Shown one piece after another: positions 1 through 64,000 of a stretch of DNA of 64,000 nucleotides (position 1 is its first letter; each line of letters opens with the position of its first letter). Where the stretch lies: the NCBI GenBank assembly GCA_003219415.1, contig QHOS01000026.1:20371-84370 (forward strand), given 5' to 3'. The stretch comes from Verrucomicrobiota bacterium. GTDB taxonomy: Bacteria > Verrucomicrobiota > Verrucomicrobiia > Chthoniobacterales > UBA10450. The translations under genes were made by a program, and so were the position numbers. The notes under the pieces were generated by a model. The model saw nothing but the letters and a program-made list of their open reading frames with translations. It made no database searches and was not told where the DNA came from.

Positions 1-141
1 CACCGCGCGCCGCGTCCCGGCACCGAGGAAGAGGAAACGGTCGGCGAGCATTGCGTCATTGACGGTCTCGAAGAAGCGACTCATGACCAGATGCTCGAAG
101 CGCGCAAGGAAGAACTCGAACAAGAGGGAGAAATTCTTTGA
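1..141 (+). CDS. C-terminal fragment of an unidentified protein truncated by the window edge (...EEATHDQMLEARKEELEQEGEIL*)
   Basis: Frame 1 is open from base 1 to TGA at 139-141; it overlaps the TTG start of the next ORF (TTGA). Confidence 0.5.
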   Translation, partial: HRAPRPGTEEEETVGEHCVIDGLEEATHDQMLEARKEELEQEGEIL

Positions 142-1517
142 GCTCTGCTTCAGCGGAAGCCGTTACCGATTCAGTGACGGCGAAACCAGCCCACTTTCAT
201 CCGAGCTCGGGACGTGTTGAGCGCCTTCTTACGCGTTTTCATCAAATCAGAGACTTCACCAACAGTCTCTGCGCGGATCTAGAACCAGAAGACTGCGTCG
301 TACAATCGATGCCGGACGTCAGCCCCACGAAATGGCATATTGCTCATACCACATGGTTTTTCGAAACGTTTATCCTTAAAAAGTTCAGCCCGGGTTATCG
401 TCCTGAAATTCCGCAGTACGCTTATCTGTTTAATTCGTACTATAACGCCGCGGGCGATATGCACCGACGCGATCTACGCGGATTAATTTCGCGTCCGACG
501 GTAAGGGAGGCCCAGCGTTATCGCGCATCGGTCGATTCGCATGTCGACAATTTGCTATCCACTGCAGACGAAAGATTGCTCGATGAAATCGAACCGATCC
601 TCGTTCTCGGATTTCATCATGAGCAACAGCATCAGGAATTGTTGGTCACCGACATCAAGCACGTGTTCGCGCAAAATCCGCTTTATCCTGTTTTTCGAAA
701 AGGTAGGGCGCGAGTCGCCGCAGCGACTGCTCCGAAAACTGCAGGGAGGAGCTCTGCGACGCCGGCCTCACAGGGTTCGCCCCTCCAATTTATCGACTTC
801 GAAGAGATGGTTGTCGCAATTGGCCATGACGGCCGCGGATTCGCTTATGACAACGAAGGTCCCCGGCATCGAGCGTTGGTTCCCGCGTTTTCGCTTGCTA
901 CGCGGCCGGTCACAAACGGTGAGTATATGGCATTCATCGAAGATAGTGGTTATGCGCGTCCGGAATTGTGGTTATCGCTCGGATGGATGACTGTGAACGA
1001 CCAACGCTGGCAGGCGCCGCTGTATTGGACGAAACACGAAGGCGCCTGGTGGAACTTTACTCTCTCAGGATTTCGCCCAGTCGATGAATCCGAGCCTGTG
1101 ACGCACGTGAGTTATTTCGAAGCTGACGCGTATGCGAACTGGGCAGGCGCGCGCCTGCCGACAGAGTTTGAATGGGAGCGCGCTGCTTTGGATTGCCCGA
1201 TTGAAGGAAATTTTGTCGAGGACGAAAATTTTCATCCGCAAGAATTGTCCGCCTCAGGAGACGATAGACGTCTGCACCGAATGTTTGGCGATGTTTGGGA
1301 ATGGACGCGCAGCGCCTACGCGCCCTACCCCGGCTATCGCGCCGCGCCGGGCGCACTTGGCGAATACAATGGCAAGTTCATGTGCAACCAATACGTCCTG
1401 CGTGGCGGTTCGTGTGCAACCTCACGCACACATATTCGCCGCACTTATCGCAATTTCTTCCAACCAGAAAAACGCTGGCAGTTTACTGGGATCAGACTCG
1501 CGCGGGATCCACGATGA
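138..1517 (+). CDS. egtB: Ergothioneine biosynthesis protein EgtB (DinB_2 domain plus FGE-sulfatase domain)
   Basis: Motifs WHIAHTTWFFETF, HHEQQHQELL, IGHDGRGFAYDNEGPRH, RLPTEFEWE, FGDVWEWT, LRGGSCATSRTHIRRTYRNFF; followed by egtD. Confidence 0.93.
   Translation: MSSASAEAVTDSVTAKPAHFHPSSGRVERLLTRFHQIRDFTNSLCADLEPEDCVVQSMPDVSPTKWHIAHTTWFFETFILKKFSPGYRPEIPQYAYLFNSYYNAAGDMHRRDLRGLISRPTVREAQRYRASVDSHVDNLLSTADERLLDEIEPILVLGFHHEQQHQELLVTDIKHVFAQNPLYPVFRKGRARVAAATAPKTAGRSSATPASQGSPLQFIDFEEMVVAIGHDGRGFAYDNEGPRHRALVPAFSLATRPVTNGEYMAFIEDSGYARPELWLSLGWMTVNDQRWQAPLYWTKHEGAWWNFTLSGFRPVDESEPVTHVSYFEADAYANWAGARLPTEFEWERAALDCPIEGNFVEDENFHPQELSASGDDRRLHRMFGDVWEWTRSAYAPYPGYRAAPGALGEYNGKFMCNQYVLRGGSCATSRTHIRRTYRNFFQPEKRWQFTGIRLARDPR
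702..789. repeat. GC-rich palindromic repeat pair inside egtB coding sequence
   Basis: ggtagggcgcgagtcgccgcagcgactgc and ggagggag-type segment ...gacgccggcctcacagggttcgcccctcc; the latter closely resembles 63322-63371. Confidence 0.7.
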
Positions 1518-1520
1518 ATC

Positions 1521-1548
1521 TGTAGGGCGCGACCGGCAGGCGCGCGCC
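1521..1548. repeat. TGTAGGGCGCGACC...GGCGCGC palindromic repeat
   Basis: tgtagggcgcgaccggcaggcgcgcgcc between egtB and egtD. Confidence 0.75.
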
Positions 1549-1564
1549 GAACGATATTGCCATA

Positions 1565-2551
1565 ATGACTGCAGACCAGCTAACGGCCATACAACCCGCT
1601 TCTGCGGTTCCCCCGGTAACTTCTGATTTGCTGTCGGACGTTATCGCGGGCCTTTCCTCCGATCCGCGCACCCTGCCTTGCAAGTATTTCTACGATGAGC
1701 GCGGTGCTGCGTTGTTCCAAAAGATTTGCGAACTGCCGGAGTATTACGTCACTCGAACCGAGATCGATATCCTGGATCGAAACCGCGCCGAAATCGCGGC
1801 GCAGATTGGACCAAATATCGAGCTAATCGGACTCGGCACGGGCGCGGGCACCAAGACGCGCATTCTCGTTGAAGCGCTGGAGCAGCCCGCTGTTTATCTC
1901 CCGGTCGATATCTCTGAGAAGCAATTACGCAAATCGGCCGCGCTTTTCCGGAAAATTTTTCCCAAGTTGGAAGTTCTGCCTGTGTGCGCCGATTACTTGC
2001 AACCTGTCGTGCTCCCATCACCGCGCCGCGAGGCTGCGCGCAACGTTGTCTATTTTCCCGGATCGACTATCGGCAATTTCGAGCCAGGTGAAGCACTAGA
2101 ATTTTTACGCCGCATTGCCAATGTTTCAGGTCGAGGCGGCGGGCTCCTGATCGGCGTCGATTTGCAGAAGGATCAAAGTGTGATCGAAGCCGCTTACAAC
2201 GACAGCGCCGACGTCACGGCGCAATTCAACCTGAATTTATTGGCGCACATCAATCGCGAGGTCGGCGCAGATTTCGATCTAAGCCAGTGGCGACACCGCG
2301 CGATTTACAACTCAGAAGCCGGTCGCATCGAGATGTATTTGATCAGTACGACCGACCAAACAGTTCACATTGGCGCTCGAGAGTTTCGCTTCCGGGCAGG
2401 TGAAAAAATCCTGACCGAGCATTCTTACAAGCACACGCCAGAAGGTTTTATCGCGCTGGCTCGCCAGGCCGGGTTTGATTTCGTCAAATTGTGGACCGAC
2501 GACGCCCGCCTGTTTGGGGTTTTCTACTTTAGCTGTAGCCGGGAGCGATGA
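1565..2551 (+). CDS. egtD: L-histidine N-alpha-methyltransferase EgtD
   Basis: SSDPRTLPCKYFYDERGAALFQKICELPEYYVTRTEIDIL and YFPGSTIGNF, typical of EgtD. Confidence 0.95.
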   Translation: MTADQLTAIQPASAVPPVTSDLLSDVIAGLSSDPRTLPCKYFYDERGAALFQKICELPEYYVTRTEIDILDRNRAEIAAQIGPNIELIGLGTGAGTKTRILVEALEQPAVYLPVDISEKQLRKSAALFRKIFPKLEVLPVCADYLQPVVLPSPRREAARNVVYFPGSTIGNFEPGEALEFLRRIANVSGRGGGLLIGVDLQKDQSVIEAAYNDSADVTAQFNLNLLAHINREVGADFDLSQWRHRAIYNSEAGRIEMYLISTTDQTVHIGAREFRFRAGEKILTEHSYKHTPEGFIALARQAGFDFVKLWTDDARLFGVFYFSCSRER

Positions 2552-2658
2552 CCCCGGCCCGCGGTCCACACCCCGCGGCTACAAACCTGTAGTGGCAGCC
2601 GTGTCGGCTGTACAACTCAAATCATCCATGCTTGCAGGCGACCCGCCTGCCTCTACAG
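2532..2658. repeat. Two TGTAG...CTACA palindromic repeats, the first overlapping the egtD 3' end
   Basis: tgtagccgggagcgatga...ccgcggctaca and ctgtagtggcagccgtgtcggctgtac...gcaggcgacccgcctgcctctacag. Confidence 0.75.
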
Positions 2659-2674
2659 AATATCGCAAATCGCA

Positions 2675-3418
2675 ATGAGCGCCCTCGTTAAACTCGTCGA
2701 TGTGAGCAAACGCTACGCGGATGCAACTGCGTTGCATTCGACAAATCTGTCCGTCGAACGCGGCGAGACCACCATTCTCATAGGGCCAAGTGGTTGCGGC
2801 AAATCAACCTTGCTCCGATTGATCATTCGTTTGATTGAGCCCGACTCTGGCTCGATCGAGTTCGACGGTGAACCGATCACATCCGATACGATTGGCGAGC
2901 TTCGCCGGCGAATTGGATACGTGATCCAGGAAGGCGGTTTGTTTCCGCATCTGACTGCACGCGCCAACGTCCTGTTGATGGCCCGGCACATCGGGAAATC
3001 CGAAGATGAAACGCAGAACAGGCTCGTCGAATTGTGCGAGCTGACCAGATTTTCCGTCAACTTGCTGTCGCGATATCCTGTCGAACTTTCCGGAGGTCAG
3101 CGGCAACGCGTCGGTTTGATGCGCGCATTAATGCTTTCACCAGAACTGCTGTTGCTCGATGAGCCGCTTGGTGCACTGGATCCATTGGTGCGGGCTTCTT
3201 TACAGAAGGATCTTAAAGAAATTTTTGCGCGGTTGCAGCAGACGGTGCTCTTCGTCACCCATGATTTGGCCGAGGCGACTTATTTTGGCGACGACATCGT
3301 GCTCATGAAGGAAGGTCGCATTATTCAAAGAGGCTCGGCTACTGTTCTTCGCGAAAGGCCAGCCGACCCTTTCGTCTTAGAATTCATCAACGCGCAACGC
3401 GGAGTCACGCTGACATGA
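2675..3418 (+). CDS. ABC transporter ATP-binding protein, OpuCA/EgtV-like
   Basis: Walker A GPSGCGKST, signature [15 protein letters not shown], Walker B LLLLDEPLGALDP; OpuCA-like sequence. Confidence 0.9.
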   Translation: MSALVKLVDVSKRYADATALHSTNLSVERGETTILIGPSGCGKSTLLRLIIRLIEPDSGSIEFDGEPITSDTIGELRRRIGYVIQEGGLFPHLTARANVLLMARHIGKSEDETQNRLVELCELTRFSVNLLSRYPVELSGGQRQRVGLMRALMLSPELLLLDEPLGALDPLVRASLQKDLKEIFARLQQTVLFVTHDLAEATYFGDDIVLMKEGRIIQRGSATVLRERPADPFVLEFINAQRGVTLT

Positions 3419-4962
3419 GGTCGCCGTTTTTCATAAGAGTTGTAGGGCGCGACCACAGCCTGCCTGCTGTGGCGAGGGCGCGCCGCGCACGGTTCCGTGC
3501 TCTCTCAGTGTCATTTGTGATTCTCGTCGCGACAGTTTTCCCAGCATCAGCTAATCCAGTCATTATCGGCTCAAAAAAATTCACCGAGTCGTATGTTCTG
3601 GGCGAAATCGCCAGGCGCGCGCTAAACGATGCCGGAGTTGCAACGGAGCATCGTCAGGGAATGGGCGGCACAATCATTCTCTGGCAAGCGCTCCAAGGCG
3701 GACAAATTGATGCCTATCCTGAATACACGGGAACAATCGCGCAAGAAATTCTGAAAAATGGTCAACAACTTTCCTTTCATGAAATTCGAGACGCGCTCGG
3801 AAAATTCGGTGTTGGCATGACAGAGCCCCTTGGGTTCGACAACACTTACGCGCTGGTCATGCGACGCAGCGAAGCGCAACGCCTCGGAATTCGCACCATC
3901 AGCGATCTGCGAAAGCATCCCGAACTCAAGGTCGGGCTCACCCATGAATTTCTCGACCGCCAGGATGGCTGGCGGCCGTTGCGCGAGCGTTATGGGCTTC
4001 CCCAACAGAGCGTCATTGGGATTGATCATGCGCTCGGTTATGCCGCGCTCGCCAATGGTTCAATTGATTTGAAGGACGCTTATTCGACCGATGCAAAGAT
4101 TGAAGAAAACGATCTGGTAGTTCTTGAAGACGATCTTCGGTTTTTCCCAAAGTATGAGGCTGTCTTCTTGTTTCGGTCGTCCATGTCCCCCGGCGCAATC
4201 AGTGCCTTACGCCGGCTTGAAGGAGCGCTGGATGAAAAACGCATGATTCACCTCAATGTGGAGGCAGAGCGCACAAAAAATTATACCTTCGCCGCAAACT
4301 TATATTTTGAAGGCGGCGAAAGATCGGCAAGTTCAGTGGGCGAATCCTTTCCGCACAAGCTCGCGCGCTGGACGCTACGCCATCTCGAGCTCGCAGGATT
4401 TTCGCTGTTGCTTTCAGTAGTCATCGGGATTCCGCTGGGCATTATTGCCAGTCGCGGTGGCTTAATTGGGCAGGGCATTCTTGGGTTCGCCAGTGTTGTG
4501 CAAACGATCCCGTCGCTCGCGTTGCTGGCATTGCTTGTCCCTCTTCCGTTTTTCGGGATCAGCGTGCGCACTGCGATTGCGGCTCTGTTCCTTTATGGGT
4601 TATTGCCGATCGTGCGGAATACTGCGAGCGGCTTGCAGGACATCCCGCGATCGCTGCGTGAATCTGCTGTTGCGCTGGGACTCAGTCCGTTCACCCGGCT
4701 CTGGGAAATTTATCTGCCGATGGCGTCACGCTCTATTCTTTCGGGAATCAAGACCAGCGCGGTGATTAATATCGGTACCGCTACCCTGGCTGCGCTTATC
4801 GGCGCTGGCGGGCTCGGTGAACCGATCCTGAGCGGCCTCAATTTGAACGATCACGCAACGATTTTAGAGGGAGCTGTTCCTGCCGCCTTGCTGGCACTCC
4901 TTGTACAATGGTTTTTCGATGTGCTCGACCGCGTCCTGATTCCCAAAGGGCTGCGAATTTAG
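3415..4962 (+). CDS. Fused substrate-binding (N-terminal) and permease (C-terminal) protein of Opu/EgtU-type ABC importer
   Basis: IIGSKKFTESYVLGEIARRAL ... GGTIILWQALQGGQIDAYPEYTGTIAQEIL (OpuAC-like), then TM segments and permease motif LRESAVALGLSPFTRLWEIYLPMASRSILSGIKTSAVINIGTATLAALIGAGGLGEPI. ATGA overlap with the ATPase gene. Confidence 0.9.
   Translation: MRSPFFIRVVGRDHSLPAVARARRARFRALSVSFVILVATVFPASANPVIIGSKKFTESYVLGEIARRALNDAGVATEHRQGMGGTIILWQALQGGQIDAYPEYTGTIAQEILKNGQQLSFHEIRDALGKFGVGMTEPLGFDNTYALVMRRSEAQRLGIRTISDLRKHPELKVGLTHEFLDRQDGWRPLRERYGLPQQSVIGIDHALGYAALANGSIDLKDAYSTDAKIEENDLVVLEDDLRFFPKYEAVFLFRSSMSPGAISALRRLEGALDEKRMIHLNVEAERTKNYTFAANLYFEGGERSASSVGESFPHKLARWTLRHLELAGFSLLLSVVIGIPLGIIASRGGLIGQGILGFASVVQTIPSLALLALLVPLPFFGISVRTAIAALFLYGLLPIVRNTASGLQDIPRSLRESAVALGLSPFTRLWEIYLPMASRSILSGIKTSAVINIGTATLAALIGAGGLGEPILSGLNLNDHATILEGAVPAALLALLVQWFFDVLDRVLIPKGLRI
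3441..3487. repeat. TGTAGGGCGCGACC... palindromic repeat in 5' coding region of importer gene
   Basis: tgtagggcgcgaccacagcctgcctgctgtggcgagggcgcgccgcg. Confidence 0.75.
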
Positions 4963-4970
4963 CGTCATGT

Positions 4971-5029
4971 GGTAGGGCGCGACCGCCGGGCGCGCCGCCA
5001 ACGGACCGCTCGGCGATCCGTCCCTACCA
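4971..5029. repeat. GGTAGGGCGCGACC...TCCCTACC palindromic repeat
   Basis: ggtagggcgcgaccgccgggcgcgccgcc...gatccgtccctacc. Confidence 0.8.
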
Positions 5030-5066
5030 GTTTCATCGATCCCAAAATGCGATGTAACGTACAATT

Positions 5067-6431
5067 ATGGCAATCGCTTCGATTAATCCGGCTACGGGCG
5101 AAAAGGTGAAGGAGTTTGCTCCGTTCGACGATGCCGAAATCGAGAAACGACTGAAGAGCGCCGAGAATGCGTTCAGGAAATATCGCCGAACTGCGTTTAG
5201 CCAGCGCTCGGAGCTTTTGGAGGCAACCGCTGAGTTATTACTGCAGGAAAAGGAGAGACTCGCCGAAATCATCACACTCGAAATGGGAAAGTTGTTCCCA
5301 GCATCCGTAGAAGAAATCCTCAAATGTGCGCGCGCCTGTCGATTTTACGCCGAGAACGCGGAGCGGTTCCTTGAGGACGAGCCTGCACAAACGGACGCCG
5401 CCCGCAGTTATGTCCGCTATGAACCACTCGGGCCGGTCCTCGCCATCATGCCTTGGAATTTCCCGTTCTGGCAGGTCTTTCGATTTGCGACGCCAGCGCT
5501 TATGGCCGGCAATGTCGGTTTGCTGAAGCATGCTTCTAATGTGCCACAGTGCGCACTTGCCATTGAACAAATACTTTGCCGCGCGGGATTTGATGACGGC
5601 GTTTTCCAAACGCTCCTCATCGAACCGGAACAGGTCGAAAAGGTAATTGTCGATCCGCGCGTGAAAGCGGTGACCCTAACGGGTAGCGAAAAAGCCGGGA
5701 GCGCAGTGGCGAGCACAGCTGCACGTCAGATCAAGAAGAGCGTGCTCGAGCTCGGCGGCAGCGATGCATTCATTGTGATGCCAAGCGCGGATTTCGAGAG
5801 CGCACTGAGCACGGCGATTAAAGCGCGCACCATTAACACTGGACAATCGTGCATCGCGGCAAAGCGGCTCTTCATTGCAGACGAAATTTACGACGAGTTT
5901 CTTGACCAGTTCGTTGACAGGATGCGCGCGTTGAAAGTTGGGGATTCCATGGATCCGGCTACTGAAATTGGCCCTCTCGCAACCGAACAAATTCTGCAAG
6001 GCGTGCACGATCAGGTTCAGAAATCGATTGCAGCAGGCGCAAAATTATTGACCGGCGGAAATCGAATTCATGGCCCGGGATTTTTCTACGAGCCAACGGT
6101 GCTCGTCAATGTACCACGAGAATCGCCTGCCTATCGCGAAGAGGTCTTTGGTCCGGTCGCATCCATTTTCCGCGTCCGCGACGCAGACGACGCGATCGCG
6201 ATGGCGAACGACAGTCCATTCGGTCTCGCTGCCAGCGCGTGGACGAATAATCCCGAGGAACAAGAGCTTTTCACGTCTGACCTAGAAACCGGAATGGTTT
6301 TCATCAACGCAATGGTCGCCTCCGATCCGCGTTTACCGTTCGGCGGCGTGAAGCGTTCCGGTTTTGGACGCGAACTCGGCGCCGCAGGAATTCGTGAGTT
6401 TACAAATACGAAAACGATCTGGATTTCGTGA
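5067..6431 (+). CDS. NAD(P)-dependent succinate-semialdehyde/aldehyde dehydrogenase
   Basis: ALDH motifs: PWNFPFWQVFR, LTGSEKAGSAV, ELGGSDAFIV, NTGQSCIAAKR, EVFGPVASIF, PFGGVKRSGFGRELG. Confidence 0.95.
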   Translation: MAIASINPATGEKVKEFAPFDDAEIEKRLKSAENAFRKYRRTAFSQRSELLEATAELLLQEKERLAEIITLEMGKLFPASVEEILKCARACRFYAENAERFLEDEPAQTDAARSYVRYEPLGPVLAIMPWNFPFWQVFRFATPALMAGNVGLLKHASNVPQCALAIEQILCRAGFDDGVFQTLLIEPEQVEKVIVDPRVKAVTLTGSEKAGSAVASTAARQIKKSVLELGGSDAFIVMPSADFESALSTAIKARTINTGQSCIAAKRLFIADEIYDEFLDQFVDRMRALKVGDSMDPATEIGPLATEQILQGVHDQVQKSIAAGAKLLTGGNRIHGPGFFYEPTVLVNVPRESPAYREEVFGPVASIFRVRDADDAIAMANDSPFGLAASAWTNNPEEQELFTSDLETGMVFINAMVASDPRLPFGGVKRSGFGRELGAAGIREFTNTKTIWIS

Positions 6432-6530
6432 CATTGTATCAAAGCGAGGACTGACCTCATTTCCATCCGTATCCCCGCCCCAAGTCTTGTTAGACGAAAA
6501 TCTTTCGTATAATTCTCGTTAGCCTTTATC

Positions 6531-7016
6531 ATGAAACTCGTCCTACTGGGAAATGCCGGTGCTGGAAAGAGCACCATGGCTCGCCGACTAATCGGCGGCA
6601 GACAGATCCCTCGCTTGTCTCTTGATGAGATTGCTTGGGATCCCGGACCACAGCGAAAACCGTTACATGAAAGTCTTGAGCTGCTTAATGATTTTCTGAA
6701 GACGAATGACCAGTGGGTGATCGAGGGGTGTTACAGCGACTTGGTAGAAGCTGCTCTGGGGCAATGCACCGAGTTGAGATTTTTGAACCCTGGTATTGAG
6801 GTCTGCGTTGCCCACTGCCACCGGCGGCCTTGGGAGCCTGAAAAATTTTCCTCGGCGCAGCAGCAGGACGCAATGCTTGAGCAACTGGTCCTATGGGTTA
6901 AGCAATACGAGATTCGGGATGACGAGTATGGCTTGAAGCGACATCGGAAAATATTCGAGCAGTTTGCGGGTTCAAAGCGCGAGTTCACCTCTTTGATTTC
7001 ATACGATGAAGGCTAA
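6531..7016 (+). CDS. P-loop kinase/topology-modulation (adenylate kinase-like) protein
   Basis: MKLVLLGNAGAGKSTMARRL P-loop; WVIEGCY motif typical of FlaR-like P-loop kinases. Confidence 0.7.
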   Translation: MKLVLLGNAGAGKSTMARRLIGGRQIPRLSLDEIAWDPGPQRKPLHESLELLNDFLKTNDQWVIEGCYSDLVEAALGQCTELRFLNPGIEVCVAHCHRRPWEPEKFSSAQQQDAMLEQLVLWVKQYEIRDDEYGLKRHRKIFEQFAGSKREFTSLISYDEG

Positions 7017-7152
7017 CCATGCGCCTGAGCGAACCCGGCCACCGGCAGGTCGCTGAGCTTGGGTCGTTACGTCCCATGAGCATTTGGAGCGCTCTGAACG
7101 TCACGCTGCTCGCCGCTATGGAAAACAAACTATCGAGGTTGTACCTTATCTT

Positions 7153-7599
7153 TTAGCGAACTAAGATGGGCAGAAGGTTTTTTGCAAAGCGGAAGCCGGT
7201 TCGCGAATAACCAAGCGCTTCATAAAATTGATGCGCCTCTTCCCGCTCGAATCGCGTCGTTAGAGTTACTCGGCTAACGTTTCTGCTCGCGAAATCTTTC
7301 TCCGCTGCGGCAATCAGCGCGCGGCCAACGCCACTTCGTCGCTCCTTCTTTGAAACAACGAGGGCAATAATTTTTCCGGAAGGATCATTGTATTCGTGGC
7401 TGGCGTGCGTCAGCGTGCCAATCATCCCACGGATTTCATTGTCGATCTCGGCCACAAATGAGCCGTAGCGGGGATCGCTTGAGATGGATTTCAAACGCTG
7501 GGTCATTTCGGCGCTGGTTGTTTTGTAGCCGAGTTCACACATTAGCGCAGCTAGCGCCGATGCATCGCTCAATTGGGCGTCCCGAATGGTAAGCGACAC
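7153..7599 (-). CDS. GNAT family N-acetyltransferase
   Basis: ALVVSKKERRSGVGRALIAAAE acetyl-CoA binding motif; FYEALGY C-terminal motif. Confidence 0.9.
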   Translation of the reverse strand: MSLTIRDAQLSDASALAALMCELGYKTTSAEMTQRLKSISSDPRYGSFVAEIDNEIRGMIGTLTHASHEYNDPSGKIIALVVSKKERRSGVGRALIAAAEKDFASRNVSRVTLTTRFEREEAHQFYEALGYSRTGFRFAKNLLPILVR

Positions 7600-7612
7600 G
7601 ATTACCGCGTGG

Positions 7613-9538
7613 TCAGTCGTTCACGTCGTATTCTCTCAAGCGCGGCAACAACTGTTCAAGAATCGTCGCAACAGATTCATCGACGGTCTGTTGATCGGTG
7701 CGCACAACAATCTCCGGGTCTTCGGGCGCTTCGTAGGGGGCATCGATGCCTGTGAATTCACGAATCTGGCCAGCCCGCGCTTTTTTGTAGAGATGTTTGG
7801 GATCGCGCGCCTCGCAAACCTCCAGCGGCGCATCAACGAAGACTTCGATAAACTCCGCGTTGCCCTCCAGCGCAATCTCGCGCGCGCGGCTACGATCCAT
7901 GCGGTAAGGAGAGATGAACGCGGTAATCACTACTGTGCCGGCATCGGCCATGAGCTTGGCGACTTCACTTACGCGGCGAATATTTTCCACCCGGTCGTCG
8001 GGCGAGAACCCAAGATTTGAGTTCAACCCATGTCGAATGTTGTCACCGTCGAGCACGTACGTATGCATACCACGAAGGAACAGCTCGCGTTCGACTGACT
8101 GAGCAATGGTCGATTTCCCGGCCCCAGAAAGGCCAGTCAACCAAACAACTGCTCCCCGATGGCCGCTCCGCACTGCTCGCGCGTTGGCGGTAATTTTTCC
8201 CTCGGTCCAAAAGATATTTTTGCTTTTTGTAACGGTGCGATCCGTGTAGACGCCGCCGAAAATCGTTCCGCCACCACAAATTTGGCCGTCGTCGATGATG
8301 ACAAACCGTCCGAGGTCCGGAATGCGGTCGTGGTTGTCGATGACAAGTGGCGCCCGGGTTTGGATTGTGAGTCTGCCGATCTCGTTTCGCTGCAATTGTT
8401 CGCGTGCGTCACTCTTCGTCTCCAGTGTCGAGGAATCCATGACTCGCTCGATCGATACGACCTCACATTTCACGTCCTGAGTCGCCAAGCGAAGGCTGTA
8501 CAAATGTCCAACACGCAGTGGCTCGCGCACGATCCAGAAAAGGTCTGCATGAAAACGATTTGCCTCGATCGGCGTTTCGTTTTCGCGCGATGCGACATAG
8601 CCTCGCTCGACAAAAATCTGCTCGCTAAGGGTGATCCCAATCGAATCTCCCGCGACGGCCGGGCCATTTTCCTGCGCGTTCCAGCGCTCGATCGTAGCGA
8701 CCACAGACGCCTTGTTAGCCGGTGAGAACACGAGCTGATCCCCCGCCCTTAGCGTTCCGGTCTCTATCCGGCCTGCAATAATCCGGCGCCCATCGAAGCG
8801 ATAAACATCCTGAACACAAAAGCGAAGTGGAAGATCGACATCGCGCTCCTGCGGTCCCAGCGAATCGAGTGCTTCGAGGACACTCGCCGCGCCGTACCAT
8901 TTCATTTTCGCACTTGCCTGCGCGACATTCTCGCCTTCCCTGGCGGACGCGGGAATAAACGTCCGTGCTTCCAACCCAAGCTCGCGAAGAAACTTTCGAT
9001 ATTCCTGCTCGATCTCGCGAAATCGTTTCTCAGAGTAATCCACAAGATCCATCTTGTTTACGACCACGATGAGATGCTTGATGCCAAGCATGCTCAGCAG
9101 GTAGGCGTGACGGCGACTCTGTTCGCGCACACCTTCGTCGGCGCTGATCACCAGGATGGCCGCGTCGGCTCTCGACGCGCCCGTGATCATGTTCTTTAAG
9201 AATTCCTTGTGCCCTGGCGCGTCGATGATGGCGTATTGGCGCCGCGGCGTTCGAAAAGGAATTTCCGTCGTGTCGATCGTGACGTTTTGTTTTTGCTCCT
9301 CAAGAAGCGCGTCGAGTAAAAAGGCGAATTCAAATCCCATTCCCTCCGCTGCGCATGCCTTTTTTATTTGCTCAATCTTGCCTTCAGGAAGCGAGCCGGT
9401 GTCATGCAAAATGCGACCGATCAGCGTGGACTTCCCGTGATCGACATGACCGACGAAAACGACGCGGAGCGTCGGCGCCGCTGATGATTGCGGATTGCGG
9501 ATTGCGGATTGCGGATTTGTCTGCTCCATCAGATTCAC
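7613..9538 (-). CDS. cysNC: Sulfate adenylyltransferase subunit 1 / adenylylsulfate kinase fusion (CysN-CysC)
   Basis: [37 protein letters not shown], then APS kinase [15 protein letters not shown]...[20 protein letters not shown] start at 9538. Confidence 0.95.
9486..9520 (+). repeat. Heptanucleotide tandem repeat, four exact GATTGCG units plus a partial unit
   Basis: gattgcg x4 at 9486-9513 then gatttgt; lies within the 5' coding region of cysNC. Confidence 0.95.
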
Positions 9539-9899
9539 GACCAGGGAGCGCGACGCGCTGTCTTAATCGATGCGACGATGGTCGCCAGCAACTCGCCCGT
9601 TTCAACATGCAGCTTCGCCAGCCGCGAGGGCTTAAGAAGTTTGAGTGTCATAATTACTTCCATCCAGTACGCTGCCTCATCGCATTCTTCCTCGACAATG
9701 CCTAGTTTTGCGACGAAGTCAGCTCGCGACTTGGCGCGTGCCGCTGCGCGATAGTTTGCTCCGACGGAAGTTCCGGCGCGCAACAATTGCTGTCCAATTT
9801 CTCGAGCAGCGTCGCTTCTGGGCAAAAATCCACTGCGCGAACGACCCGAATTCCGAATTCAAAAGTACGCTCTCTGAGTTCTTGTGCTGTCATACGCAT
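9535..9899 (-). pseudogene. Four-helix-bundle protein (23S rRNA intervening-sequence / TIGR02436-like), apparently frameshifted
   Basis: N-terminal half MTAQELRERTFEFGIRVVRAVDF (frame of ORF 9702..9929) continues in another frame as LPRSDAAREIGQQLLRAGTSVGANYRAAARAKSRADFVAKLGIVEEECDEAAYWMEVI; one base appears missing in the A5/T5 run at 9824-9828. Confidence 0.8.
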
Positions 9900-9904
9900 A
9901 GTTT

Positions 9905-9939
9905 GCAATCCGCAATCCGAACTCCGCAATCCGCAATTA
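9905..9939 (+). repeat. Heptanucleotide repeat arm: GCAATCC GCAATCC GAACTCC GCAATCC GCAATTA
   Basis: Read directly; reverse-complement family of the repeat at 9486-9520; contains the cysD stop codon (TTA at 9937-9939 on +). Confidence 0.95.
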
Positions 9940-10755
9940 CAAGAATCCCTTCGCCCTCAACTTCTGCATGGCATTCCGTTCGTAATGGTCCTGCGCGCGG
10001 CCGGCGCGCTCAGTCGTCTTTGTTGCTTCCAGTTCGGCAATGATCTCGTCGATCGTCGAAGCAGTGCTCTCGATGGCTTGCGTGATGGGACTACAGCCCA
10101 ACGACCGAAATCGTCTTCCGTTTCGAGCGAAATACATTTGTGGAATGGGAATGTTTTCCCGTTGTATGTAGCGCCAGATATCTACCTCGGTCCAATCGAG
10201 CAACGGTTGGATGCGAACATGTTCTCCTTTGGCGGCTGTGGTTACGAATTGGCTCCAGAATTCAGGAGGCTGATCCTTGTAGTCCCATTCAAACTGCGCG
10301 TTGCGCGGCGAAAAATATCGCTCCTTCGCGCGAGTTGGATCTTCGTCGCGCCGAATGCCCGTGATCAGCGCGTCCCATTTGTACTCTGCAAGCACCTGCT
10401 GCAAGGCTACGGTCTTTAACTCGTGTGTGACCGTTACGGGGTCGTGTGTCTCATAACCAATCCCACGGGCGCGGGCTTCGGTATTGATTTTGACGATGAG
10501 ATTGAGGTTATGATGTTTCGTTGCCCATTCGCGGAATTCCAGCATTTCCGGGAATTCGTAGGTCGTGTCGATATGCAGAACCGGAAAGGGAACGCGGCCG
10601 AAGAAAGCCTTGCGCGCGAGCCAGACGAGAACGTTTGAATCCTTGCCCATCGACCAGGGCATGGCGATATTTTTGAAAACGTGATACGCCTCGCGGAAAA
10701 TAAAAATGCTTTGATTCTCGAGATCGTCGAGATGAGTGCGCTGGATATTGGTCAT
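9937..10755 (-). CDS. cysD: Sulfate adenylyltransferase subunit 2 (CysD)
   Basis: HLDDLENQSIFIFREAY, PWSMGKDSNVLVWLARKAFFG, HIDTTYEFPEM, GIRRDEDPTRAKERYFSPR, GCSPITQAIES. Confidence 0.97.
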   Translation of the reverse strand: MTNIQRTHLDDLENQSIFIFREAYHVFKNIAMPWSMGKDSNVLVWLARKAFFGRVPFPVLHIDTTYEFPEMLEFREWATKHHNLNLIVKINTEARARGIGYETHDPVTVTHELKTVALQQVLAEYKWDALITGIRRDEDPTRAKERYFSPRNAQFEWDYKDQPPEFWSQFVTTAAKGEHVRIQPLLDWTEVDIWRYIQRENIPIPQMYFARNGRRFRSLGCSPITQAIESTASTIDEIIAELEATKTTERAGRAQDHYERNAMQKLRAKGFL

Positions 10756-10815
10756 GTCTAGGTAGTGGCGGTTCTATACAATCGGCAGGCGCATGCTGCA
10801 AGAAAGGGAGAGCAA

Positions 10816-10946
10816 AGTTCCAAATCTCAAGTCCCAAATTTCAAGGAAATCCTAACCCTTCAATACTCAAATCAGTAATGCACTATTATTTTGGTATTTG
10901 GACCTTTGAAGTTTGTTTGGAACTTGGGGTTTGGGATTTGGAGCTT
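10816..10946. repeat. Inverted pair of degenerate 7-bp repeats (CCAAATC/TCAAGTC/CCAAATT ... TTTGGAA/CTTGGGG/TTTGGGA/TTTGGAG)
   Basis: Arms about 10816-10850 and 10889-10946 in the cysD/nuoB intergenic region. Confidence 0.85.
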
Positions 10947-10988
10947 ATTATTGGGTTGCGTGCTTAACGCCCAATCTTAACTTTTCTT

Positions 10989-11525
10989 ATGTCGGAAATA
11001 CGCGCGACAGCATACGATTCAAAGATCGAAGGGAACGTGATTTTTACGCGCTTCGATGCGGCCCTGAACTGGGTCCGCAAGAACTCGCTTTGGCCAATGC
11101 CGATGGGCCTGGCCTGTTGCGCGATCGAGTTAATGGCGGCAGCTGCATCGCGCTTCGATATTGCTCGATTCGGTGCCGAAGTGATGCGCTTTTCACCGCG
11201 GCAATGCGATGTGATGATTGTGGCGGGTACCGTTACCTACAAAATGGCGCTGGCGGTAAGACGAATTTACGAGCAAATGCCGGAGCCGAAGTGGGTGATT
11301 GCCATGGGCGCATGCGCTTCCACCGGCGGGATGTATCGCTCGTACGCCGTGTTGCAGGGAATCGATCAGCTTTTGCCAGTTGACGTTTATATTTCTGGTT
11401 GCCCGCCTCGTCCGGAGGCGCTGCTGGCGGGACTAATGAAATTGCAGGAGAAAATTTCCGGGGAACGCTCATTCAGAAACCAGAAACCGGAACTGGCAGA
11501 AAAGCTTGAGGAAGCGTTCGGATGA
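10989..11525 (+). CDS. nuoB: NADH-quinone oxidoreductase subunit B
   Basis: [48 protein letters not shown] ... [45 protein letters not shown]. Confidence 0.97.
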
Positions 11526-11547
11526 TTGTCTGCGCGGGCATTCATAA

Positions 11548-11572
11548 TTGTAGGGCAAGCGCGTCGCTTGCC
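11548..11572. repeat. TTGTAGGGCAAGCGCGTCGCTTGCC palindromic repeat between nuoB and nuoC
   Basis: Palindrome ggcaagcg/cgcttgcc with TGTAGGG edge. Confidence 0.7.
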
Positions 11573-11600
11573 ATTCAGCATGCCCGACAACAGCATACGC

Positions 11601-12176
11601 ATGACTGAACAGGAGCTGCTCCACTCGTTGGCCAATGTGTATGGGCCCAAGATTCAGCACCAGGCTGAATTTCGTGGTGAGACGACCTGTGCGATTGCAG
11701 CAAACGATCTTCGCGAGATCTCGAAATTTTGCCGGGACAAACTCCTGTTCGATTACCTAATCGATATCACGAGCATCGACGACTTCGGAGAAGAACCGCG
11801 TTTCGAAATTGTTTATCATCTTTACTCGATGCCGCACGCAGTTCATCTGCGCTTAAAGTTAAAAGTTCCGGAAGACTCCGGCGCTGTGGATACGATTTCC
11901 GACATTTGGCCGACGGCGAATTGGCACGAGCGCGAGATTTACGACATGATGGGAATCAGGTTTAACGGACATCCCGATCTCCGTCGTATTTTGATGTGGG
12001 ACGGCTACCCGTTCTTCCCGCTGCGAAAAGATTTCCCGCTCGAAGGACTTCCCAGCGAAATGCCCGATGTGGCTTTCACAAAAGTCACACCTTTGGAAGG
12101 CGGCCCCTTTGTTACTGTGCCGAGCACTGCGACCTCCAAAGACCGCGAACCGCGCGCTCGGCCACCGGAATTGTAA
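11601..12176 (+). CDS. nuoC: NADH-quinone oxidoreductase subunit C (start could also be ATG 11580)
   Basis: FDYLIDITSIDDFGEEPRFEIVYHLYS...ISDIWPTANWHEREIYDMMGIRFNGHPDLRRILMWDGYPFFPLRKDFPLEG. Confidence 0.95.
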   Translation: MTEQELLHSLANVYGPKIQHQAEFRGETTCAIAANDLREISKFCRDKLLFDYLIDITSIDDFGEEPRFEIVYHLYSMPHAVHLRLKLKVPEDSGAVDTISDIWPTANWHEREIYDMMGIRFNGHPDLRRILMWDGYPFFPLRKDFPLEGLPSEMPDVAFTKVTPLEGGPFVTVPSTATSKDREPRARPPEL

Positions 12177-12213
12177 GTTCGACGCTGCGCGCCCGGCGGT
12201 CGCGCCCTAACCA

Positions 12214-13860
12214 TTACGCGGCTGAGACCGGCGGAGCCGTTTCAGGTTTTCGCGTCGCGACCATCACGTCTGGGCGCAAACCTTCTTCGCGCGGAATGAT
12301 GGTCGTCGTTTTTTGGCCTGGCTTCGGATAGGCAATTCGGCTATGCAGCATCATTAAGAGCGTGAATCGGAAACGCTCTGCGATGATTTTCAATTCGCCC
12401 AGCGTGAGATCGCAGTCGTCCAGCTGCCGGTCGCTAATGCGCTCCTCAATCAGTTCGTTTACGAGCGTTTCGATTTTTTGCGGCGTAGGTTTCTCCAGAC
12501 TGCGTGAGGCGCTCTCGACGGTGTCAGCCAGACTCACGATGGCGCTTTCCTTTGTTTGAGGTTTCGGTCCGCCGTAACGAAAACTCTCTTCCTTCACGTC
12601 TGGAATATCGTCCTCGCGCAGCTTCATAATTTTGCCGCCAGCACGTGCATCTTCATGCTGCTGAAGCGCCCGTTGATAAAAATAACGGACGATTGATGTG
12701 CCGTGATGCTCCTGGATGATGTCAATGATGCGCTGATTCAGTCTGTATTTCAGGGCGAGATCAACGCCTTCCTTCACATGCGCGATGATGATCAACGCGC
12801 TCATCGTCGGCGCGAGGTCATCGTGCGGATTGCGTTCGAAGCTCATGTTCTCAGTGAAGTATTCCGGCTTCACCAATTTGCCCACGTCATGAAAATAAGC
12901 GCAGACGCGGCAAAGCGTGGCGTTTGCGCCGATCGCTTCCGCGGCGGCTTCGGCGAGATTGGCGACGACCAGGCTGTGGTGATATGTCCCCGGCGCTTCG
13001 ATGGTCATGCGGCGCAGTAACGGGTGATTGAGATCGGACGCTTCCAGCCAGGAAATGTCCGTTGTGATTTGAAACAGGTTTTCGAGGATCGGCAGTGCGC
13101 CGCCAACCAGAGTCGCGGTCAAAATTCCATTACCGATCGCGAGCGCACTTTGATATCCAAGCATGCCCCAATCATTGGCCGTCGGATAAAACCAGCTGAT
13201 TGGCCCGATTAAACCAAACGTCAGCGACAGTAACCAAATGGCGAGCCCAACGCAGAAACCAGCACGGACCAATTGGCCGCGCCGTCGCACCTGCAACGTA
13301 AGGGAAACTGCTGTAAACCCGCTGATTAGACTCGTTACCAGCAAGGGCGCGTCAATAGGACCAAAGAGGATGCTGCTCCATAGACTTACAAAAAATGCGG
13401 CGTACAGGCCATGATGACGGCCCAACAAAACGCTCAGCACAAGCGGTGCAAACGCATAGGGCATGATCAACCCCGCCATTTCAGGCTTCAAGAATCGATA
13501 ACTGCCACTGTTACAAAGCACGAGCAGCAATTTGGTAACGGAAAGTTGCACCAGAATGACGCTAAAGATGAGAAGAATGCGCGAGCTTCGCGAAAAGCTC
13601 CTGGGCTGGTTGATCCAAAGCTGAGTAATCGCGGTGGCCAGGACCAGCAGCGCAATGACAAAATTCTTGGTCGGCTCAGGTTGCTGACCGCTAAAAACGA
13701 GAAACGCGAGGCCACCGACAAATACCGCAAAGATCACGACCTTGGTGTAAGGCGAGTATTCTAAATTGCGCTTTAGTTCGCTCCGCGCTCGGCGGCGCCG
13801 CATTTTCCGCGAGGCGAGGCCACGTCTGATGAGTCTTCCGCGTTTAAAGGAATCGAACAT
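12214..13860 (-). CDS. 7TM-HD phosphohydrolase (PgpH/YqfF-like), lacking an obvious N-terminal extracellular domain
   Basis: HHSLVVANLAEAAAEAIGANATLCRVCAYFHDVGKLVKPEYFTEN HD motif, HHGTSIVRYFYQRAL, PKPQTKESAIVSLADTVESASRSL; multiple TM segments begin about 30 aa after the proposed start MFDSFKRG. Confidence 0.88.
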   Translation of the reverse strand: MFDSFKRGRLIRRGLASRKMRRRRARSELKRNLEYSPYTKVVIFAVFVGGLAFLVFSGQQPEPTKNFVIALLVLATAITQLWINQPRSFSRSSRILLIFSVILVQLSVTKLLLVLCNSGSYRFLKPEMAGLIMPYAFAPLVLSVLLGRHHGLYAAFFVSLWSSILFGPIDAPLLVTSLISGFTAVSLTLQVRRRGQLVRAGFCVGLAIWLLSLTFGLIGPISWFYPTANDWGMLGYQSALAIGNGILTATLVGGALPILENLFQITTDISWLEASDLNHPLLRRMTIEAPGTYHHSLVVANLAEAAAEAIGANATLCRVCAYFHDVGKLVKPEYFTENMSFERNPHDDLAPTMSALIIIAHVKEGVDLALKYRLNQRIIDIIQEHHGTSIVRYFYQRALQQHEDARAGGKIMKLREDDIPDVKEESFRYGGPKPQTKESAIVSLADTVESASRSLEKPTPQKIETLVNELIEERISDRQLDDCDLTLGELKIIAERFRFTLLMMLHSRIAYPKPGQKTTTIIPREEGLRPDVMVATRKPETAPPVSAA

Positions 13861-13867
13861 TTCTTTT

Positions 13868-14848
13868 TTACTTGCGTGACGCCGGCGCAGGCGATCGGTG
13901 CTGCTGGTAGGCGCCAATAATGGCACGGACCAATTCATGCCGCACAACGTCGCGCTCCGTAAAATACACAGTGGCGATGCCCGGGACATTTTTTAATGCC
14001 TGCAATGCTTCCACCACTCCGGAGCGCTTGTTCGCCGGCAAATCAATCTGCGTGACGTCGCCGGTCACCACGCATTTGGAATTCAAACCGATTCGCGTCA
14101 GCAACATGAACATCTGTTCGGTGGTTGTGTTTTGCGCTTCATCCAGGATGACAAAAGCATTACTCAAAGTGCGCCCGCGCATGTACGCCAGCGGAGCCAC
14201 TTCAATGGTCTGCCGCGCAACCGCGCGCTCGATTTCCTCTGGTTCTAACATTTCACGCAGGGCGTCGTAAAGCGGCCGCAGGTATGGCGTGATCTTTTGT
14301 TCGAGGTCACCCGGGAGAAAACCGAGCGCTTCACCGGCTTCCACTGCGGGTCGGGTCAAAACAATGCGCGCGACCTGCTCCTTCTTGAGGGCCGCAACCG
14401 CCATGGCCACGGCGAGGTAAGTTTTTCCCGTGCCAGCCGGTCCGATTCCAAAAACAACATCGTGCTTTTGAATTGCCTCGACGTACGCCCGCTGATTCGC
14501 GCTTCGCGCTACAATCGGTGGTTTGCGCGACGAGGTGGTGATTTTCGTTGAAACAACGTCGCCAAGATTCTCATCGCGCTCTTCGGACACGGCCTTAAGC
14601 GCATAATTGAATTCGTGCTTTTGAATGTCCACCCCCTGCTGGCGGACCTTCTCGAGTTGCTCAAACACGTGCTGCGCTTTATCGACGCGGTTTGCGTCTC
14701 CTTCGAGTTTCACCCAGCCTTCGCGGGTTGTCACTTTCACGCCAAGCGAGTCCTCAAGGTTCTTCAAAAGCTTGATGTCGTTGGCGTAGAGCGACTGCAA
14801 AGCGCGCGGGCTCTCAAACTGGAGGGTGCGAGTTTCAGTCATCATCAA
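13868..14848 (-). CDS. phoH: PhoH family ATPase
   Basis: FGIGPAGTGKTYLAVAMAVAAL, LTRPAVEAGEALGFLPGDLEQKITPYLRPLYDAL, FVILDEAQNTTTEQMFMLLTRIG. Confidence 0.96.
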   Translation of the reverse strand: MMMTETRTLQFESPRALQSLYANDIKLLKNLEDSLGVKVTTREGWVKLEGDANRVDKAQHVFEQLEKVRQQGVDIQKHEFNYALKAVSEERDENLGDVVSTKITTSSRKPPIVARSANQRAYVEAIQKHDVVFGIGPAGTGKTYLAVAMAVAALKKEQVARIVLTRPAVEAGEALGFLPGDLEQKITPYLRPLYDALREMLEPEEIERAVARQTIEVAPLAYMRGRTLSNAFVILDEAQNTTTEQMFMLLTRIGLNSKCVVTGDVTQIDLPANKRSGVVEALQALKNVPGIATVYFTERDVVRHELVRAIIGAYQQHRSPAPASRK

Positions 14849-14909
14849 TCCGTGGCATCAGCCTCTTGCAGATCGAGTATTGGCTGAGGCCAACGCCACT
14901 AAGCCTGAT

Positions 14910-15359
14910 CTACCGGAATCCATATACCAGCGCCCAATGCGTGCGTTCCTCCGGCGATTCCTCCACGCTGACGATGATAAAGTAACTACCGGTAGTCTTT
15001 GGAATGATGTGCGCAGCCGCAAAATGGCCTTTCTCCCAGCTGTCTGGTTCCTCTGCCAGCTTTCCATCCGAATCGTAAATGTGAACGGACACCTTCGCCC
15101 GATCGGCTTCTGTTCCCAGCCAGAACCAATATTCGTTCCCTTTGAATAATTGTTGCCGGACCGCTTTCTTTTCGCCCGAAGCGAGGTCGCCTCCCCAGTA
15201 ATCCTCGCGCACTTGAAATCCCTGTTTTACGTATGGTTCTGCTGCCTGAAGAGCAAACGACTGTGCATCATCCACTGAGGCAAAGCTGGCGCGCTGCATT
15301 ATCACGAATGCCGCCAGCAGGGAGCTTGTGCGGAAAAGAATCTTTGCGAAACCGTTCAT
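14910..15359 (-). CDS. Secreted hypothetical protein
   Basis: Signal-peptide-like N-terminus; long ORF; no recognised domain. Confidence 0.6.
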   Translation of the reverse strand: MNGFAKILFRTSSLLAAFVIMQRASFASVDDAQSFALQAAEPYVKQGFQVREDYWGGDLASGEKKAVRQQLFKGNEYWFWLGTEADRAKVSVHIYDSDGKLAEEPDSWEKGHFAAAHIIPKTTGSYFIIVSVEESPEERTHWALVYGFR

Positions 15360-15368
15360 CGAAGCTTC

Positions 15369-16169
15369 CTAATCTCTCGTGACGATGCCGGTACCGAGCC
15401 GGGTCGTGATCTCGTTGACCTTCTTAACTGATTCGGCAGGAATATGAGCGTTGCCGACATCGATTAGAGGCTTTACCTCCCCAAGGGCCTCCCGAATCTG
15501 GTGAATGATCGGGAGGTTAAACTCGGGCATAGCCTTTAGTCTTGTCTGAAAATAAGCCAGGAGATCGGGCTGATGCAGAAGCTCGGCGCCATCAGTGGAA
15601 AAATGCTGTTTCACTACCGAGGTCAATACCTCCGTGCCACGCAGCCACCCGCCCAGACTCACGAGCTGCGATAATTTTTCATCGTGCACTTCGTTCATGG
15701 CCTGTTGCACGCTGTTTTGGGTTCGGTCCAGTTCCTGCCGGACATTTTCCCAATTTCGCTTATCTGCCGCCTCGATGATCGCCTTGGCATGTGGCGTGAT
15801 CGAGTTTCCTACGCCAATCCCCTTTGCCAATGCCAGAACACGCTGCCCAATATCCTTTACCGTCGGCGCGTCTTCAGCCTGCACCGCTATAAAACCATCG
15901 GCAATCACCGCCCCCAGTAAGAGGGCAATACGCGGACGCTCCGTGAAATTTGGTCCCTTGTCGCTGCGGACGTGTTCCTTCCAATTGACCGCACCCAGCT
16001 TGTTCAGCGCCCCGAAGATTTCGTTCGGCAACGGCACCACAACATCTTCCACAGTCATGGATAATTGGTTAATATTGATGTGCTGCGGTGCCTGGGCGCC
16101 ATGCGCACACAGGGCAAGGCCACCTACCGCGGCTACACTTAACTTCAAATGTTTACTAAACAGAATCAT
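15369..16169 (-). CDS. Secreted hypothetical protein
   Basis: Signal-peptide-like MILFSKHLKLSVAAVGGLALCAHGAQA; 10 bp upstream of the previous ORF. Confidence 0.65.
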   Translation of the reverse strand: MILFSKHLKLSVAAVGGLALCAHGAQAPQHININQLSMTVEDVVVPLPNEIFGALNKLGAVNWKEHVRSDKGPNFTERPRIALLLGAVIADGFIAVQAEDAPTVKDIGQRVLALAKGIGVGNSITPHAKAIIEAADKRNWENVRQELDRTQNSVQQAMNEVHDEKLSQLVSLGGWLRGTEVLTSVVKQHFSTDGAELLHQPDLLAYFQTRLKAMPEFNLPIIHQIREALGEVKPLIDVGNAHIPAESVKKVNEITTRLGTGIVTRD

Positions 16170-16327
16170 TGGGAGCTTCGAATGTTGATTTCGGGTTCGT
16201 ATTCAGGATTTAATGAAGCGAACTTTAAGCAAAACCGCTGCTGTACACAAATCCCTGCTCAAAACATTTTGAAGCCTCTGAACCGAAACAGTCCATCACC
16301 ACTGCGGCGTCGCTGCCTGCGTTCCTT

Positions 16328-17341
16328 ATGGATCTGACCCGGCTAGAGCAGATCCTCGACCGCGCATCTTCCAGGCGGATCACGGTAATCGGCGATCTGA
16401 TGCTCGATGAATTTGTCTGGGGAAAGGTCGGCCGCATCTCGCCCGAGGCGCCGGTCCCGGTCGTGGAGGTGACCGGTGAATCATTTTACCCGGGAGGCGC
16501 AGCCAACGTCGCCCGCAACCTGCGCGAATTTGTGGACTGCGTTGCGATCATCGGTTTGCTGGGCAAAGACCGCAGCGGCCAGCATCTTCGCGAGTTATTG
16601 TCCGAACAAAAGATCGACACCTCTAATACAGTTGAAGAGGCAACCTTTCATACCATCGTTAAAACCCGCATCATTGCGCGCCAACAACAAGTTGTCCGTG
16701 TCGATCGCGAAAAGTTTGTCGGAACGTCGGCGGCCCAAATTGAAGGGGTCGTTGCCGCCGTGCGAAAAAATATTTCCGACATCGATGCAATTATTTTCGA
16801 AGACTATGGCAAGGGTTTCTTATCGACCGAACTGGTGTCGCAAATCGCAGACGCTGCGCGTTCAAGCCGCAAGATCGTCGCTGCGGATCCCAATCCCCGT
16901 AATTTGGTCGAGTGGCGGGGCCTGACAGTCATCAAGCCGAACCGCACTGAAGCTTTTCTCGCGGCAGGTATTCTCAGCTGCGATCCGGATATTGTTCCGT
17001 CCCAGGATACGGATCTGAAGCGCGCTGGCAAAACGTTGCTGAAAAAATGGGAAGCAGAAAATGTCCTCATCACTCTCGGCGAACAAGGCATGATGCTTTT
17101 CCAAAAGAAAAAAGCACCCCACTATATCCCAACCAAAGCAAGAGAGGTTTTCGACGTATCGGGCGCAGGTGATACGGCCATCGCTCTCTTTACTCTCGGC
17201 CTTGCCTGCGGAGCGACTCCGACCGAAGCGGCGGAAATTGCCAACTACGCGAGCGCAGTGGTCGTAAGCAAGCTTGGAACAGCGACTGTGACGCGAGATG
17301 AATTGATCGCCAGTTTCCGAGGAGATTCCGAAGGTGGTTAA
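16328..17341 (+). CDS. rfaE1: D-glycero-beta-D-manno-heptose-7-phosphate kinase (RfaE domain I, PfkB family)
   Basis: VIGDLMLDEFVWGKVGRISPEAPVPVVEVTGESFYPGGAANVARNL; DVSGAGDTAIALFTLGLACG. Confidence 0.93.
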   Translation: MDLTRLEQILDRASSRRITVIGDLMLDEFVWGKVGRISPEAPVPVVEVTGESFYPGGAANVARNLREFVDCVAIIGLLGKDRSGQHLRELLSEQKIDTSNTVEEATFHTIVKTRIIARQQQVVRVDREKFVGTSAAQIEGVVAAVRKNISDIDAIIFEDYGKGFLSTELVSQIADAARSSRKIVAADPNPRNLVEWRGLTVIKPNRTEAFLAAGILSCDPDIVPSQDTDLKRAGKTLLKKWEAENVLITLGEQGMMLFQKKKAPHYIPTKAREVFDVSGAGDTAIALFTLGLACGATPTEAAEIANYASAVVVSKLGTATVTRDELIASFRGDSEGG

Positions 17342-17894
17342 TGAATTGTCAGCCGCCGTTTTCATCGATCGCGACGGCACGATCATCGAGGACGCGGATT
17401 ATTGTTCCCACCCAAAACAGGTGAAGATTTTTCCCGGCGTTCCCCAAGCATTACGACGCTTAAAATCAAAGGGATTCAAAGTCATTGTTATTACGAACCA
17501 AAGCGGCATCGGTCGCGGCTTTTTCACCGTGGACGAATATCGCTCCGTTGAATCGGAAGTTTCGCGGCAACTGGGCCACGGCTTGATCGATGCAACTTAT
17601 TTTTGCCCCGACGTACCGGGTCAACATTCCAGTCACCGCAAGCCATCGCCCGGCATGATTTTGCAAGCCGCGCGAGAACATCAAATCGATCTGGCGCGTT
17701 CGTTTCTTATTGGTGACAAGGAGATCGACGTCGAGTGCGGTCGCAACGCCGGTGTGCGCACAATCCGGGTTCAAACTGGACTTGACTGCGACATCAGTGG
17801 CAGCACGGCGGACTGGACCGCAAAAGATTTCCCCGCCGCAGCGCAGCTCATTTTAGACGAACAGTCACGACCATCGATGTCTCAGCATGAGTAA
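17334..17894 (+). CDS. gmhB: D-glycero-D-manno-heptose-1,7-bisphosphate 7-phosphatase (HAD)
   Basis: AVFIDRDGTIIEDADYCSHPKQVKIFPGVPQALRRLKSKGFKVIVITNQSGIGRGFF; FLIGDKEIDVECGRNAG. Confidence 0.92.
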   Translation: MVNELSAAVFIDRDGTIIEDADYCSHPKQVKIFPGVPQALRRLKSKGFKVIVITNQSGIGRGFFTVDEYRSVESEVSRQLGHGLIDATYFCPDVPGQHSSHRKPSPGMILQAAREHQIDLARSFLIGDKEIDVECGRNAGVRTIRVQTGLDCDISGSTADWTAKDFPAAAQLILDEQSRPSMSQHE

Positions 17895-18636
17895 AACGGT
17901 CGGAATTATTCCCGCCCGGTGGAATTCTACACGATTTCCAGGTAAACCACTGCATCTCATTGCTGGAAAGCCGCTTTTGAAACATGTGTGGGAACGCTGC
18001 CTCCGGGCTAACGGGTTGGATTTAGTCGTCATTGCCACAGACGATATGCGGATCGCTTCCGCGGCGTTTGAGTGGGGTGCAGAGGTCGCGCTGACTTCGC
18101 CGAAGCACTGCACCGGCACTAATCGAGTCGCCGAAGTGGCGAGGAAAACAAAGCAGTTCGCGTACGTCATTAATATCCAAGGCGACGAACCGCTGATCGA
18201 CCCTCGCTTAATCAATAAGCTTGTCGAAAAATTGCGTTCCAATCGCAAAGTAGAAATCGTGACGGCTGCGCATCCATTCAAGGATCCGGCGGACGCTTTT
18301 TCTGCCCACCAGGTGAAAGTCGTTCTCGATCTTCGTGGCAACGCTCTTTATTTCTCTCGTGCGGCGATCCCGGCTCCACAAAAAGACGGGCGCTCGTTGT
18401 TTCTTCGTCACCAGGGCGTTTATGGATTCCGGCGCGGGACGCTGCTTCAATTTGTGAGATGGAAACCAAGTCCTCTGGAGCGCGCTGAATCGCTCGAGCA
18501 ATTGCGCGCACTGGAAAATGGTGTAACGGTTCATGTGCTCGTTACTGCTACAGGATCGCCCGGTATCGACACGCCAGAAGACGCAACGGCGCTGGAGCAA
18601 GCGCTTGCCCGCGCAAATCGGAGAATGAGCTCGTGA
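17887..18636 (+). CDS. kdsB: 3-deoxy-manno-octulosonate cytidylyltransferase
   Basis: [70 protein letters not shown]. Confidence 0.96.
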
Positions 18637-20303
18637 AATACATTTTCATCACTGGTGGCGTGATTAGTTCCCTGGGGAAGGGATTGACGGCGGCTTCACT
18701 CGGAACACTCCTCGAAGCGCGTGGTCTACGCGTTGTTCTCCAAAAATTTGATCCTTATCTGAACGTAGATCCCGGCACGATGAATCCTTTCCAGCACGGC
18801 GAGGTCTATGTGCTGGACGACGGCGCAGAAACCGATCTCGATCTCGGCCACTATGAACGCTTCACCAATTGCGTTCTCACGCGGCACAACAATCTCACCA
18901 GCGGCCAGGTGTACGAGTCGGTGATTTTGAAGGAACGCCGCGGCGACTATCTCGGTAAAACCGTGCAGGTGATTCCGCACGTCACCGATGTCATTAAAGG
19001 ACGCATCCGTGAAATTTCAGACGAAAGCAAATACGACGTCGTGATCACGGAAATCGGGGGCACAACGGGCGACATCGAAGGGCTGCCGTTTTTGGAAGCA
19101 ATTCGCCAATTCATTCTCGAAGTCGGGGCGCAGAATGTGCTCAACATGCACGTCACGCTGGTTCCCTACATTAAGGCCGCTCACGAACTGAAGACGAAAC
19201 CGACCCAGCAAAGCGTTGCCAAGCTGCGCGAGATCGGCTTGCAACCGCAGGTGTTGATTTGCCGGACTGAACGGATGCTCGACCTCGATCTGCGGCAAAA
19301 ACTCTCAATGTTCTGCAGCGTTGCGGAGAAAGCGGTAATCGAAGAGCGCGATGTTGCGCACACGATTTACGAAGTGCCATTGACCCTTCACGCGGAAGGG
19401 CTGGACCAATTGGTGTGCGATCTTTTGGGGCTGAAAACGCGGCAGCCCGAGCTCGCGGAATGGAAAAATTTCGTGAAGCGCGTCATTAGCCCCGCGAAAC
19501 GAGTCACAATCGCTGTTATCGGCAAATACTTTGATGTTCGGGACGCCTACAAGAGTATTTACGAATCCCTCACGCACGCGGCTGCGAGTGAAGATTGCGG
19601 AATCGATCTTGAACTTATTGATGCGGAATCGCTGCCAGAGGGCGTTAACGGCCCGTTAAAAGACGTGTCCGGTATCTTAATTCCGGGCGGTTTTGGCCTT
19701 CGCGGCGTTGAAGGAAAAATCAAGGCAGCGCGTTTCGCGCGCGAACACAAGATTCCATATCTAGGCCTTTGCCTCGGGATGCAGGTGGCAACGATTGAGT
19801 TTGCGCGAAATGCATGCGGCATCAAAGACGCCAACAGCACCGAGTTTGACAAGAACACAAAAGAACCGGTGATCTCGTTGCTCGAAGAACAGCGAGGGGT
19901 AAAGAACATGGGTGCCAGCATGCGCCTGGGCACATGGCCGACGAAAATTGCAAAAGGCACACTCGCGGAAAAAATTTACGGCAGCGCCGAAGTGATGGAG
20001 CGTCACCGCCACCGATACGAGTTCAACATGAAATACCGGGACCAGATGAATGAAAAAGGCTTCGTCATTTCTGGAACATCACCGGACGAGACGCTGGCCG
20101 AGATGGTCGAGCTTCGTGATCATCCCTATTTCGTTGGTTGCCAATATCACCCCGAATTCCAAAGCAAGCCGAACAAACCGCATCCGCTTTTCAAAGGATT
20201 CATTCAGGCCTGTCTCAATTATCAGAATCGTGCGACGCGCGCTCCAAGCGATCGAGAATCGCCGCCCCGAGTCCCTGAGCAGGAACTCGTTCTGCAACGA
20301 TAA
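18633..20303 (+). CDS. pyrG: CTP synthase
   Basis: [79 protein letters not shown] domain [17 protein letters not shown]. Confidence 0.98.
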
Positions 20304-21249
20304 GGTCGAGATCCAGATCGTCGAGCTCGCGTAAGGAGCGAAACAAATTCGCAGCGGCCTCGCTCAAGTCTTGGTGCTCGCTTAGAATTCGAACGGCTGC
20401 GAACCTTTCTGCTGGAATGAACCCATTCCACGTCAGCAACCCCACACGACGGTTTTTCACGAGCGCGAAGGATTCCGCGTTGTCTATCAAGCGAAGCGGA
20501 GTTTTCGGCGCGTAGTGCGATGGTAACTGGCCGGGTGCAGAAACGGTCTTCGGCGCGCTAACGATGTCGATTGCGCCAAACTCAGCGAGCTGTTCGACCG
20601 TGATTGGGCCGCGGCGGAGGATGTCGATCTTATTTCCGCGCACGGCTACGATCGTCGATTCGATGCCGTGCGTGGTCGGACCGGCGTCAACGATTAGCGG
20701 GATGCGTCCGCTCAGTTCAGCAAAAACGTGCCGAGCGGTCGTGGGACTAATTCGACCGAACCGATTTGCGCTTGGCGCGGCGACCGGTTTCCCAAATGCG
20801 GAAATGATTTCAGCAAAAACCGGATGTGAACTCATTCGCACAGCAACTGTATCGAGCCCGGCGGTGACGATTTCTGGAACGATCGGTTGTCGAGCAAAGA
20901 TGAGCGTGAGCGGTCCGGGCCAGAATTGGGCGATCAGTTTTTTGATCTGCGCGCGGGAGCGATCATCGACCGTGGCCACGCGCTCCAGCCATTGTTCGTC
21001 AGGCAGATGAACAATCAGTGGATTGAAACGGGGGCGCTCTTTTGCTTCGAAAATTTTTGCGACTGCAATAGGATTCAGCGCATCAGCTGCGAGCCCGTAC
21101 ACGGTTTCTGTTGGGAGTGCGACAACCTCGCCTTTGTGCAGCAGTTCAACCGCCGCAGTTGTGGCCCGGGCTTCCAGCAGGCTGGGATCGGCAGGGTGCC
21201 GATGCCACGAGCGGCGAGCCGATGTCGCCGCCAAAATCTCAGTCCTCAC
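20215..21249 (-). CDS. L-threonylcarbamoyladenylate synthase (Sua5/YrdC family)
   Basis: [62 protein letters not shown]-terminal Sua5 domain. Confidence 0.95.
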
Positions 21250-21737
21250 TTTTCCAATTTCGCGGCGAGCACGCTTTCGCTTTGTTTCTTGCGAAACGCT
21301 TCCAATTTTTTCCGAATCGCTTCGTCAGAAGTGGCCAGAATGGCGGCGGCAAGCAGCGCAGCGTTTTTGGCTCCGGCTTCGCCGATAGCCAGCGTCCCTA
21401 CGGGGATACCGCCGGGCATTTGCGCGGTTGAAAGAAGCGAATCGAGTCCCTGCAACTTCGATTGAATTGGCACTCCCAAAACCGGGAGCCAGGTATGAGC
21501 CGCAATCACTCCAGCCAAATGTGCCGCGCCGCCTGCGCCAGCGATGACGACGCGCAGCCCGCGCGCGGCTCCATTCCGCGCGAATTCAGCGGTCGCGTCC
21601 GGTGTTCGATGCGCGGAGAGAACGCGCGCCTCGTTAGGCACGCCGAGTTCGTCGAGCATCTCGACGGCACGACGCATCGTGTCCCAATCCGATTTGCTGC
21701 CCATGATCACAGCAACTAACGGTTTCAACTCAGGCAT
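21246..21737 (-). CDS. purE: 5-(carboxyamino)imidazole ribonucleotide mutase
   Basis: [73 protein letters not shown] at 21737 preferred over the upstream start. Confidence 0.96.
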
Positions 21738-21912
21738 ATGCGAATTGTAGGGCGTTTGATTCGTTTGCGCCAGCAAACTCACCCTTCGGCTTCCCGTCTA
21801 TATCGCGCGGCTCCCGCCAGCTCCATTCTGCGAAACGCCAAGCGGCATTAGCGTCCAGCCAATATCCCATCGGCAAGATGCCGATGCAGCGTGTTAATGC
21901 GATATTGCGCCT

Positions 21913-22476
21913 ATGAATCGCCATGGCCGGTCGATCGTTCTCGTCGGCATGATGGGCGCTGGAAAATCATCCGTGGGCGTCTGTTTACGACGGCGAACCA
22001 GGCTCAAGCTGTTTGATACCGACGAAATCGTCACGTCAAAATTCGGAATGCCCATTTCAGAAATTTTTTCGAGTCACGGTGAGAACAAATTCCGTGAAGC
22101 CGAAGCGGAGGCCCTCCAGGCGCTCGCAACCGCCGAGCCAGTAGTTATCGTGACCGGCGGCGGGATTGTATTGCGCGAAGAGAATATTCATCTTTTGAAA
22201 CGGCTTGGCGTAGTGGCGTGGCTGGAGGCGGACGAAGAAACGCTTTTTAAACGGGCTTCACAAGCTGGCAGTCGACCGTTGCTGCAATGTAAAAATCCGA
22301 AAAAAGCGTTCACCAAAATGTTACGAGCCCGCCTGCCGCTTTATGCAAAGATTGCTGATATCCGCGTCGATACATCGGTGCTTACAGATGAAGAAGTCGC
22401 GGTAGCAATTTTGAGTAAGTTTAGCAGGTACTATCGCAAGTCAGTGCCTGCAACGACGCTGCTAGCAACCGCGTGA
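21913..22476 (+). CDS. aroK: Shikimate kinase
   Basis: IVLVGMMGAGKSSVGVCLRRRTRLKLFDTDEIVTSKFGMPISEIFSSHGENKFREAEAEAL...VTGGGIVL. Confidence 0.93.
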   Translation: MNRHGRSIVLVGMMGAGKSSVGVCLRRRTRLKLFDTDEIVTSKFGMPISEIFSSHGENKFREAEAEALQALATAEPVVIVTGGGIVLREENIHLLKRLGVVAWLEADEETLFKRASQAGSRPLLQCKNPKKAFTKMLRARLPLYAKIADIRVDTSVLTDEEVAVAILSKFSRYYRKSVPATTLLATA

Positions 22477-23603
22477 TGACCGAAACAACCGCGCAGATGA
22501 CTGATCGCGAAATCTCTCGAACAGAATTGAAGCAGCAACTGGTCTCATTTGCGCGCGAGATTGGTTTTGACTCCTGCCGCATCGCACCCTGCGGTTCCGC
22601 ACCACATGCAGAGGCATTTCGAAATTGGCTGGCTGAAGGCGAACACGGTGAAATGGGTTACATGGAGCGCGGGGAAGAAAAACGCGGTGATCCTCAGAAA
22701 GTTTTACCGGACGCGCGCTCAATCGTTGTATTTGCGCTGAACTATTTCCATGGAAACCCGCAAGCAGGCGACAGGCCTGCCGCCACAGGCAGAATCGCGC
22801 GCTACGCCTGGGGCGATGACTATCATGATCTGATCGAGACCAAGCTTGACAAGATCGACGAGTTTCTTCGCGAGTTCGGTGGCCACCAGAAATGTTATGT
22901 CGATACCGGGCCAGTTTTGGAACGCGATCATGCGGCGCAGGCCGGCATTGGCTGGCATGGCAAAAGCACGATGCTCATCGACGAACGACTCGGGACCTGG
23001 TTTTTTCTCGCAGAAGTTTTGACGACTCTTGAACTGCCGCCGGACGAGCCTGTGCCAGCTCGGTGCGGAACGTGCGACCGCTGTATCAAAGCCTGTCCCA
23101 CCGGCGCAATCACGGCCCCTCACCGTCTGGATGCGCGCCGCTGCATTTCTTATCTGACAATCGAACTTAAAGGTTCCATCCCGCTCGAGCTTCGACCGCT
23201 TGTCGGAAACAGAATTTTTGGTTGCGACGATTGTCTTGATGCCTGCCCGTGGAATCGTTTTGCCCAGGTATCGCGCGAAACCGCGTTCTCTGCCCGTCCG
23301 GCAACAGTGGGCATGCCGTTGCGCGATTATCTCAGCTTGAGCGATGATGAGTTTCGCGTGCTTTTTAGAAATTCGCCGATTAAGCGGATCAAACGGCGCG
23401 GTTTGTTGCGGAATGTCTGTGTCGCATTGGGCAATGTTGGAGATTCGTCGGATTTGCCCGCACTTGAGCGCGCCACAGCCGACTCCGAACGGTTAATCGC
23501 CGAGCACGCTAAATGGGCGATTCACCAAATTCGGTCTCGACAAGGCATCAGTCCGACGCACCCAGGGGAAAAGACCAAGCTCATTCAGGGAGTAATTAAT
23601 TGA
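22473..23603 (+). CDS. queG: Epoxyqueuosine reductase
   Basis: RYAWGDDYHDLIETKLDKI, YVDTGPVLERDHAAQAGIGWHGKSTMLI, CGTCDRCIKACPTGAI, CDDCLDACPWNRFA. Confidence 0.96.
   Translation: MMTETTAQMTDREISRTELKQQLVSFAREIGFDSCRIAPCGSAPHAEAFRNWLAEGEHGEMGYMERGEEKRGDPQKVLPDARSIVVFALNYFHGNPQAGDRPAATGRIARYAWGDDYHDLIETKLDKIDEFLREFGGHQKCYVDTGPVLERDHAAQAGIGWHGKSTMLIDERLGTWFFLAEVLTTLELPPDEPVPARCGTCDRCIKACPTGAITAPHRLDARRCISYLTIELKGSIPLELRPLVGNRIFGCDDCLDACPWNRFAQVSRETAFSARPATVGMPLRDYLSLSDDEFRVLFRNSPIKRIKRRGLLRNVCVALGNVGDSSDLPALERATADSERLIAEHAKWAIHQIRSRQGISPTHPGEKTKLIQGVIN
22760..22792. repeat. GCAGGCGACAGGCCTGCC palindromic repeat inside queG coding sequence
   Basis: gcaagcaggcgacaggcctgccgccacaggcag; same core as 2634-2651 gcaggcgacccgcctgcc. 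Confidence 0.7.
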
Positions 23604-23640
23604 ATCCAAGGCCGTTCCCCCGACGCATCGTAGAATTGTT

Positions 23641-25077
23641 ATGAACGGGATTTCGTTTGCAAGAGTCAAACAAGCGACTAATTCTGACGCCTTCACCCCG
23701 AGAACCGCTCCTCCGATGCACCAAGCCGTAAGCACACCTGTACCTTCGCCTTTGACGGCGAAGCAGCGCCGCACCAGGCGCAAAAAGCAAATCATTTACG
23801 GATCGATCGCCCTGCTCACGCTTTGGATCGTCGCGTCGATCATCTGGAACAAGCGCGAGAAGCCTATTCCGGTCACAACGGAGACCGCCATTCGTAAAAC
23901 GATCGTGCAAACCGTTTCGGCGACGGGAAAAATACAGCCTGAGGTTGAAGTCAAAATTTCACCCGAAGTCGCTGGCGAAATTATTGAATTGCCCGTCGAG
24001 GACGGGATGCGGGTCAAGAAAGGCGACCTACTGGTGAAAATTAAGCCTGACTCTTATAAGGCGCTTCTCGAACAACAGGAAGCGGCGATCAGCGCAGCGA
24101 AAGCCACCAATCTCCAGCAAAAAGCGACGATGCTGAAGAGTGAGCACGATTTCAAACGAGCGGAAGATTTGTTCAACAAAAAGCTCATCTCGGAGCAGGA
24201 ATATAATGCGGCCCAAGCAGCAGATGATGTGGCAAAAAATACCTACGAAAGTTCGCTCCACGAAATCGAGCGCGCCCAGGCCGGCTCGAGTCAGGCACGC
24301 GATCAATTGTCCAAGACGACGATTTACTCGCCCATTGATGGCACGATCACAATTCTCAACAGCAAATTGGGCGAACGTCTTGTAGCCACGGGGCAATTCG
24401 CCGGCACGGAAGTAATGCGCGTCGCCGACCTCGGTCACATGGAGGCGCGCGTCGATGTGAACGAGAACGACGTTGTGAATGTGAAGTTGGGCGACAAGGC
24501 TGAGGTAAAAATCGACGCTTATGGCGATCGGAAATTCAACGGCACGGTTTATCAAATTGGTAACACGGGAAAGACAACCGGCGCCGGCACACAGGAAGAG
24601 GTCACTAACTTTGAGGTGAAAATCCGGATCGAAGACCACGATGTGGAGCTAAAGCCTGCGCTGAGCTGTACCGCCGACATTCACACGAATGAGGTAAAGG
24701 ACGTCGTAGCCGTGCCGATGCAGGCCGTGACGATTCGCACCGGCGAGAGCAATTTGAGTCCAGAAGAAATTGAAAAGAAAAGGCAGAAGGTGACGCAACG
24801 CGACAAAGGCGACAACAACGCGGAGTTCGTCAACGAGCGTGCGGAGAAAGCGGCGCAGAAAGAAGAGCGCGAAAAGCTGGTCAAGGTCGTCTTCCTGAAA
24901 AAAGGCAACAAGGCGCAGATTGCGAAAGTGACGACTGGCATCTCCGACGACACTTACACCGAGATCAAGAGCGGCATTCAGGCCGGCGATGAAGTGATCT
25001 CGGGAAGTTACAGCGCGATCAGCCGGAAGTTGAAGGAGGGCGCGAAGGTAGCCCTCGATAAAGAAGGAATGAAGTAA
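23641..25077 (+). CDS. Efflux RND/MacA-type periplasmic adaptor (HlyD family)
   Basis: TVSATGKIQPEVEVKISPEVAGEIIELPVEDGMRVKKGDLLVKI; coiled-coil; DGTITILNSKLGERLVATGQFAG. Confidence 0.93.
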   Translation: MNGISFARVKQATNSDAFTPRTAPPMHQAVSTPVPSPLTAKQRRTRRKKQIIYGSIALLTLWIVASIIWNKREKPIPVTTETAIRKTIVQTVSATGKIQPEVEVKISPEVAGEIIELPVEDGMRVKKGDLLVKIKPDSYKALLEQQEAAISAAKATNLQQKATMLKSEHDFKRAEDLFNKKLISEQEYNAAQAADDVAKNTYESSLHEIERAQAGSSQARDQLSKTTIYSPIDGTITILNSKLGERLVATGQFAGTEVMRVADLGHMEARVDVNENDVVNVKLGDKAEVKIDAYGDRKFNGTVYQIGNTGKTTGAGTQEEVTNFEVKIRIEDHDVELKPALSCTADIHTNEVKDVVAVPMQAVTIRTGESNLSPEEIEKKRQKVTQRDKGDNNAEFVNERAEKAAQKEEREKLVKVVFLKKGNKAQIAKVTTGISDDTYTEIKSGIQAGDEVISGSYSAISRKLKEGAKVALDKEGMK

Positions 25078-25098
25078 TCTCGACGAGCGACTGTCGAC

Positions 25099-25851
25099 GT
25101 GGCGATGGAGACTCGAAATTCAATCAGGCCCCCCGGTCCGGTCGTGATCGACATCGAAAACATCACCAAGGAATACGTCATGGGCGAGGAAGTCGTTCGG
25201 GCGCTTCGCGGTGTGAGTTTGCAGATTCGCCGCAACGAATACCTCGCGATCATGGGCCCAAGCGGCAGCGGCAAATCGACGCTCATGAATATGCTCGGTT
25301 GTCTCGATACCCCGAGCGCGGGCCGCTATGAGTTCAACGGCAAAAACGTTGCCGAAATGGATGACGACGAGCTCGCGGCCGTTCGCAATCGCGAGATCGG
25401 GTTCGTGTTCCAAACGTTCAACCTTCTGCCAAGATCGACTTCACTGCGCAATGTCGAGCTGCCGCTCATTTATGCAGGCATCAATCCCGACCGGCGTGTA
25501 GAACGCGCCGCCCAGGTGCTGGCAGATGTTGGCCTCGGCGATCGCATTCATCACAAACCCAATGAACTTTCCGGTGGGCAACGTCAACGCGTCGCGATCG
25601 CGCGCGCGCTCGTCAATGGACCGTCGATTATTCTGGCCGACGAGCCGACGGGGAATCTTGATTCCAAGACCGGTGAAGAAATCATGGAGCTGTTTGAGAA
25701 TTTATATCAGCACGGCAACACAATTATCCTCGTGACACACGAACGAGACATCGCGGCGCACGCGCGTCGTACTGTGCATTTGCGCGATGGACTCATCGAG
25801 ATGGATCACGTCGGATTTATTGCAGAGCTCGACATGCCGCTTGCGAGATAA
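25099..25851 (+). CDS. MacB/LolD-type ABC transporter ATP-binding protein
   Basis: [64 protein letters not shown]. Confidence 0.96.
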
Positions 25852-25859
25852 TTTCCGAC

Positions 25860-27110
25860 ATGAAACGTTTTCTTTACGAGCTAGGCGAGAGCTGGAAAAT
25901 CGCGGCCGCGCAAATGCGCTCGAACCTAACCCGCTCAACACTCACTGCGCTCGGAGTTATTATCGGCATTATCGCTGTGACATTGATGGGAACCGCCGTG
26001 AACGGCATATCCATCGGATTCGATAAAAGCATGGCCGTGCTCGGCGATGATGTTCTCTACGTGACGCAATGGCCGTGGAAGCCAGTAGACGACTGGTGGA
26101 ACTATCGCGATCGGAAAAAAATCAAAACGGAATACGCCGAGACTTTAAACCGCATGATAGCAGCGACCCCGAACTCGAACCTGGTCGTGGCGGTGCCGAC
26201 GTCGAATTTTATGCGATCGATTAAATATGGCGGCAACCAGGTGAACAACGTTTTCGTTCTCGGGACGACATCGGATTTCATCATCACATCGACCATCGAT
26301 TGTACGGCCGGGCGATTCTTCAACGAACTCGAATCGCGTGACGGCGCCAACGTTGTCGTGATCGGCTATGACGTTGCCGACGCGCTTTTCCCATCGGAAA
26401 ACCCGATCGATAAATCGGTGCTGATCAACGGTCAGTTGTTCAAAGTTATTGGCGTAAACACGCGACAGGGCACGTTTCTCGGTTTGTTCAGTTGGGACTC
26501 GATGGTGGCGATGCCGCTGGGTGCGTTTAACAAATATTTTTCAGCCAAAAGCGAATCGGACGTTCGCGTGAAAGTAAAAGACAAGACCAGACTCGCCGAT
26601 GCCAAGGACGAACTCATCGGTTTGATGCGGCGCGTGCGTGGGTTGCCACCAGAGAAAAAGGACGATTTCTCGATCAACGAGCAACAGGCCTTCAAAAGCA
26701 CGCTCGATCCCGTGAAAAATTCAATTGCGATTGCCGGGCTGTTTATCACCGGCTTGTCCCTTTTCGTCGGCGCGATCGGGATCATGAACATCACGTTTGT
26801 TAGTGTGAAAGAGCGCACGAAAGAGATCGGAACGCGCAAAGCCCTTGGCGCGCGGCGGCGAACGATCCTGTTGCAATTCCTCATCGAATCGACAGCGCTT
26901 TGTCTTCTCGGTGGATTTATTGGCCTCGTCCTCGCTTTCTTGATGTGTTTTCTTATCGGTAAAGCCGCGCCGTCATTCCCGATTCACTTCAGCTTAGGAT
27001 TAGTCATGGCCAGCGTCATTGTCTCCGCGATGACCGGACTAGTGTCAGGCTTCGCGCCGGCGTGGTCGGCCTCGCGGCTCGATCCCGTTGCCGCGCTTAG
27101 ATACGAGTAA
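25860..27110 (+). CDS. MacB-type ABC transporter permease
   Basis: N-terminal MacB_PCD; IGAIGIMNITFVSVKERTKEIGTRKALGARRRTILLQFLIES; LDPVAALRYE end. Confidence 0.93.
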   Translation: MKRFLYELGESWKIAAAQMRSNLTRSTLTALGVIIGIIAVTLMGTAVNGISIGFDKSMAVLGDDVLYVTQWPWKPVDDWWNYRDRKKIKTEYAETLNRMIAATPNSNLVVAVPTSNFMRSIKYGGNQVNNVFVLGTTSDFIITSTIDCTAGRFFNELESRDGANVVVIGYDVADALFPSENPIDKSVLINGQLFKVIGVNTRQGTFLGLFSWDSMVAMPLGAFNKYFSAKSESDVRVKVKDKTRLADAKDELIGLMRRVRGLPPEKKDDFSINEQQAFKSTLDPVKNSIAIAGLFITGLSLFVGAIGIMNITFVSVKERTKEIGTRKALGARRRTILLQFLIESTALCLLGGFIGLVLAFLMCFLIGKAAPSFPIHFSLGLVMASVIVSAMTGLVSGFAPAWSASRLDPVAALRYE

Positions 27111-27118
27111 GGATCGAC

Positions 27119-28360
27119 ATGTTATTTGGTGAGATGATTAAGATGGCGTTGTCGTCCCTTGGCGCGAACAAACTGCGCTCCGCGCTGACAATGCTCGGCA
27201 TCACCATTGGCGTTTTCTCGGTGATCTCAGTCATGACCGCGATTGGCGCGTTGCAATACTCGATTGAGAACGGCATTAGCTTTCTCGGTTCTAACATTTT
27301 TCAGTTTGGCAAATATCCGGCCAATATCAGTGCGAGCGGCGACGTGCAGGAGAAATTCCGCAACCGGCACAACATCACCTACAAACAGGCCCTGCATTAT
27401 TATCGATTGATGGAGGGCGAGGCGCGCGAGATTTGCCTCAAGAGTTTTGGCTACGAAGTGAAGGGGCAAGCAGTTTACAACGGCGTAAAAACAACCCCAA
27501 ATCTTCTCATTGTCGGAACGAATCGAAGTTTTCTCACTGCGAACGCTCACACGCTCGCCTATGGCCGCAATTTGACTGACGAGGATGTCGAGCTTTCGCG
27601 GCGCGTGATTGTCGTTGGGAAAATAATCGAAAAACGGCTGTTTCCACACGAAACGCCAATTGGCAAAGTTGTTCGCGTTAGTGGACACACCTACACGATC
27701 GTTGGAGTGCTCGCGGAAAAAGGAACGGCGTTCGGTCAAAGCCAGGACGATCTTTGCATCATGCCGATCACGCGTTTCTTCGAGGATTACGGCGAAGCGA
27801 AACGCACCGTTAACATCGCGACGCAAGCGTTCACGCAAGATACCTATAATCGCACGTTCGATCGCGCCATCGGCGCCATGCGGATAGCGCGTGGCTTGCG
27901 CCCGGATCAGCCGAACGATTTCGAGATTTACAGCAACGACTCGCTCAAGAGCGCCTTTGTCAACGTGGCGGGATATGTGCGAGTGGGCGCATTCGTTATA
28001 AGCCTTATCGCCCTCGTCGCGGCCGGAATCGGCATCATGAACATTATGCTGGTGAGCGTGACCGAACGCACAAAGGAAATCGGCGTCCGCAAATCGATAG
28101 GTGCGCGCAGCCGCGACATCTTACGGCAATTTTTGACCGAAGCCGTTTTCATTTCCGAGGCCGGCGGTGTCTTGGGAATCATTCTCGGAATTGTCGCCGG
28201 TGATTTGCTCGCCATGTGGCTAAAGGTAGACCTAATTTTTCCTTACGGCTGGGCAATCGCCGGTCTTCTCGTCTGCTCAGCAGTCGGCATCGGCTTCGGT
28301 CTCTACCCAGCCTATCGAGCCGCCAACCTCGATCCGATCGAAGCGCTGCGATACGAATGA
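27119..28360 (+). CDS. MacB-type ABC transporter permease (second copy)
   Basis: ALSSLGANKLRSALTMLGITIGVFSVI; GIGIMNIMLVSVTERTKEIGVRKSIGARSRDILRQFL; LDPIEALRYE end. Confidence 0.95.
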   Translation: MLFGEMIKMALSSLGANKLRSALTMLGITIGVFSVISVMTAIGALQYSIENGISFLGSNIFQFGKYPANISASGDVQEKFRNRHNITYKQALHYYRLMEGEAREICLKSFGYEVKGQAVYNGVKTTPNLLIVGTNRSFLTANAHTLAYGRNLTDEDVELSRRVIVVGKIIEKRLFPHETPIGKVVRVSGHTYTIVGVLAEKGTAFGQSQDDLCIMPITRFFEDYGEAKRTVNIATQAFTQDTYNRTFDRAIGAMRIARGLRPDQPNDFEIYSNDSLKSAFVNVAGYVRVGAFVISLIALVAAGIGIMNIMLVSVTERTKEIGVRKSIGARSRDILRQFLTEAVFISEAGGVLGIILGIVAGDLLAMWLKVDLIFPYGWAIAGLLVCSAVGIGFGLYPAYRAANLDPIEALRYE

Positions 28361-28465
28361 GCAATCGCTCTCTTTACTCTTTCTCCTAGTCGTTATCGTG
28401 ATCGATAAGTGGTGTGAAAACTCGGCCACAGATCCGAATCCCTTACTAACTCACTTAGAGGAACA

Positions 28466-29761
28466 CTACTGTAAACCCAGCGCTTTGAACGTCGCATCGA
28501 TGTGTTTGAAATGAATGTCGAGCGAGCAAAGACGATCGATTTCCGACGCTGAAAGCCGCGCGACGATCTCGGGTTCGCATTTTGCGTTTTCGGCAAAGGT
28601 CCCCTCGCCTTTCCACGTTTTCATCGCTGCGCGTTGGACGGCTTCATATGCAGCTTTGCGCTCCGCACCCGCGCTCGTCAGTGCGAGTAAGATCGACTGG
28701 CTAAAATACAGGCCCTTCGTTAGATCGAGATTTTGTTGCATTCGTTCGGGGTAAACCTGCAACCTTTCGACAACGTCTCGCAACTTCGTGAGCATGTAAT
28801 CAAGCAGGATGCACGAATCCGGTAGAATAATTCGCTCGGCGCTTGAATGACTGATATCGCGCTCATGCCAGAGCGCGACGTTCTCCAACGCCACAACAGC
28901 ATTGCCGCGAACTACACGGGCCAGGCCGCTCAACCGCTCACCGGTAATGGGATTGCGCTTGTGTGGCATCGCCGAACTGCCTTTTTGCCCTTCGCCAAAA
29001 AATTCTTCAACTTCCAGCACTTCAGTCCGCTGGAGATGACGGAATTCGGTCGCCCAACGATCGATGCTGGAAGCGATCACGGCCAGCGTGGTCATAAATT
29101 CCGCGTGTCGGTCACGCTGCACGATCTGGGTCGAAAGCGTCGCGGGTTTCAATCCGAGTTTCTCGCATACAGCTCGCTCAATCTTGGGATCGATATGTGC
29201 GTGCGTGCCGACGGCGCCGCTTATTTTGCCGACACGAATCCGCTCGCGCGTCTGCGTGAGACGCTCTTCCGCGCGGCCGAATTCGTCGTACATCAGCGCA
29301 AGCTTCAGGCCGAACGTGATTGGCTCGGCATGCACGCCGTGGCTGCGCCCGATCATCGGGGTCATTTTGTACCGCCGCGCCTGGTCCGCGATCACCGTTC
29401 GGAGAGATTTCAGATCGGCCAGAAGAATGTGGCACGACTCGTTTAACTGGACGGCCAACGTCGTGTCTAAAATGTCTGATGACGTAAGCCCCTGGTGAAT
29501 CCAACGCGCCGCAGGTCCCACTGAGCCAGCGACATTTTCAAGAAAAGCGATGACGTCGTGGTTGGTCCGCTTTTCGATCTCGAGGATTTCAGGAATTGAA
29601 AATCGCGCACGCTTCCGAATCTGCTCAGCATCATTTTTCGGAATCTGGTCAAGCTCTGCCATCGCCTCACAGGCGAGAACCTCAATCTCCAGCCAAATTT
29701 GAAACTTGCGTTCGTCCGACCAGACTTTGCTCATCTCTGGCCGGGAATAACGATCAATCAC
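28466..29761 (-). CDS. purB: Adenylosuccinate lyase
   Basis: MIDRYSRPEMSKVWSDERKFQIWLEIE; TSSDILDTTLAVQL; GSSAMPHKRNPITGERLSGLARV. Confidence 0.97.
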   Translation of the reverse strand: MIDRYSRPEMSKVWSDERKFQIWLEIEVLACEAMAELDQIPKNDAEQIRKRARFSIPEILEIEKRTNHDVIAFLENVAGSVGPAARWIHQGLTSSDILDTTLAVQLNESCHILLADLKSLRTVIADQARRYKMTPMIGRSHGVHAEPITFGLKLALMYDEFGRAEERLTQTRERIRVGKISGAVGTHAHIDPKIERAVCEKLGLKPATLSTQIVQRDRHAEFMTTLAVIASSIDRWATEFRHLQRTEVLEVEEFFGEGQKGSSAMPHKRNPITGERLSGLARVVRGNAVVALENVALWHERDISHSSAERIILPDSCILLDYMLTKLRDVVERLQVYPERMQQNLDLTKGLYFSQSILLALTSAGAERKAAYEAVQRAAMKTWKGEGTFAENAKCEPEIVARLSASEIDRLCSLDIHFKHIDATFKALGLQ

Positions 29762-29945
29762 TGTGGCAACATAAAAGCGGCGTGCTTGAGGGAAAAGCGT
29801 TTTTGTTGACTACGCTAAACCCTGGTGACCGCGCAGTCTGTGGCGTGTGCTGTGCGCAAACACGCGACTCGTGATTCAACAACGTGATGAATTCCGCTGA
29901 GACAGCGGACTCTGCAGCACTAGTAGAGAAGCGAGTCGCCCTAGC

Positions 29946-30134
29946 CTAACAAACACGGACGCGCAAGTAGCGCCCGTTGTCCTGCAAACGCACCCGGCCA
30001 CTGGCAAAAAGGTCCGCGACGGTCGCGACCGTCTCTCTATTGTTACTAGTACAGGAGCTGACTGCCAGGATCAGATCACCCAGTGACAGACTCGAAAATT
30101 TTCGAGGTTTTAAAATTTGTCGGTTTCTTTTCAT
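29946..30134 (-). CDS. Small 62-aa hypothetical protein MKRNRQILKPRKFSSLSLGDLILAVSSCTSNNRETVATVADLFASGRVRLQDNGRYLRVRVC
   Basis: GGAGG seven bases before ATG at 30134 (minus strand: ggaggcaatcgtATG); non-random composition. Confidence 0.6.
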   Translation of the reverse strand: MKRNRQILKPRKFSSLSLGDLILAVSSCTSNNRETVATVADLFASGRVRLQDNGRYLRVRVC

Positions 30135-30344
30135 ACGATTGCCTCCATTTCGGGAAGCAATTCCAATACCATCTCCATTTGTGAATATCTCATCCATAAG
30201 CCCTATGTAGTTATTCTCCCTTTATACACTTTATGACTGACCGCTCGCCGACACTTTTGTTCAATATTCAAACACAAAATCTTGCGCTTGGTGGCATCGG
30301 CATCCTTACCGATGGGATTGACCAAAAGGCGATGCGACGGAGGC

Positions 30345-30977
30345 CTAGCGGCTGGAGCGCGGCTTCATCAGCCGCAGGCTCAACATGTACAGAGCCGCAA
30401 AAAGCGCTACGACGAGCAGGATGCCCTTGGATTGTCCGTGGATGAACCGAACCAGCGCGTCCGGGCTCGTCAAAAGCTCCGGCTCAAGGCGGTAGGCTTT
30501 ATCACCCAGATAAGCCAGAATCCAACACCAGAGCGCCGATCCAGCAATGGTCACGAGACTGAAAAGACCGAAATTCATTCGAACGATTCCTGCAGGAATC
30601 GAAATCAGATGACGAACTACTGGAAGAAGCCGCGCGAAAAAGACTCCGCCTGCCTCGTAGCGAGCGAGCCATTGCTCGGCTTGCTCCAGCTTTTTGGGCG
30701 TTACCAACACAAACCGGCCATACTTTGCGATTAGCGGACGTCCAATTAATCGCGACGCCCAATAAGTGATGGCTGAACCAAGATACGACCCAAGTACCCC
30801 TGCGAGCACTACACCCGTAAAACTGAGTTTTCCTTGCGCAGCCAGAAATGCAGCGGGCGGAATGACGATTTCGCTGGGCACCGGAAAAATGGAACTTTCC
30901 ATCGCCATCAACACGATGATGCCGAGATAGCCGCCATTGAGCACCCAATGGAACCAAGTTTCAAGAAGATGATGCAT
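30345..30977 (-). CDS. DedA family (SNARE-associated/VTT) membrane protein
   Basis: ESSIFPVPSEIVIPPAAFLAAQG; GSYLGSAITYWASRLIGRPL; RLLPVVRHLISIPAGIVRMNF. Upstream codons RFLDFARND derive from a repeat, so start placed at MHHLLETWF. Confidence 0.9.
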   Translation of the reverse strand: MHHLLETWFHWVLNGGYLGIIVLMAMESSIFPVPSEIVIPPAAFLAAQGKLSFTGVVLAGVLGSYLGSAITYWASRLIGRPLIAKYGRFVLVTPKKLEQAEQWLARYEAGGVFFARLLPVVRHLISIPAGIVRMNFGLFSLVTIAGSALWCWILAYLGDKAYRLEPELLTSPDALVRFIHGQSKGILLVVALFAALYMLSLRLMKPRSSR

Positions 30978-31015
30978 ATTGTCATTCCGGGCGAAGTCGA
31001 GGAATCTCTCGATGT
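30978..31015. repeat. GTCATTCCGGGCGAAGTCGAGGAATCTC-type dispersed repeat
   Basis: attgtcattccgggcgaagtcgaggaatctctcgatgtcgag; translates on the minus strand as ERFLDFARND. Confidence 0.7.
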
Positions 31016-31078
31016 CGAGCCGCAATAAAGTTCGCCCTAGTTCAGTCTAAAAACGAAAATCCGCAATCCCAAATTGAG

Positions 31079-32833
31079 ATGTCGATCTACCGTCGCGTTC
31101 TCCGTTACTACAGACCGTTTCTGGGTCAAACGATCCTCGGGTTGTTCGTCTCGCTTGTCGGCATTGGCCTGAATCTGCTCAAACCGTGGCCGTTTAAGCT
31201 GATCGTGGACGATTTCCTTCGTCCGGGCCCGGTAGCGCGCAGTGATTGGCGCACCTGGATCCCGCTGCTCTGTCTTTCCCTGATCGTGATCCAGCTTTTC
31301 TGGGGAATGATGAATTGGATCACGAACTATCTCTTTGTGAAAATCGGCCTGCAAGCATTGCTCAAATTGCGCACCGATCTCTATTCGTATTTGCAATCCC
31401 TCTCGCTCAAATTTCACGACGCGCGCCGTTCGAGTGATTCCAGTTTCCGCGTCGCGTACGATTCGCAATCAATCCAGACGATCTACAACAAAGGATTCAC
31501 CAACATCTTCGCGTCCGTAATCACGTTGATCGGAACCTTCCTCATCATGTTGCGGTTGGATTGGCAGCTCACGATGGTTTCTCTGGCCATCGTTCCCTTG
31601 GTTGTTGGCGCCATTTATCTTTTTGCGCATCGGATTCGTCGCGAATCGACTTCGATTCAGGAACAGGAAAGCGCAGTCCTCGCGCAAGCGCAGGAAGGTC
31701 TTAGCTCGATTCGAATGGTCCATGCATTTGGACGCGAGGAATTCGAAGTGCGCCAATTTCAGCAACAAGCCCGTCAAAGCCTGCAAGCCAATCTGCGGCT
31801 CACTTTGACGAACGTGAACAGTGCGCTGGTGATCAGCACATTGATGGTGATCGGCACAGCTGCAATGTATTACATCGGCTCGCTGCACGTCTTAAGCGGC
31901 ACGCTCACCCTGGGATCGCTACTCGTTTTTAGCGCCTATTTGCTAATGCTTTATCAGCCGCTCGAGTCGCTCACCTACACCACGTGGGCCATGGAAGGCG
32001 CGACTGCTGGCGCGAAGCGCTGTTTTGAAGTCCTCGACCGAGAGGACGATGTGCGCGATTCACCGAATGCGGTCTCTATTTCATCCGCCAAAGGCGCAAT
32101 CGCATTTCAATCCGTAAATTTCGGTTACGCAGGCGATCGGCAGGTCTTGCGCGACATCAACCTTCGCATCGATCCGAATCAGATCGTCGGCCTGGTAGGC
32201 GGCACCGGTGCGGGCAAAAGCACTTTAATGAGTTTGGTGCCGCGATTTTACGATCCCTCCACGGGTTTCGTCATGCTCGACGATCGCGACGTACGGAAGA
32301 TCACAAAAAAAAGTTTGCGCGCACAGATCGCAATCGTCTTACAAGACACGCTGCTTTTTTCCACAACTGTACGGGAGAACATCGCATACGGCCGCCCCGA
32401 TGCGACGGAAGAAGAAATTATCGAGGCGGCGTGCCGTGCGCAGGCAGACGAATTTATTCGACAGATGCCTGATGGCTACTCCAGCCCTGTGGGCGAACGA
32501 GGCGGGCACCTCAGCGTTGGCCAACGCCAGCGAATCGGCATTGCCCGCGCGTTTTTGAAGAACGCGCCGATTTTGCTACTGGACGAACCTACGTCGGCGC
32601 TGGATCCGGTAACCGAAGCGGCAATCATGGAAACCATCCAGGAATTGATGCGCGGCCGGACAACTTTAATTGCGACCCATCGCTTGGCGACGATCCATGG
32701 TCTCGACCAAATCATCGTGCTTGAACACGGCCGCGTTGTTGAAAAAGGACGCGGCCCGGAGCTGATCGCACGCGGCGGGATTTACGCAAAACTATATGCG
32801 TCGGGGAAATTCCCGATTGGGGTGGCTCCATGA
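31079..32833 (+). CDS. ABC transporter, MsbA-like (TM domain plus ATPase)
   Basis: GLVGGTGAGKSTLMSLVPRFYDPSTG, LSVGQRQRIGIARAFLKNAPILLLDEPTSALDP; six-TM N-terminal domain. Confidence 0.95.
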   Translation: MSIYRRVLRYYRPFLGQTILGLFVSLVGIGLNLLKPWPFKLIVDDFLRPGPVARSDWRTWIPLLCLSLIVIQLFWGMMNWITNYLFVKIGLQALLKLRTDLYSYLQSLSLKFHDARRSSDSSFRVAYDSQSIQTIYNKGFTNIFASVITLIGTFLIMLRLDWQLTMVSLAIVPLVVGAIYLFAHRIRRESTSIQEQESAVLAQAQEGLSSIRMVHAFGREEFEVRQFQQQARQSLQANLRLTLTNVNSALVISTLMVIGTAAMYYIGSLHVLSGTLTLGSLLVFSAYLLMLYQPLESLTYTTWAMEGATAGAKRCFEVLDREDDVRDSPNAVSISSAKGAIAFQSVNFGYAGDRQVLRDINLRIDPNQIVGLVGGTGAGKSTLMSLVPRFYDPSTGFVMLDDRDVRKITKKSLRAQIAIVLQDTLLFSTTVRENIAYGRPDATEEEIIEAACRAQADEFIRQMPDGYSSPVGERGGHLSVGQRQRIGIARAFLKNAPILLLDEPTSALDPVTEAAIMETIQELMRGRTTLIATHRLATIHGLDQIIVLEHGRVVEKGRGPELIARGGIYAKLYASGKFPIGVAP

Positions 32834-33414
32834 GCAACGTTAGAGAGGATCGACACGTCGAAGGCGACTGGTGGCCGGACCCGATCCCGCAAAACGTCGA
32901 GTTTGGCGAGGGATTCTATTGCGAGAGCGCGCAAATCTTTCGGAGAATCCGGAGCAAAAAATCAGGTGCTATCGTTATCGGCAAACACGTTTCGTGTTAC
33001 GCCGGCTGTTCGTTTTCCGTCGGCGAGAAGGGCCAGTGCACGATAGGCGATTTCACGCTGCTAAACGGCGCCCTGATTATGGCAGATGAGAAGATCGAGA
33101 TTGGGTCGTATTGCTTGATTTCGTGGAACGTCGGGATCGCGGATTCCGATTTTCACCCGCTCGAACCGGCCCAGCGTCTCATCGACGCACAAGCTCTCGC
33201 GCCGTATTTCAAGGATCGGCCTGCGCGTCCCAAGTTGAAAACCGCACCTGTGAAAATCGCGGACAACGTCTGGATCGGGATGAACGCAGTGATTTTGAAA
33301 GGCGTCACCATCGGCGAAAACTCGGTCGTGGCCGCGGGAGCGGTCGTCACTAAACCCATTCCACCGAACACAGTCGTGGCAGGAAATCCAGCTGTGGTAG
33401 TTCGGCAATTGTGA
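32830..33414 (+). CDS. Hexapeptide-repeat (LbH) acyltransferase
   Basis: NVWIGMNAVILKGVTIGENSVVAAGAVVTKPIPPNTVVAGNPAVVVRQL. Confidence 0.92.
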   Translation: MSNVREDRHVEGDWWPDPIPQNVEFGEGFYCESAQIFRRIRSKKSGAIVIGKHVSCYAGCSFSVGEKGQCTIGDFTLLNGALIMADEKIEIGSYCLISWNVGIADSDFHPLEPAQRLIDAQALAPYFKDRPARPKLKTAPVKIADNVWIGMNAVILKGVTIGENSVVAAGAVVTKPIPPNTVVAGNPAVVVRQL

Positions 33415-33502
33415 TCAGTGACCAGTGATCCGTGATCAGTCCAATGCATCTCGAATACTCGCTCCGTTCACTGTTCACTGTTCACTGATCACCGTTCACC
33501 TG
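33411..33502. repeat. Inverted pair of 7-bp tandem repeats (GTGATCA/GTGACCA/GTGATCC/GTGATCA ... GTTCACT x3/GATCACC/GTTCACC)
   Basis: Arms 33411-33440 and 33466-33502 read directly; left arm contains the upstream gene's stop codon. Confidence 0.95.
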
Positions 33503-33509
33503 TTGCCAT

Positions 33510-34682
33510 ATGAAACGGAAGCGCATCGTAGTTATGGGCTTCATGGGCTCAATGCCCATCGCGGGCGTAATCTGGCAGCACATCCATTACATCGTCGGAC
33601 TGCAACGGCTTGGTCACGATGTGTATTACGTCGAAGATTCAGCCCGCATTCCCTACAACCCGGAAACGTTTGAAGTCACCACTGAATTTGATTATACAGC
33701 GGGGCTCCTGAATCGGTTGGCGCGAGAATTCGAATTCCGAAATCGCTGGGCCTTTTGCGCACGTTATTTGCCGGGCAATCCCACTGCCGGCCTGCGATTG
33801 AAACGAATTCGGCAGCTTTATCGGGAAGCGGACGCTATCCTGAACATCTGCGGCGCACAGGAATTCAACGACGATCTGCTCGTTTCGGATCGCATTCTGT
33901 ACATCGAAAGCGATCCTGGCGTCGAGCAAATCAAGATCGATAAGGGCGTGAAATCGACAATTCAATATCTGGGCCGGCATCATGCCCTTTTCACTTTTGG
34001 CGAAAACATCGGCACCAAAAGCTTTCCGGTCCCGACCCACGGATTGAAATGGCTGCCGACGCGCCAACCAGTGGTGACCGATCTCTGGCGAACAAGACGT
34101 TCTCCTCCTCGCACGGCCGTGTTCACATCCGTGGCCAATTGGTCCACCAGCGGTCTGAAAGACATTACGTGGCGCGGCAAAAAATATCTCTGGAGCAAGT
34201 CGCGAGAATTTCTTCGCTTCATTGCAGCGCCAAAAAAAGCCGGCGAAACATTTGAGCTGGCGACAAACATCGAGCACGCTGCCACCCGCGCAAAATTCGA
34301 GCGAAACGGATGGCGACTCACTTCACCGCTGCAAATGAGCGTCGATTACTGGCTCTATCGGGATTACGTCCAGCGATCCAAAGGAGAGTTCACCGTCGCC
34401 AAGGATCAATACGTGCGCCTGAATACCGGGTGGTTCAGCGATAGGAGCGCGTGTTATCTCGCAGCAGGGCGTCCGGTCATCACTCAGGAAACCGGCTTTA
34501 CAAAATTCTACGGGGGCGAAAGAGGCCTTTTATCTTTCCGAACGCTCAATGAAATCGCAAATGCGGTGAAAAGTATCAACGCCGATTATACGAAACACTC
34601 GCAGGCCGCTTACGCTCTGGCTCGTGAAGTCTTTGAGGCCGAAACAGTGTTGAAATCAATTCTCGAGCGCGCTGGAATCTGA
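33510..34682 (+). CDS. Glycosyltransferase-like protein, CgeB/Glyco_trans_1_2-like C-terminus
   Basis: RLNTGWFSDRSACYLAAGRPVITQETGFTKFYGGERGLLSF; shares this motif with ORF 40738-41880. Confidence 0.75.
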   Translation: MKRKRIVVMGFMGSMPIAGVIWQHIHYIVGLQRLGHDVYYVEDSARIPYNPETFEVTTEFDYTAGLLNRLAREFEFRNRWAFCARYLPGNPTAGLRLKRIRQLYREADAILNICGAQEFNDDLLVSDRILYIESDPGVEQIKIDKGVKSTIQYLGRHHALFTFGENIGTKSFPVPTHGLKWLPTRQPVVTDLWRTRRSPPRTAVFTSVANWSTSGLKDITWRGKKYLWSKSREFLRFIAAPKKAGETFELATNIEHAATRAKFERNGWRLTSPLQMSVDYWLYRDYVQRSKGEFTVAKDQYVRLNTGWFSDRSACYLAAGRPVITQETGFTKFYGGERGLLSFRTLNEIANAVKSINADYTKHSQAAYALAREVFEAETVLKSILERAGI

Positions 34683-34733
34683 GGGCGCGGCGCAAATCCT
34701 TCTTCGTCTATTAGAGATTTGAACGGAGAAAGC

Positions 34734-34835
34734 ATGTATCGTGTCTGTTGTGTTCCGAAAAGGCCACTTGCCAATGCAAATCCGAATCTTGATTTTCGAG
34801 TACGCCGTTTAAGTTTGCGGCCTTTCCGCTCATGA
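34734..34835 (+). CDS. Candidate 33-aa leader peptide MYRVCCVPKRPLANANPNLDFRVRRLSLRPFRS
   Basis: GGAGA SD (gaacggagaaagcATG); ends in ATGA overlap with the next CDS start. Below the supplied ORF length cutoff; read directly. Confidence 0.45.
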   Translation: MYRVCCVPKRPLANANPNLDFRVRRLSLRPFRS

Positions 34836-36451
34836 AGCGTATCCTTGTTTTAATTTACGCCACGTTGCTGCTTGGACCGGTTCTGGACGCGCAGGAAAGC
34901 ACACCGGCGCGTCCCCCGATGGAACCGCAGGGCCCAGAGCGGCCAGGTCCGTGGAGATCGATCTCGCCAGGGCAAGCAGCAGTTCCAGTTCCAGTTCCGG
35001 TTCCAATTGCGCCGCCAAAGCCAAACGGTCCGGTTCAAAAAAGTCTGGTCCGGATTACCGCCACTTCAGTGGAACCGGATTACAAAGCGCCTTGGAACGC
35101 CGGGGGTCTCGAGCGCGGCGTTGGCGCCGGGTTCGTCATAAGCGGCAATCGCATCATGACAAATGCGCACGTTGTTGCCAACAGCCGTTACGTCACCGTG
35201 GAGCGGGATGGCGATCCCAATAAGTATCCCGCCAAAGTACAATTCATAGCGAATGATTGCGACCTGGCAGTGATCACTGTGCCAGCTCCGGATTTTTTCA
35301 AGAACATGTTGCCATTACAATTTGGCGGCATTCCTACGCTGGAATCGACCGTCTCGGCGTACGGCTATCCAATCGGAGGCGAGCGGATGTCGGTCACCAC
35401 CGGGATTGTGTCGAGGGTCGATTTCCAGCTCTACACGCATTCATCGGTCGATCAGCATCTGGCGATCCAGATCAGCGCGCAGATTAACCCGGGAAACAGC
35501 GGTGGCCCGGTAATGCAAGACACCAAAGTCGTCGGCGTCGCCTTTCAGGGTTACAGCGGCGATGTCGCCCAGGGAGTAGCCTACATGATTCCGACGCCCG
35601 TTATAAAACGGTTTCTTCAGGATATCGGCAATGGGCATTATGACGAGTATCCCGATCTCGCAATTACCTATGCGAAATTACAGAATCCCGCTCAACGAAG
35701 ATTCCTCGGTTTAAAGGATGACGATCGCGGCGTGCTGGTGAGCTCTGTGGTGGCCGCCGGTCCATCGAATGGCATTCTTTACCCGGGTGACGTTCTTCTC
35801 GCTATCGACGGCCATCCGATCGCCAGCGATGCGAATGTCGAACTGGATGGTGAACACGCACAGTTCGAGGAAGTCGTTGAGCGAAAATTCAAGGGCGATT
35901 CAGTCAAGTTGGACGTCTTGCGCAACAAGCAGCCGACGACGGTTTCGATCAAATTGTATAAGCCCTGGCCTTACTCGGTGCAGGGCCATAGCTACGACGT
36001 ACGGCCGCGTTACGTACTTTATGGCGGTCTGCTTTTTCAACCGTTAAACCTGGACATGCTGGAAGCGTACCGCACAGCCGATCTACGCGTGCGTCACTTC
36101 TTCGAATATTTCGTCCTGGATCAACTCTATGTGCAACATCCTGATGTTATTGTCCTGACCAACATTTTACCGGACCCCATAAATACCTATTTGGCGCCGT
36201 ACCGTGGCGGGATTGTGGATGAAATCAACGGCAAGAAAATTCGGACTCTGGACGAATTGGCAAAAGCTTTTGCCGATTCACCAGACCGGCTGGTGATTCG
36301 AATGATTGGTGACGGACCTCCGCTGGTCCTTGATCGGAAACAGGTAGAAGCTGCACGTGAACGAATCATGACGCGTTACAACGTGCTGAAGGAGCAAAAT
36401 CTTGAGGAGCAACCGGCGTCAAAACCAGCGGAACAAACAAACAAAACATGA
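34832..36451 (+). CDS. Deg9/HtrA-like trypsin-like serine protease with PDZ domains (catalytic triad intact)
   Basis: TNAHVV (His), NDCDLAVI (Asp), INPGNSGGPV (Ser); PDZ and Deg9-like C-terminal RYVLYGGLLFQPL segment; signal peptide. Confidence 0.92.
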   Translation: MKRILVLIYATLLLGPVLDAQESTPARPPMEPQGPERPGPWRSISPGQAAVPVPVPVPIAPPKPNGPVQKSLVRITATSVEPDYKAPWNAGGLERGVGAGFVISGNRIMTNAHVVANSRYVTVERDGDPNKYPAKVQFIANDCDLAVITVPAPDFFKNMLPLQFGGIPTLESTVSAYGYPIGGERMSVTTGIVSRVDFQLYTHSSVDQHLAIQISAQINPGNSGGPVMQDTKVVGVAFQGYSGDVAQGVAYMIPTPVIKRFLQDIGNGHYDEYPDLAITYAKLQNPAQRRFLGLKDDDRGVLVSSVVAAGPSNGILYPGDVLLAIDGHPIASDANVELDGEHAQFEEVVERKFKGDSVKLDVLRNKQPTTVSIKLYKPWPYSVQGHSYDVRPRYVLYGGLLFQPLNLDMLEAYRTADLRVRHFFEYFVLDQLYVQHPDVIVLTNILPDPINTYLAPYRGGIVDEINGKKIRTLDELAKAFADSPDRLVIRMIGDGPPLVLDRKQVEAARERIMTRYNVLKEQNLEEQPASKPAEQTNKT

Positions 36452-37956
36452 CGACGACCAGGCACGCTCTTATTAGTTTCGGCCTCGTGCTTTTCACAGT
36501 CGGTGGAGCGCTGGCCAAGAAGGAATCCGCGGTTCCTGCCACGTTAAGCAAGCAAAAACAGTTGGCGCTTGTCCGGGTAAACGTGACCGGGCAGTCCTAT
36601 GACTATTTTCGGCCGTGGCAAAAGAAAGCGCCCTTTTCAAAGCGGGCGCTCGGCGCAGTTTTATCCAAAGGCCGTGTCCTCGTGACAGCGGACCTGGTTG
36701 CAAACCAAAATTATGTGGAGCTCGAGCGCGCCGAGTCTGGCGAAAAAACCGCGGCCACTGTCGAGGTGATTGATTACGAAGCCAATCTCGCGCTGCTCCA
36801 ACCAGCGGAGAAAACGTTTCTCGATGGAATCACTCCGCTCGAAATCGCGCCGGACACGGTAGTGGGCGACCGGCTGGCCGCGTGGCAATTGGAACCGAGT
36901 GGTGCGTTGCTCGCGACGGAAGGCTTGGTGACAACGGTCCAAATGATGCCGTATCCGATCGATATTGGGCAATTCCTCACGTACCGCATCAGCATCCCGC
37001 TGCAATACCGCGAGAACAGCTACACGGTGCCCCTTGTTAAGAAAAATAAACTTGCTGGGTTGCTACTGCGTTACGATTCGCGCTCACAGCTAGTCGATGC
37101 AATCCCTGCGCCTGTCATCACGCACTTTTTAAAGGATGCTGAAAGCCAGAATTATCGAGGTTTTCCCTCTGCTGGCTTTTCATTCTCTCCGACGCGCGAT
37201 CCCGCGCTGCGTGAGTTCGCCGGAGAAAAACAGAAGAACGCGGGCGGAGTTTATGTAACTACTGTCGAGCCAGGGACACCAGCTATGAAAGCGGGACTCC
37301 AGGTGGGCGACATCGTGACTGCAGTCGCGAACAATGAAATCGATCAAAACGGCAACTACGTGGACTCGCTTTACGGCAAGATCGAGTTCACGAATTTGCT
37401 CACGTCTCACGCGTACGCCGGCGATATTGTTCCTTTCCGAATTCAGCGTAGCGGCAATCCAATGCAGTTAAATGTCACCCTTGAGCACCGCGACGCGAAG
37501 GATTATGTGAGCCCACCATACAATCTCGATCAACCGCCGCGATATTATGTTCTTGGTGGCCTGATTTTTCAGGAGCTTTCCCGTCAATATCTCAAAGAAT
37601 GGGGTCCAAACTGGCAAAGAGAGGCTCCGCAACGTTTGGTTTACCTGGACCATTTCCAGTCCGAGCTGTTTTCTGACCGAAATCGACGAGTTGTTATTCT
37701 CAGCCAAGTCCTTCCTGCTAACAGCACGATTGGCTACGATGAACTCGCCTATTTGACTGTGACGAAGGTGAACGGCAAAGAAATCAAATCGTTGGACGAC
37801 CTTGCCGAAGCGGTAAAACACCCAATCGAAGGGTTCATCAAAGTCGAAACCGAAGAAGATCCAAAGCAGATCGAGCTCGATGCGGCACAAGTCGGCGCTG
37901 AGGCGCAAGATCTCCAGGAGAATTACGGTATTTCCGCACTGCATCGCCTTAATTGA
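36448..37956 (+). CDS. Deg9/HtrA-like paralogue with degenerate catalytic triad (pseudoprotease) and PDZ domains
   Basis: VTADLVANQNYVELE aligns with TNAHVVANSRYVTVE (His to Asp); YEANLALL with NDCDLAVI (Asp to Asn); RENSYTVPLV with PGNSGGPV; RYYVLGGLIFQEL shared. ATGA overlap with the active paralogue. Confidence 0.85.
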   Translation: MTTTRHALISFGLVLFTVGGALAKKESAVPATLSKQKQLALVRVNVTGQSYDYFRPWQKKAPFSKRALGAVLSKGRVLVTADLVANQNYVELERAESGEKTAATVEVIDYEANLALLQPAEKTFLDGITPLEIAPDTVVGDRLAAWQLEPSGALLATEGLVTTVQMMPYPIDIGQFLTYRISIPLQYRENSYTVPLVKKNKLAGLLLRYDSRSQLVDAIPAPVITHFLKDAESQNYRGFPSAGFSFSPTRDPALREFAGEKQKNAGGVYVTTVEPGTPAMKAGLQVGDIVTAVANNEIDQNGNYVDSLYGKIEFTNLLTSHAYAGDIVPFRIQRSGNPMQLNVTLEHRDAKDYVSPPYNLDQPPRYYVLGGLIFQELSRQYLKEWGPNWQREAPQRLVYLDHFQSELFSDRNRRVVILSQVLPANSTIGYDELAYLTVTKVNGKEIKSLDDLAEAVKHPIEGFIKVETEEDPKQIELDAAQVGAEAQDLQENYGISALHRLN

Positions 37957-38146
37957 AAGGCGAGACGCGAGCGCTCAACTGGCGTCCATCAGAGCGCCTT
38001 AACAACATTGTAGCCACCGGCCCTGTCGTGGTCTACCTCAGTGCTGCTTCTCACGCCAGCAAGACAGCCCACGGAGCCGTTGCTACAGCAGATTACTTAA
38101 CTCACTCTGCTCTCTTCCAAGCGGTGGTGAAGAACGCTGGAAGCCT

Positions 38147-39583
38147 TTAACTATCAACGCCATCGATACCGACGTCGGCGGTGCGCGGTTTGGCTAGGAA
38201 TCGTTCCACTTCCTCATTGTAAGTCTGGAATGGGTCGCCCATCACGAGAAAATCGCGGTTATCGCACGCGATGGAATCCCAGTTGATAACATAGGGGGAA
38301 TCGCAATCCTGGAAGAAAGCCACCGCTCGAGCCCGACCGGATGCACGCGTATTAGCTGGTGGAACATGTGTTGCACTGGAACGCCGTACATTGTTGTTCC
38401 ACTCCGCAATTCGCTTGCCAGGCGTGACTGCAAAGAATAGCCCGCGAAGTGGATCGATGTTGTGATATTCAAGGTCGACGCTTTGCAGCCACGGATCATC
38501 CCAACTCAATCCTTCGGACTCGACGAATGCTTCCAGCAGCCATTTCTTCGTAATCCAGTCGACCCCGCCAATGAGCGCCTGATGGTTGTTTGCAATTGCT
38601 TCGAGAACGAATCCCCAGTTTTCCAGGAGCCAACTAGTTTCCGCGCTGCTGTTGCGCAGGTACTTTTGCGCCAGCTGATGAAATTCCCACTGCACGTCGA
38701 GTGCCCCGATGGTCTTGCCGTTCTCAAGATTAACAATCCATTGCTGAGTTGGATCCCGGGATATGTCGCGTGTGCTTTGCACCGCATCGGCCAGAACCAG
38801 ATTTCGCGGTAAACGGCCATCCTCGAGCAATGACAAAACAGATGCAGTTGTCCCGATTTTTAACGCCGTGGCATAGGGACTCATGTTCGAATCACCTATG
38901 AGCAAGTGAAGTCGCCGGTATTTTCGATAATCGGCCAGGGGCTCGTCACGTGCATTGATGATGGCGCGATTAAATTGCACCCATTGGTAGATGTCGTTCA
39001 CGATATGATCCGCACGCTGGCTCAGTTGGAAATTCACGCGTGTTTCCGGTTGCGGCGGCTCGAAATCAAACGCCAGTGGATTGGATTGACCGACGCGGCC
39101 GGCGCCCGTGAAGATTTGTCGCGTCGCCAGGAAAGTAAGAAGTGTCCCCAGAATTGGCGGCGTGAATTGCGCCTCCCGCTTCATCAGATAATTCTCGTGA
39201 CAACCAAACGTGGCGCCCGTGTGGTGATCGACGTTATTTTTGATGAACGAAACGCGATCCTGCGCGCCCAGAGCAATCAGTGACGATTGCAGCAAGTCGT
39301 CTCCGGCCAATTCATAAGCTGCCACATCGTGCAGATGCAGACATTCCGGCGACGCGTACTCGATGTGTCCCATATCGAGATACAGGCGCCCGCCGTTACG
39401 AAGAAAACCTCCGTTACCCGGTGGCTCTTCGTAATCGCGGTAATGCAGATCGATGGTGCCGGCCTCGGCGTTTCGGAAAAGATGATTTTTTACCTTCGCC
39501 GGCCAGAGCTCGGAATTTACGTGCGGCTCTTCTTCGCTCAAAAGACAGCCGTATTCGGTTTCAATCCCAACGATCCGGTCCAT
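38147..39583 (-). CDS. Pup ligase/deamidase family protein (PafA/Dop-like carboxylate-amine ligase)
   Basis: MDRIVGIETEYGCLL, FLRNGGRLYLDMGHIEYASPEC, FGCHENYLMKRE, FLATRQIFTGAGRVGQ, FQLSQRADHI, IINARDEPLADYRKYRRLHLLIGDSNMS. Confidence 0.93.
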   Translation of the reverse strand: MDRIVGIETEYGCLLSEEEPHVNSELWPAKVKNHLFRNAEAGTIDLHYRDYEEPPGNGGFLRNGGRLYLDMGHIEYASPECLHLHDVAAYELAGDDLLQSSLIALGAQDRVSFIKNNVDHHTGATFGCHENYLMKREAQFTPPILGTLLTFLATRQIFTGAGRVGQSNPLAFDFEPPQPETRVNFQLSQRADHIVNDIYQWVQFNRAIINARDEPLADYRKYRRLHLLIGDSNMSPYATALKIGTTASVLSLLEDGRLPRNLVLADAVQSTRDISRDPTQQWIVNLENGKTIGALDVQWEFHQLAQKYLRNSSAETSWLLENWGFVLEAIANNHQALIGGVDWITKKWLLEAFVESEGLSWDDPWLQSVDLEYHNIDPLRGLFFAVTPGKRIAEWNNNVRRSSATHVPPANTRASGRARAVAFFQDCDSPYVINWDSIACDNRDFLVMGDPFQTYNEEVERFLAKPRTADVGIDGVDS

Positions 39584-39763
39584 TGTTTAGCGAGCATCCG
39601 CCAAGGGTCGCTGCTCCTCAAGTGCTAATGCCGTCATCCTGAGCGGAGCGAAGGAGAATGCGATCACACGGGGTTCCCTGTCTGAATTTCGCCGTTGTGT
39701 GAGGTCCCTCTTTCACCCGGGATAACGAAGGCAGGGCCACATCGAATGCCCGCTTGAATCGTC

Positions 39764-40216
39764 GTGGAAAAAGCTCAAACTTTTTTCATGGCAACCGTGG
39801 CCCTGCGCAGCCCTTCTGAAAAGATGGGAGATCTTTTTTATTTCGGCCGGATGGTGGACAAAATCCGATTACACGCCCAGGGCGAATTGCCTTCGGACTA
39901 TCACGCGAACCTTGGAAAAGGATTTGACGAAAAATGTACGAACTTTCTCCGGATCAATTACGAGCGATTAGTCCAGCGAGTGAATCGCGGCGGCACGGAC
40001 GAGGAAATCTTGCATTGGTGTTTCGATCACGGGCGCAGACCGGATGAAAATGACGTTTACGTTTGGAACGAATTCATGCGCAAGCGCGGGTGGAATGACG
40101 AAGTTTCTGAAATATTACAGCGCCGCAAAAAGGAAGCAGGCATGATGGATAGATCGGACATCCAGACAGCGTTCCAATTCATCGATGCCGACGAAGGGCG
40201 CTTGCCAAAAGGGTAG
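39764..40216 (+). CDS. DUF5069-like protein
   Basis: MVDKIRLHAQGELPSDYHANLGKGFDEKCTNFL pattern; family assignment from memory. Confidence 0.65.
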   Translation: MEKAQTFFMATVALRSPSEKMGDLFYFGRMVDKIRLHAQGELPSDYHANLGKGFDEKCTNFLRINYERLVQRVNRGGTDEEILHWCFDHGRRPDENDVYVWNEFMRKRGWNDEVSEILQRRKKEAGMMDRSDIQTAFQFIDADEGRLPKG

Positions 40217-40272
40217 GCCGGCGCGCCGGCCAAACTCCCGAAAGTTTTCGGGACAGCGCGGCGTCCCCACCA

Positions 40273-40557
40273 TTATTCGGCCAGCGTATCGATTCGTTCG
40301 GCAAGACCAAAATCAAGCTCGGTCAAGCCGCCTTTGCTGTGAGTTGAGAGAACCAGACGTACTTTGTTGTAACGAATGTCGATGTCTGGATGATGTTCCT
40401 CTTCCTCGGCCACTTCGGCCACTGCGTTTACGAAATCAATCGCATCGGCAAAATCATCGAACTCAAACGTGCGTTCGATGTGCTTCTTCTCCAGTTCCCA
40501 TTCCGGGATTTTTTTGAGCCGCGTTTTCAGCTCATCCGCTTTCATCAAATCAGCCAT
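40273..40557 (-). CDS. 4a-hydroxytetrahydrobiopterin dehydratase (pterin carbinolamine dehydratase)
   Basis: FVNAVAEVAEEEEHHPDIDIRYNKVRLVLSTHSKGGLTELDFGLAERID. Confidence 0.95.
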   Translation of the reverse strand: MADLMKADELKTRLKKIPEWELEKKHIERTFEFDDFADAIDFVNAVAEVAEEEEHHPDIDIRYNKVRLVLSTHSKGGLTELDFGLAERIDTLAE

Positions 40558-40623
40558 AACGGGACAACGAGTAACACCCGAAAATCGTTTTGCAACGCCA
40601 AAACGAGCGGGTGTTTTTGCGAC

Positions 40624-40736
40624 TATCGTCCTGACCGAAGCGCAGCGGAGTGGAGGATCCAGCAGGACTGTGTCAAGGCGAGTCAGCGGGATCCTTCGAC
40701 GACGCTTTGCTTCCTTTCGCTCCGCTCAGAATGACA
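40624..40736. repeat. Inverted pair of GTCATCCTGAGCGGAGCGAAGGATC-type repeats
   Basis: tcgtcctgaccgaagcgcagcggagtggaggatcc ... gggatccttcgacgacgctttgcttcctttcgctccgctcagaatgaca; single related arm at 39633-39655. Confidence 0.85.
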
Positions 40737-40737
40737 G

Positions 40738-41880
40738 CTACATGCCAAGAATCTTCCTGAGATTTTTTGCAGAATCGAAAACCTCCACGGCGCAAGCTCG
40801 CGCCTGCTTCGATAGTCGCGGCCAATCGCGCAACACTTCTTTCACAGCCGTTTCCGCTTCATCGATGTTCCGGATGAAACGGAATCCGCTGTCTCGTGGA
40901 AGATATCTCGTTGCGCCTGTGTCTTCCGTGATCACCGGCCGCCCTAATGCAAGAAATGCCGCGGCCCGATCGCTTAACCAGCCGGTTCGCCAGGCTACAT
41001 CCACACCCTTGATGGCCGTAAACTCCGCAAGCGCGCTGCCCATGTACCGACGGTACACGCGCGGAGTGCATGCCACCCGGTGCGGGTCGACAACGTGCCA
41101 GCCAAGCCGTTGCAAACGCGACCGCTCCGGGTCGTCCGAGCTGATATTCATCGCCAGTTCAAACTGCGTCTCCGGCACTCGTGCTGGTAAACCGAGATAC
41201 GGTTCGAACATGACTCTCTTGGACAAGTCGGGGAATTCTCCCGCCACTTCTACAGCGCCGCTCCAGTACCATTGTCCAATAGTGGTGAATTTAGACACCT
41301 TGGGGCGTGGTTGGGATTGGAGGAGTCTTGTGTCAGCTAGCGGGTAAAATGTCTTCCAGCGCAGGTTCGCTTTCGGCAGCCGGCAATCGTTTCTGTGAGC
41401 GTTGAGCCCGATTGTCCAGAATTCGTCGTGAGACGACTGGCCCAACTCCATTTTGGTCATCCAGTAAAAAATTTCACTCGGATCCAGGTCGCAAAAGATC
41501 CGTCGCTCAAATTGCAAAAGAAATGGCGGGTGAATCGAGTAACTGAGATTGAGCAGCGTGTTTGGGCCTGCCAGTCGATTGAGCAGGACTTGTTTCGACA
41601 TTCCGATACAACGCACGGCGTCGAGCTCATGCGTACTGGCTGCCGGTTTCTGATAGAGCAAACAATAGCGACCGGCCAATCCATGTGTACGCAGTTGCCG
41701 CTGGAAGTTCTTGATTCTGGCCTGATCGGCGCGCGGGTCATCTGTCGCGGGCAAGAGTTCGAGCCAAATCGCGTCGAGTTTCAATCGATGCAGACCCAGC
41801 ATCCATTGCAGCGGAACGGAAAAATTTCCGCCGCCTTCGCGATATTTTGCGGCGAACCCGCACCCAAGAAAAATTGTCAC
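40738..41880 (-). CDS. Glycosyltransferase-like protein, CgeB/Glyco_trans_1_2-like
   Basis: WRTGWLSDRAAAFLALGRPVITEDTGATRYLPRDSGFRFI. Confidence 0.7.
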   Translation of the reverse strand: MTIFLGCGFAAKYREGGGNFSVPLQWMLGLHRLKLDAIWLELLPATDDPRADQARIKNFQRQLRTHGLAGRYCLLYQKPAASTHELDAVRCIGMSKQVLLNRLAGPNTLLNLSYSIHPPFLLQFERRIFCDLDPSEIFYWMTKMELGQSSHDEFWTIGLNAHRNDCRLPKANLRWKTFYPLADTRLLQSQPRPKVSKFTTIGQWYWSGAVEVAGEFPDLSKRVMFEPYLGLPARVPETQFELAMNISSDDPERSRLQRLGWHVVDPHRVACTPRVYRRYMGSALAEFTAIKGVDVAWRTGWLSDRAAAFLALGRPVITEDTGATRYLPRDSGFRFIRNIDEAETAVKEVLRDWPRLSKQARACAVEVFDSAKNLRKILGM

Positions 41881-41932
41881 GCGAGCAGAATCGTCATTCT
41901 GCTCGCGCGCTCAAGCTCGAAGGGCCCAAATT

Positions 41933-43624
41933 TTAGAAGATCCGCGGCAGACGACCTCCGGCTGTAAACACTTGGGGCTGCCTTGGCTGGCCGGTGCAAA
42001 ATCCGCCGTTCGGGATCGGGATAATCGAGCCGAGGAATTGCGGCTGCTGCCGCACATTTAACGCCTGCTCCAACGCGTAGCCGAAGCCGATTAGCTGCGG
42101 TTCATGCAGAAAAGTGCTGTACATCAGCATGCCCGCCGGCCGGCCATTGTCGCGAATGCCTACGGGAAGCGACAGGTTCGGATAACCCGATACCGCTGGT
42201 CCGGTCGAGTTCGTCAGGTGTGGTGCGACGATCGCATCGACGCCCGAGTTGATTACACTATCAATGCCAGAGCGCGCAGCAGTGCGGGCATGCGTTCGCG
42301 CGGCGATGTAGGCGGGATCGTCAGGATACCCTGGGAACTGTTCCGACAATAAGAATACGTCCTGGTCGTAGTACGGCATCTCTTGCACACAATGCGCGTC
42401 GTTGAACGCAATCAGGTCGGCCAACGTGCGCATATCGGTGTGTGTAAGCGTCGCGAGGTAGTCCGCGATTTGCGCTCTAAATTCATACAGTAACGCCGTG
42501 AACTCGTCGCCGTTGTAAGCGAATACGTCCCCCGTATCAACGTCAACGACAGTAGCTCCGAGGCTTTCCATCACGCTCAGCGCATTTTCCGCAAACGCGA
42601 CGGTCAGCTCATCACCCGGAATGCCGCTGCCGTAGTAGCTGTAATCGAAAAAGCGAACATCGCGTCCGATCACTGCGCCATCGAGTGCGTTCGGATCGAG
42701 AAATTGCGTGTAATCGTTCGGCAGATCATGCCCAATCACCTCCCCAAACGGCGACTGCAACACGCCGAGCAGGATTGCAATGTCAGTAACGCTGCGTCCC
42801 ATCGGTCCAGCCGTGTCCTGCTCGTGGGCAATTGGAATTATCCCGTCTTGTGAGACGAGACCGAGAGTCGGTTTTAAACCAACGATGTTCTCAACGGCGG
42901 ATGGCCCAGTAATTGACCCGTCTGTTTCTGTGCCGACTGCAACCGAGCACAAGTTTGCGGCTGCGCCGTTAGCCGAGCCCGAGCTCGATCCCCACGATGT
43001 GTAACTCAAGTCGTAGGCATTGTTCGTACTCCCACCGCGCGCGCTCCAACCGACTGCTAGAGGATAGGTCTCAGCCTCATCGTCCCGGAAATTTGCCCAT
43101 TCGCCCAGGTTCGCTTTGCCAAGAATTACAGCGCCAGCTTCGCGCAATCTCTGAATGATTACAGCATCGGCTGGCACATGGCTGCGCAAGAGAGCCAACG
43201 ATCCCGCAGTCGTCTGCATATTGTCGTCGGTCGCGATGTTGTCCTTGACTAAAACCGGAATCCCATGGAGCGGGCCGCGAACGTGTCCCCTGCGGCGTTC
43301 ATTGTCGAGATGTTGGGCAATGGATATTGCATTGGGATTTGTTTCGATTACCGAGTTAAGCAACGGATTCAGAGACTGGATACGATTGAGGTAACCCATG
43401 ACCAGACGCTTACTGGTTAACTGGCCGGAAGCCATCGCATCTTGAAGCTCTGGAATACTCTTTTCGACGAAGTCGAAATCGCCCACAGTCAAAGTAGAGC
43501 GTTGAGCTAGCGACGTAAGCCCGCCGCTTAGCAATGCGGCGCTGCTGAGCGCCGTGGTGCCTATAAATTTTCGGCGCGTGATAATGTTTCCGAGGTCAAA
43601 ACGATTCGGGCCTTGCTTATTCAT
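41933..43624 (-). CDS. Amidase signature family protein with Tat-like signal
   Basis: RRKFIGTTALSSAALLSGG; HGIPVLVKDNI; GSSSGSANGAAANLCSVAVGTETDGSITGPSAVENIVGLKPT. Confidence 0.95.
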   Translation of the reverse strand: MNKQGPNRFDLGNIITRRKFIGTTALSSAALLSGGLTSLAQRSTLTVGDFDFVEKSIPELQDAMASGQLTSKRLVMGYLNRIQSLNPLLNSVIETNPNAISIAQHLDNERRRGHVRGPLHGIPVLVKDNIATDDNMQTTAGSLALLRSHVPADAVIIQRLREAGAVILGKANLGEWANFRDDEAETYPLAVGWSARGGSTNNAYDLSYTSWGSSSGSANGAAANLCSVAVGTETDGSITGPSAVENIVGLKPTLGLVSQDGIIPIAHEQDTAGPMGRSVTDIAILLGVLQSPFGEVIGHDLPNDYTQFLDPNALDGAVIGRDVRFFDYSYYGSGIPGDELTVAFAENALSVMESLGATVVDVDTGDVFAYNGDEFTALLYEFRAQIADYLATLTHTDMRTLADLIAFNDAHCVQEMPYYDQDVFLLSEQFPGYPDDPAYIAARTHARTAARSGIDSVINSGVDAIVAPHLTNSTGPAVSGYPNLSLPVGIRDNGRPAGMLMYSTFLHEPQLIGFGYALEQALNVRQQPQFLGSIIPIPNGGFCTGQPRQPQVFTAGGRLPRIF

Positions 43625-43907
43625 AATTATATTCTCCGGTTGCGCTGTTTTGCGAGTAAACAGACATGAGCTTATGATTCGGTGACGTGTGGGCGGAGCA
43701 CTCCGCTTCGGTCAATTCCTGTCCGCGACGCTTGGTGTAACGACGCAGGAGGATGGATCGGTAGGGTGGACGATTTCGCGCGATCGATTCCATAACCCTG
43801 CGTGAGCAAATCGTTTCTGGCCTCAAAGGCGGCCGGAAAATTTTTCATTCTCTTTCGCATTATTTGACCGCCGTGCTCTTCCTCCGCAAATTAGCTGTTC
43901 TTCTCGG

Positions 43908-43984
43908 GCGCCCGTAGCTCAACTGGATAGAGCATCTGACTACGGATCAGAAGGTTAGTGGTTCGAATCCTCTCGGGCGCGCCA
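43908..43984 (+). tRNA. tRNA-Arg (anticodon ACG), CCA encoded
   Basis: GCGCCCG/CGGGCGC acceptor, TCTGA-CTACGGA-TCAGA anticodon arm, GGTTCGAATCC T arm, G-CCA end. Confidence 0.97.
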
Positions 43985-44024
43985 CATTCGATGGCCGTAT
44001 CTTGTCCCAACGCCTGATCTTCAG

Positions 44025-44056
44025 GACCTCGCCCAGGTTTTGGGCGAGGTCTGTTT
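44025..44056 (+). terminator. Rho-independent terminator downstream of tRNA-Arg
   Basis: gacctcgccca-ggttt-tgggcgaggtc followed by tgtttt. Confidence 0.8.
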
Positions 44057-44092
44057 TAAGAATCCCGGCAAATCAAAGAGAGACGTGGCCCG

Positions 44093-46222
44093 TCAGGGAT
44101 GCCTTTTGATCTGGAAGCTGAACAATTCTCGTTCCGGGTTGTTGAACGGATCGTATTCCACAAACCCGTTCTGCACAGTCGAGTTGATGCCGTAGCTCGT
44201 GACGGTGAGAATTTTTCCATCGGCACTTACATCGAGCACGTTATAGTTGAATGTGTCCGGGCTATAAAAGTCAGCTGGTTGGCGCAGCCTGTCTGCATGT
44301 GGATCACCGAGGCGCCTGACGTTCTGCAACCCATGATAGCCTCCGAGGCCGATGGGTTCGAGGTTCTGGGCGATCTGAGCGTTGGCAATGCTGTCCGCGA
44401 GTTTCTTTACCAGCGCGAAGCTATGGTTTGAAATAAGGTCCGGACCCGTTGCGCCGAGCGGGCCGCAAACGATCTCCAAGCAGTATGGTACCTCTACGTA
44501 GCTCGCTTGAATGCCAGTCTGGCCACTCGGCGAGTAAAGCAATTCGTTAATGCGGTTCTGGTGGTCGTCGGTCGCGAGAAAGACCACGTTTTGAACGTGA
44601 TGATCAGCGATGAATTTCAGCAGCGCATTACGCTCGGCGCGATAACCGCCCATCCACGACTTCCCACCATCGCTCGTAACAGGCGAATAGGTGCTTGGAG
44701 CCGGCGTCAAGGCCAGCGTCGCGCCGGTGGCAATCGTGGCGTTGTTATTGATCGAAAATGTCGTGCCGTCGGTGTTGATAGCACTGATGGTCGTATTCGC
44801 AGGGACGCCAGTACCGGAAACGCCTTGGCCCACAACAAGGCCGACCGTACTGGTAACTGTAACCGTCCTCGTGTTGTTCGTAGACCCGGTGGTAACGATC
44901 GAGGTAATCGAACCAAGAGTGCCGTATTCCGCGGTTGTCGGCGGATTAACCAGCGTCAGGCTCCCGCCGATCGGCCCGATCTGGTCGATCGGATCGGAAA
45001 TGTTGACGAATTTCCAAGTCGTCCCTGTCTGTTCCGCGTCGAGAAGTGTTTGTTCCAACCACGCAAGCTGCGTCGCGCCCAGCATTGTGCGATTCGGATT
45101 GTCGGCGCGTGAGCCGGTTTCGTCCGCGTTTGCGGCAGTCTTCATCCGAATGTCGCGATAGGAGCGACAATCCGCGTTGATGAAGATTGCGTTCCTGCCC
45201 CATTGTTGAGCGAAGTAGAGCTGGCGAGTGTCATTCGTGCGTGGGTCCGATGGCGCATTGATCAGGCCACGCTCGCTGATCGGCTGGTAGTTCTCGAAAA
45301 CCTGCTGCAAAGTCTGAAAGCCGCCGCTCTTGTTCATGAAGGGAACGCTCCCGTCGTTGGGAGTTACATCATTGGCTGGATCACGTGCATCTACGCCTGC
45401 GCCGGCGAGAAAATCGAAGGGCGGACTGCCGGTGGTGCTGCCGACGCTTCCGCCCGCTGGAGCACCGCCGTTAATGTATTGCTTGTTACCCAGCTCGTGG
45501 TTGTCATACGCGGTGTAGTTACCCTGGCCGGCGAAGAATGGTTGCAGGCAGTTCTGGCCGCCGACGTTCACGGGCAGAAATTGCTCGCGATATTTGCGCG
45601 AGAAATCATCGAATAACTGCGACTGAGTCGCCGTTGGAACAAGGACCGTGGGATCTGGAATGTTCCCGGTGCTGTGCACTGCCGGCGATCCGATGCTCGC
45701 GGAGGTCTCATATTCCGTGTCGCCATCGAACATGAAGAAATCCAAGTTCTTTGCAGGCACTTGGCTCGCAAGTGCATAAGGACGGATCAATCCATCGCAG
45801 TCACCGCTGAACGCAAAATGGACTGGAACATTGGCTGTCGGGTTAGGAGCGGTCTTGAACTTGCCAACGTTGCTTGTGACCGAGGCATTCGTGGTTTGGA
45901 ACCGGTAATAATAAAATGTTCCTGGTTCCAAGCCGCCGAGATTGCTCTTTACGGTGTAATCAGTCGGCGAACCAGCAGTCCCTGCGAGCAATGTAGCGAC
46001 TCCCGTAATGAACGTTGGGTCTTGGCTGATTTGAACGTTGATTGCCGTCGGTTGCGGATTGGCTTCGTCTTTTGCGCGTGTCCAGACGGCCACGTCGTTA
46101 GTTGTTGCGTCGCCGGCAGCGACCCCGAGGAAGGTGACGTCGGCATCGGCGCCCGTCGTTTTGAGCATGTAGCCCGTGACGAGCACCAAAGTTACGATCC
46201 GAAGTGAAACGAAGTTCTTCAT
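44093..46222 (-). CDS. PhoD-like alkaline phosphatase with an inserted beta-rich segment
   Basis: VAAGDATTNDVAVWTRA; FYYYRFQT; FAFSGDCDG; YDNHELGNKQY; VFLATDDHQNR. Confidence 0.88.
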   Translation of the reverse strand: MKNFVSLRIVTLVLVTGYMLKTTGADADVTFLGVAAGDATTNDVAVWTRAKDEANPQPTAINVQISQDPTFITGVATLLAGTAGSPTDYTVKSNLGGLEPGTFYYYRFQTTNASVTSNVGKFKTAPNPTANVPVHFAFSGDCDGLIRPYALASQVPAKNLDFFMFDGDTEYETSASIGSPAVHSTGNIPDPTVLVPTATQSQLFDDFSRKYREQFLPVNVGGQNCLQPFFAGQGNYTAYDNHELGNKQYINGGAPAGGSVGSTTGSPPFDFLAGAGVDARDPANDVTPNDGSVPFMNKSGGFQTLQQVFENYQPISERGLINAPSDPRTNDTRQLYFAQQWGRNAIFINADCRSYRDIRMKTAANADETGSRADNPNRTMLGATQLAWLEQTLLDAEQTGTTWKFVNISDPIDQIGPIGGSLTLVNPPTTAEYGTLGSITSIVTTGSTNNTRTVTVTSTVGLVVGQGVSGTGVPANTTISAINTDGTTFSINNNATIATGATLALTPAPSTYSPVTSDGGKSWMGGYRAERNALLKFIADHHVQNVVFLATDDHQNRINELLYSPSGQTGIQASYVEVPYCLEIVCGPLGATGPDLISNHSFALVKKLADSIANAQIAQNLEPIGLGGYHGLQNVRRLGDPHADRLRQPADFYSPDTFNYNVLDVSADGKILTVTSYGINSTVQNGFVEYDPFNNPERELFSFQIKRHP

Positions 46223-46472
46223 ATTAAGTCTTGTTGGTTTGTTTTGATGATTGGTGAAAACGCCGCAAAGAAACCGGAGACGTGTGGCGATTTGAAGGCG
46301 TTCTTGTAAAACTTTCGTGACGCTTCCGCATCACACCCTCGCATGCCCGGCCGCATGCATGCTGTCGTCGGCGCGACAGCACGATTCAGAATTTGGACGA
46401 TGGCGTAGGACGGGCGGTAAGCTCGCTGCCGCAGAACGACGCGATCAAACGGTCAATTGTCGTCAGCCAGCG

Positions 46473-47453
46473 CTACTGAAAATACGGCCGGATTTTGGCG
46501 TATTTCTTGTCGCCGATTCCGCTCACCTTTTTCAAATCATCAGCGCTGCGAAACGGTCGCGCGGCAATAATTCGAGAAGCCATAACTTGCCCAACGCCAG
46601 GAATCATTTTCAATTCCTTTTCCGTAGCGGCGTTGATGTCGATCCTGCCTGGCTCGATTTTTTCTTTTGCATGCGACTTTTTAACCTCGACCGGACCGAC
46701 AGTCGTTGACGAAGGACGAAATACTGGCGTCGCGAAAGGTGTATTCGCCGGAGGCCAGGCGTGGGACCGAGCCGTCTTTCCGGTTACGAAAACATTAAAA
46801 GGCGCTGGCTTTTGAGCGTGGACATTTAATCGGCCGGCATCAACGCCCCAGCCTCCAATTTTCTCCTGCTTTGCTTCATCTTCGAATTGTTGAAGTTTTT
46901 CTACTTCTAGTCGCGAATTTCTTAATCCCGGCGGCACGGCTCTGAATCCATAGTTTCGTGCAAGCCCATTGCGAACCAGCTGCTCGCCGAGATCACCGTC
47001 TTTAGTCTTCACAAACGCGTAAAACCGCTCGAGTTTGCTGCGGCCCATTGCATCTGACATGCGCGTAAACACCGTAAACGGCTGGGACAATTTCTCGCGC
47101 GTGAACTCTTTGGCTGCCACCCCTACTTCGATGGCCTGGGGCACGGTGATCGCGAAGTATTTCGCCTGTTCGACGAGGCGCGCCGGATTCATTTCGTCCG
47201 TTTCAGGTGCGTCAACCATGTAGAGGCGAAAAATGTATTCCCTCGCGCCTGCGCTCGCGTGAAAACTGTCACCGTCATTCGCCCGATTTGAGATCAGCCG
47301 GCAATTTTCCAGGATGATCCAATCTTTAGACTCGCGTGCGCCAACATCGACCTGCGCCGCGCAAACAATTGCAAGGGCAAGGAGTCCTGTCTTGTAGCGC
47401 CGTTGGGTAAGCCGCGTGGCTGCGAACTTGCAACTGGAAATCATATCCGACAT
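46473..47453 (-). CDS. Thermonuclease-like (SNc) protein with C-terminal helix-hairpin-helix (ComEA-like) domain
   Basis: NDGDSFHASAGAREYIFRLYMVDAPETDE; INAATEKELKMIPGVGQVMASRIIAARPFRSADDLKKVSGIGDKKYAKIRPYF. Start at 47453, TGATG overlap with the PAP2 stop. Confidence 0.88.
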   Translation of the reverse strand: MSDMISSCKFAATRLTQRRYKTGLLALAIVCAAQVDVGARESKDWIILENCRLISNRANDGDSFHASAGAREYIFRLYMVDAPETDEMNPARLVEQAKYFAITVPQAIEVGVAAKEFTREKLSQPFTVFTRMSDAMGRSKLERFYAFVKTKDGDLGEQLVRNGLARNYGFRAVPPGLRNSRLEVEKLQQFEDEAKQEKIGGWGVDAGRLNVHAQKPAPFNVFVTGKTARSHAWPPANTPFATPVFRPSSTTVGPVEVKKSHAKEKIEPGRIDINAATEKELKMIPGVGQVMASRIIAARPFRSADDLKKVSGIGDKKYAKIRPYFQ

Positions 47454-48121
47454 CACAATTGAGGGGTTTGCAGCCGCGCCAGATACGCCGCGTACATCGC
47501 GATGATTCCGCCCAACACACTGCCGGCAATCACGTCGCTGACGAAATGATAATTCATCGCCACAAGACTCACGAGCATCGAAGCCGAGAGAATAATAACT
47601 ACGACTTGTACGGTTCGACTGCGGGGCATTGCGATCAGCCACACGGTAGCAAAGGCCAAGATTCTGGCAGCGTGGCCGGACGGAAAACTGCCGACGTCAT
47701 CTCCACGCTGAAATGGATGGAAACCGTACGTCCCGGTGCCGATCAGGGATGGATTATCGTGAGTCCAGGTGTCCGGCCAATAGCGACCGAAAACGTCGCC
47801 TAACGAGATGCGAAAATCATCGGCAACAATCAGGCTGAGACACGCGACAAACAGCGTCTTCTGCCAGAGTAGAAATGTTCCCCGGGTCCGTCGAATCATT
47901 AAGATCGTCAAAACAAGAGCCGACCAATTCTGGACCTCTGGCGGTGGATAAGTGAGCCACCGAAAGGGTGAGAACCCATTGATATGATGATGATAGACAA
48001 AGAATGCCACCGGGCGATCAATCCAAAAGTAACAGATCAATACGGCGACAATGCAGAAGGCCATACTGATCAACGCGCGACGCAGTAATGCGCGATAATC
48101 CAGTTCCGGCCTCGTCCTCAC
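47453..48121 (-). CDS. PAP2-family phosphatase
   Basis: FPSGHAARILAFATVW and NYHFVSDVIAGSVLGGIIAMY. Confidence 0.92.
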   Translation of the reverse strand: MRTRPELDYRALLRRALISMAFCIVAVLICYFWIDRPVAFFVYHHHINGFSPFRWLTYPPPEVQNWSALVLTILMIRRTRGTFLLWQKTLFVACLSLIVADDFRISLGDVFGRYWPDTWTHDNPSLIGTGTYGFHPFQRGDDVGSFPSGHAARILAFATVWLIAMPRSRTVQVVVIILSASMLVSLVAMNYHFVSDVIAGSVLGGIIAMYAAYLARLQTPQL

Positions 48122-49035
48122 AACGGCACTTCAAACTGGCTCATGAGTTTGAACGTCTCATAGCGCTTCGCAATTTCTTCCATCGAGAGTGCGCGCAAAC
48201 GCTCCAGACTGAACGCTTCCACGCAAAAGCTGGCCAGAACACTGCCGTAAATCATCGCTCGGCGTAAGTCATTAAAATGCACCTTTTTCACAGTGCCCGC
48301 GAGATAGCCTGCCATTCCGCCGGCAAACGTATCCCCTGCCCCGGTTGGATCGTGAATGTCCTCAAGCGGATAAGCGCCGCAGCTGAAAAATTGATTATCT
48401 TCGCCAAAAAGCAGCGCGCCGTGTTCGCCTTTCTTTATCGCAACGTAATCTGGACCCATTTTTCGAATGCTACGCCCCGCCTTGATAAGACTTGTCTGCT
48501 TGGTGATCTCGCGGGCTTCGCTATCGTTTAAGATAAGGAGATTCACGCGCCGAAGCAGCGCATCGAGGTCTGGTCGTGCTGTCTCGATCCAGAGATCCAT
48601 CGTGTCGGCCACAACGAAACGCGGGCGCGCCATCTGGTCGAGCACATGCGCTTGCAACGATGGTGCGATGTTGGCCAGCAAGACAAAATCGGTTTCGCGA
48701 TACGACTCCGGCAACGCCGGTTTGAAATCTTCGAAGACGTTGAGTGCAATCGAGCGCGTTTCGCGCGTATTCAAATCCCAGGAGTATTCGCCGGACCAGC
48801 GAAAAGTTTTTCCATTCGCGCGCTGCACACCTTTGCTGTCGATCTTGCGCGATTCCCAAAACTGAAATTCGGATTCGGGAAAGTCATTGCCTACGATTCC
48901 GACCAATCGAACTGGCGAAAAAAAACTCGCGCCCAACGCAGCGTAGGATGCGGATCCGCCTAACAAGTCGGAATGTTCCTCTACCGGGGTCTTAACTGTG
49001 TCGATTGCAATCGAGCCTACAACGAGAACAGACAT
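48118..49035 (-). CDS. PfkB-family sugar/nucleoside kinase
   Basis: LLGGSASYAALGASFF; DPTGAGDTFAGGMAGYLAG. Confidence 0.92.
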   Translation of the reverse strand: MSVLVVGSIAIDTVKTPVEEHSDLLGGSASYAALGASFFSPVRLVGIVGNDFPESEFQFWESRKIDSKGVQRANGKTFRWSGEYSWDLNTRETRSIALNVFEDFKPALPESYRETDFVLLANIAPSLQAHVLDQMARPRFVVADTMDLWIETARPDLDALLRRVNLLILNDSEAREITKQTSLIKAGRSIRKMGPDYVAIKKGEHGALLFGEDNQFFSCGAYPLEDIHDPTGAGDTFAGGMAGYLAGTVKKVHFNDLRRAMIYGSVLASFCVEAFSLERLRALSMEEIAKRYETFKLMSQFEVPL

Positions 49036-49152
49036 GGTCAGAATGACGAATTAAACGCGAGGAGTAAATGACGAACTGGACTTGGTTGCGAAGATCTAGT
49101 CATTTGGATTTTATTCATTCCTTCGTCATTGGTCATTCGCCATTCGTCATTT
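49036..49152. repeat. 7-bp repeat arm TTCGTCA/TTGGTCA/TTCGCCA/TTCGTCA (49122-49149) with partial inverted partner (TAAATGACGAA, 49065-49075)
   Basis: Read directly; 11-bp perfect inverted match TAAATGACGAA/TTCGTCATTTA. Confidence 0.85.
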
Positions 49153-49777
49153 ACGCTAACATGTCGGTAGCGCAGCGCGCGTAATCAACAATGCTGTGCG
49201 CTTTGAGCAAGGCGGAAACCATGGCAACGCGCTTCGCACCCGCGTCGATGACCTGCTGAAGATTGTCGATGTTAATTCCGCCGATACAAAAGATCGGGAT
49301 ATCGACGTCGAGATGAACTTGCCCGATGTCGCCCAGCCCGATTGGCTTGTAATCTGGTTTTGTTGGCGTGGCGAAGATCGGACCAAATCCGATGTAATCG
49401 GCGCCTTCGCCCAGCGTCGCGTGCGCCTGGGTCAGACTGTGCGTCGATTTTCCAACAATCAAATTTCTTCCAGCTTTTTGGCGTGCAACAAGAATCGAAT
49501 CGTCGTCCTGTCCAACGTGCACGCCTTCGACGGGAACCCGCGCCGCGACCTCCGCATAATCATTCACGATCAGCGGCGTGTCCGAGCGGGCTGTGACCTC
49601 ATGGATCTCAGAGGCGAGATTGACCAGCTCGTCGATCGATTTTCCTTTTCCGCGCAGTTGGATGAGATCTACACCGCCAGTGACCATTTGTTCCGCGACG
49701 CGATTGCAATCCCGCAGTTGCGGGATGTAACCGAGATCAATGATTCCGTAAAGGCGGCATTCGCGTAGCGCTCTCAT
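49151..49777 (-). CDS. thiE: Thiamine-phosphate synthase
   Basis: GVDLIQLRGKGKSIDELVNLASEI, LIVNDYAEVAARVPVEGVHVGQDD, GFGPIFATPTKPD, FCIGGINIDNLQQVIDAGAKRVAMVSALL. Confidence 0.95.
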   Translation of the reverse strand: MRALRECRLYGIIDLGYIPQLRDCNRVAEQMVTGGVDLIQLRGKGKSIDELVNLASEIHEVTARSDTPLIVNDYAEVAARVPVEGVHVGQDDDSILVARQKAGRNLIVGKSTHSLTQAHATLGEGADYIGFGPIFATPTKPDYKPIGLGDIGQVHLDVDIPIFCIGGINIDNLQQVIDAGAKRVAMVSALLKAHSIVDYARCATDMLA

Positions 49778-49812
49778 CGTCGCAGCGCAACTTTGTAAGT
49801 GCGCATTCCATT

Positions 49813-49989
49813 ACTCGCAAATTGCAAATCCCGCCTCCCGCGAGTGGATGCGGTGCTACCTCGGCGCTGTAATGAGAAATTTCCCGGCAGAAGATCGAAT
49901 CGAATCGTCCCCGAAGGTAATCGATTCACCGCTAAACGGCGGCGCGGGCTTTGCCGGGAAGAGCGGTCGCAAAACCGCAAATGTTTGCG
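49813..49989 (+). ncRNA. Candidate structured 5' leader upstream of gspF
   Basis: Complementary segments ACTCGC/GCGAGT, CCCGGCA/TGCCGGG, GAATCG/CGATTC, and two mutually exclusive hairpins GCGGT/ACCGC and CGCAAA/TTTGCG. Confidence 0.25.
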
Positions 49990-50237
49990 ATACAAACGCA
50001 ATGGAGACGAATATGGACACGGCTGCACACTTCATGTCCGCCGCTCTTAGCAGGATCATGCAGCATGGCAAGTAAAATTTTTTCGCGTTCACGGTAATTA
50101 GGCGCAAGCCCACCTGACTCGTGATTCGTGGAAACGTTACATCGTTCCGAAAAAATCCTTTTAACTTTGTAACCATTCAACCCGGCAAAGCAGATTCATA
50201 TTTGCGATTTCAGGTTTCGGGATATTTTTCCACGCCG

Positions 50238-51482
50238 ATGCCACAGTTCGCATACCGTGCCCGCGACGCCCAGGGAAGCTTGGTTGAAGGCGTACTCGAT
50301 TGCCCAGATCGAGCGGTCGCCATTCGACAAATTGAATTACAAAAGTGTATTCCCGTCCGGATCGAGCTGATGGGACCCGAAGCCAAAACGGCACCACGCG
50401 ATGGCGCGCGAGTCGCGTCGCCCACGCAGAATCTGAAAATCCCGCACGGTCAGTTGCTCGTTTTCACCGAGCAGCTCGCTCATTTGCTCCAGGCGGGCAT
50501 GACGCTCGACGAAGGACTGTCAATTCTGGAAAAACGTTTGAAGCAGCCGCGCGTCCAACAAATGACGCATGCGCTGCATCAGGCGCTAGTCGATGGCCGA
50601 AGTTTCTCGCAAGCCTTGAGCGAGCTGCCACGAATTTTCCCGCCGCTCTATGTAAACCTGGTGGCTGCGGGGGAGGCGAGCGGAGCGCTGCCGCAGATTC
50701 TACTCAGACTAGTCAAACATTTGATGCAGGCGAAAGAACTGCGAGACCGCGTGCAACAGGCATTGATCTATCCGGCCTTTCTCGCGCTGGCCGGCGGCGC
50801 TCTCATTACGATTTTTATAACCTTCATGGTGCCGCAGTTGTCCGGATTCATGGCACAAACCGGCGGAGTGCTTCCATTGCCCACACGGATTCTGATGCAA
50901 ATTCATCATGCGATCACGGGCTATTGGTGGGTCGGCTTGCTGTTAGGAATCAGCGCAGTGATCGGTTTCCGCGCGCTTGTTCGCACCGATGAAGGGCGCA
51001 TCGGTTGGGATCGTTTTCGGTTGATGATTCCCGGATACGGGGGGGTCATTCGACACCGTTACTACGCGCAATTCTCGCGCACACTTGGGACCTTGATGGA
51101 AAATGGAATACCTCTGCTCCGTTCACTCGATCTGGTAACTGAAATTGCGGGGAACCGATTCCTCGAACTAAAGCTCGGCGATGTGCGCAAGGCGGTCATC
51201 GATGGCGCGACGCTCTCAGCCGCTTTGCAAGCGCAGAAACTGTTTCCTGATTTATTCACCGATATGATGTCGGTGGGAGAACAAACCGGACATTTCGCCG
51301 AAACCATGCAGGCCATCGCCGACGTTTATGAGCGCGAACTCGACAAAACGGTTGTCCTGATCTCGCAATTGATTCCGCCGGTTATCATCGTTGTGATCGC
51401 CGTTGTTGTCGGTCTGGTTGTTTTCAGCATTCTGTCGGCCGTATTCGAGATGACACACAGCCTGCAATTCAGGCCGCACTAA
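50238..51482 (+). CDS. gspF: Type II secretion system inner membrane protein GspF
   Basis: MPQFAYRARDAQGSLVEGVLD; FTEQLAHLLQAGMTLDEGLSIL; FSRTLGTLMENGIPLLRSLDLV; VGEQTGHFAETMQAIADVYERELDKTV. Confidence 0.95.
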   Translation: MPQFAYRARDAQGSLVEGVLDCPDRAVAIRQIELQKCIPVRIELMGPEAKTAPRDGARVASPTQNLKIPHGQLLVFTEQLAHLLQAGMTLDEGLSILEKRLKQPRVQQMTHALHQALVDGRSFSQALSELPRIFPPLYVNLVAAGEASGALPQILLRLVKHLMQAKELRDRVQQALIYPAFLALAGGALITIFITFMVPQLSGFMAQTGGVLPLPTRILMQIHHAITGYWWVGLLLGISAVIGFRALVRTDEGRIGWDRFRLMIPGYGGVIRHRYYAQFSRTLGTLMENGIPLLRSLDLVTEIAGNRFLELKLGDVRKAVIDGATLSAALQAQKLFPDLFTDMMSVGEQTGHFAETMQAIADVYERELDKTVVLISQLIPPVIIVVIAVVVGLVVFSILSAVFEMTHSLQFRPH

Positions 51483-51491
51483 AACTGAAAC

Positions 51492-52595
51492 TTGCAATCA
51501 AGCCCGCGCACGAATAATCTCGCCCGCCTAATGTTACTTCGCGCCGTCTTTGCGATACTGTTCGCCGCGATTTGCCGCGTAGATGCACAGGAAGCGTTGA
51601 CTGATGCCCTCCCCGCGCCCGCCGACGCGACCCAGCAGCCGATCCCAGAAAGCGCCTGGCTCGATCTGCGCCAAAACGCGCCTCAAAATTCAAAAATACA
51701 GAACGCTCCCGTCTGGGTTGAAGCACTGACCCTCCTGCCAACTGAAACGACGGAAGTGGCTCCCATGTCCAAAAGCGTCTTTCGCATTCGAGTCAGGCAA
51801 CCGAGCCCTGACTATCAGGTTCTTTTTTTCCGCCTATTCTTCGATGACAAGGCAGATCAACAGCCTGAGTTAATCGCCTGGGACGAATCCGGCACACATG
51901 TTTTGCGCTCTGGGACTCTTGGAGCGGGAATGAATCTGCCGAGCTCTGATTCGGTGCTCATTCCGATGACCGGCGCGTCTTCCATCGATATCGAAGTGCC
52001 CGGTGACGGAAAAACGGTGCGAGGCGCGTATCTCGATTGGATGACGAGCAGTGAAGTCGTGCATCCTGTGAACACAGAACATCGGGATATGATTCCCGAA
52101 CCTTTCTCGTCGGTGCCGACACTGCACGCGCCACCTGACGACGTTGAGAATTTTGGAACCGTTACGGCAACGCTCGCGGCAGAGGCAATCCGGATTGGCG
52201 CGCAAACCCAGGAAGGCGCTGCCTTTCAATTTTCAATCGAAGCCCAACCACTGACAGCCTTGTTGAGTTTTGAAATCGCCGACCCGCGGATTGACGCTCC
52301 GCCGGAAATTTATCTTAACGGTCAGGACATTGGGCCTGCTTCCCTGACGCTACCAGACCTTGGTGATCCGGCGTACAGGGGCGAAGTACAACCACTTTCC
52401 ACGCAAATGCATTTCAACTACACCGGATGGCTGCGCGCTCAGAAAATTGTACCGGCAGCGAGCTTAAAAGCGGGCACGAACGATTTGGTCGTTGTGAACG
52501 GCGCTGACACAGGAGCTTCGGCGGTACGGGCCACGCAGATTCAATTAAAGTATATCTGGGACAAGTCGGATTATCTTTTGCGCGCCGGGCACTAG
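51492..52595 (+). CDS. Secreted hypothetical protein between gspF and gspG
   Basis: Long ORF with signal peptide LLRAVFAILFAAICRVDAQ; no recognised family. Confidence 0.75.
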   Translation: MQSSPRTNNLARLMLLRAVFAILFAAICRVDAQEALTDALPAPADATQQPIPESAWLDLRQNAPQNSKIQNAPVWVEALTLLPTETTEVAPMSKSVFRIRVRQPSPDYQVLFFRLFFDDKADQQPELIAWDESGTHVLRSGTLGAGMNLPSSDSVLIPMTGASSIDIEVPGDGKTVRGAYLDWMTSSEVVHPVNTEHRDMIPEPFSSVPTLHAPPDDVENFGTVTATLAAEAIRIGAQTQEGAAFQFSIEAQPLTALLSFEIADPRIDAPPEIYLNGQDIGPASLTLPDLGDPAYRGEVQPLSTQMHFNYTGWLRAQKIVPAASLKAGTNDLVVVNGADTGASAVRATQIQLKYIWDKSDYLLRAGH

Positions 52596-52664
52596 AAATT
52601 CTTAAAGAGCAAGGTAGTGTTACCGCGCACAGAATGGGAGGGTGACTCCTCTATCGAGGTAAGA

Positions 52665-53075
52665 ATGAAAAGAAAACAACAGGGCTTCACGCTGCTCGAG
52701 ATCATGCTCGTAGTAAGCATCATCGTGATCATATTGGGAGTGGCCATTTCAAAACTTGGCAACACCACCGCCATCGCAAAAACGATGCGGGTTCAAGCCG
52801 ACGTCCAGGCGATCAAAACGCAATTGCAGCTGTATGAAAGCATGAACGGCTTTTATCCAACAACCGAGCAAGGCCTGCAGGCGTTGGTGACCCAGCCAGA
52901 CAAGGATCCGAGACCCGCCCGGTGGTATCAGCTATTCAAAGAGATGCCAAAAGATCCGTGGGGAAACGAATACATTTATCGCTGCCCCGGTCTGAAAAAC
53001 CCAAGCGGCTACGATCTGTATTCTGCTGGGCAGGACCGGCAGGCTGACACTGCAGATGACGATTGGGGCGGTTAA
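52665..53075 (+). CDS. gspG: Type II secretion major pseudopilin GspG
   Basis: KQQGFTLLEIMLVVSIIVIILG prepilin motif; GFYPTTEQGLQALVTQP; DPWGNEYIYRCPG; YDLYSAGQDRQADTADDDWG. Confidence 0.97.
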   Translation: MKRKQQGFTLLEIMLVVSIIVIILGVAISKLGNTTAIAKTMRVQADVQAIKTQLQLYESMNGFYPTTEQGLQALVTQPDKDPRPARWYQLFKEMPKDPWGNEYIYRCPGLKNPSGYDLYSAGQDRQADTADDDWGG

Positions 53076-53095
53076 CCCCAGCTAGCGAATCCGCT

Positions 53096-53716
53096 TCAAT
53101 TCTTGGCACCAGGCGCCTTCGACGCTCCTCTAGGATTCCGTTGAATTAACCCTCGCGAATGGGGCGATCGAAGCTCTCGCGTAGGTGGAACCAACTGTTG
53201 CGCCTCGGGAGGCAATCCGGCAGGTAGTTTCGGTGAGACTGCGTTAGGGGTCGACATGTTAGGCGTGGGTGGCGTAAACGTTCTTGAAGCTAGCGCGGCG
53301 TTGGGCGCAGACTGCTGCAACAGCGCCTGGTTAAACGTGATTGTCGCAAAATTTCCATCCTTGCTAATCGTCACCTTTGTCGCACCCACGCGCTCCGACC
53401 ATTCAATATTGGCGATACTGTACCCGTCCACCGGTGCTTTGGTGGTAAGGTATTTTTTGAAATTGTGATCGGAAGTCGAAGCGAGCGTTACCAAATCGCC
53501 GTCAGATGAATGGGCAGCGTTCGCCACGTAAAGGTCTTTCGCAAAATCGGGCGTGGCCGCGGGCGCCGCCACTGCCGTTGCGATCGCAAATGGCGAATTA
53601 TCCACCATCTTTGAATAACGATCGTAAGCGAACCGGGGTGGCAGAACATCCTCGGCCTGTGCGCAGATCGCTCCAAGCAGAGTGGCCGCTGATATTAGCG
53701 TAAGGGAGTATTTCAT
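53096..53716 (-). CDS. Secreted hypothetical protein, possible GspC/PilP-like
   Basis: Signal peptide; RYSKMVDNSPFAIAT and DGYSIANIEWSERVGATKVTISKDGNFATITF; last in the gspH-M gene string. Confidence 0.6.
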   Translation of the reverse strand: MKYSLTLISAATLLGAICAQAEDVLPPRFAYDRYSKMVDNSPFAIATAVAAPAATPDFAKDLYVANAAHSSDGDLVTLASTSDHNFKKYLTTKAPVDGYSIANIEWSERVGATKVTISKDGNFATITFNQALLQQSAPNAALASRTFTPPTPNMSTPNAVSPKLPAGLPPEAQQLVPPTRELRSPHSRGLIQRNPRGASKAPGAKN

Positions 53717-53733
53717 AAATGGAGGAGGTTATT

Positions 53734-54285
53734 TTACTTCGTTCCTTGTGCTGGAGCAAACCAGCGCGCGATTTTAAATTTGCCGCGCATCATCGTGGGA
53801 TCGCTGCCATCAATCGCCAAATTAACATTTTCAACCACAATGAAGGCGTCCGGTCGCTGCACATCATAAAGAAAATGAACCAGCGGCGGCCAGGGACTCT
53901 TTGTTTCGATGGAAGCAAAAACCGTCTGGTGGTATGGCGTTGTTTCCCCGGAACCAATCGCGGGATTCTCAACCAAAATATTATATTTGCCGGCTACTTC
54001 CTTTAACTGATCGAGCAACGCGGAGGCTTCTGCTGGGTCTTTGAGAGTTGGTTGATGTTGGCGGATCCATTCGTCCCGTTTCGTCCAGAGGTCTCGTTCC
54101 TTCACGTAAAGAGTTTGTTCGGCTAACATCGCCCTCCGGGCCGCCATTTGCTTTTGCGCGCTGGCAAGCGCGCCGAAGATCCAGTCCAAGATGAAAAGGT
54201 TGAGTAACACAAATACCGTGCCGGCCGCTACCCACGCGAGCACACGCTCGCGCCGATTCATTCGCTGGTACCATGCCGGTATCAT
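53734..54285 (-). CDS. gspM: GspM-like protein
   Basis: Single TM N-terminus RRERVLAWVAAGTVFVLLNLFILDWIF; position directly after gspL. Confidence 0.65.
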   Translation of the reverse strand: MIPAWYQRMNRRERVLAWVAAGTVFVLLNLFILDWIFGALASAQKQMAARRAMLAEQTLYVKERDLWTKRDEWIRQHQPTLKDPAEASALLDQLKEVAGKYNILVENPAIGSGETTPYHQTVFASIETKSPWPPLVHFLYDVQRPDAFIVVENVNLAIDGSDPTMMRGKFKIARWFAPAQGTK

Positions 54286-55544
54286 CGTGGCTTCCCCTCC
54301 AATCGAAACTGCGCATGGTCGTTTGGCAGGATACGAGGTGACGCCATCTCAAATTGAAAGACTCGCAAATCCGGATTCTTTTTGATCTTTTCGATGAACT
54401 GGTAAGCGAGAGCAGCGGTATTTGCCTCGCCATCCACCGAAACCTGCCGCGCCGACTGGTTGTACGCCGTAATCCGCACCTCGGGCGATGGCAAGCTTTC
54501 GAAAATGTGTAGCAGAATTTCTACCGGGTAATAACGCGCATCGATTGCCGGAGCCAGTGCCTTCCAATTCGCTTCCGTCGCGCGGACGAACTGCGTCCCG
54601 GGAGCATCCTGCGCAATGCGCGCGTCAATCCGTCCGATTTGAAACCGTAACAAACCCAGATAAGCGAACAAAAGAAAGAGAAGCGCAATGTAAGCGCCAC
54701 CTATCCATAAGAGCCGCTTTCGCCATTCTGTCTGCCTGATCAATTGTGAGCGGCGGCGGCGCCAGCTCTCCGGCAGCAGATTCAGTTTAACTGAGGCGGG
54801 TGGCAGTTCGACCCCGACTATCTCAGTAGGGCTGGCCAAGATTCCCTGCACAGTGTCCCGCATCTGGTAGTAGCTTTCATCCAACAAGACATTTGGAGAG
54901 GAAGCATTGATGCCTTGTAGCTCGGCGCTCATTCGCAACTGGGGCAATTCAAGTTGGAGTTGTTCCCCGTTGCCATTTTCGAACACTCGCGCAAGACTCA
55001 ATTTGCCGTTTTCTGTCATGACATAAACCAGCGTCTCGCCTTCAGGATAAATCAGAAGCGCATTTCCCTTGGGTGCATAAGTACTGGCGCGCTGCGCTGC
55101 ATAAACGGTGACCTGCCGCGGGATAAAACCGCGGTCGAGCAGCGGAGCCACAAGCTCGGCAAGCTGTTCATTTCTGATCGCCACGGCGGAGACCACACTT
55201 TCGTTTTCGTCTTGCTCGATCACTTCAAAATCCGTGGTCACGTCTTCGGCCGAGAACGGCAACACCTTCTCGATCTGAATCCGAATCATTTCCGGAAACT
55301 CTGCCGGATCGACACTTGGCAGGCGAAATCGTTGGGCGAGCACGGCAGCGACAGGCAGGCCGAGCACAAAATCGTCGGTCGCTGAAAGCAGCGGCACAGC
55401 TTCCTCCAGGTTCTGCAGCTTACGCACATTCCACGAGCCATTCTGGCTTGCGCTGCCTGCAGCCGCGTTGCGCGGCGATGCGGCAGTGGATGAACGCAGA
55501 AAATTCCATCCGTGCGCGGTGGGAATTATGAAAATGGATGGCAT
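54282..55544 (-). CDS. gspL: GspL/PilM-like type II secretion protein
   Basis: FRLPSVDPAEFPEMIRIQIEKVLPFSAEDVTTDFEVIEQDENESVVSAVAIRNEQLAELVAPLLDRGFIPRQVTVYAAQRAS; TM segment then periplasmic domain. Confidence 0.8.
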   Translation of the reverse strand: MPSIFIIPTAHGWNFLRSSTAASPRNAAAGSASQNGSWNVRKLQNLEEAVPLLSATDDFVLGLPVAAVLAQRFRLPSVDPAEFPEMIRIQIEKVLPFSAEDVTTDFEVIEQDENESVVSAVAIRNEQLAELVAPLLDRGFIPRQVTVYAAQRASTYAPKGNALLIYPEGETLVYVMTENGKLSLARVFENGNGEQLQLELPQLRMSAELQGINASSPNVLLDESYYQMRDTVQGILASPTEIVGVELPPASVKLNLLPESWRRRRSQLIRQTEWRKRLLWIGGAYIALLFLLFAYLGLLRFQIGRIDARIAQDAPGTQFVRATEANWKALAPAIDARYYPVEILLHIFESLPSPEVRITAYNQSARQVSVDGEANTAALAYQFIEKIKKNPDLRVFQFEMASPRILPNDHAQFRLEGKPR

Positions 55545-55557
55545 CCCTGTCTCGATA

Positions 55558-56520
55558 TCAAAGCTCCTTCCAACTTATCACCTGAGGACGGCCGCGCAGG
55601 CCACCACCTCCTGATACTATCATCTGAACAGTGCGCGTAACGTCGCCCGATTTTCCTATGCTTGTGACGCGAAAGACCGTAGTGGTTTTGGGTGGTGAAG
55701 GGGTTAGACCTAGATTCTCTGGAGTTCGCCCTCCTCGGAAGCCAAGTGTAGTAAGGGCCGTTGGAAGATCAAGTTGCGGGTCATCGATTGTTCCATCGAT
55801 TCCGTCTGAGCCACGCCGCAGTTGAAGAAACGCATCGACCCGATCATCTCCCACGCCTCCGAGAGCACCTAACAACGCGCGCAAGACGTCGCGCGAAGCC
55901 CAGCCAATGTCGATTATCGGTCCTCCGCAATTAATAAGGGTGAAGTCTTCATCCCAACCTGGCTTTGCAGTAAATTCAGCCCATCCACAGATTTTCTTTA
56001 GGTCGTCCACAGAAGTTAATGCCGCATGCGCCGGCCGATAATCATCGGTTTCTGGGCAAGCGCTCAGGCGGTGGAGTCCCGGTGGCGACATCCAGTCGAG
56101 CAAAGAATCTACCATTATATCAACGTTATTCGGCTCCACTCCTTTAAGGTTGAGATACTGGCGCACAATTTCCACAAGCGGTCTGTTCTCTACACCACCG
56201 GGCGCGAGCAAGTTCAAATTCAATCGACCACACTCGCCAATCATTTGAACGTCGTAACCTTCCTGATTGCCCAGTTGTCCGTGCAAGTTCGGCGAGTTCG
56301 GCGCGTCCTTTGGGCGCAGCGCAACTTCTGCCAGCGCAACATCACCGCCTGATGACGCCATCGCTTCAGCGTCCAAGACGCGGCCTGCATTGCCTGAAAC
56401 CACAAGGCGCGAATTAATGTCCAACGCCCATGAAATGACCATTGCGCTAAGCAAGAACAGCGCCCAAAGCGCAAGCATTAGTGCCGCGCCACCGCGCGAT
56501 TTTGAATTTAAAGCCTTCAT
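55558..56520 (-). CDS. gspK: Minor pseudopilin GspK
   Basis: SRGGAALMLALWALFLLSAMVISWALDINSR; DIMVDSLLDWMSPPG; start at MKALNSKSR. Confidence 0.85.
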   Translation of the reverse strand: MKALNSKSRGGAALMLALWALFLLSAMVISWALDINSRLVVSGNAGRVLDAEAMASSGGDVALAEVALRPKDAPNSPNLHGQLGNQEGYDVQMIGECGRLNLNLLAPGGVENRPLVEIVRQYLNLKGVEPNNVDIMVDSLLDWMSPPGLHRLSACPETDDYRPAHAALTSVDDLKKICGWAEFTAKPGWDEDFTLINCGGPIIDIGWASRDVLRALLGALGGVGDDRVDAFLQLRRGSDGIDGTIDDPQLDLPTALTTLGFRGGRTPENLGLTPSPPKTTTVFRVTSIGKSGDVTRTVQMIVSGGGGLRGRPQVISWKEL

Positions 56521-56522
56521 TT

Positions 56523-57158
56523 TCAAAACGGCGTCCGTTTCAGCGGAATAATCGCTTCCCATGGCACTGGTGAATCGGCGCGCCCCACGGTCACCTTGAC
56601 GAGCCATGGCAGCTGGGACGCGTTTGGCCATCGATCGATCCAAGTGTTCAAGCTCGGATTGAAGTAACTGATCTGGAGACTGCTCACGTTCTTAACTAAT
56701 GGCACCCACGTCTCGTGTCGTTCCCCGATATCAGAAGCGTCCTTCGGTTTTCGTAACAAGCCGAGGTCGAGCCGGTCACTCTTTTCGTTTTCGGGTTGCA
56801 ACCGCAACGCTACAATAAACTCACCTGGCGCATAGCGAGTAAGGAGCCCAGGCCCGGCGCTGCAAATCCACGTTATCACATCGCGCTCGCGATCGTTTAG
56901 TTTAAACGGTTCCCCTATCATCCTTGCGCGCGTCGGACTCAAGCTTTGCCATTCCGACGTTAGAAGATCGCGCAGCCCGTCGTACTGCGAATCCCTCGCG
57001 GCTGTATCGGATGACAGACGCAGCGCCGTCATATTCGCTTGCACAAAACGAAAAATCGCCAGCGACATCAGCCCGAGGATCCCCACCGCAAGCATGATTT
57101 CGAGCAACGTGAACCCACCAATGCGAAGAGATTCCCTCTTACCCCGGACGGTAAACAT
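56523..57158 (-). CDS. gspJ: Minor pseudopilin GspJ
   Basis: LRIGGFTLLEIMLAVGILGLMSLAIFRFVQ. Confidence 0.85.
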   Translation of the reverse strand: MFTVRGKRESLRIGGFTLLEIMLAVGILGLMSLAIFRFVQANMTALRLSSDTAARDSQYDGLRDLLTSEWQSLSPTRARMIGEPFKLNDRERDVITWICSAGPGLLTRYAPGEFIVALRLQPENEKSDRLDLGLLRKPKDASDIGERHETWVPLVKNVSSLQISYFNPSLNTWIDRWPNASQLPWLVKVTVGRADSPVPWEAIIPLKRTPF

Positions 57159-57555
57159 AAAACCTGACCTGTTTTGACTGAGGCACACCGCCCTGTCGCC
57201 ACTGAGCCGTTAACGTGACGAGGTAGATTCCGCTGAGAAGGGTATTATCGGTTTCCGTCAATTCGGCTGCCGCGGTTTTTTGGACAACTTTTATGCCTCC
57301 GTAATTGCTGTCTACCCTGAATTCCTTGGAATCATCGGGAACCCCTCGCGCAGTCTGAATTTCTGCCATACGATTCGATAAAATCTGCCGCACGACGCCT
57401 TCTTCGGCGTTAATCGTGCTCGCGTTGAGGCAATTCTCGACCGCGCGTCCAAGCGCGATGACGCCGAGCGCGAAAATCGTAATGCCAAGGAGAACCTCGT
57501 AGAGGGCAAAGGCGCGACGAAACTTTTGACCTGCGCTTGCGTTAGCGGACCGCAT
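57139..57555 (-). CDS. gspI: Minor pseudopilin GspI-like
   Basis: RRAFALYEVLLGITIFALGVIALGRAVEN; RQILSNRMAEIQ; position between gspH and gspJ. Confidence 0.8.
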   Translation of the reverse strand: MRSANASAGQKFRRAFALYEVLLGITIFALGVIALGRAVENCLNASTINAEEGVVRQILSNRMAEIQTARGVPDDSKEFRVDSNYGGIKVVQKTAAAELTETDNTLLSGIYLVTLTAQWRQGGVPQSKQVRFYVYRPG

Positions 57556-58015
57556 AACTCGTAATCTCTGGCCGTCCCGTTAGCGGCGAGTAATTCGCCG
57601 TCCATGAACCGGCGGGACCTTGAAAGCGGATGGTTGCCGGTTCGCAAGTCCCCGACGGCCAGAAAATCCATTCAGCCGGATATTTTTCCATCAATGCCAC
57701 CGGCAACGATAGCCTTAGCGTGCTTCCCCTGCTGGGACGAAACTCAGCTTTTGCCTTAGCGTCCTCATCCTCTGCAAAAGCTTCCGGGCGAACTACGACA
57801 TTGTTGTTGCCCCATACAATCAGGTAAGGACGACGCTCGATGACGCTTCGCTCCTGCGCCTGGCGCACAAGATTGTTGAACCCATCCAGCGATTCCTTCA
57901 GCCGCCTGTTGGCGATCACGCCAGTGAAGCTCGGTACAGCCAGCATGAGCAACAGCATCAGTATGAAGATCGAGAGAGCAATCTCGATCAGCGTAAAACC
58001 CCGGGCTCGTTGCAC
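57542..58015 (-). CDS. gspH: Minor pseudopilin GspH-like
   Basis: MQRARGFTLIEIALSIFILMLLLMLAVPSF. Confidence 0.85.
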   Translation of the reverse strand: MQRARGFTLIEIALSIFILMLLLMLAVPSFTGVIANRRLKESLDGFNNLVRQAQERSVIERRPYLIVWGNNNVVVRPEAFAEDEDAKAKAEFRPSRGSTLRLSLPVALMEKYPAEWIFWPSGTCEPATIRFQGPAGSWTANYSPLTGRPEITSYAVR

Positions 58016-58120
58016 CGCGGGAAATTACTCGTTTCACCGCAAATCACAACAGCGCCCGCGGGAGGCATTTTCGGTGTGCCCGACCATATGAGCCAGCCAC
58101 GCGGCAGATGGAGAATCAAC

Positions 58121-58899
58121 TTACTCCCGGCCAGGGGCGTAGCCGTGAACTGCAGTAAAGGCGATCGTTTGCGTCCACCAAGCAGGATCGGCGCAGCAGC
58201 CAAGTAAAGTGTCAATCAGTGCGTTGTTAAGCTTGCCAGAACTCGTCAAATCCTGGCGAAGTTCTTTGACAGTCTGTGTCCAATAATCTGCCCACAAACT
58301 CGTCCCGTTATAGATTGCAGTTTCTGCGGTGCCACCGATTTTCTCGATACCCAGGGCCGCCAATCTCGGTGCCAGAGTACGACCGATGTGATAATCTATT
58401 CCTCGGTCGCGCGACCATGCAAGCCAACCACTCCAGAACGCACGCACTTCCGGCGGCTCGGCGATCGTAACCGGAAGGAAATCCGGTTCAATCAAGAGGA
58501 TGGCGCCTCCAGGCCGCAAGCTTGCAATGAGATTCGCGATTGCCTTGTCAGCGTCGGCCACATGGTGAAGCACCGCACGGGCAGTTACGAGATCGAAGCT
58601 GCCAGGCTCCACCGGCCCGATCACAATATCCTCCTTCCGAAACTCCAGATTAGGCACATGCACCTCGACGAGCGAAAGATCGAGATCACGGCTATGGCTC
58701 GTCCATCCGGAGCGACTTGCCTGGCAAGCCACGCGGAAATTGATCCATTGCCGCAGCCGACCTCCAGTGTTCTTGCTCCTGACTTAATGACATCAAGCGA
58801 CTGAAGATAACGCCGGTGCACGGGATCGAGTAATTCCGACATCAACGCGAGCCGCTTCTCCTCGCCTTTCAAATGGTGGCCCAAAACATATTCCGGCAC
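58121..58899 (-). pseudogene. Class I SAM-dependent methyltransferase, split by a 1-nt frameshift
   Basis: N-terminal ORF ...TLEVGCGNGSISAWLARQVAPDGRAIAV continues in another frame DLDLSLVEVHVPNLEFRKEDIVIGPVEPGSFDLVTARAVLHHVADADKAI. Confidence 0.8.
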
Positions 58900-59034
58900 A
58901 CGGGTTCACCGTAAGTTGCCGGGGTATTAACGGCAAATGATTGGCTCCACCGGATTGCGCGCTGCAATCAGCCGCTAAAAAAAAGCAATCAATCGGCAGC
59001 AGGCGCATTGGTATGTGATAAACTTTGAGGCGAA

Positions 59035-60033
59035 ATGAAGCCTGCTTTGCGCATCGGCATCGTCGTAGCTGCGCTTTGCGTGGTGGCGATGCTTGTGTGG
59101 CAGGGAGTTACGGCACACGGAGCGCCTGATCCAACGCGCCCCGATACCAGCCCGACGGTGGCGTTTCTGGACATTGGCATTCTTGTGTTTCGCGAGGGAT
59201 TGGAATGTATTCTTGTTCTGGCAGCGATTACAGCCAGCATGACAGGTCCCAAACGCGCCCATCGCCGGCCAGTCGCCCTCGGCGCGGCCTTTGCCTTTAT
59301 CGCCACTCTGATCACGTGGTTGATCGCGGTGCGGATCGTCGGTTCGCTCGGCGACAATATGTCGGCACTCGATTTGCAAGCCGCTACCGGCTTGCTGGCA
59401 GTCATCGTGTTACTCGTCATCATGAACTGGTTCTTTCACAAAATTTATTGGGGAGGCTGGATTCGCGCCCACAATCGCCGTCGCAAGGCATTACTCGAGA
59501 ACGCGCGCACTGCCGAAATTTCCCAGGGGCGTCTCTGGTTTGGATTAGTCCTGCTCGGATTCACCTCCCTGTATCGCGAAGGATTTGAAGTCGTGCTTTT
59601 TTTGCAAAGCTATCATCTGCGACTCGGCGGCGCCGTGGTGATGAAAGGCGCACTGTTGGGCATTGTTCTGACGGGGATGGTGGCGGTATTGACCTTCGTT
59701 CTTCAGCAGCGGCTACCTTATCGGAAAATGCTAATCACTACGGGCATTCTCCTCGGAGTGGTCTTGCTTGTAATGGTCGGCGAGCAAACGCAGGAAATGC
59801 AGCTGGCCCATTGGATTTCCACGACTGAAATCACGTCGCTAAAAAACTATATGCCGCCTTGGATGGGACTCTGGTTCGCCGTGTTCCCTACGGTTGAGAC
59901 TCTTGTTGCTCAGTTTATTGCGGCCGTTTTGGTAGTAGGCTCGTATTACGCCGCGCGGCATTTTGGCGGCGGCGAACCGGGTGGAACCGCGTTGGAAACT
60001 CCCGCTCCTAGAATGGCAGCGATCAACGCTTAA
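59035..60033 (+). CDS. FTR1-family iron permease
   Basis: Two REXXE motifs, REGLECILVLAAI and YREGFEVVLFLQ; seven TM-like segments. Confidence 0.92.
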   Translation: MKPALRIGIVVAALCVVAMLVWQGVTAHGAPDPTRPDTSPTVAFLDIGILVFREGLECILVLAAITASMTGPKRAHRRPVALGAAFAFIATLITWLIAVRIVGSLGDNMSALDLQAATGLLAVIVLLVIMNWFFHKIYWGGWIRAHNRRRKALLENARTAEISQGRLWFGLVLLGFTSLYREGFEVVLFLQSYHLRLGGAVVMKGALLGIVLTGMVAVLTFVLQQRLPYRKMLITTGILLGVVLLVMVGEQTQEMQLAHWISTTEITSLKNYMPPWMGLWFAVFPTVETLVAQFIAAVLVVGSYYAARHFGGGEPGGTALETPAPRMAAINA

Positions 60034-60127
60034 CTAAGATTTCGCAGGACGTTGCGAAAAATCAGTGTCGACGCTTCTGGCGTGCAATTCCAGTTGAACG
60101 AAGTCGCAGGCTTTCCACCTTAGGCGG

Positions 60128-63100
60128 ATGATCTCGCCTGGTTGCCGTTTTCTTCGGTTGGTTCAAACCATTTTCGCCACTTCTGTCTTCGCCTTTTCGT
60201 CTTTTGCTCAACCTGCTTCATCTCCTACTCCTGCCGCGCCTGGAAGCATTGATGAAAAATTGTTCAGCGGAATGCAGTGGCGACAGATTGGACCGTTTCG
60301 CGGCGGGCGCGCCTTAACAATCGAAGGTGTGCCGGGCGAGCCGGACACTTATTATTTTGGCGCCGTTGCAGGGGGAGTTTGGAAAACGATTGATGGCGGC
60401 GCGAACTGGACTCCCCTCTTCGATAAGCAACCAATTTCATCGATCGGAGCGATAGCTATTGCGCCGTCAGATCACAACGTGATTTACGCAGGGACGGGCG
60501 AAGCGGCCATACGCGGTAATACCACCTATGGCACGGGAATTTTCAAATCCATTGATGGCGGCAAGACATGGCAGAATGTCGGTTTAAAAGACAGCCGTCA
60601 AATCGGCGCACTAATTGTCGATCCAAGAGATGAGAACGTCGTTCTCGTGGCGGCTCTTGGACACGCGTTTGGTCCAAACGCTGAGCGCGGAATATTCCGC
60701 ACTGCCGACGGCGGGAAAACGTGGACAAAAGTTTTGTCTAAAGATGAAAACACCGGCGGGATCGATGTGGTTTTTGATCCGCACAATCCGAACATTGTTT
60801 TCGCTTCACTGTGGCAGGCTCGGCGGCAGCCCTGGTTTTTTTCCAGCGGCGGTGCAGGAAGTGGCCTCTACCGATCTGAAGATAATGGCGTTACCTGGAA
60901 ACGTCTCGAGGGCAATGGCCTGCCCGAAGGAATCCTCGGTAAGATCGGAATCGCGATTTCCGGTGCCGATTCGAACCGCGTTTATGCGATCATCGAGGCG
61001 AAACAGGGCGGACTTTATCGTTCCGATGACGCCGGACAACATTGGACCCGAATAAATGATGACGGCCGCTTTCGGCAGCGCGCCTGGTATTTCAGCAAAG
61101 TTTATGCTGATCCAAAGTCCGCTGACACAGTTTATCTCTTGAACACCGGGCTGTTTCGTTCGGTTGATGGCGGAAAAACTTTTAATTTGTTGCCAGCGCG
61201 TCACGGCGATCACCACGGACTTTGGATCGATCCGCAAAATCCTAATCGGATCGCGAACGCCAATGACGGTGGCGTGAGTATCTCACTCGACGGCGGAAAA
61301 ACGTGGACGACACAAAACAACCAGCCAACCGCGCAGTTTTACCACGTTTCCGTGGACAACGCTTTCCCGTACCACATTTACGGCGCGCAACAGGACAATT
61401 CGAGTGTTGGTATTGCAAGCCGGACAGATTGGGGTGCAATCGGCGCAGCAGATTGGTTTGTAGTGGGCGGCGGCGAATGCGGCTTCGTTCTGGCCGACCC
61501 GCGCGACTGGCACATCATCTATTCAAACTACGAAAACTCAATCGATCGTTACGACAAGACCAAGGAAGAAATCCAGGACGTTAGCGTCTTGCCTGTTGAT
61601 AATTCCGGTCACGGCGCGGCTGATCTTATTCATCGTTTTCAGTGGGTAACGCCACTGACTCTTTCTCCACATGATCCCGAGGTTTTGTATACGGGAGCGG
61701 AGTGCGTTTTTAAATCGACCGATCACGGACAGAGCTGGACACAGATCAGCGGTGATCTGACGCGCAACGATAAATCGAAACAACAGCCAAGCGGTGGCCC
61801 GCTGACTAATGACATTACTTCGGTTGAATATTACGACACTGTCTTTACCCTCGCTGAGTCGCCGGTGAAAAAAGGAACCCTGTGGGCGGGCACAGATGAT
61901 GGACTTGTTCATGTCACGACGGACGACGGACACCATTGGGCGAATGTCACGCCGAAGATGCCCGAGTGGAGCACTGTCAGCCTCATCGATCCGTCTCCTC
62001 ACGATGCCAACACTGCATATGTTGCTGTGGATCGGCATAAACTCGACGACTTCAAGCCGTACATTTTCAAAACGACCGATCTGGGAAAAAGCTGGAGCTC
62101 AATTGTGTCCGGAATTCCCGACAGCGCGTACGTCCATGCGGTGCGCGAAGATCCTAAAAAACGCGGACTGCTTTACGCGGGGACAGAACTCGGAGTTTTC
62201 GTTTCATTTGATGACGGCGCGCATTGGCAGCCGCTCCAGTTGAACCTGCCCGTGTCACCGATTCACGATCTGGTTGTAAAGGACGACGATCTGGTCGCGG
62301 CGACTCATGGCCGTTCCTTCTGGGTGTTGGACGACACAACGCCGCTGCGCCAGTTGAGCGCGCAATCCACGCAAGGAGATGTGATGCTTTATCAACCGCA
62401 AAACGCGGTGCGTTTGCATTATCCGGAGGAATTCGACAAGCGCCAGCCAGTCGGCGATAACCCGCCCTCGGGCGCAATCATTAATTATTATTTCAAGGCT
62501 GCGCCGAAAGACGAAGTCTCACTGGATATTCTGGATGCTTCAGGCAAAGTCGTCAGGCATCTTTCCAGCAAAGAAAAAAAAGAAGGCGAACAGCCGCCGG
62601 AATGGCCGGACCGCGTCGAGCGACCAAAAACAATTCCCGCAAATCAAGGGATGAACCGCTTCGCATGGGACCTGCGCTATGAAGATCCCATTCAGGTACC
62701 CGGTGCCTTCTACTCCGGCGTCGGACCGAGAGGACCGCTCGCTCCGCCTGCTGATTACCAGGTGAAACTGACTGTTGGTGGAAAGTCGCAGACTGCACCG
62801 TTGCATCTGGCGATTGATCCAAGGACCAAAGGCGCAGAAGGCGCCGTGCAAAAGCAATTTGCCCTGGCGACACAGGTAAATGAGTCCATGTCCCGATTGC
62901 ATCAGGCCGTCAACGAAATCCGAGATCTCAAGTCGCAGATTCAAACCTTGCACAAACGTTTCGGTGACGATCCCAAATTAAAACCAGGACTCGCAGCAGC
63001 AGACGATCTTGATCACAAAATGTCAGAGATCGAACAGAAACTTATTCAAGTGAACATGAAAGGCTCCGAAGGAAACCTCGCCTTCCCAGATATGCTGAAC

Positions 63101-63316
63101 GAACGCTTTGAAACGTTCAGTCACACAATCGAGTCCGGTGACAAAGAGCCGACTCAGGGACAACTGAACGTTTTTCAAATGTTGAGCAATCAATTGGAAG
63201 AGCAGTTAAAGAAATGGGCGGAGCTAAAAGCCGAAGCTGTGCCGAAAGTGAGCGAACTAATCAAGCAAGCTAGCTTGCCCGCGCTGATTATTAGCCCTCC
63301 GAAGAAAACTGAATAA
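60128..63316 (+). CDS. Secreted BNR/sortilin-like (VPS10-type beta-propeller) protein
   Basis: Repeated GGVWKTIDGGANWTPLF / GIFKSIDGGKTWQNVG / GIFRTADGGKTWTKV Asp-box motifs; signal peptide. Confidence 0.92.
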   Translation: MISPGCRFLRLVQTIFATSVFAFSSFAQPASSPTPAAPGSIDEKLFSGMQWRQIGPFRGGRALTIEGVPGEPDTYYFGAVAGGVWKTIDGGANWTPLFDKQPISSIGAIAIAPSDHNVIYAGTGEAAIRGNTTYGTGIFKSIDGGKTWQNVGLKDSRQIGALIVDPRDENVVLVAALGHAFGPNAERGIFRTADGGKTWTKVLSKDENTGGIDVVFDPHNPNIVFASLWQARRQPWFFSSGGAGSGLYRSEDNGVTWKRLEGNGLPEGILGKIGIAISGADSNRVYAIIEAKQGGLYRSDDAGQHWTRINDDGRFRQRAWYFSKVYADPKSADTVYLLNTGLFRSVDGGKTFNLLPARHGDHHGLWIDPQNPNRIANANDGGVSISLDGGKTWTTQNNQPTAQFYHVSVDNAFPYHIYGAQQDNSSVGIASRTDWGAIGAADWFVVGGGECGFVLADPRDWHIIYSNYENSIDRYDKTKEEIQDVSVLPVDNSGHGAADLIHRFQWVTPLTLSPHDPEVLYTGAECVFKSTDHGQSWTQISGDLTRNDKSKQQPSGGPLTNDITSVEYYDTVFTLAESPVKKGTLWAGTDDGLVHVTTDDGHHWANVTPKMPEWSTVSLIDPSPHDANTAYVAVDRHKLDDFKPYIFKTTDLGKSWSSIVSGIPDSAYVHAVREDPKKRGLLYAGTELGVFVSFDDGAHWQPLQLNLPVSPIHDLVVKDDDLVAATHGRSFWVLDDTTPLRQLSAQSTQGDVMLYQPQNAVRLHYPEEFDKRQPVGDNPPSGAIINYYFKAAPKDEVSLDILDASGKVVRHLSSKEKKEGEQPPEWPDRVERPKTIPANQGMNRFAWDLRYEDPIQVPGAFYSGVGPRGPLAPPADYQVKLTVGGKSQTAPLHLAIDPRTKGAEGAVQKQFALATQVNESMSRLHQAVNEIRDLKSQIQTLHKRFGDDPKLKPGLAAADDLDHKMSEIEQKLIQVNMKGSEGNLAFPDMLNERFETFSHTIESGDKEPTQGQLNVFQMLSNQLEEQLKKWAELKAEAVPKVSELIKQASLPALIISPPKKTE

Positions 63317-63410
63317 CTGATTGGAGGGCGGAGTTCCCACGACGCCGGGCTCGCAGAAGCTCGCCCCTCCATCTTGATCGCGGACGAAACGCGCGGGAAG
63401 CATAGACGAA

Positions 63411-64000
63411 ATGACTAAAACAGACAGGGCAGTCGTACTCGCAGCCGGGCGTGGCACTCGCATGCGCGAGCTGACTAATGACGTTCCAAAGCCGATGATC
63501 GAAGTGCGGGGCAAGCCAGTTTTGCAGCATATTGTACAAGGGTTGCGTGATGCGGGAGTGCGCAAATTTCTGATTATCGTCGGTTATCATGCCGAAGCAG
63601 TGCGAAACTTTTTCGAGGATGGCCGGCGTCACAACATCGCCATCGAATACGCGACACAAGCCGTGCGGGATGGCACGGGCCGCGTTGTTAATCTTGCTCG
63701 CAACTTCACTGGCGAGTCGCCGTTCGTTTTGAGCTATGGCGATATCTTGATCAGTCCGGTGAATTACAAACGCATAGTCGATCTTCCGGATCATATGGAA
63801 GCGGTAATCACGGTTACGCGCGCCGAAGACGTCAGTAAAGGCGGCGCGGTTTTTGTGAACGAGCAAATGGAGCTCGTCGATCTTCGCGAAAAACCAAAGC
63901 CCGGCGAACCGACAAGCCCGTGGTATAACGCGGGTCTCTACGCATTTCGGCCAAGCATTTTCGAGTTCATCGCAAAGTTGGAGCCGTCACCGCGCGGTGA
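63411..64000 (+). CDS. Nucleotidyltransferase (sugar-1-phosphate NTP transferase), truncated by window end
   Basis: MTKTDRAVVLAAGRGTRMRELTNDVPKPMIEVRGKPVLQHIVQGLRDAGV; open to base 64000; not in the supplied ORF list. Confidence 0.9.
   Translation, partial: MTKTDRAVVLAAGRGTRMRELTNDVPKPMIEVRGKPVLQHIVQGLRDAGVRKFLIIVGYHAEAVRNFFEDGRRHNIAIEYATQAVRDGTGRVVNLARNFTGESPFVLSYGDILISPVNYKRIVDLPDHMEAVITVTRAEDVSKGGAVFVNEQMELVDLREKPKPGEPTSPWYNAGLYAFRPSIFEFIAKLEPSPRG

What the first reader, a model, noticed from the sequence alone, without database searches (positions are those of the whole stretch)
9486..9941. Four-helix-bundle ORF enclosed by inverted 7-bp repeat arrays between cysD and cysNC: candidate mini mobile cassette
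Seen: (GATTGCG)4 at 9486-9513 and (GCAATCC)-type units at 9905-9939 are reverse complements and enclose about 390 bp containing one ORF of the four-helix-bundle family linked to 23S rRNA intervening sequences. The left array lies in the cysNC 5' coding region and the right array contains the cysD stop codon. Established: cysD and cysN usually lie adjacent. Inference: the ORF plus arrays entered the sulfate-activation operon as a unit, resembling an intervening-sequence element outside rRNA.
Basis: partly seen in the sequence, partly recalled or inferred. Interest (0 to 1): 0.7.

Follow-up and report, generated by a model that had tools for sequence, protein, structure and literature searches.

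The report
Mobile cassette with mirrored heptamer ends
Between two sulfate-assimilation genes sits a roughly 450-base cassette, a small four-helix-bundle gene bracketed by mirror-image 7-base repeats, and it belongs to a widespread, previously uncharted family of tiny jumping elements related to the inserts known from bacterial ribosomal RNA.

Summary
A TIGR02436/PF05635 four-helix-bundle (4HB) gene, frame-broken in this copy, lies between cysD and cysNC inside two inverted 7-bp arrays (31-bp arms, 29 positions matching). The pattern holds across the family. In this genome 10 of 11 4HB loci pass a paired-arm test; the eleventh shows weaker arrays by eye. Among 80 named loci from many phyla 75% pass, against 2.3% of mispaired flanks and 2.3% of random positions. 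The unit differs from locus to locus, but the two arms of a copy match, variant units included.

The cassette looks mobile. The cysD-cysN junction in 17 readable relatives holds different 4HB cassettes, ORF-less remnants, solo arrays or nothing. In Nostoc-type plasmids, four sites with 4HB plus arrays have close relatives with neither. ORF-less 170-190-bp derivatives with the same arms are dispersed; one landed cleanly inside a 4HB gene. ORFs at different sites evolve at dN/dS about 0.1. The Coxiella 23S rRNA intervening sequence shows the same anatomy (published).

The enzyme that moves the cassette is unknown; a host-supplied HUH (Y1) transposase is my leading, unproven guess.

The parts
9905..9939 (-). 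5' arm of the cassette in the 4HB gene's orientation (unit GGATTGC, G-rich strand read towards the ORF); overlaps the cysD stop codon at 9937-9939
9826..9893 (-). N-terminal piece of the 4HB gene (MTAQELRERTFEFGIRVVRAVDF) in a different frame from the rest
   Evidence: agrees with intact orthologues L063 and L059
9535..9825 (-). remaining 4HB reading frame, TIGR02436 / PF05635
9486..9517 (-). 3' arm of the cassette (CGCAATC on the minus strand, 4.6 perfect units), translated as residues of the CysNC N-terminus
7613..9538 (-). host gene cysNC, whose 5' end now includes the 3' arm
   Evidence: N-terminus differs from the empty-site relative L060
9937..10755 (-). host gene cysD

Best explanation
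The 9486-9939 segment is a decayed copy of a minimal mobile element. One gene for a four-helix-bundle protein (the S23/IVP family, pentameric in its solved member) is enclosed by terminal inverted repeats that are themselves tandem arrays of a 7-bp (sometimes 6- or 8-bp) unit. Shown here by sequence comparison: arms and ORF are gained and lost as one unit; arms of a lineage travel with its ORF; ORF-less derivatives with the same arms are dispersed; the protein is under purifying selection; the 5' arm is nearly always G-rich with a loose consensus YAGKKRN; the two arms of a copy are copies of each other. Inferred: the 4HB protein binds its own folded arms and makes the element competent to move, in trans for ORF-less derivatives. 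Inferred with less confidence (about 0.3): cutting and joining are supplied by a host enzyme acting on a folded single strand, most likely a Y1/HUH transposase, and copying of one arm from the other while folded back keeps the arms matched while the unit drifts. Copies lie mostly in the short gap between co-directional genes, where the 3' arm can become the start of the next gene, as in cysNC here. In 23S rRNA the same kind of element is the known intervening sequence.
For: Own genome: 10 of 11 loci score 17-29, mispaired mean 11, maximum 17. 29 further family genomes and 30 phylum genomes: nearly all best loci have paired arrays. 80 named loci: 75% at or above threshold, versus 2.3% of 640 mispaired flanks and 2.3% of 474 random positions. 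cysD-cysN junction of congeners: several kinds of occupant plus an empty site. Own 4HB loci are polymorphic among three close relatives. Nostoc-type plasmids: 97%-identical occupied and empty site, no array at the empty site; three more sites. Same ORF lineage and same arms at different sites. Dispersed ORF-less copies and one clean insertion into a 4HB gene. dN/dS 0.10-0.15. Arms track ORF similarity, 0.16 rising to 0.55, yet match within a copy at 0.73. In-register pairing better in 62 of 70; 85 of 152 deviations mirrored. G-rich 5' arm in 90 of 97 decided cases. Co-directional with both neighbours in 75 of 103, median gaps 8 and 9 nt. Y1_Tnp in 32 of 32 4HB-bearing versus 10 of 20 4HB-free genomes.
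Against: No movement was observed directly, and no recombinase is encoded in the element. Target duplication is inconsistent: 5 bp (GTAAT) at one site, at most 1 bp at another. The window copy is broken and old. About 20% of the named loci show no clear arms, whether through decay, a non-mobile branch or the limit of the test. Except for the own genome, the loci sampled are the best family hits.
Confidence: 0.75

Rival explanations
1. The arrays are pre-existing target sites: inverted heptamer hairpins are independent repeats (MITE-like or REP-like) and a 4HB gene inserts into the loop.
For: ORF-less hairpins and solo arrays exist in the same genera, including the cysD-cysN junction of some congeners and window 10815-10945.
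Against: Plasmid empty sites have no array. Arms follow the ORF lineage to new sites. ORF-less copies carry the same ends as the full element.
Confidence: 0.1
2. The arms are RNA stems: the cassette is an intervening sequence processed from mRNA by RNase III, and the arms are kept matched by selection on RNA pairing rather than by the way the element moves.
For: rRNA intervening sequences are cut by RNase III in their stem (PMC4990558). Most copies lie co-directional within gene rows.
Against: Mismatches between arms show no bias to sense-strand G.U pairs: 78 sense-compatible versus 83 antisense-compatible. This does not exclude processing, only its role in keeping the arms matched.
Confidence: 0.25
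3. The cassette is mobilised by a reverse transcriptase, as a relative of diversity-generating retroelements (Avd is a 4HB protein of the same fold).
For: The 4HB family resembles Avd (NF033474 match below cut-off; PMC10053308).
Against: No RVT_1 match in this 96.5%-complete genome, and none in 6 of 10 copy-rich genomes.
Confidence: 0.06
4. No mobility: 4HB genes are ordinary, often lost genes, and short tandem arrays build up around them by replication slippage, with hairpin-driven correction making the arms mirror each other.
For: Tandem arrays and quasi-palindromes are mutation-prone (general knowledge), and many congener sites differ by more than the cassette.
Against: Clean gain of arrays and ORF together at 97% flank identity, dispersal of ORF-less copies, insertion of one into a gene, and different cassettes at the same junction.
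Confidence: 0.05

Closest known systems
23S rRNA intervening sequences (IVS) with S23p ORF (Leptospira, Coxiella)
   Same: same protein family, about the same size (Coxiella 428 nt), inverted-repeat borders, tandem heptamers before the ORF (GACAGAT in Coxiella; PMC4990558)
   Different: here in protein-coding operons and plasmids, in many copies, each with its own unit; ORF-less derivatives; RNase III excision not tested
MITEs and their parent insertion sequences
   Same: terminal inverted repeats, ORF-less derivatives sharing the ends, presence/absence polymorphism
   Different: no recognisable transposase in the parent; the ends are tandem arrays that differ from copy to copy; target duplication not constant
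REP/RAYT and IS200/IS605 (Y1/HUH) systems
   Same: small hairpin-ended elements; little or no target duplication in the cleanest case; Y1_Tnp present in every 4HB-bearing genome tested
   Different: the element itself carries no Y1 gene; ends are long tandem arrays
Heptamer repeats of cyanobacteria (STRR) and Xanthomonas (GGGAATC, many as inverted pairs; PMC4692102)
   Same: 7-bp tandem units, intergenic, inverted pairs; Xanthomonas campestris encodes the 4HB protein XCC0516 (PDB 2gsc, best structural match)
   Different: published as repeats without a link to a 4HB gene; that link was not tested here for Xanthomonas
Avd of diversity-generating retroelements
   Same: four-helix-bundle relative
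   Different: works with a reverse transcriptase and template repeat; no reverse transcriptase in this genome

Membership tests
TIGR02436 / PF05635 four-helix-bundle (S23/IVP) protein | match above the curated profile cut-off | tested here: met
   TIGR02436 71.1 bits, cut-off 24; PF05635 49.8 bits, cut-off 33.8
TIGR02436 / PF05635 four-helix-bundle (S23/IVP) protein | intact reading frame in this copy | tested here: not met
   frame broken near 9825-9830; intact orthologues exist
23S rRNA intervening sequence | S23p-type ORF bordered by inverted repeats | tested here: met
23S rRNA intervening sequence | tandem heptamers adjoining the ORF (as in Coxiella) | tested here: met
   PMC4990558
23S rRNA intervening sequence | location in a 23S rRNA helix | tested here: not met
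   lies between cysD and cysNC
23S rRNA intervening sequence | excision by RNase III | not testable with these tools
   needs RNA
insertion sequence with MITE derivatives | terminal inverted repeats and ORF-less copies with the same ends | tested here: met
   (Nostoc-type lineage)
insertion sequence with MITE derivatives | encoded transposase of a known type | tested here: not met
   the only gene between the arms is the 4HB gene
insertion sequence with MITE derivatives | constant target-site duplication | tested here: inconclusive
   GTAAT at one site, 0-1 bp at another, others too diverged
diversity-generating retroelement (Avd) | reverse transcriptase in the genome | tested here: not met
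   no RVT_1 match
CRISPR array | repeats separated by unique spacers | tested here: not met
   units are contiguous tandem copies

The most novel reading that the evidence does not exclude
A bacterial mobile-element class found in many phyla whose only protein is a four-helix-bundle protein without a known catalytic motif. Its ends are tandem heptamer arrays rebuilt from one another at each move, so that every lineage has its own unit. It would be the source of the rRNA intervening sequences and of the long-unexplained heptamer repeats of cyanobacteria, Xanthomonas and others.
Probability: 0.4. Interest if true: 0.9.

Novelty: new variant of a known kind. Interest (0 to 1): 0.77.

Why it matters
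4HB (S23/IVP) proteins are common in bacterial genomes and have no assigned role. This places them as the single gene of a widespread mobile element and turns an old suggestion about rRNA intervening sequences into a testable case with empty sites, derivatives and many copies. It offers a source for heptamer repeats described separately in Coxiella, cyanobacteria and Xanthomonas, and may explain why 4HB genes turn up near CRISPR loci in mining studies. How two arms change together while the unit drifts is a new question in repeat biology. Genome annotators could recognise and date such insertions inside operons.

Tried and rejected
Reverse transcriptase as the mover: rejected for this genome. 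Arrays as pre-existing targets: argued against by array-free empty sites. CRISPR-like array: rejected, no spacers. RNA-stem selection as what keeps the arms matched: no G.U bias. A fixed 5-bp target duplication, first read from site 1, was withdrawn after the clean insertion in L198 showed 0-1 bp. Searching for the same ORF at two sites within this genus gave only 61-63% relatives at one other junction. Own-genome loci versus three close relatives gave presence/absence but no clean junction, because flanks were replaced. No locus held carried two or more of the 23S rRNA motifs I looked for, so an rRNA copy was compared only through the literature. Literature searches found no paper linking the 4HB gene with inverted heptamer arrays as a mobile element; the library covers only open-licence papers. 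In one search three mispaired comparisons scored very high (48, 87, 106); I did not trace them (perhaps related flanks).

Full report
Observation. GATTGCG is repeated 4.6 times without error at 9486-9517, and GCAATCC-type units run at 9905-9937. The arms pair over 31 bp with two mismatches. Between them lies a reading frame of the four-helix-bundle family TIGR02436 / PF05635. Two corrections: the frame is broken near 9825-9830, so the N-terminal 23 residues are in another frame, while two orthologues in relatives are intact; and the left array has become coding sequence for the N-terminus of CysNC, which in the empty-site relative L060 starts quite differently.

The rule in this genome. The genome has 11 4HB loci (12 profile hits, two of them pieces of one locus). 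Ten have inverted short tandem arrays on both sides by score; the eleventh, a fragment, shows weaker ones by eye. The unit is different at nearly every locus (GTTGAGA, GAAGTGA, CAACGCC, an 8-mer such as AAAAGGTT, a 6-mer such as CTTTCA), but left and right match each other as reverse complements. Own pairs score 17-29; mispaired flanks average 11, maximum 17.

The rule elsewhere. The best 4HB locus in 29 other genomes of the family and in 30 genomes of the phylum nearly always has such arms. In 80 named loci from many phyla (Bacillota, Planctomycetota, Pseudomonadota, Bacteroidota, Chloroflexota, Acidobacteriota, candidate phyla and others), 75% pass a threshold that 2.3% of mispaired flanks pass and 2.3% of random gene-sized positions in the same contigs pass. 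The period is 7 bp in 75 of 97 arms and 8 bp in 17. The arm before the ORF is G-rich in 90 of 97 decided cases, with a loose common unit YAGKKRN. Arm-to-arm span is about 470 bp. These loci, except those of the own genome, are the strongest family hits and so may overstate the fraction.

It inserts. At the cysD-cysN junction (17 of 19 congener contigs readable there), L052, L059 and L063 carry orthologous 4HB cassettes with GATTGCG/GGATCGC arms (L061 and L062 are cut off at or just after that array), three carry a different 4HB cassette in TGGATAC arms (L046, L047, L057), others carry decayed or ORF-less hairpins (L050, L054, L055, L048) or a solo array (L051, L056, L058, L064), and L060 has nothing. 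Several of the genome's other 4HB loci are empty in at least one of three close relatives. The clearest cases come from Nostoc-type plasmids: a 4HB cassette present in Trichormus variabilis and Scytonema is absent, arrays and all, from otherwise about 97%-identical plasmids. Three further plasmid sites agree at lower identity, about 83-95%.

Arms belong to the element. Cassettes whose ORFs are 78-83% identical in DNA sit at different plasmid sites with the same arm unit. Across the loci compared, arm similarity rises with ORF identity, from 0.16 below 30% to 0.55 above 75%, while the two arms of one copy score 0.73 on the same scale. Unit variants are mirrored: pairing is better in register than one unit out of register in 62 of 70 loci, and 85 of 152 deviations from the unit consensus recur in the other arm. 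The arms therefore change together. They show no excess of G.U-compatible mismatches on the sense strand, so RNA pairing is not the evident reason.

Derivatives and selection. ORF-less copies of 170-190 bp with the same arms are dispersed in cyanobacterial plasmids. One inserted 182 bp cleanly into the 4HB gene of L198 relative to L199, with at most one duplicated base. ORFs at different sites have dN/dS of 0.10-0.15: the protein matters to the element or its host. Most copies lie in short gaps between co-directional genes, median 8 nt after the upstream stop and 9 nt before the downstream ORF.

How it may work. The 4HB protein (best structural match XCC0516, PDB 2gsc; published as a pentamer, PMC4990558) has no catalytic motif that I know of. 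I infer that it recognises its own arms and that another enzyme cuts and joins. No reverse transcriptase is found in this genome or in 6 of 10 copy-rich genomes. A single-strand, hairpin-using mover would fit the near-absence of target duplication in the cleanest case and would let one arm template the other. It remains a guess. At one site a 5-bp duplication (GTAAT) can be read, so target duplication is unsettled.

Known context. The Coxiella 23S rRNA intervening sequence has the same ORF type, bordering inverted repeats and tandem heptamers GACAGAT before the ORF, and is cut out by RNase III; mobility of such elements was proposed earlier (PMC4990558). Heptamer arrays, many in inverted pairs in Xanthomonas, are described without a source in Xanthomonas and Nostoc (PMC4692102), and 4HB genes are reported near CRISPR loci (PMC3936711; PMC10910872). 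I found no paper joining these observations, but the library holds only open-licence papers.

Verdict. As an element it is a variant of the rRNA intervening sequences living outside rRNA. The mover and the way the arms stay matched are open and make it worth following up.

Noticed in passing
window 10815-10945: ORF-less inverted pair of heptamer arrays (CAAATCC type) upstream of cysD, about 70 bp spacer: looks like a deletion derivative of the same kind of element, of a different lineage.
   Followed up: partly
window 33411-33504: Another ORF-less inverted pair (GTGATCA / GTTCACT, 25 bp paired, about 30 bp spacer); also a solo array TTCGTCA at 49122-49151.
   Followed up: partly
L105 (Planctomycetota contig JACRIP010000419.1), flanks of 2501-2860: 4HB gene with very long arms: over 200 bp of mirrored 7-bp units on each side.
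   Followed up: no
L200, L201, L202, L203 (Nostocales plasmids): The 170-190-bp ORF-less derivatives share a similar interior with apparent hairpins, as if a structured RNA or DNA were maintained.
   Followed up: no
L234 and L235 (Nostoc plasmids), 120-500: Second derivatives nested inside an older derivative at the same intergenic spot, evidence of repeated insertion into each other.
   Followed up: partly
L051, L056, L058, L064, cysD-cysN junction: Solo one-sided arrays (AACGCTCAACGTCC type) without partner or ORF; how they arise is unexplained.
   Followed up: no
L185 (Nostoc edaphicum plasmid pNe_5): 4HB cassette sits between nrdB and nrdA on the opposite strand, an exception to the co-directional rule.
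   Followed up: no
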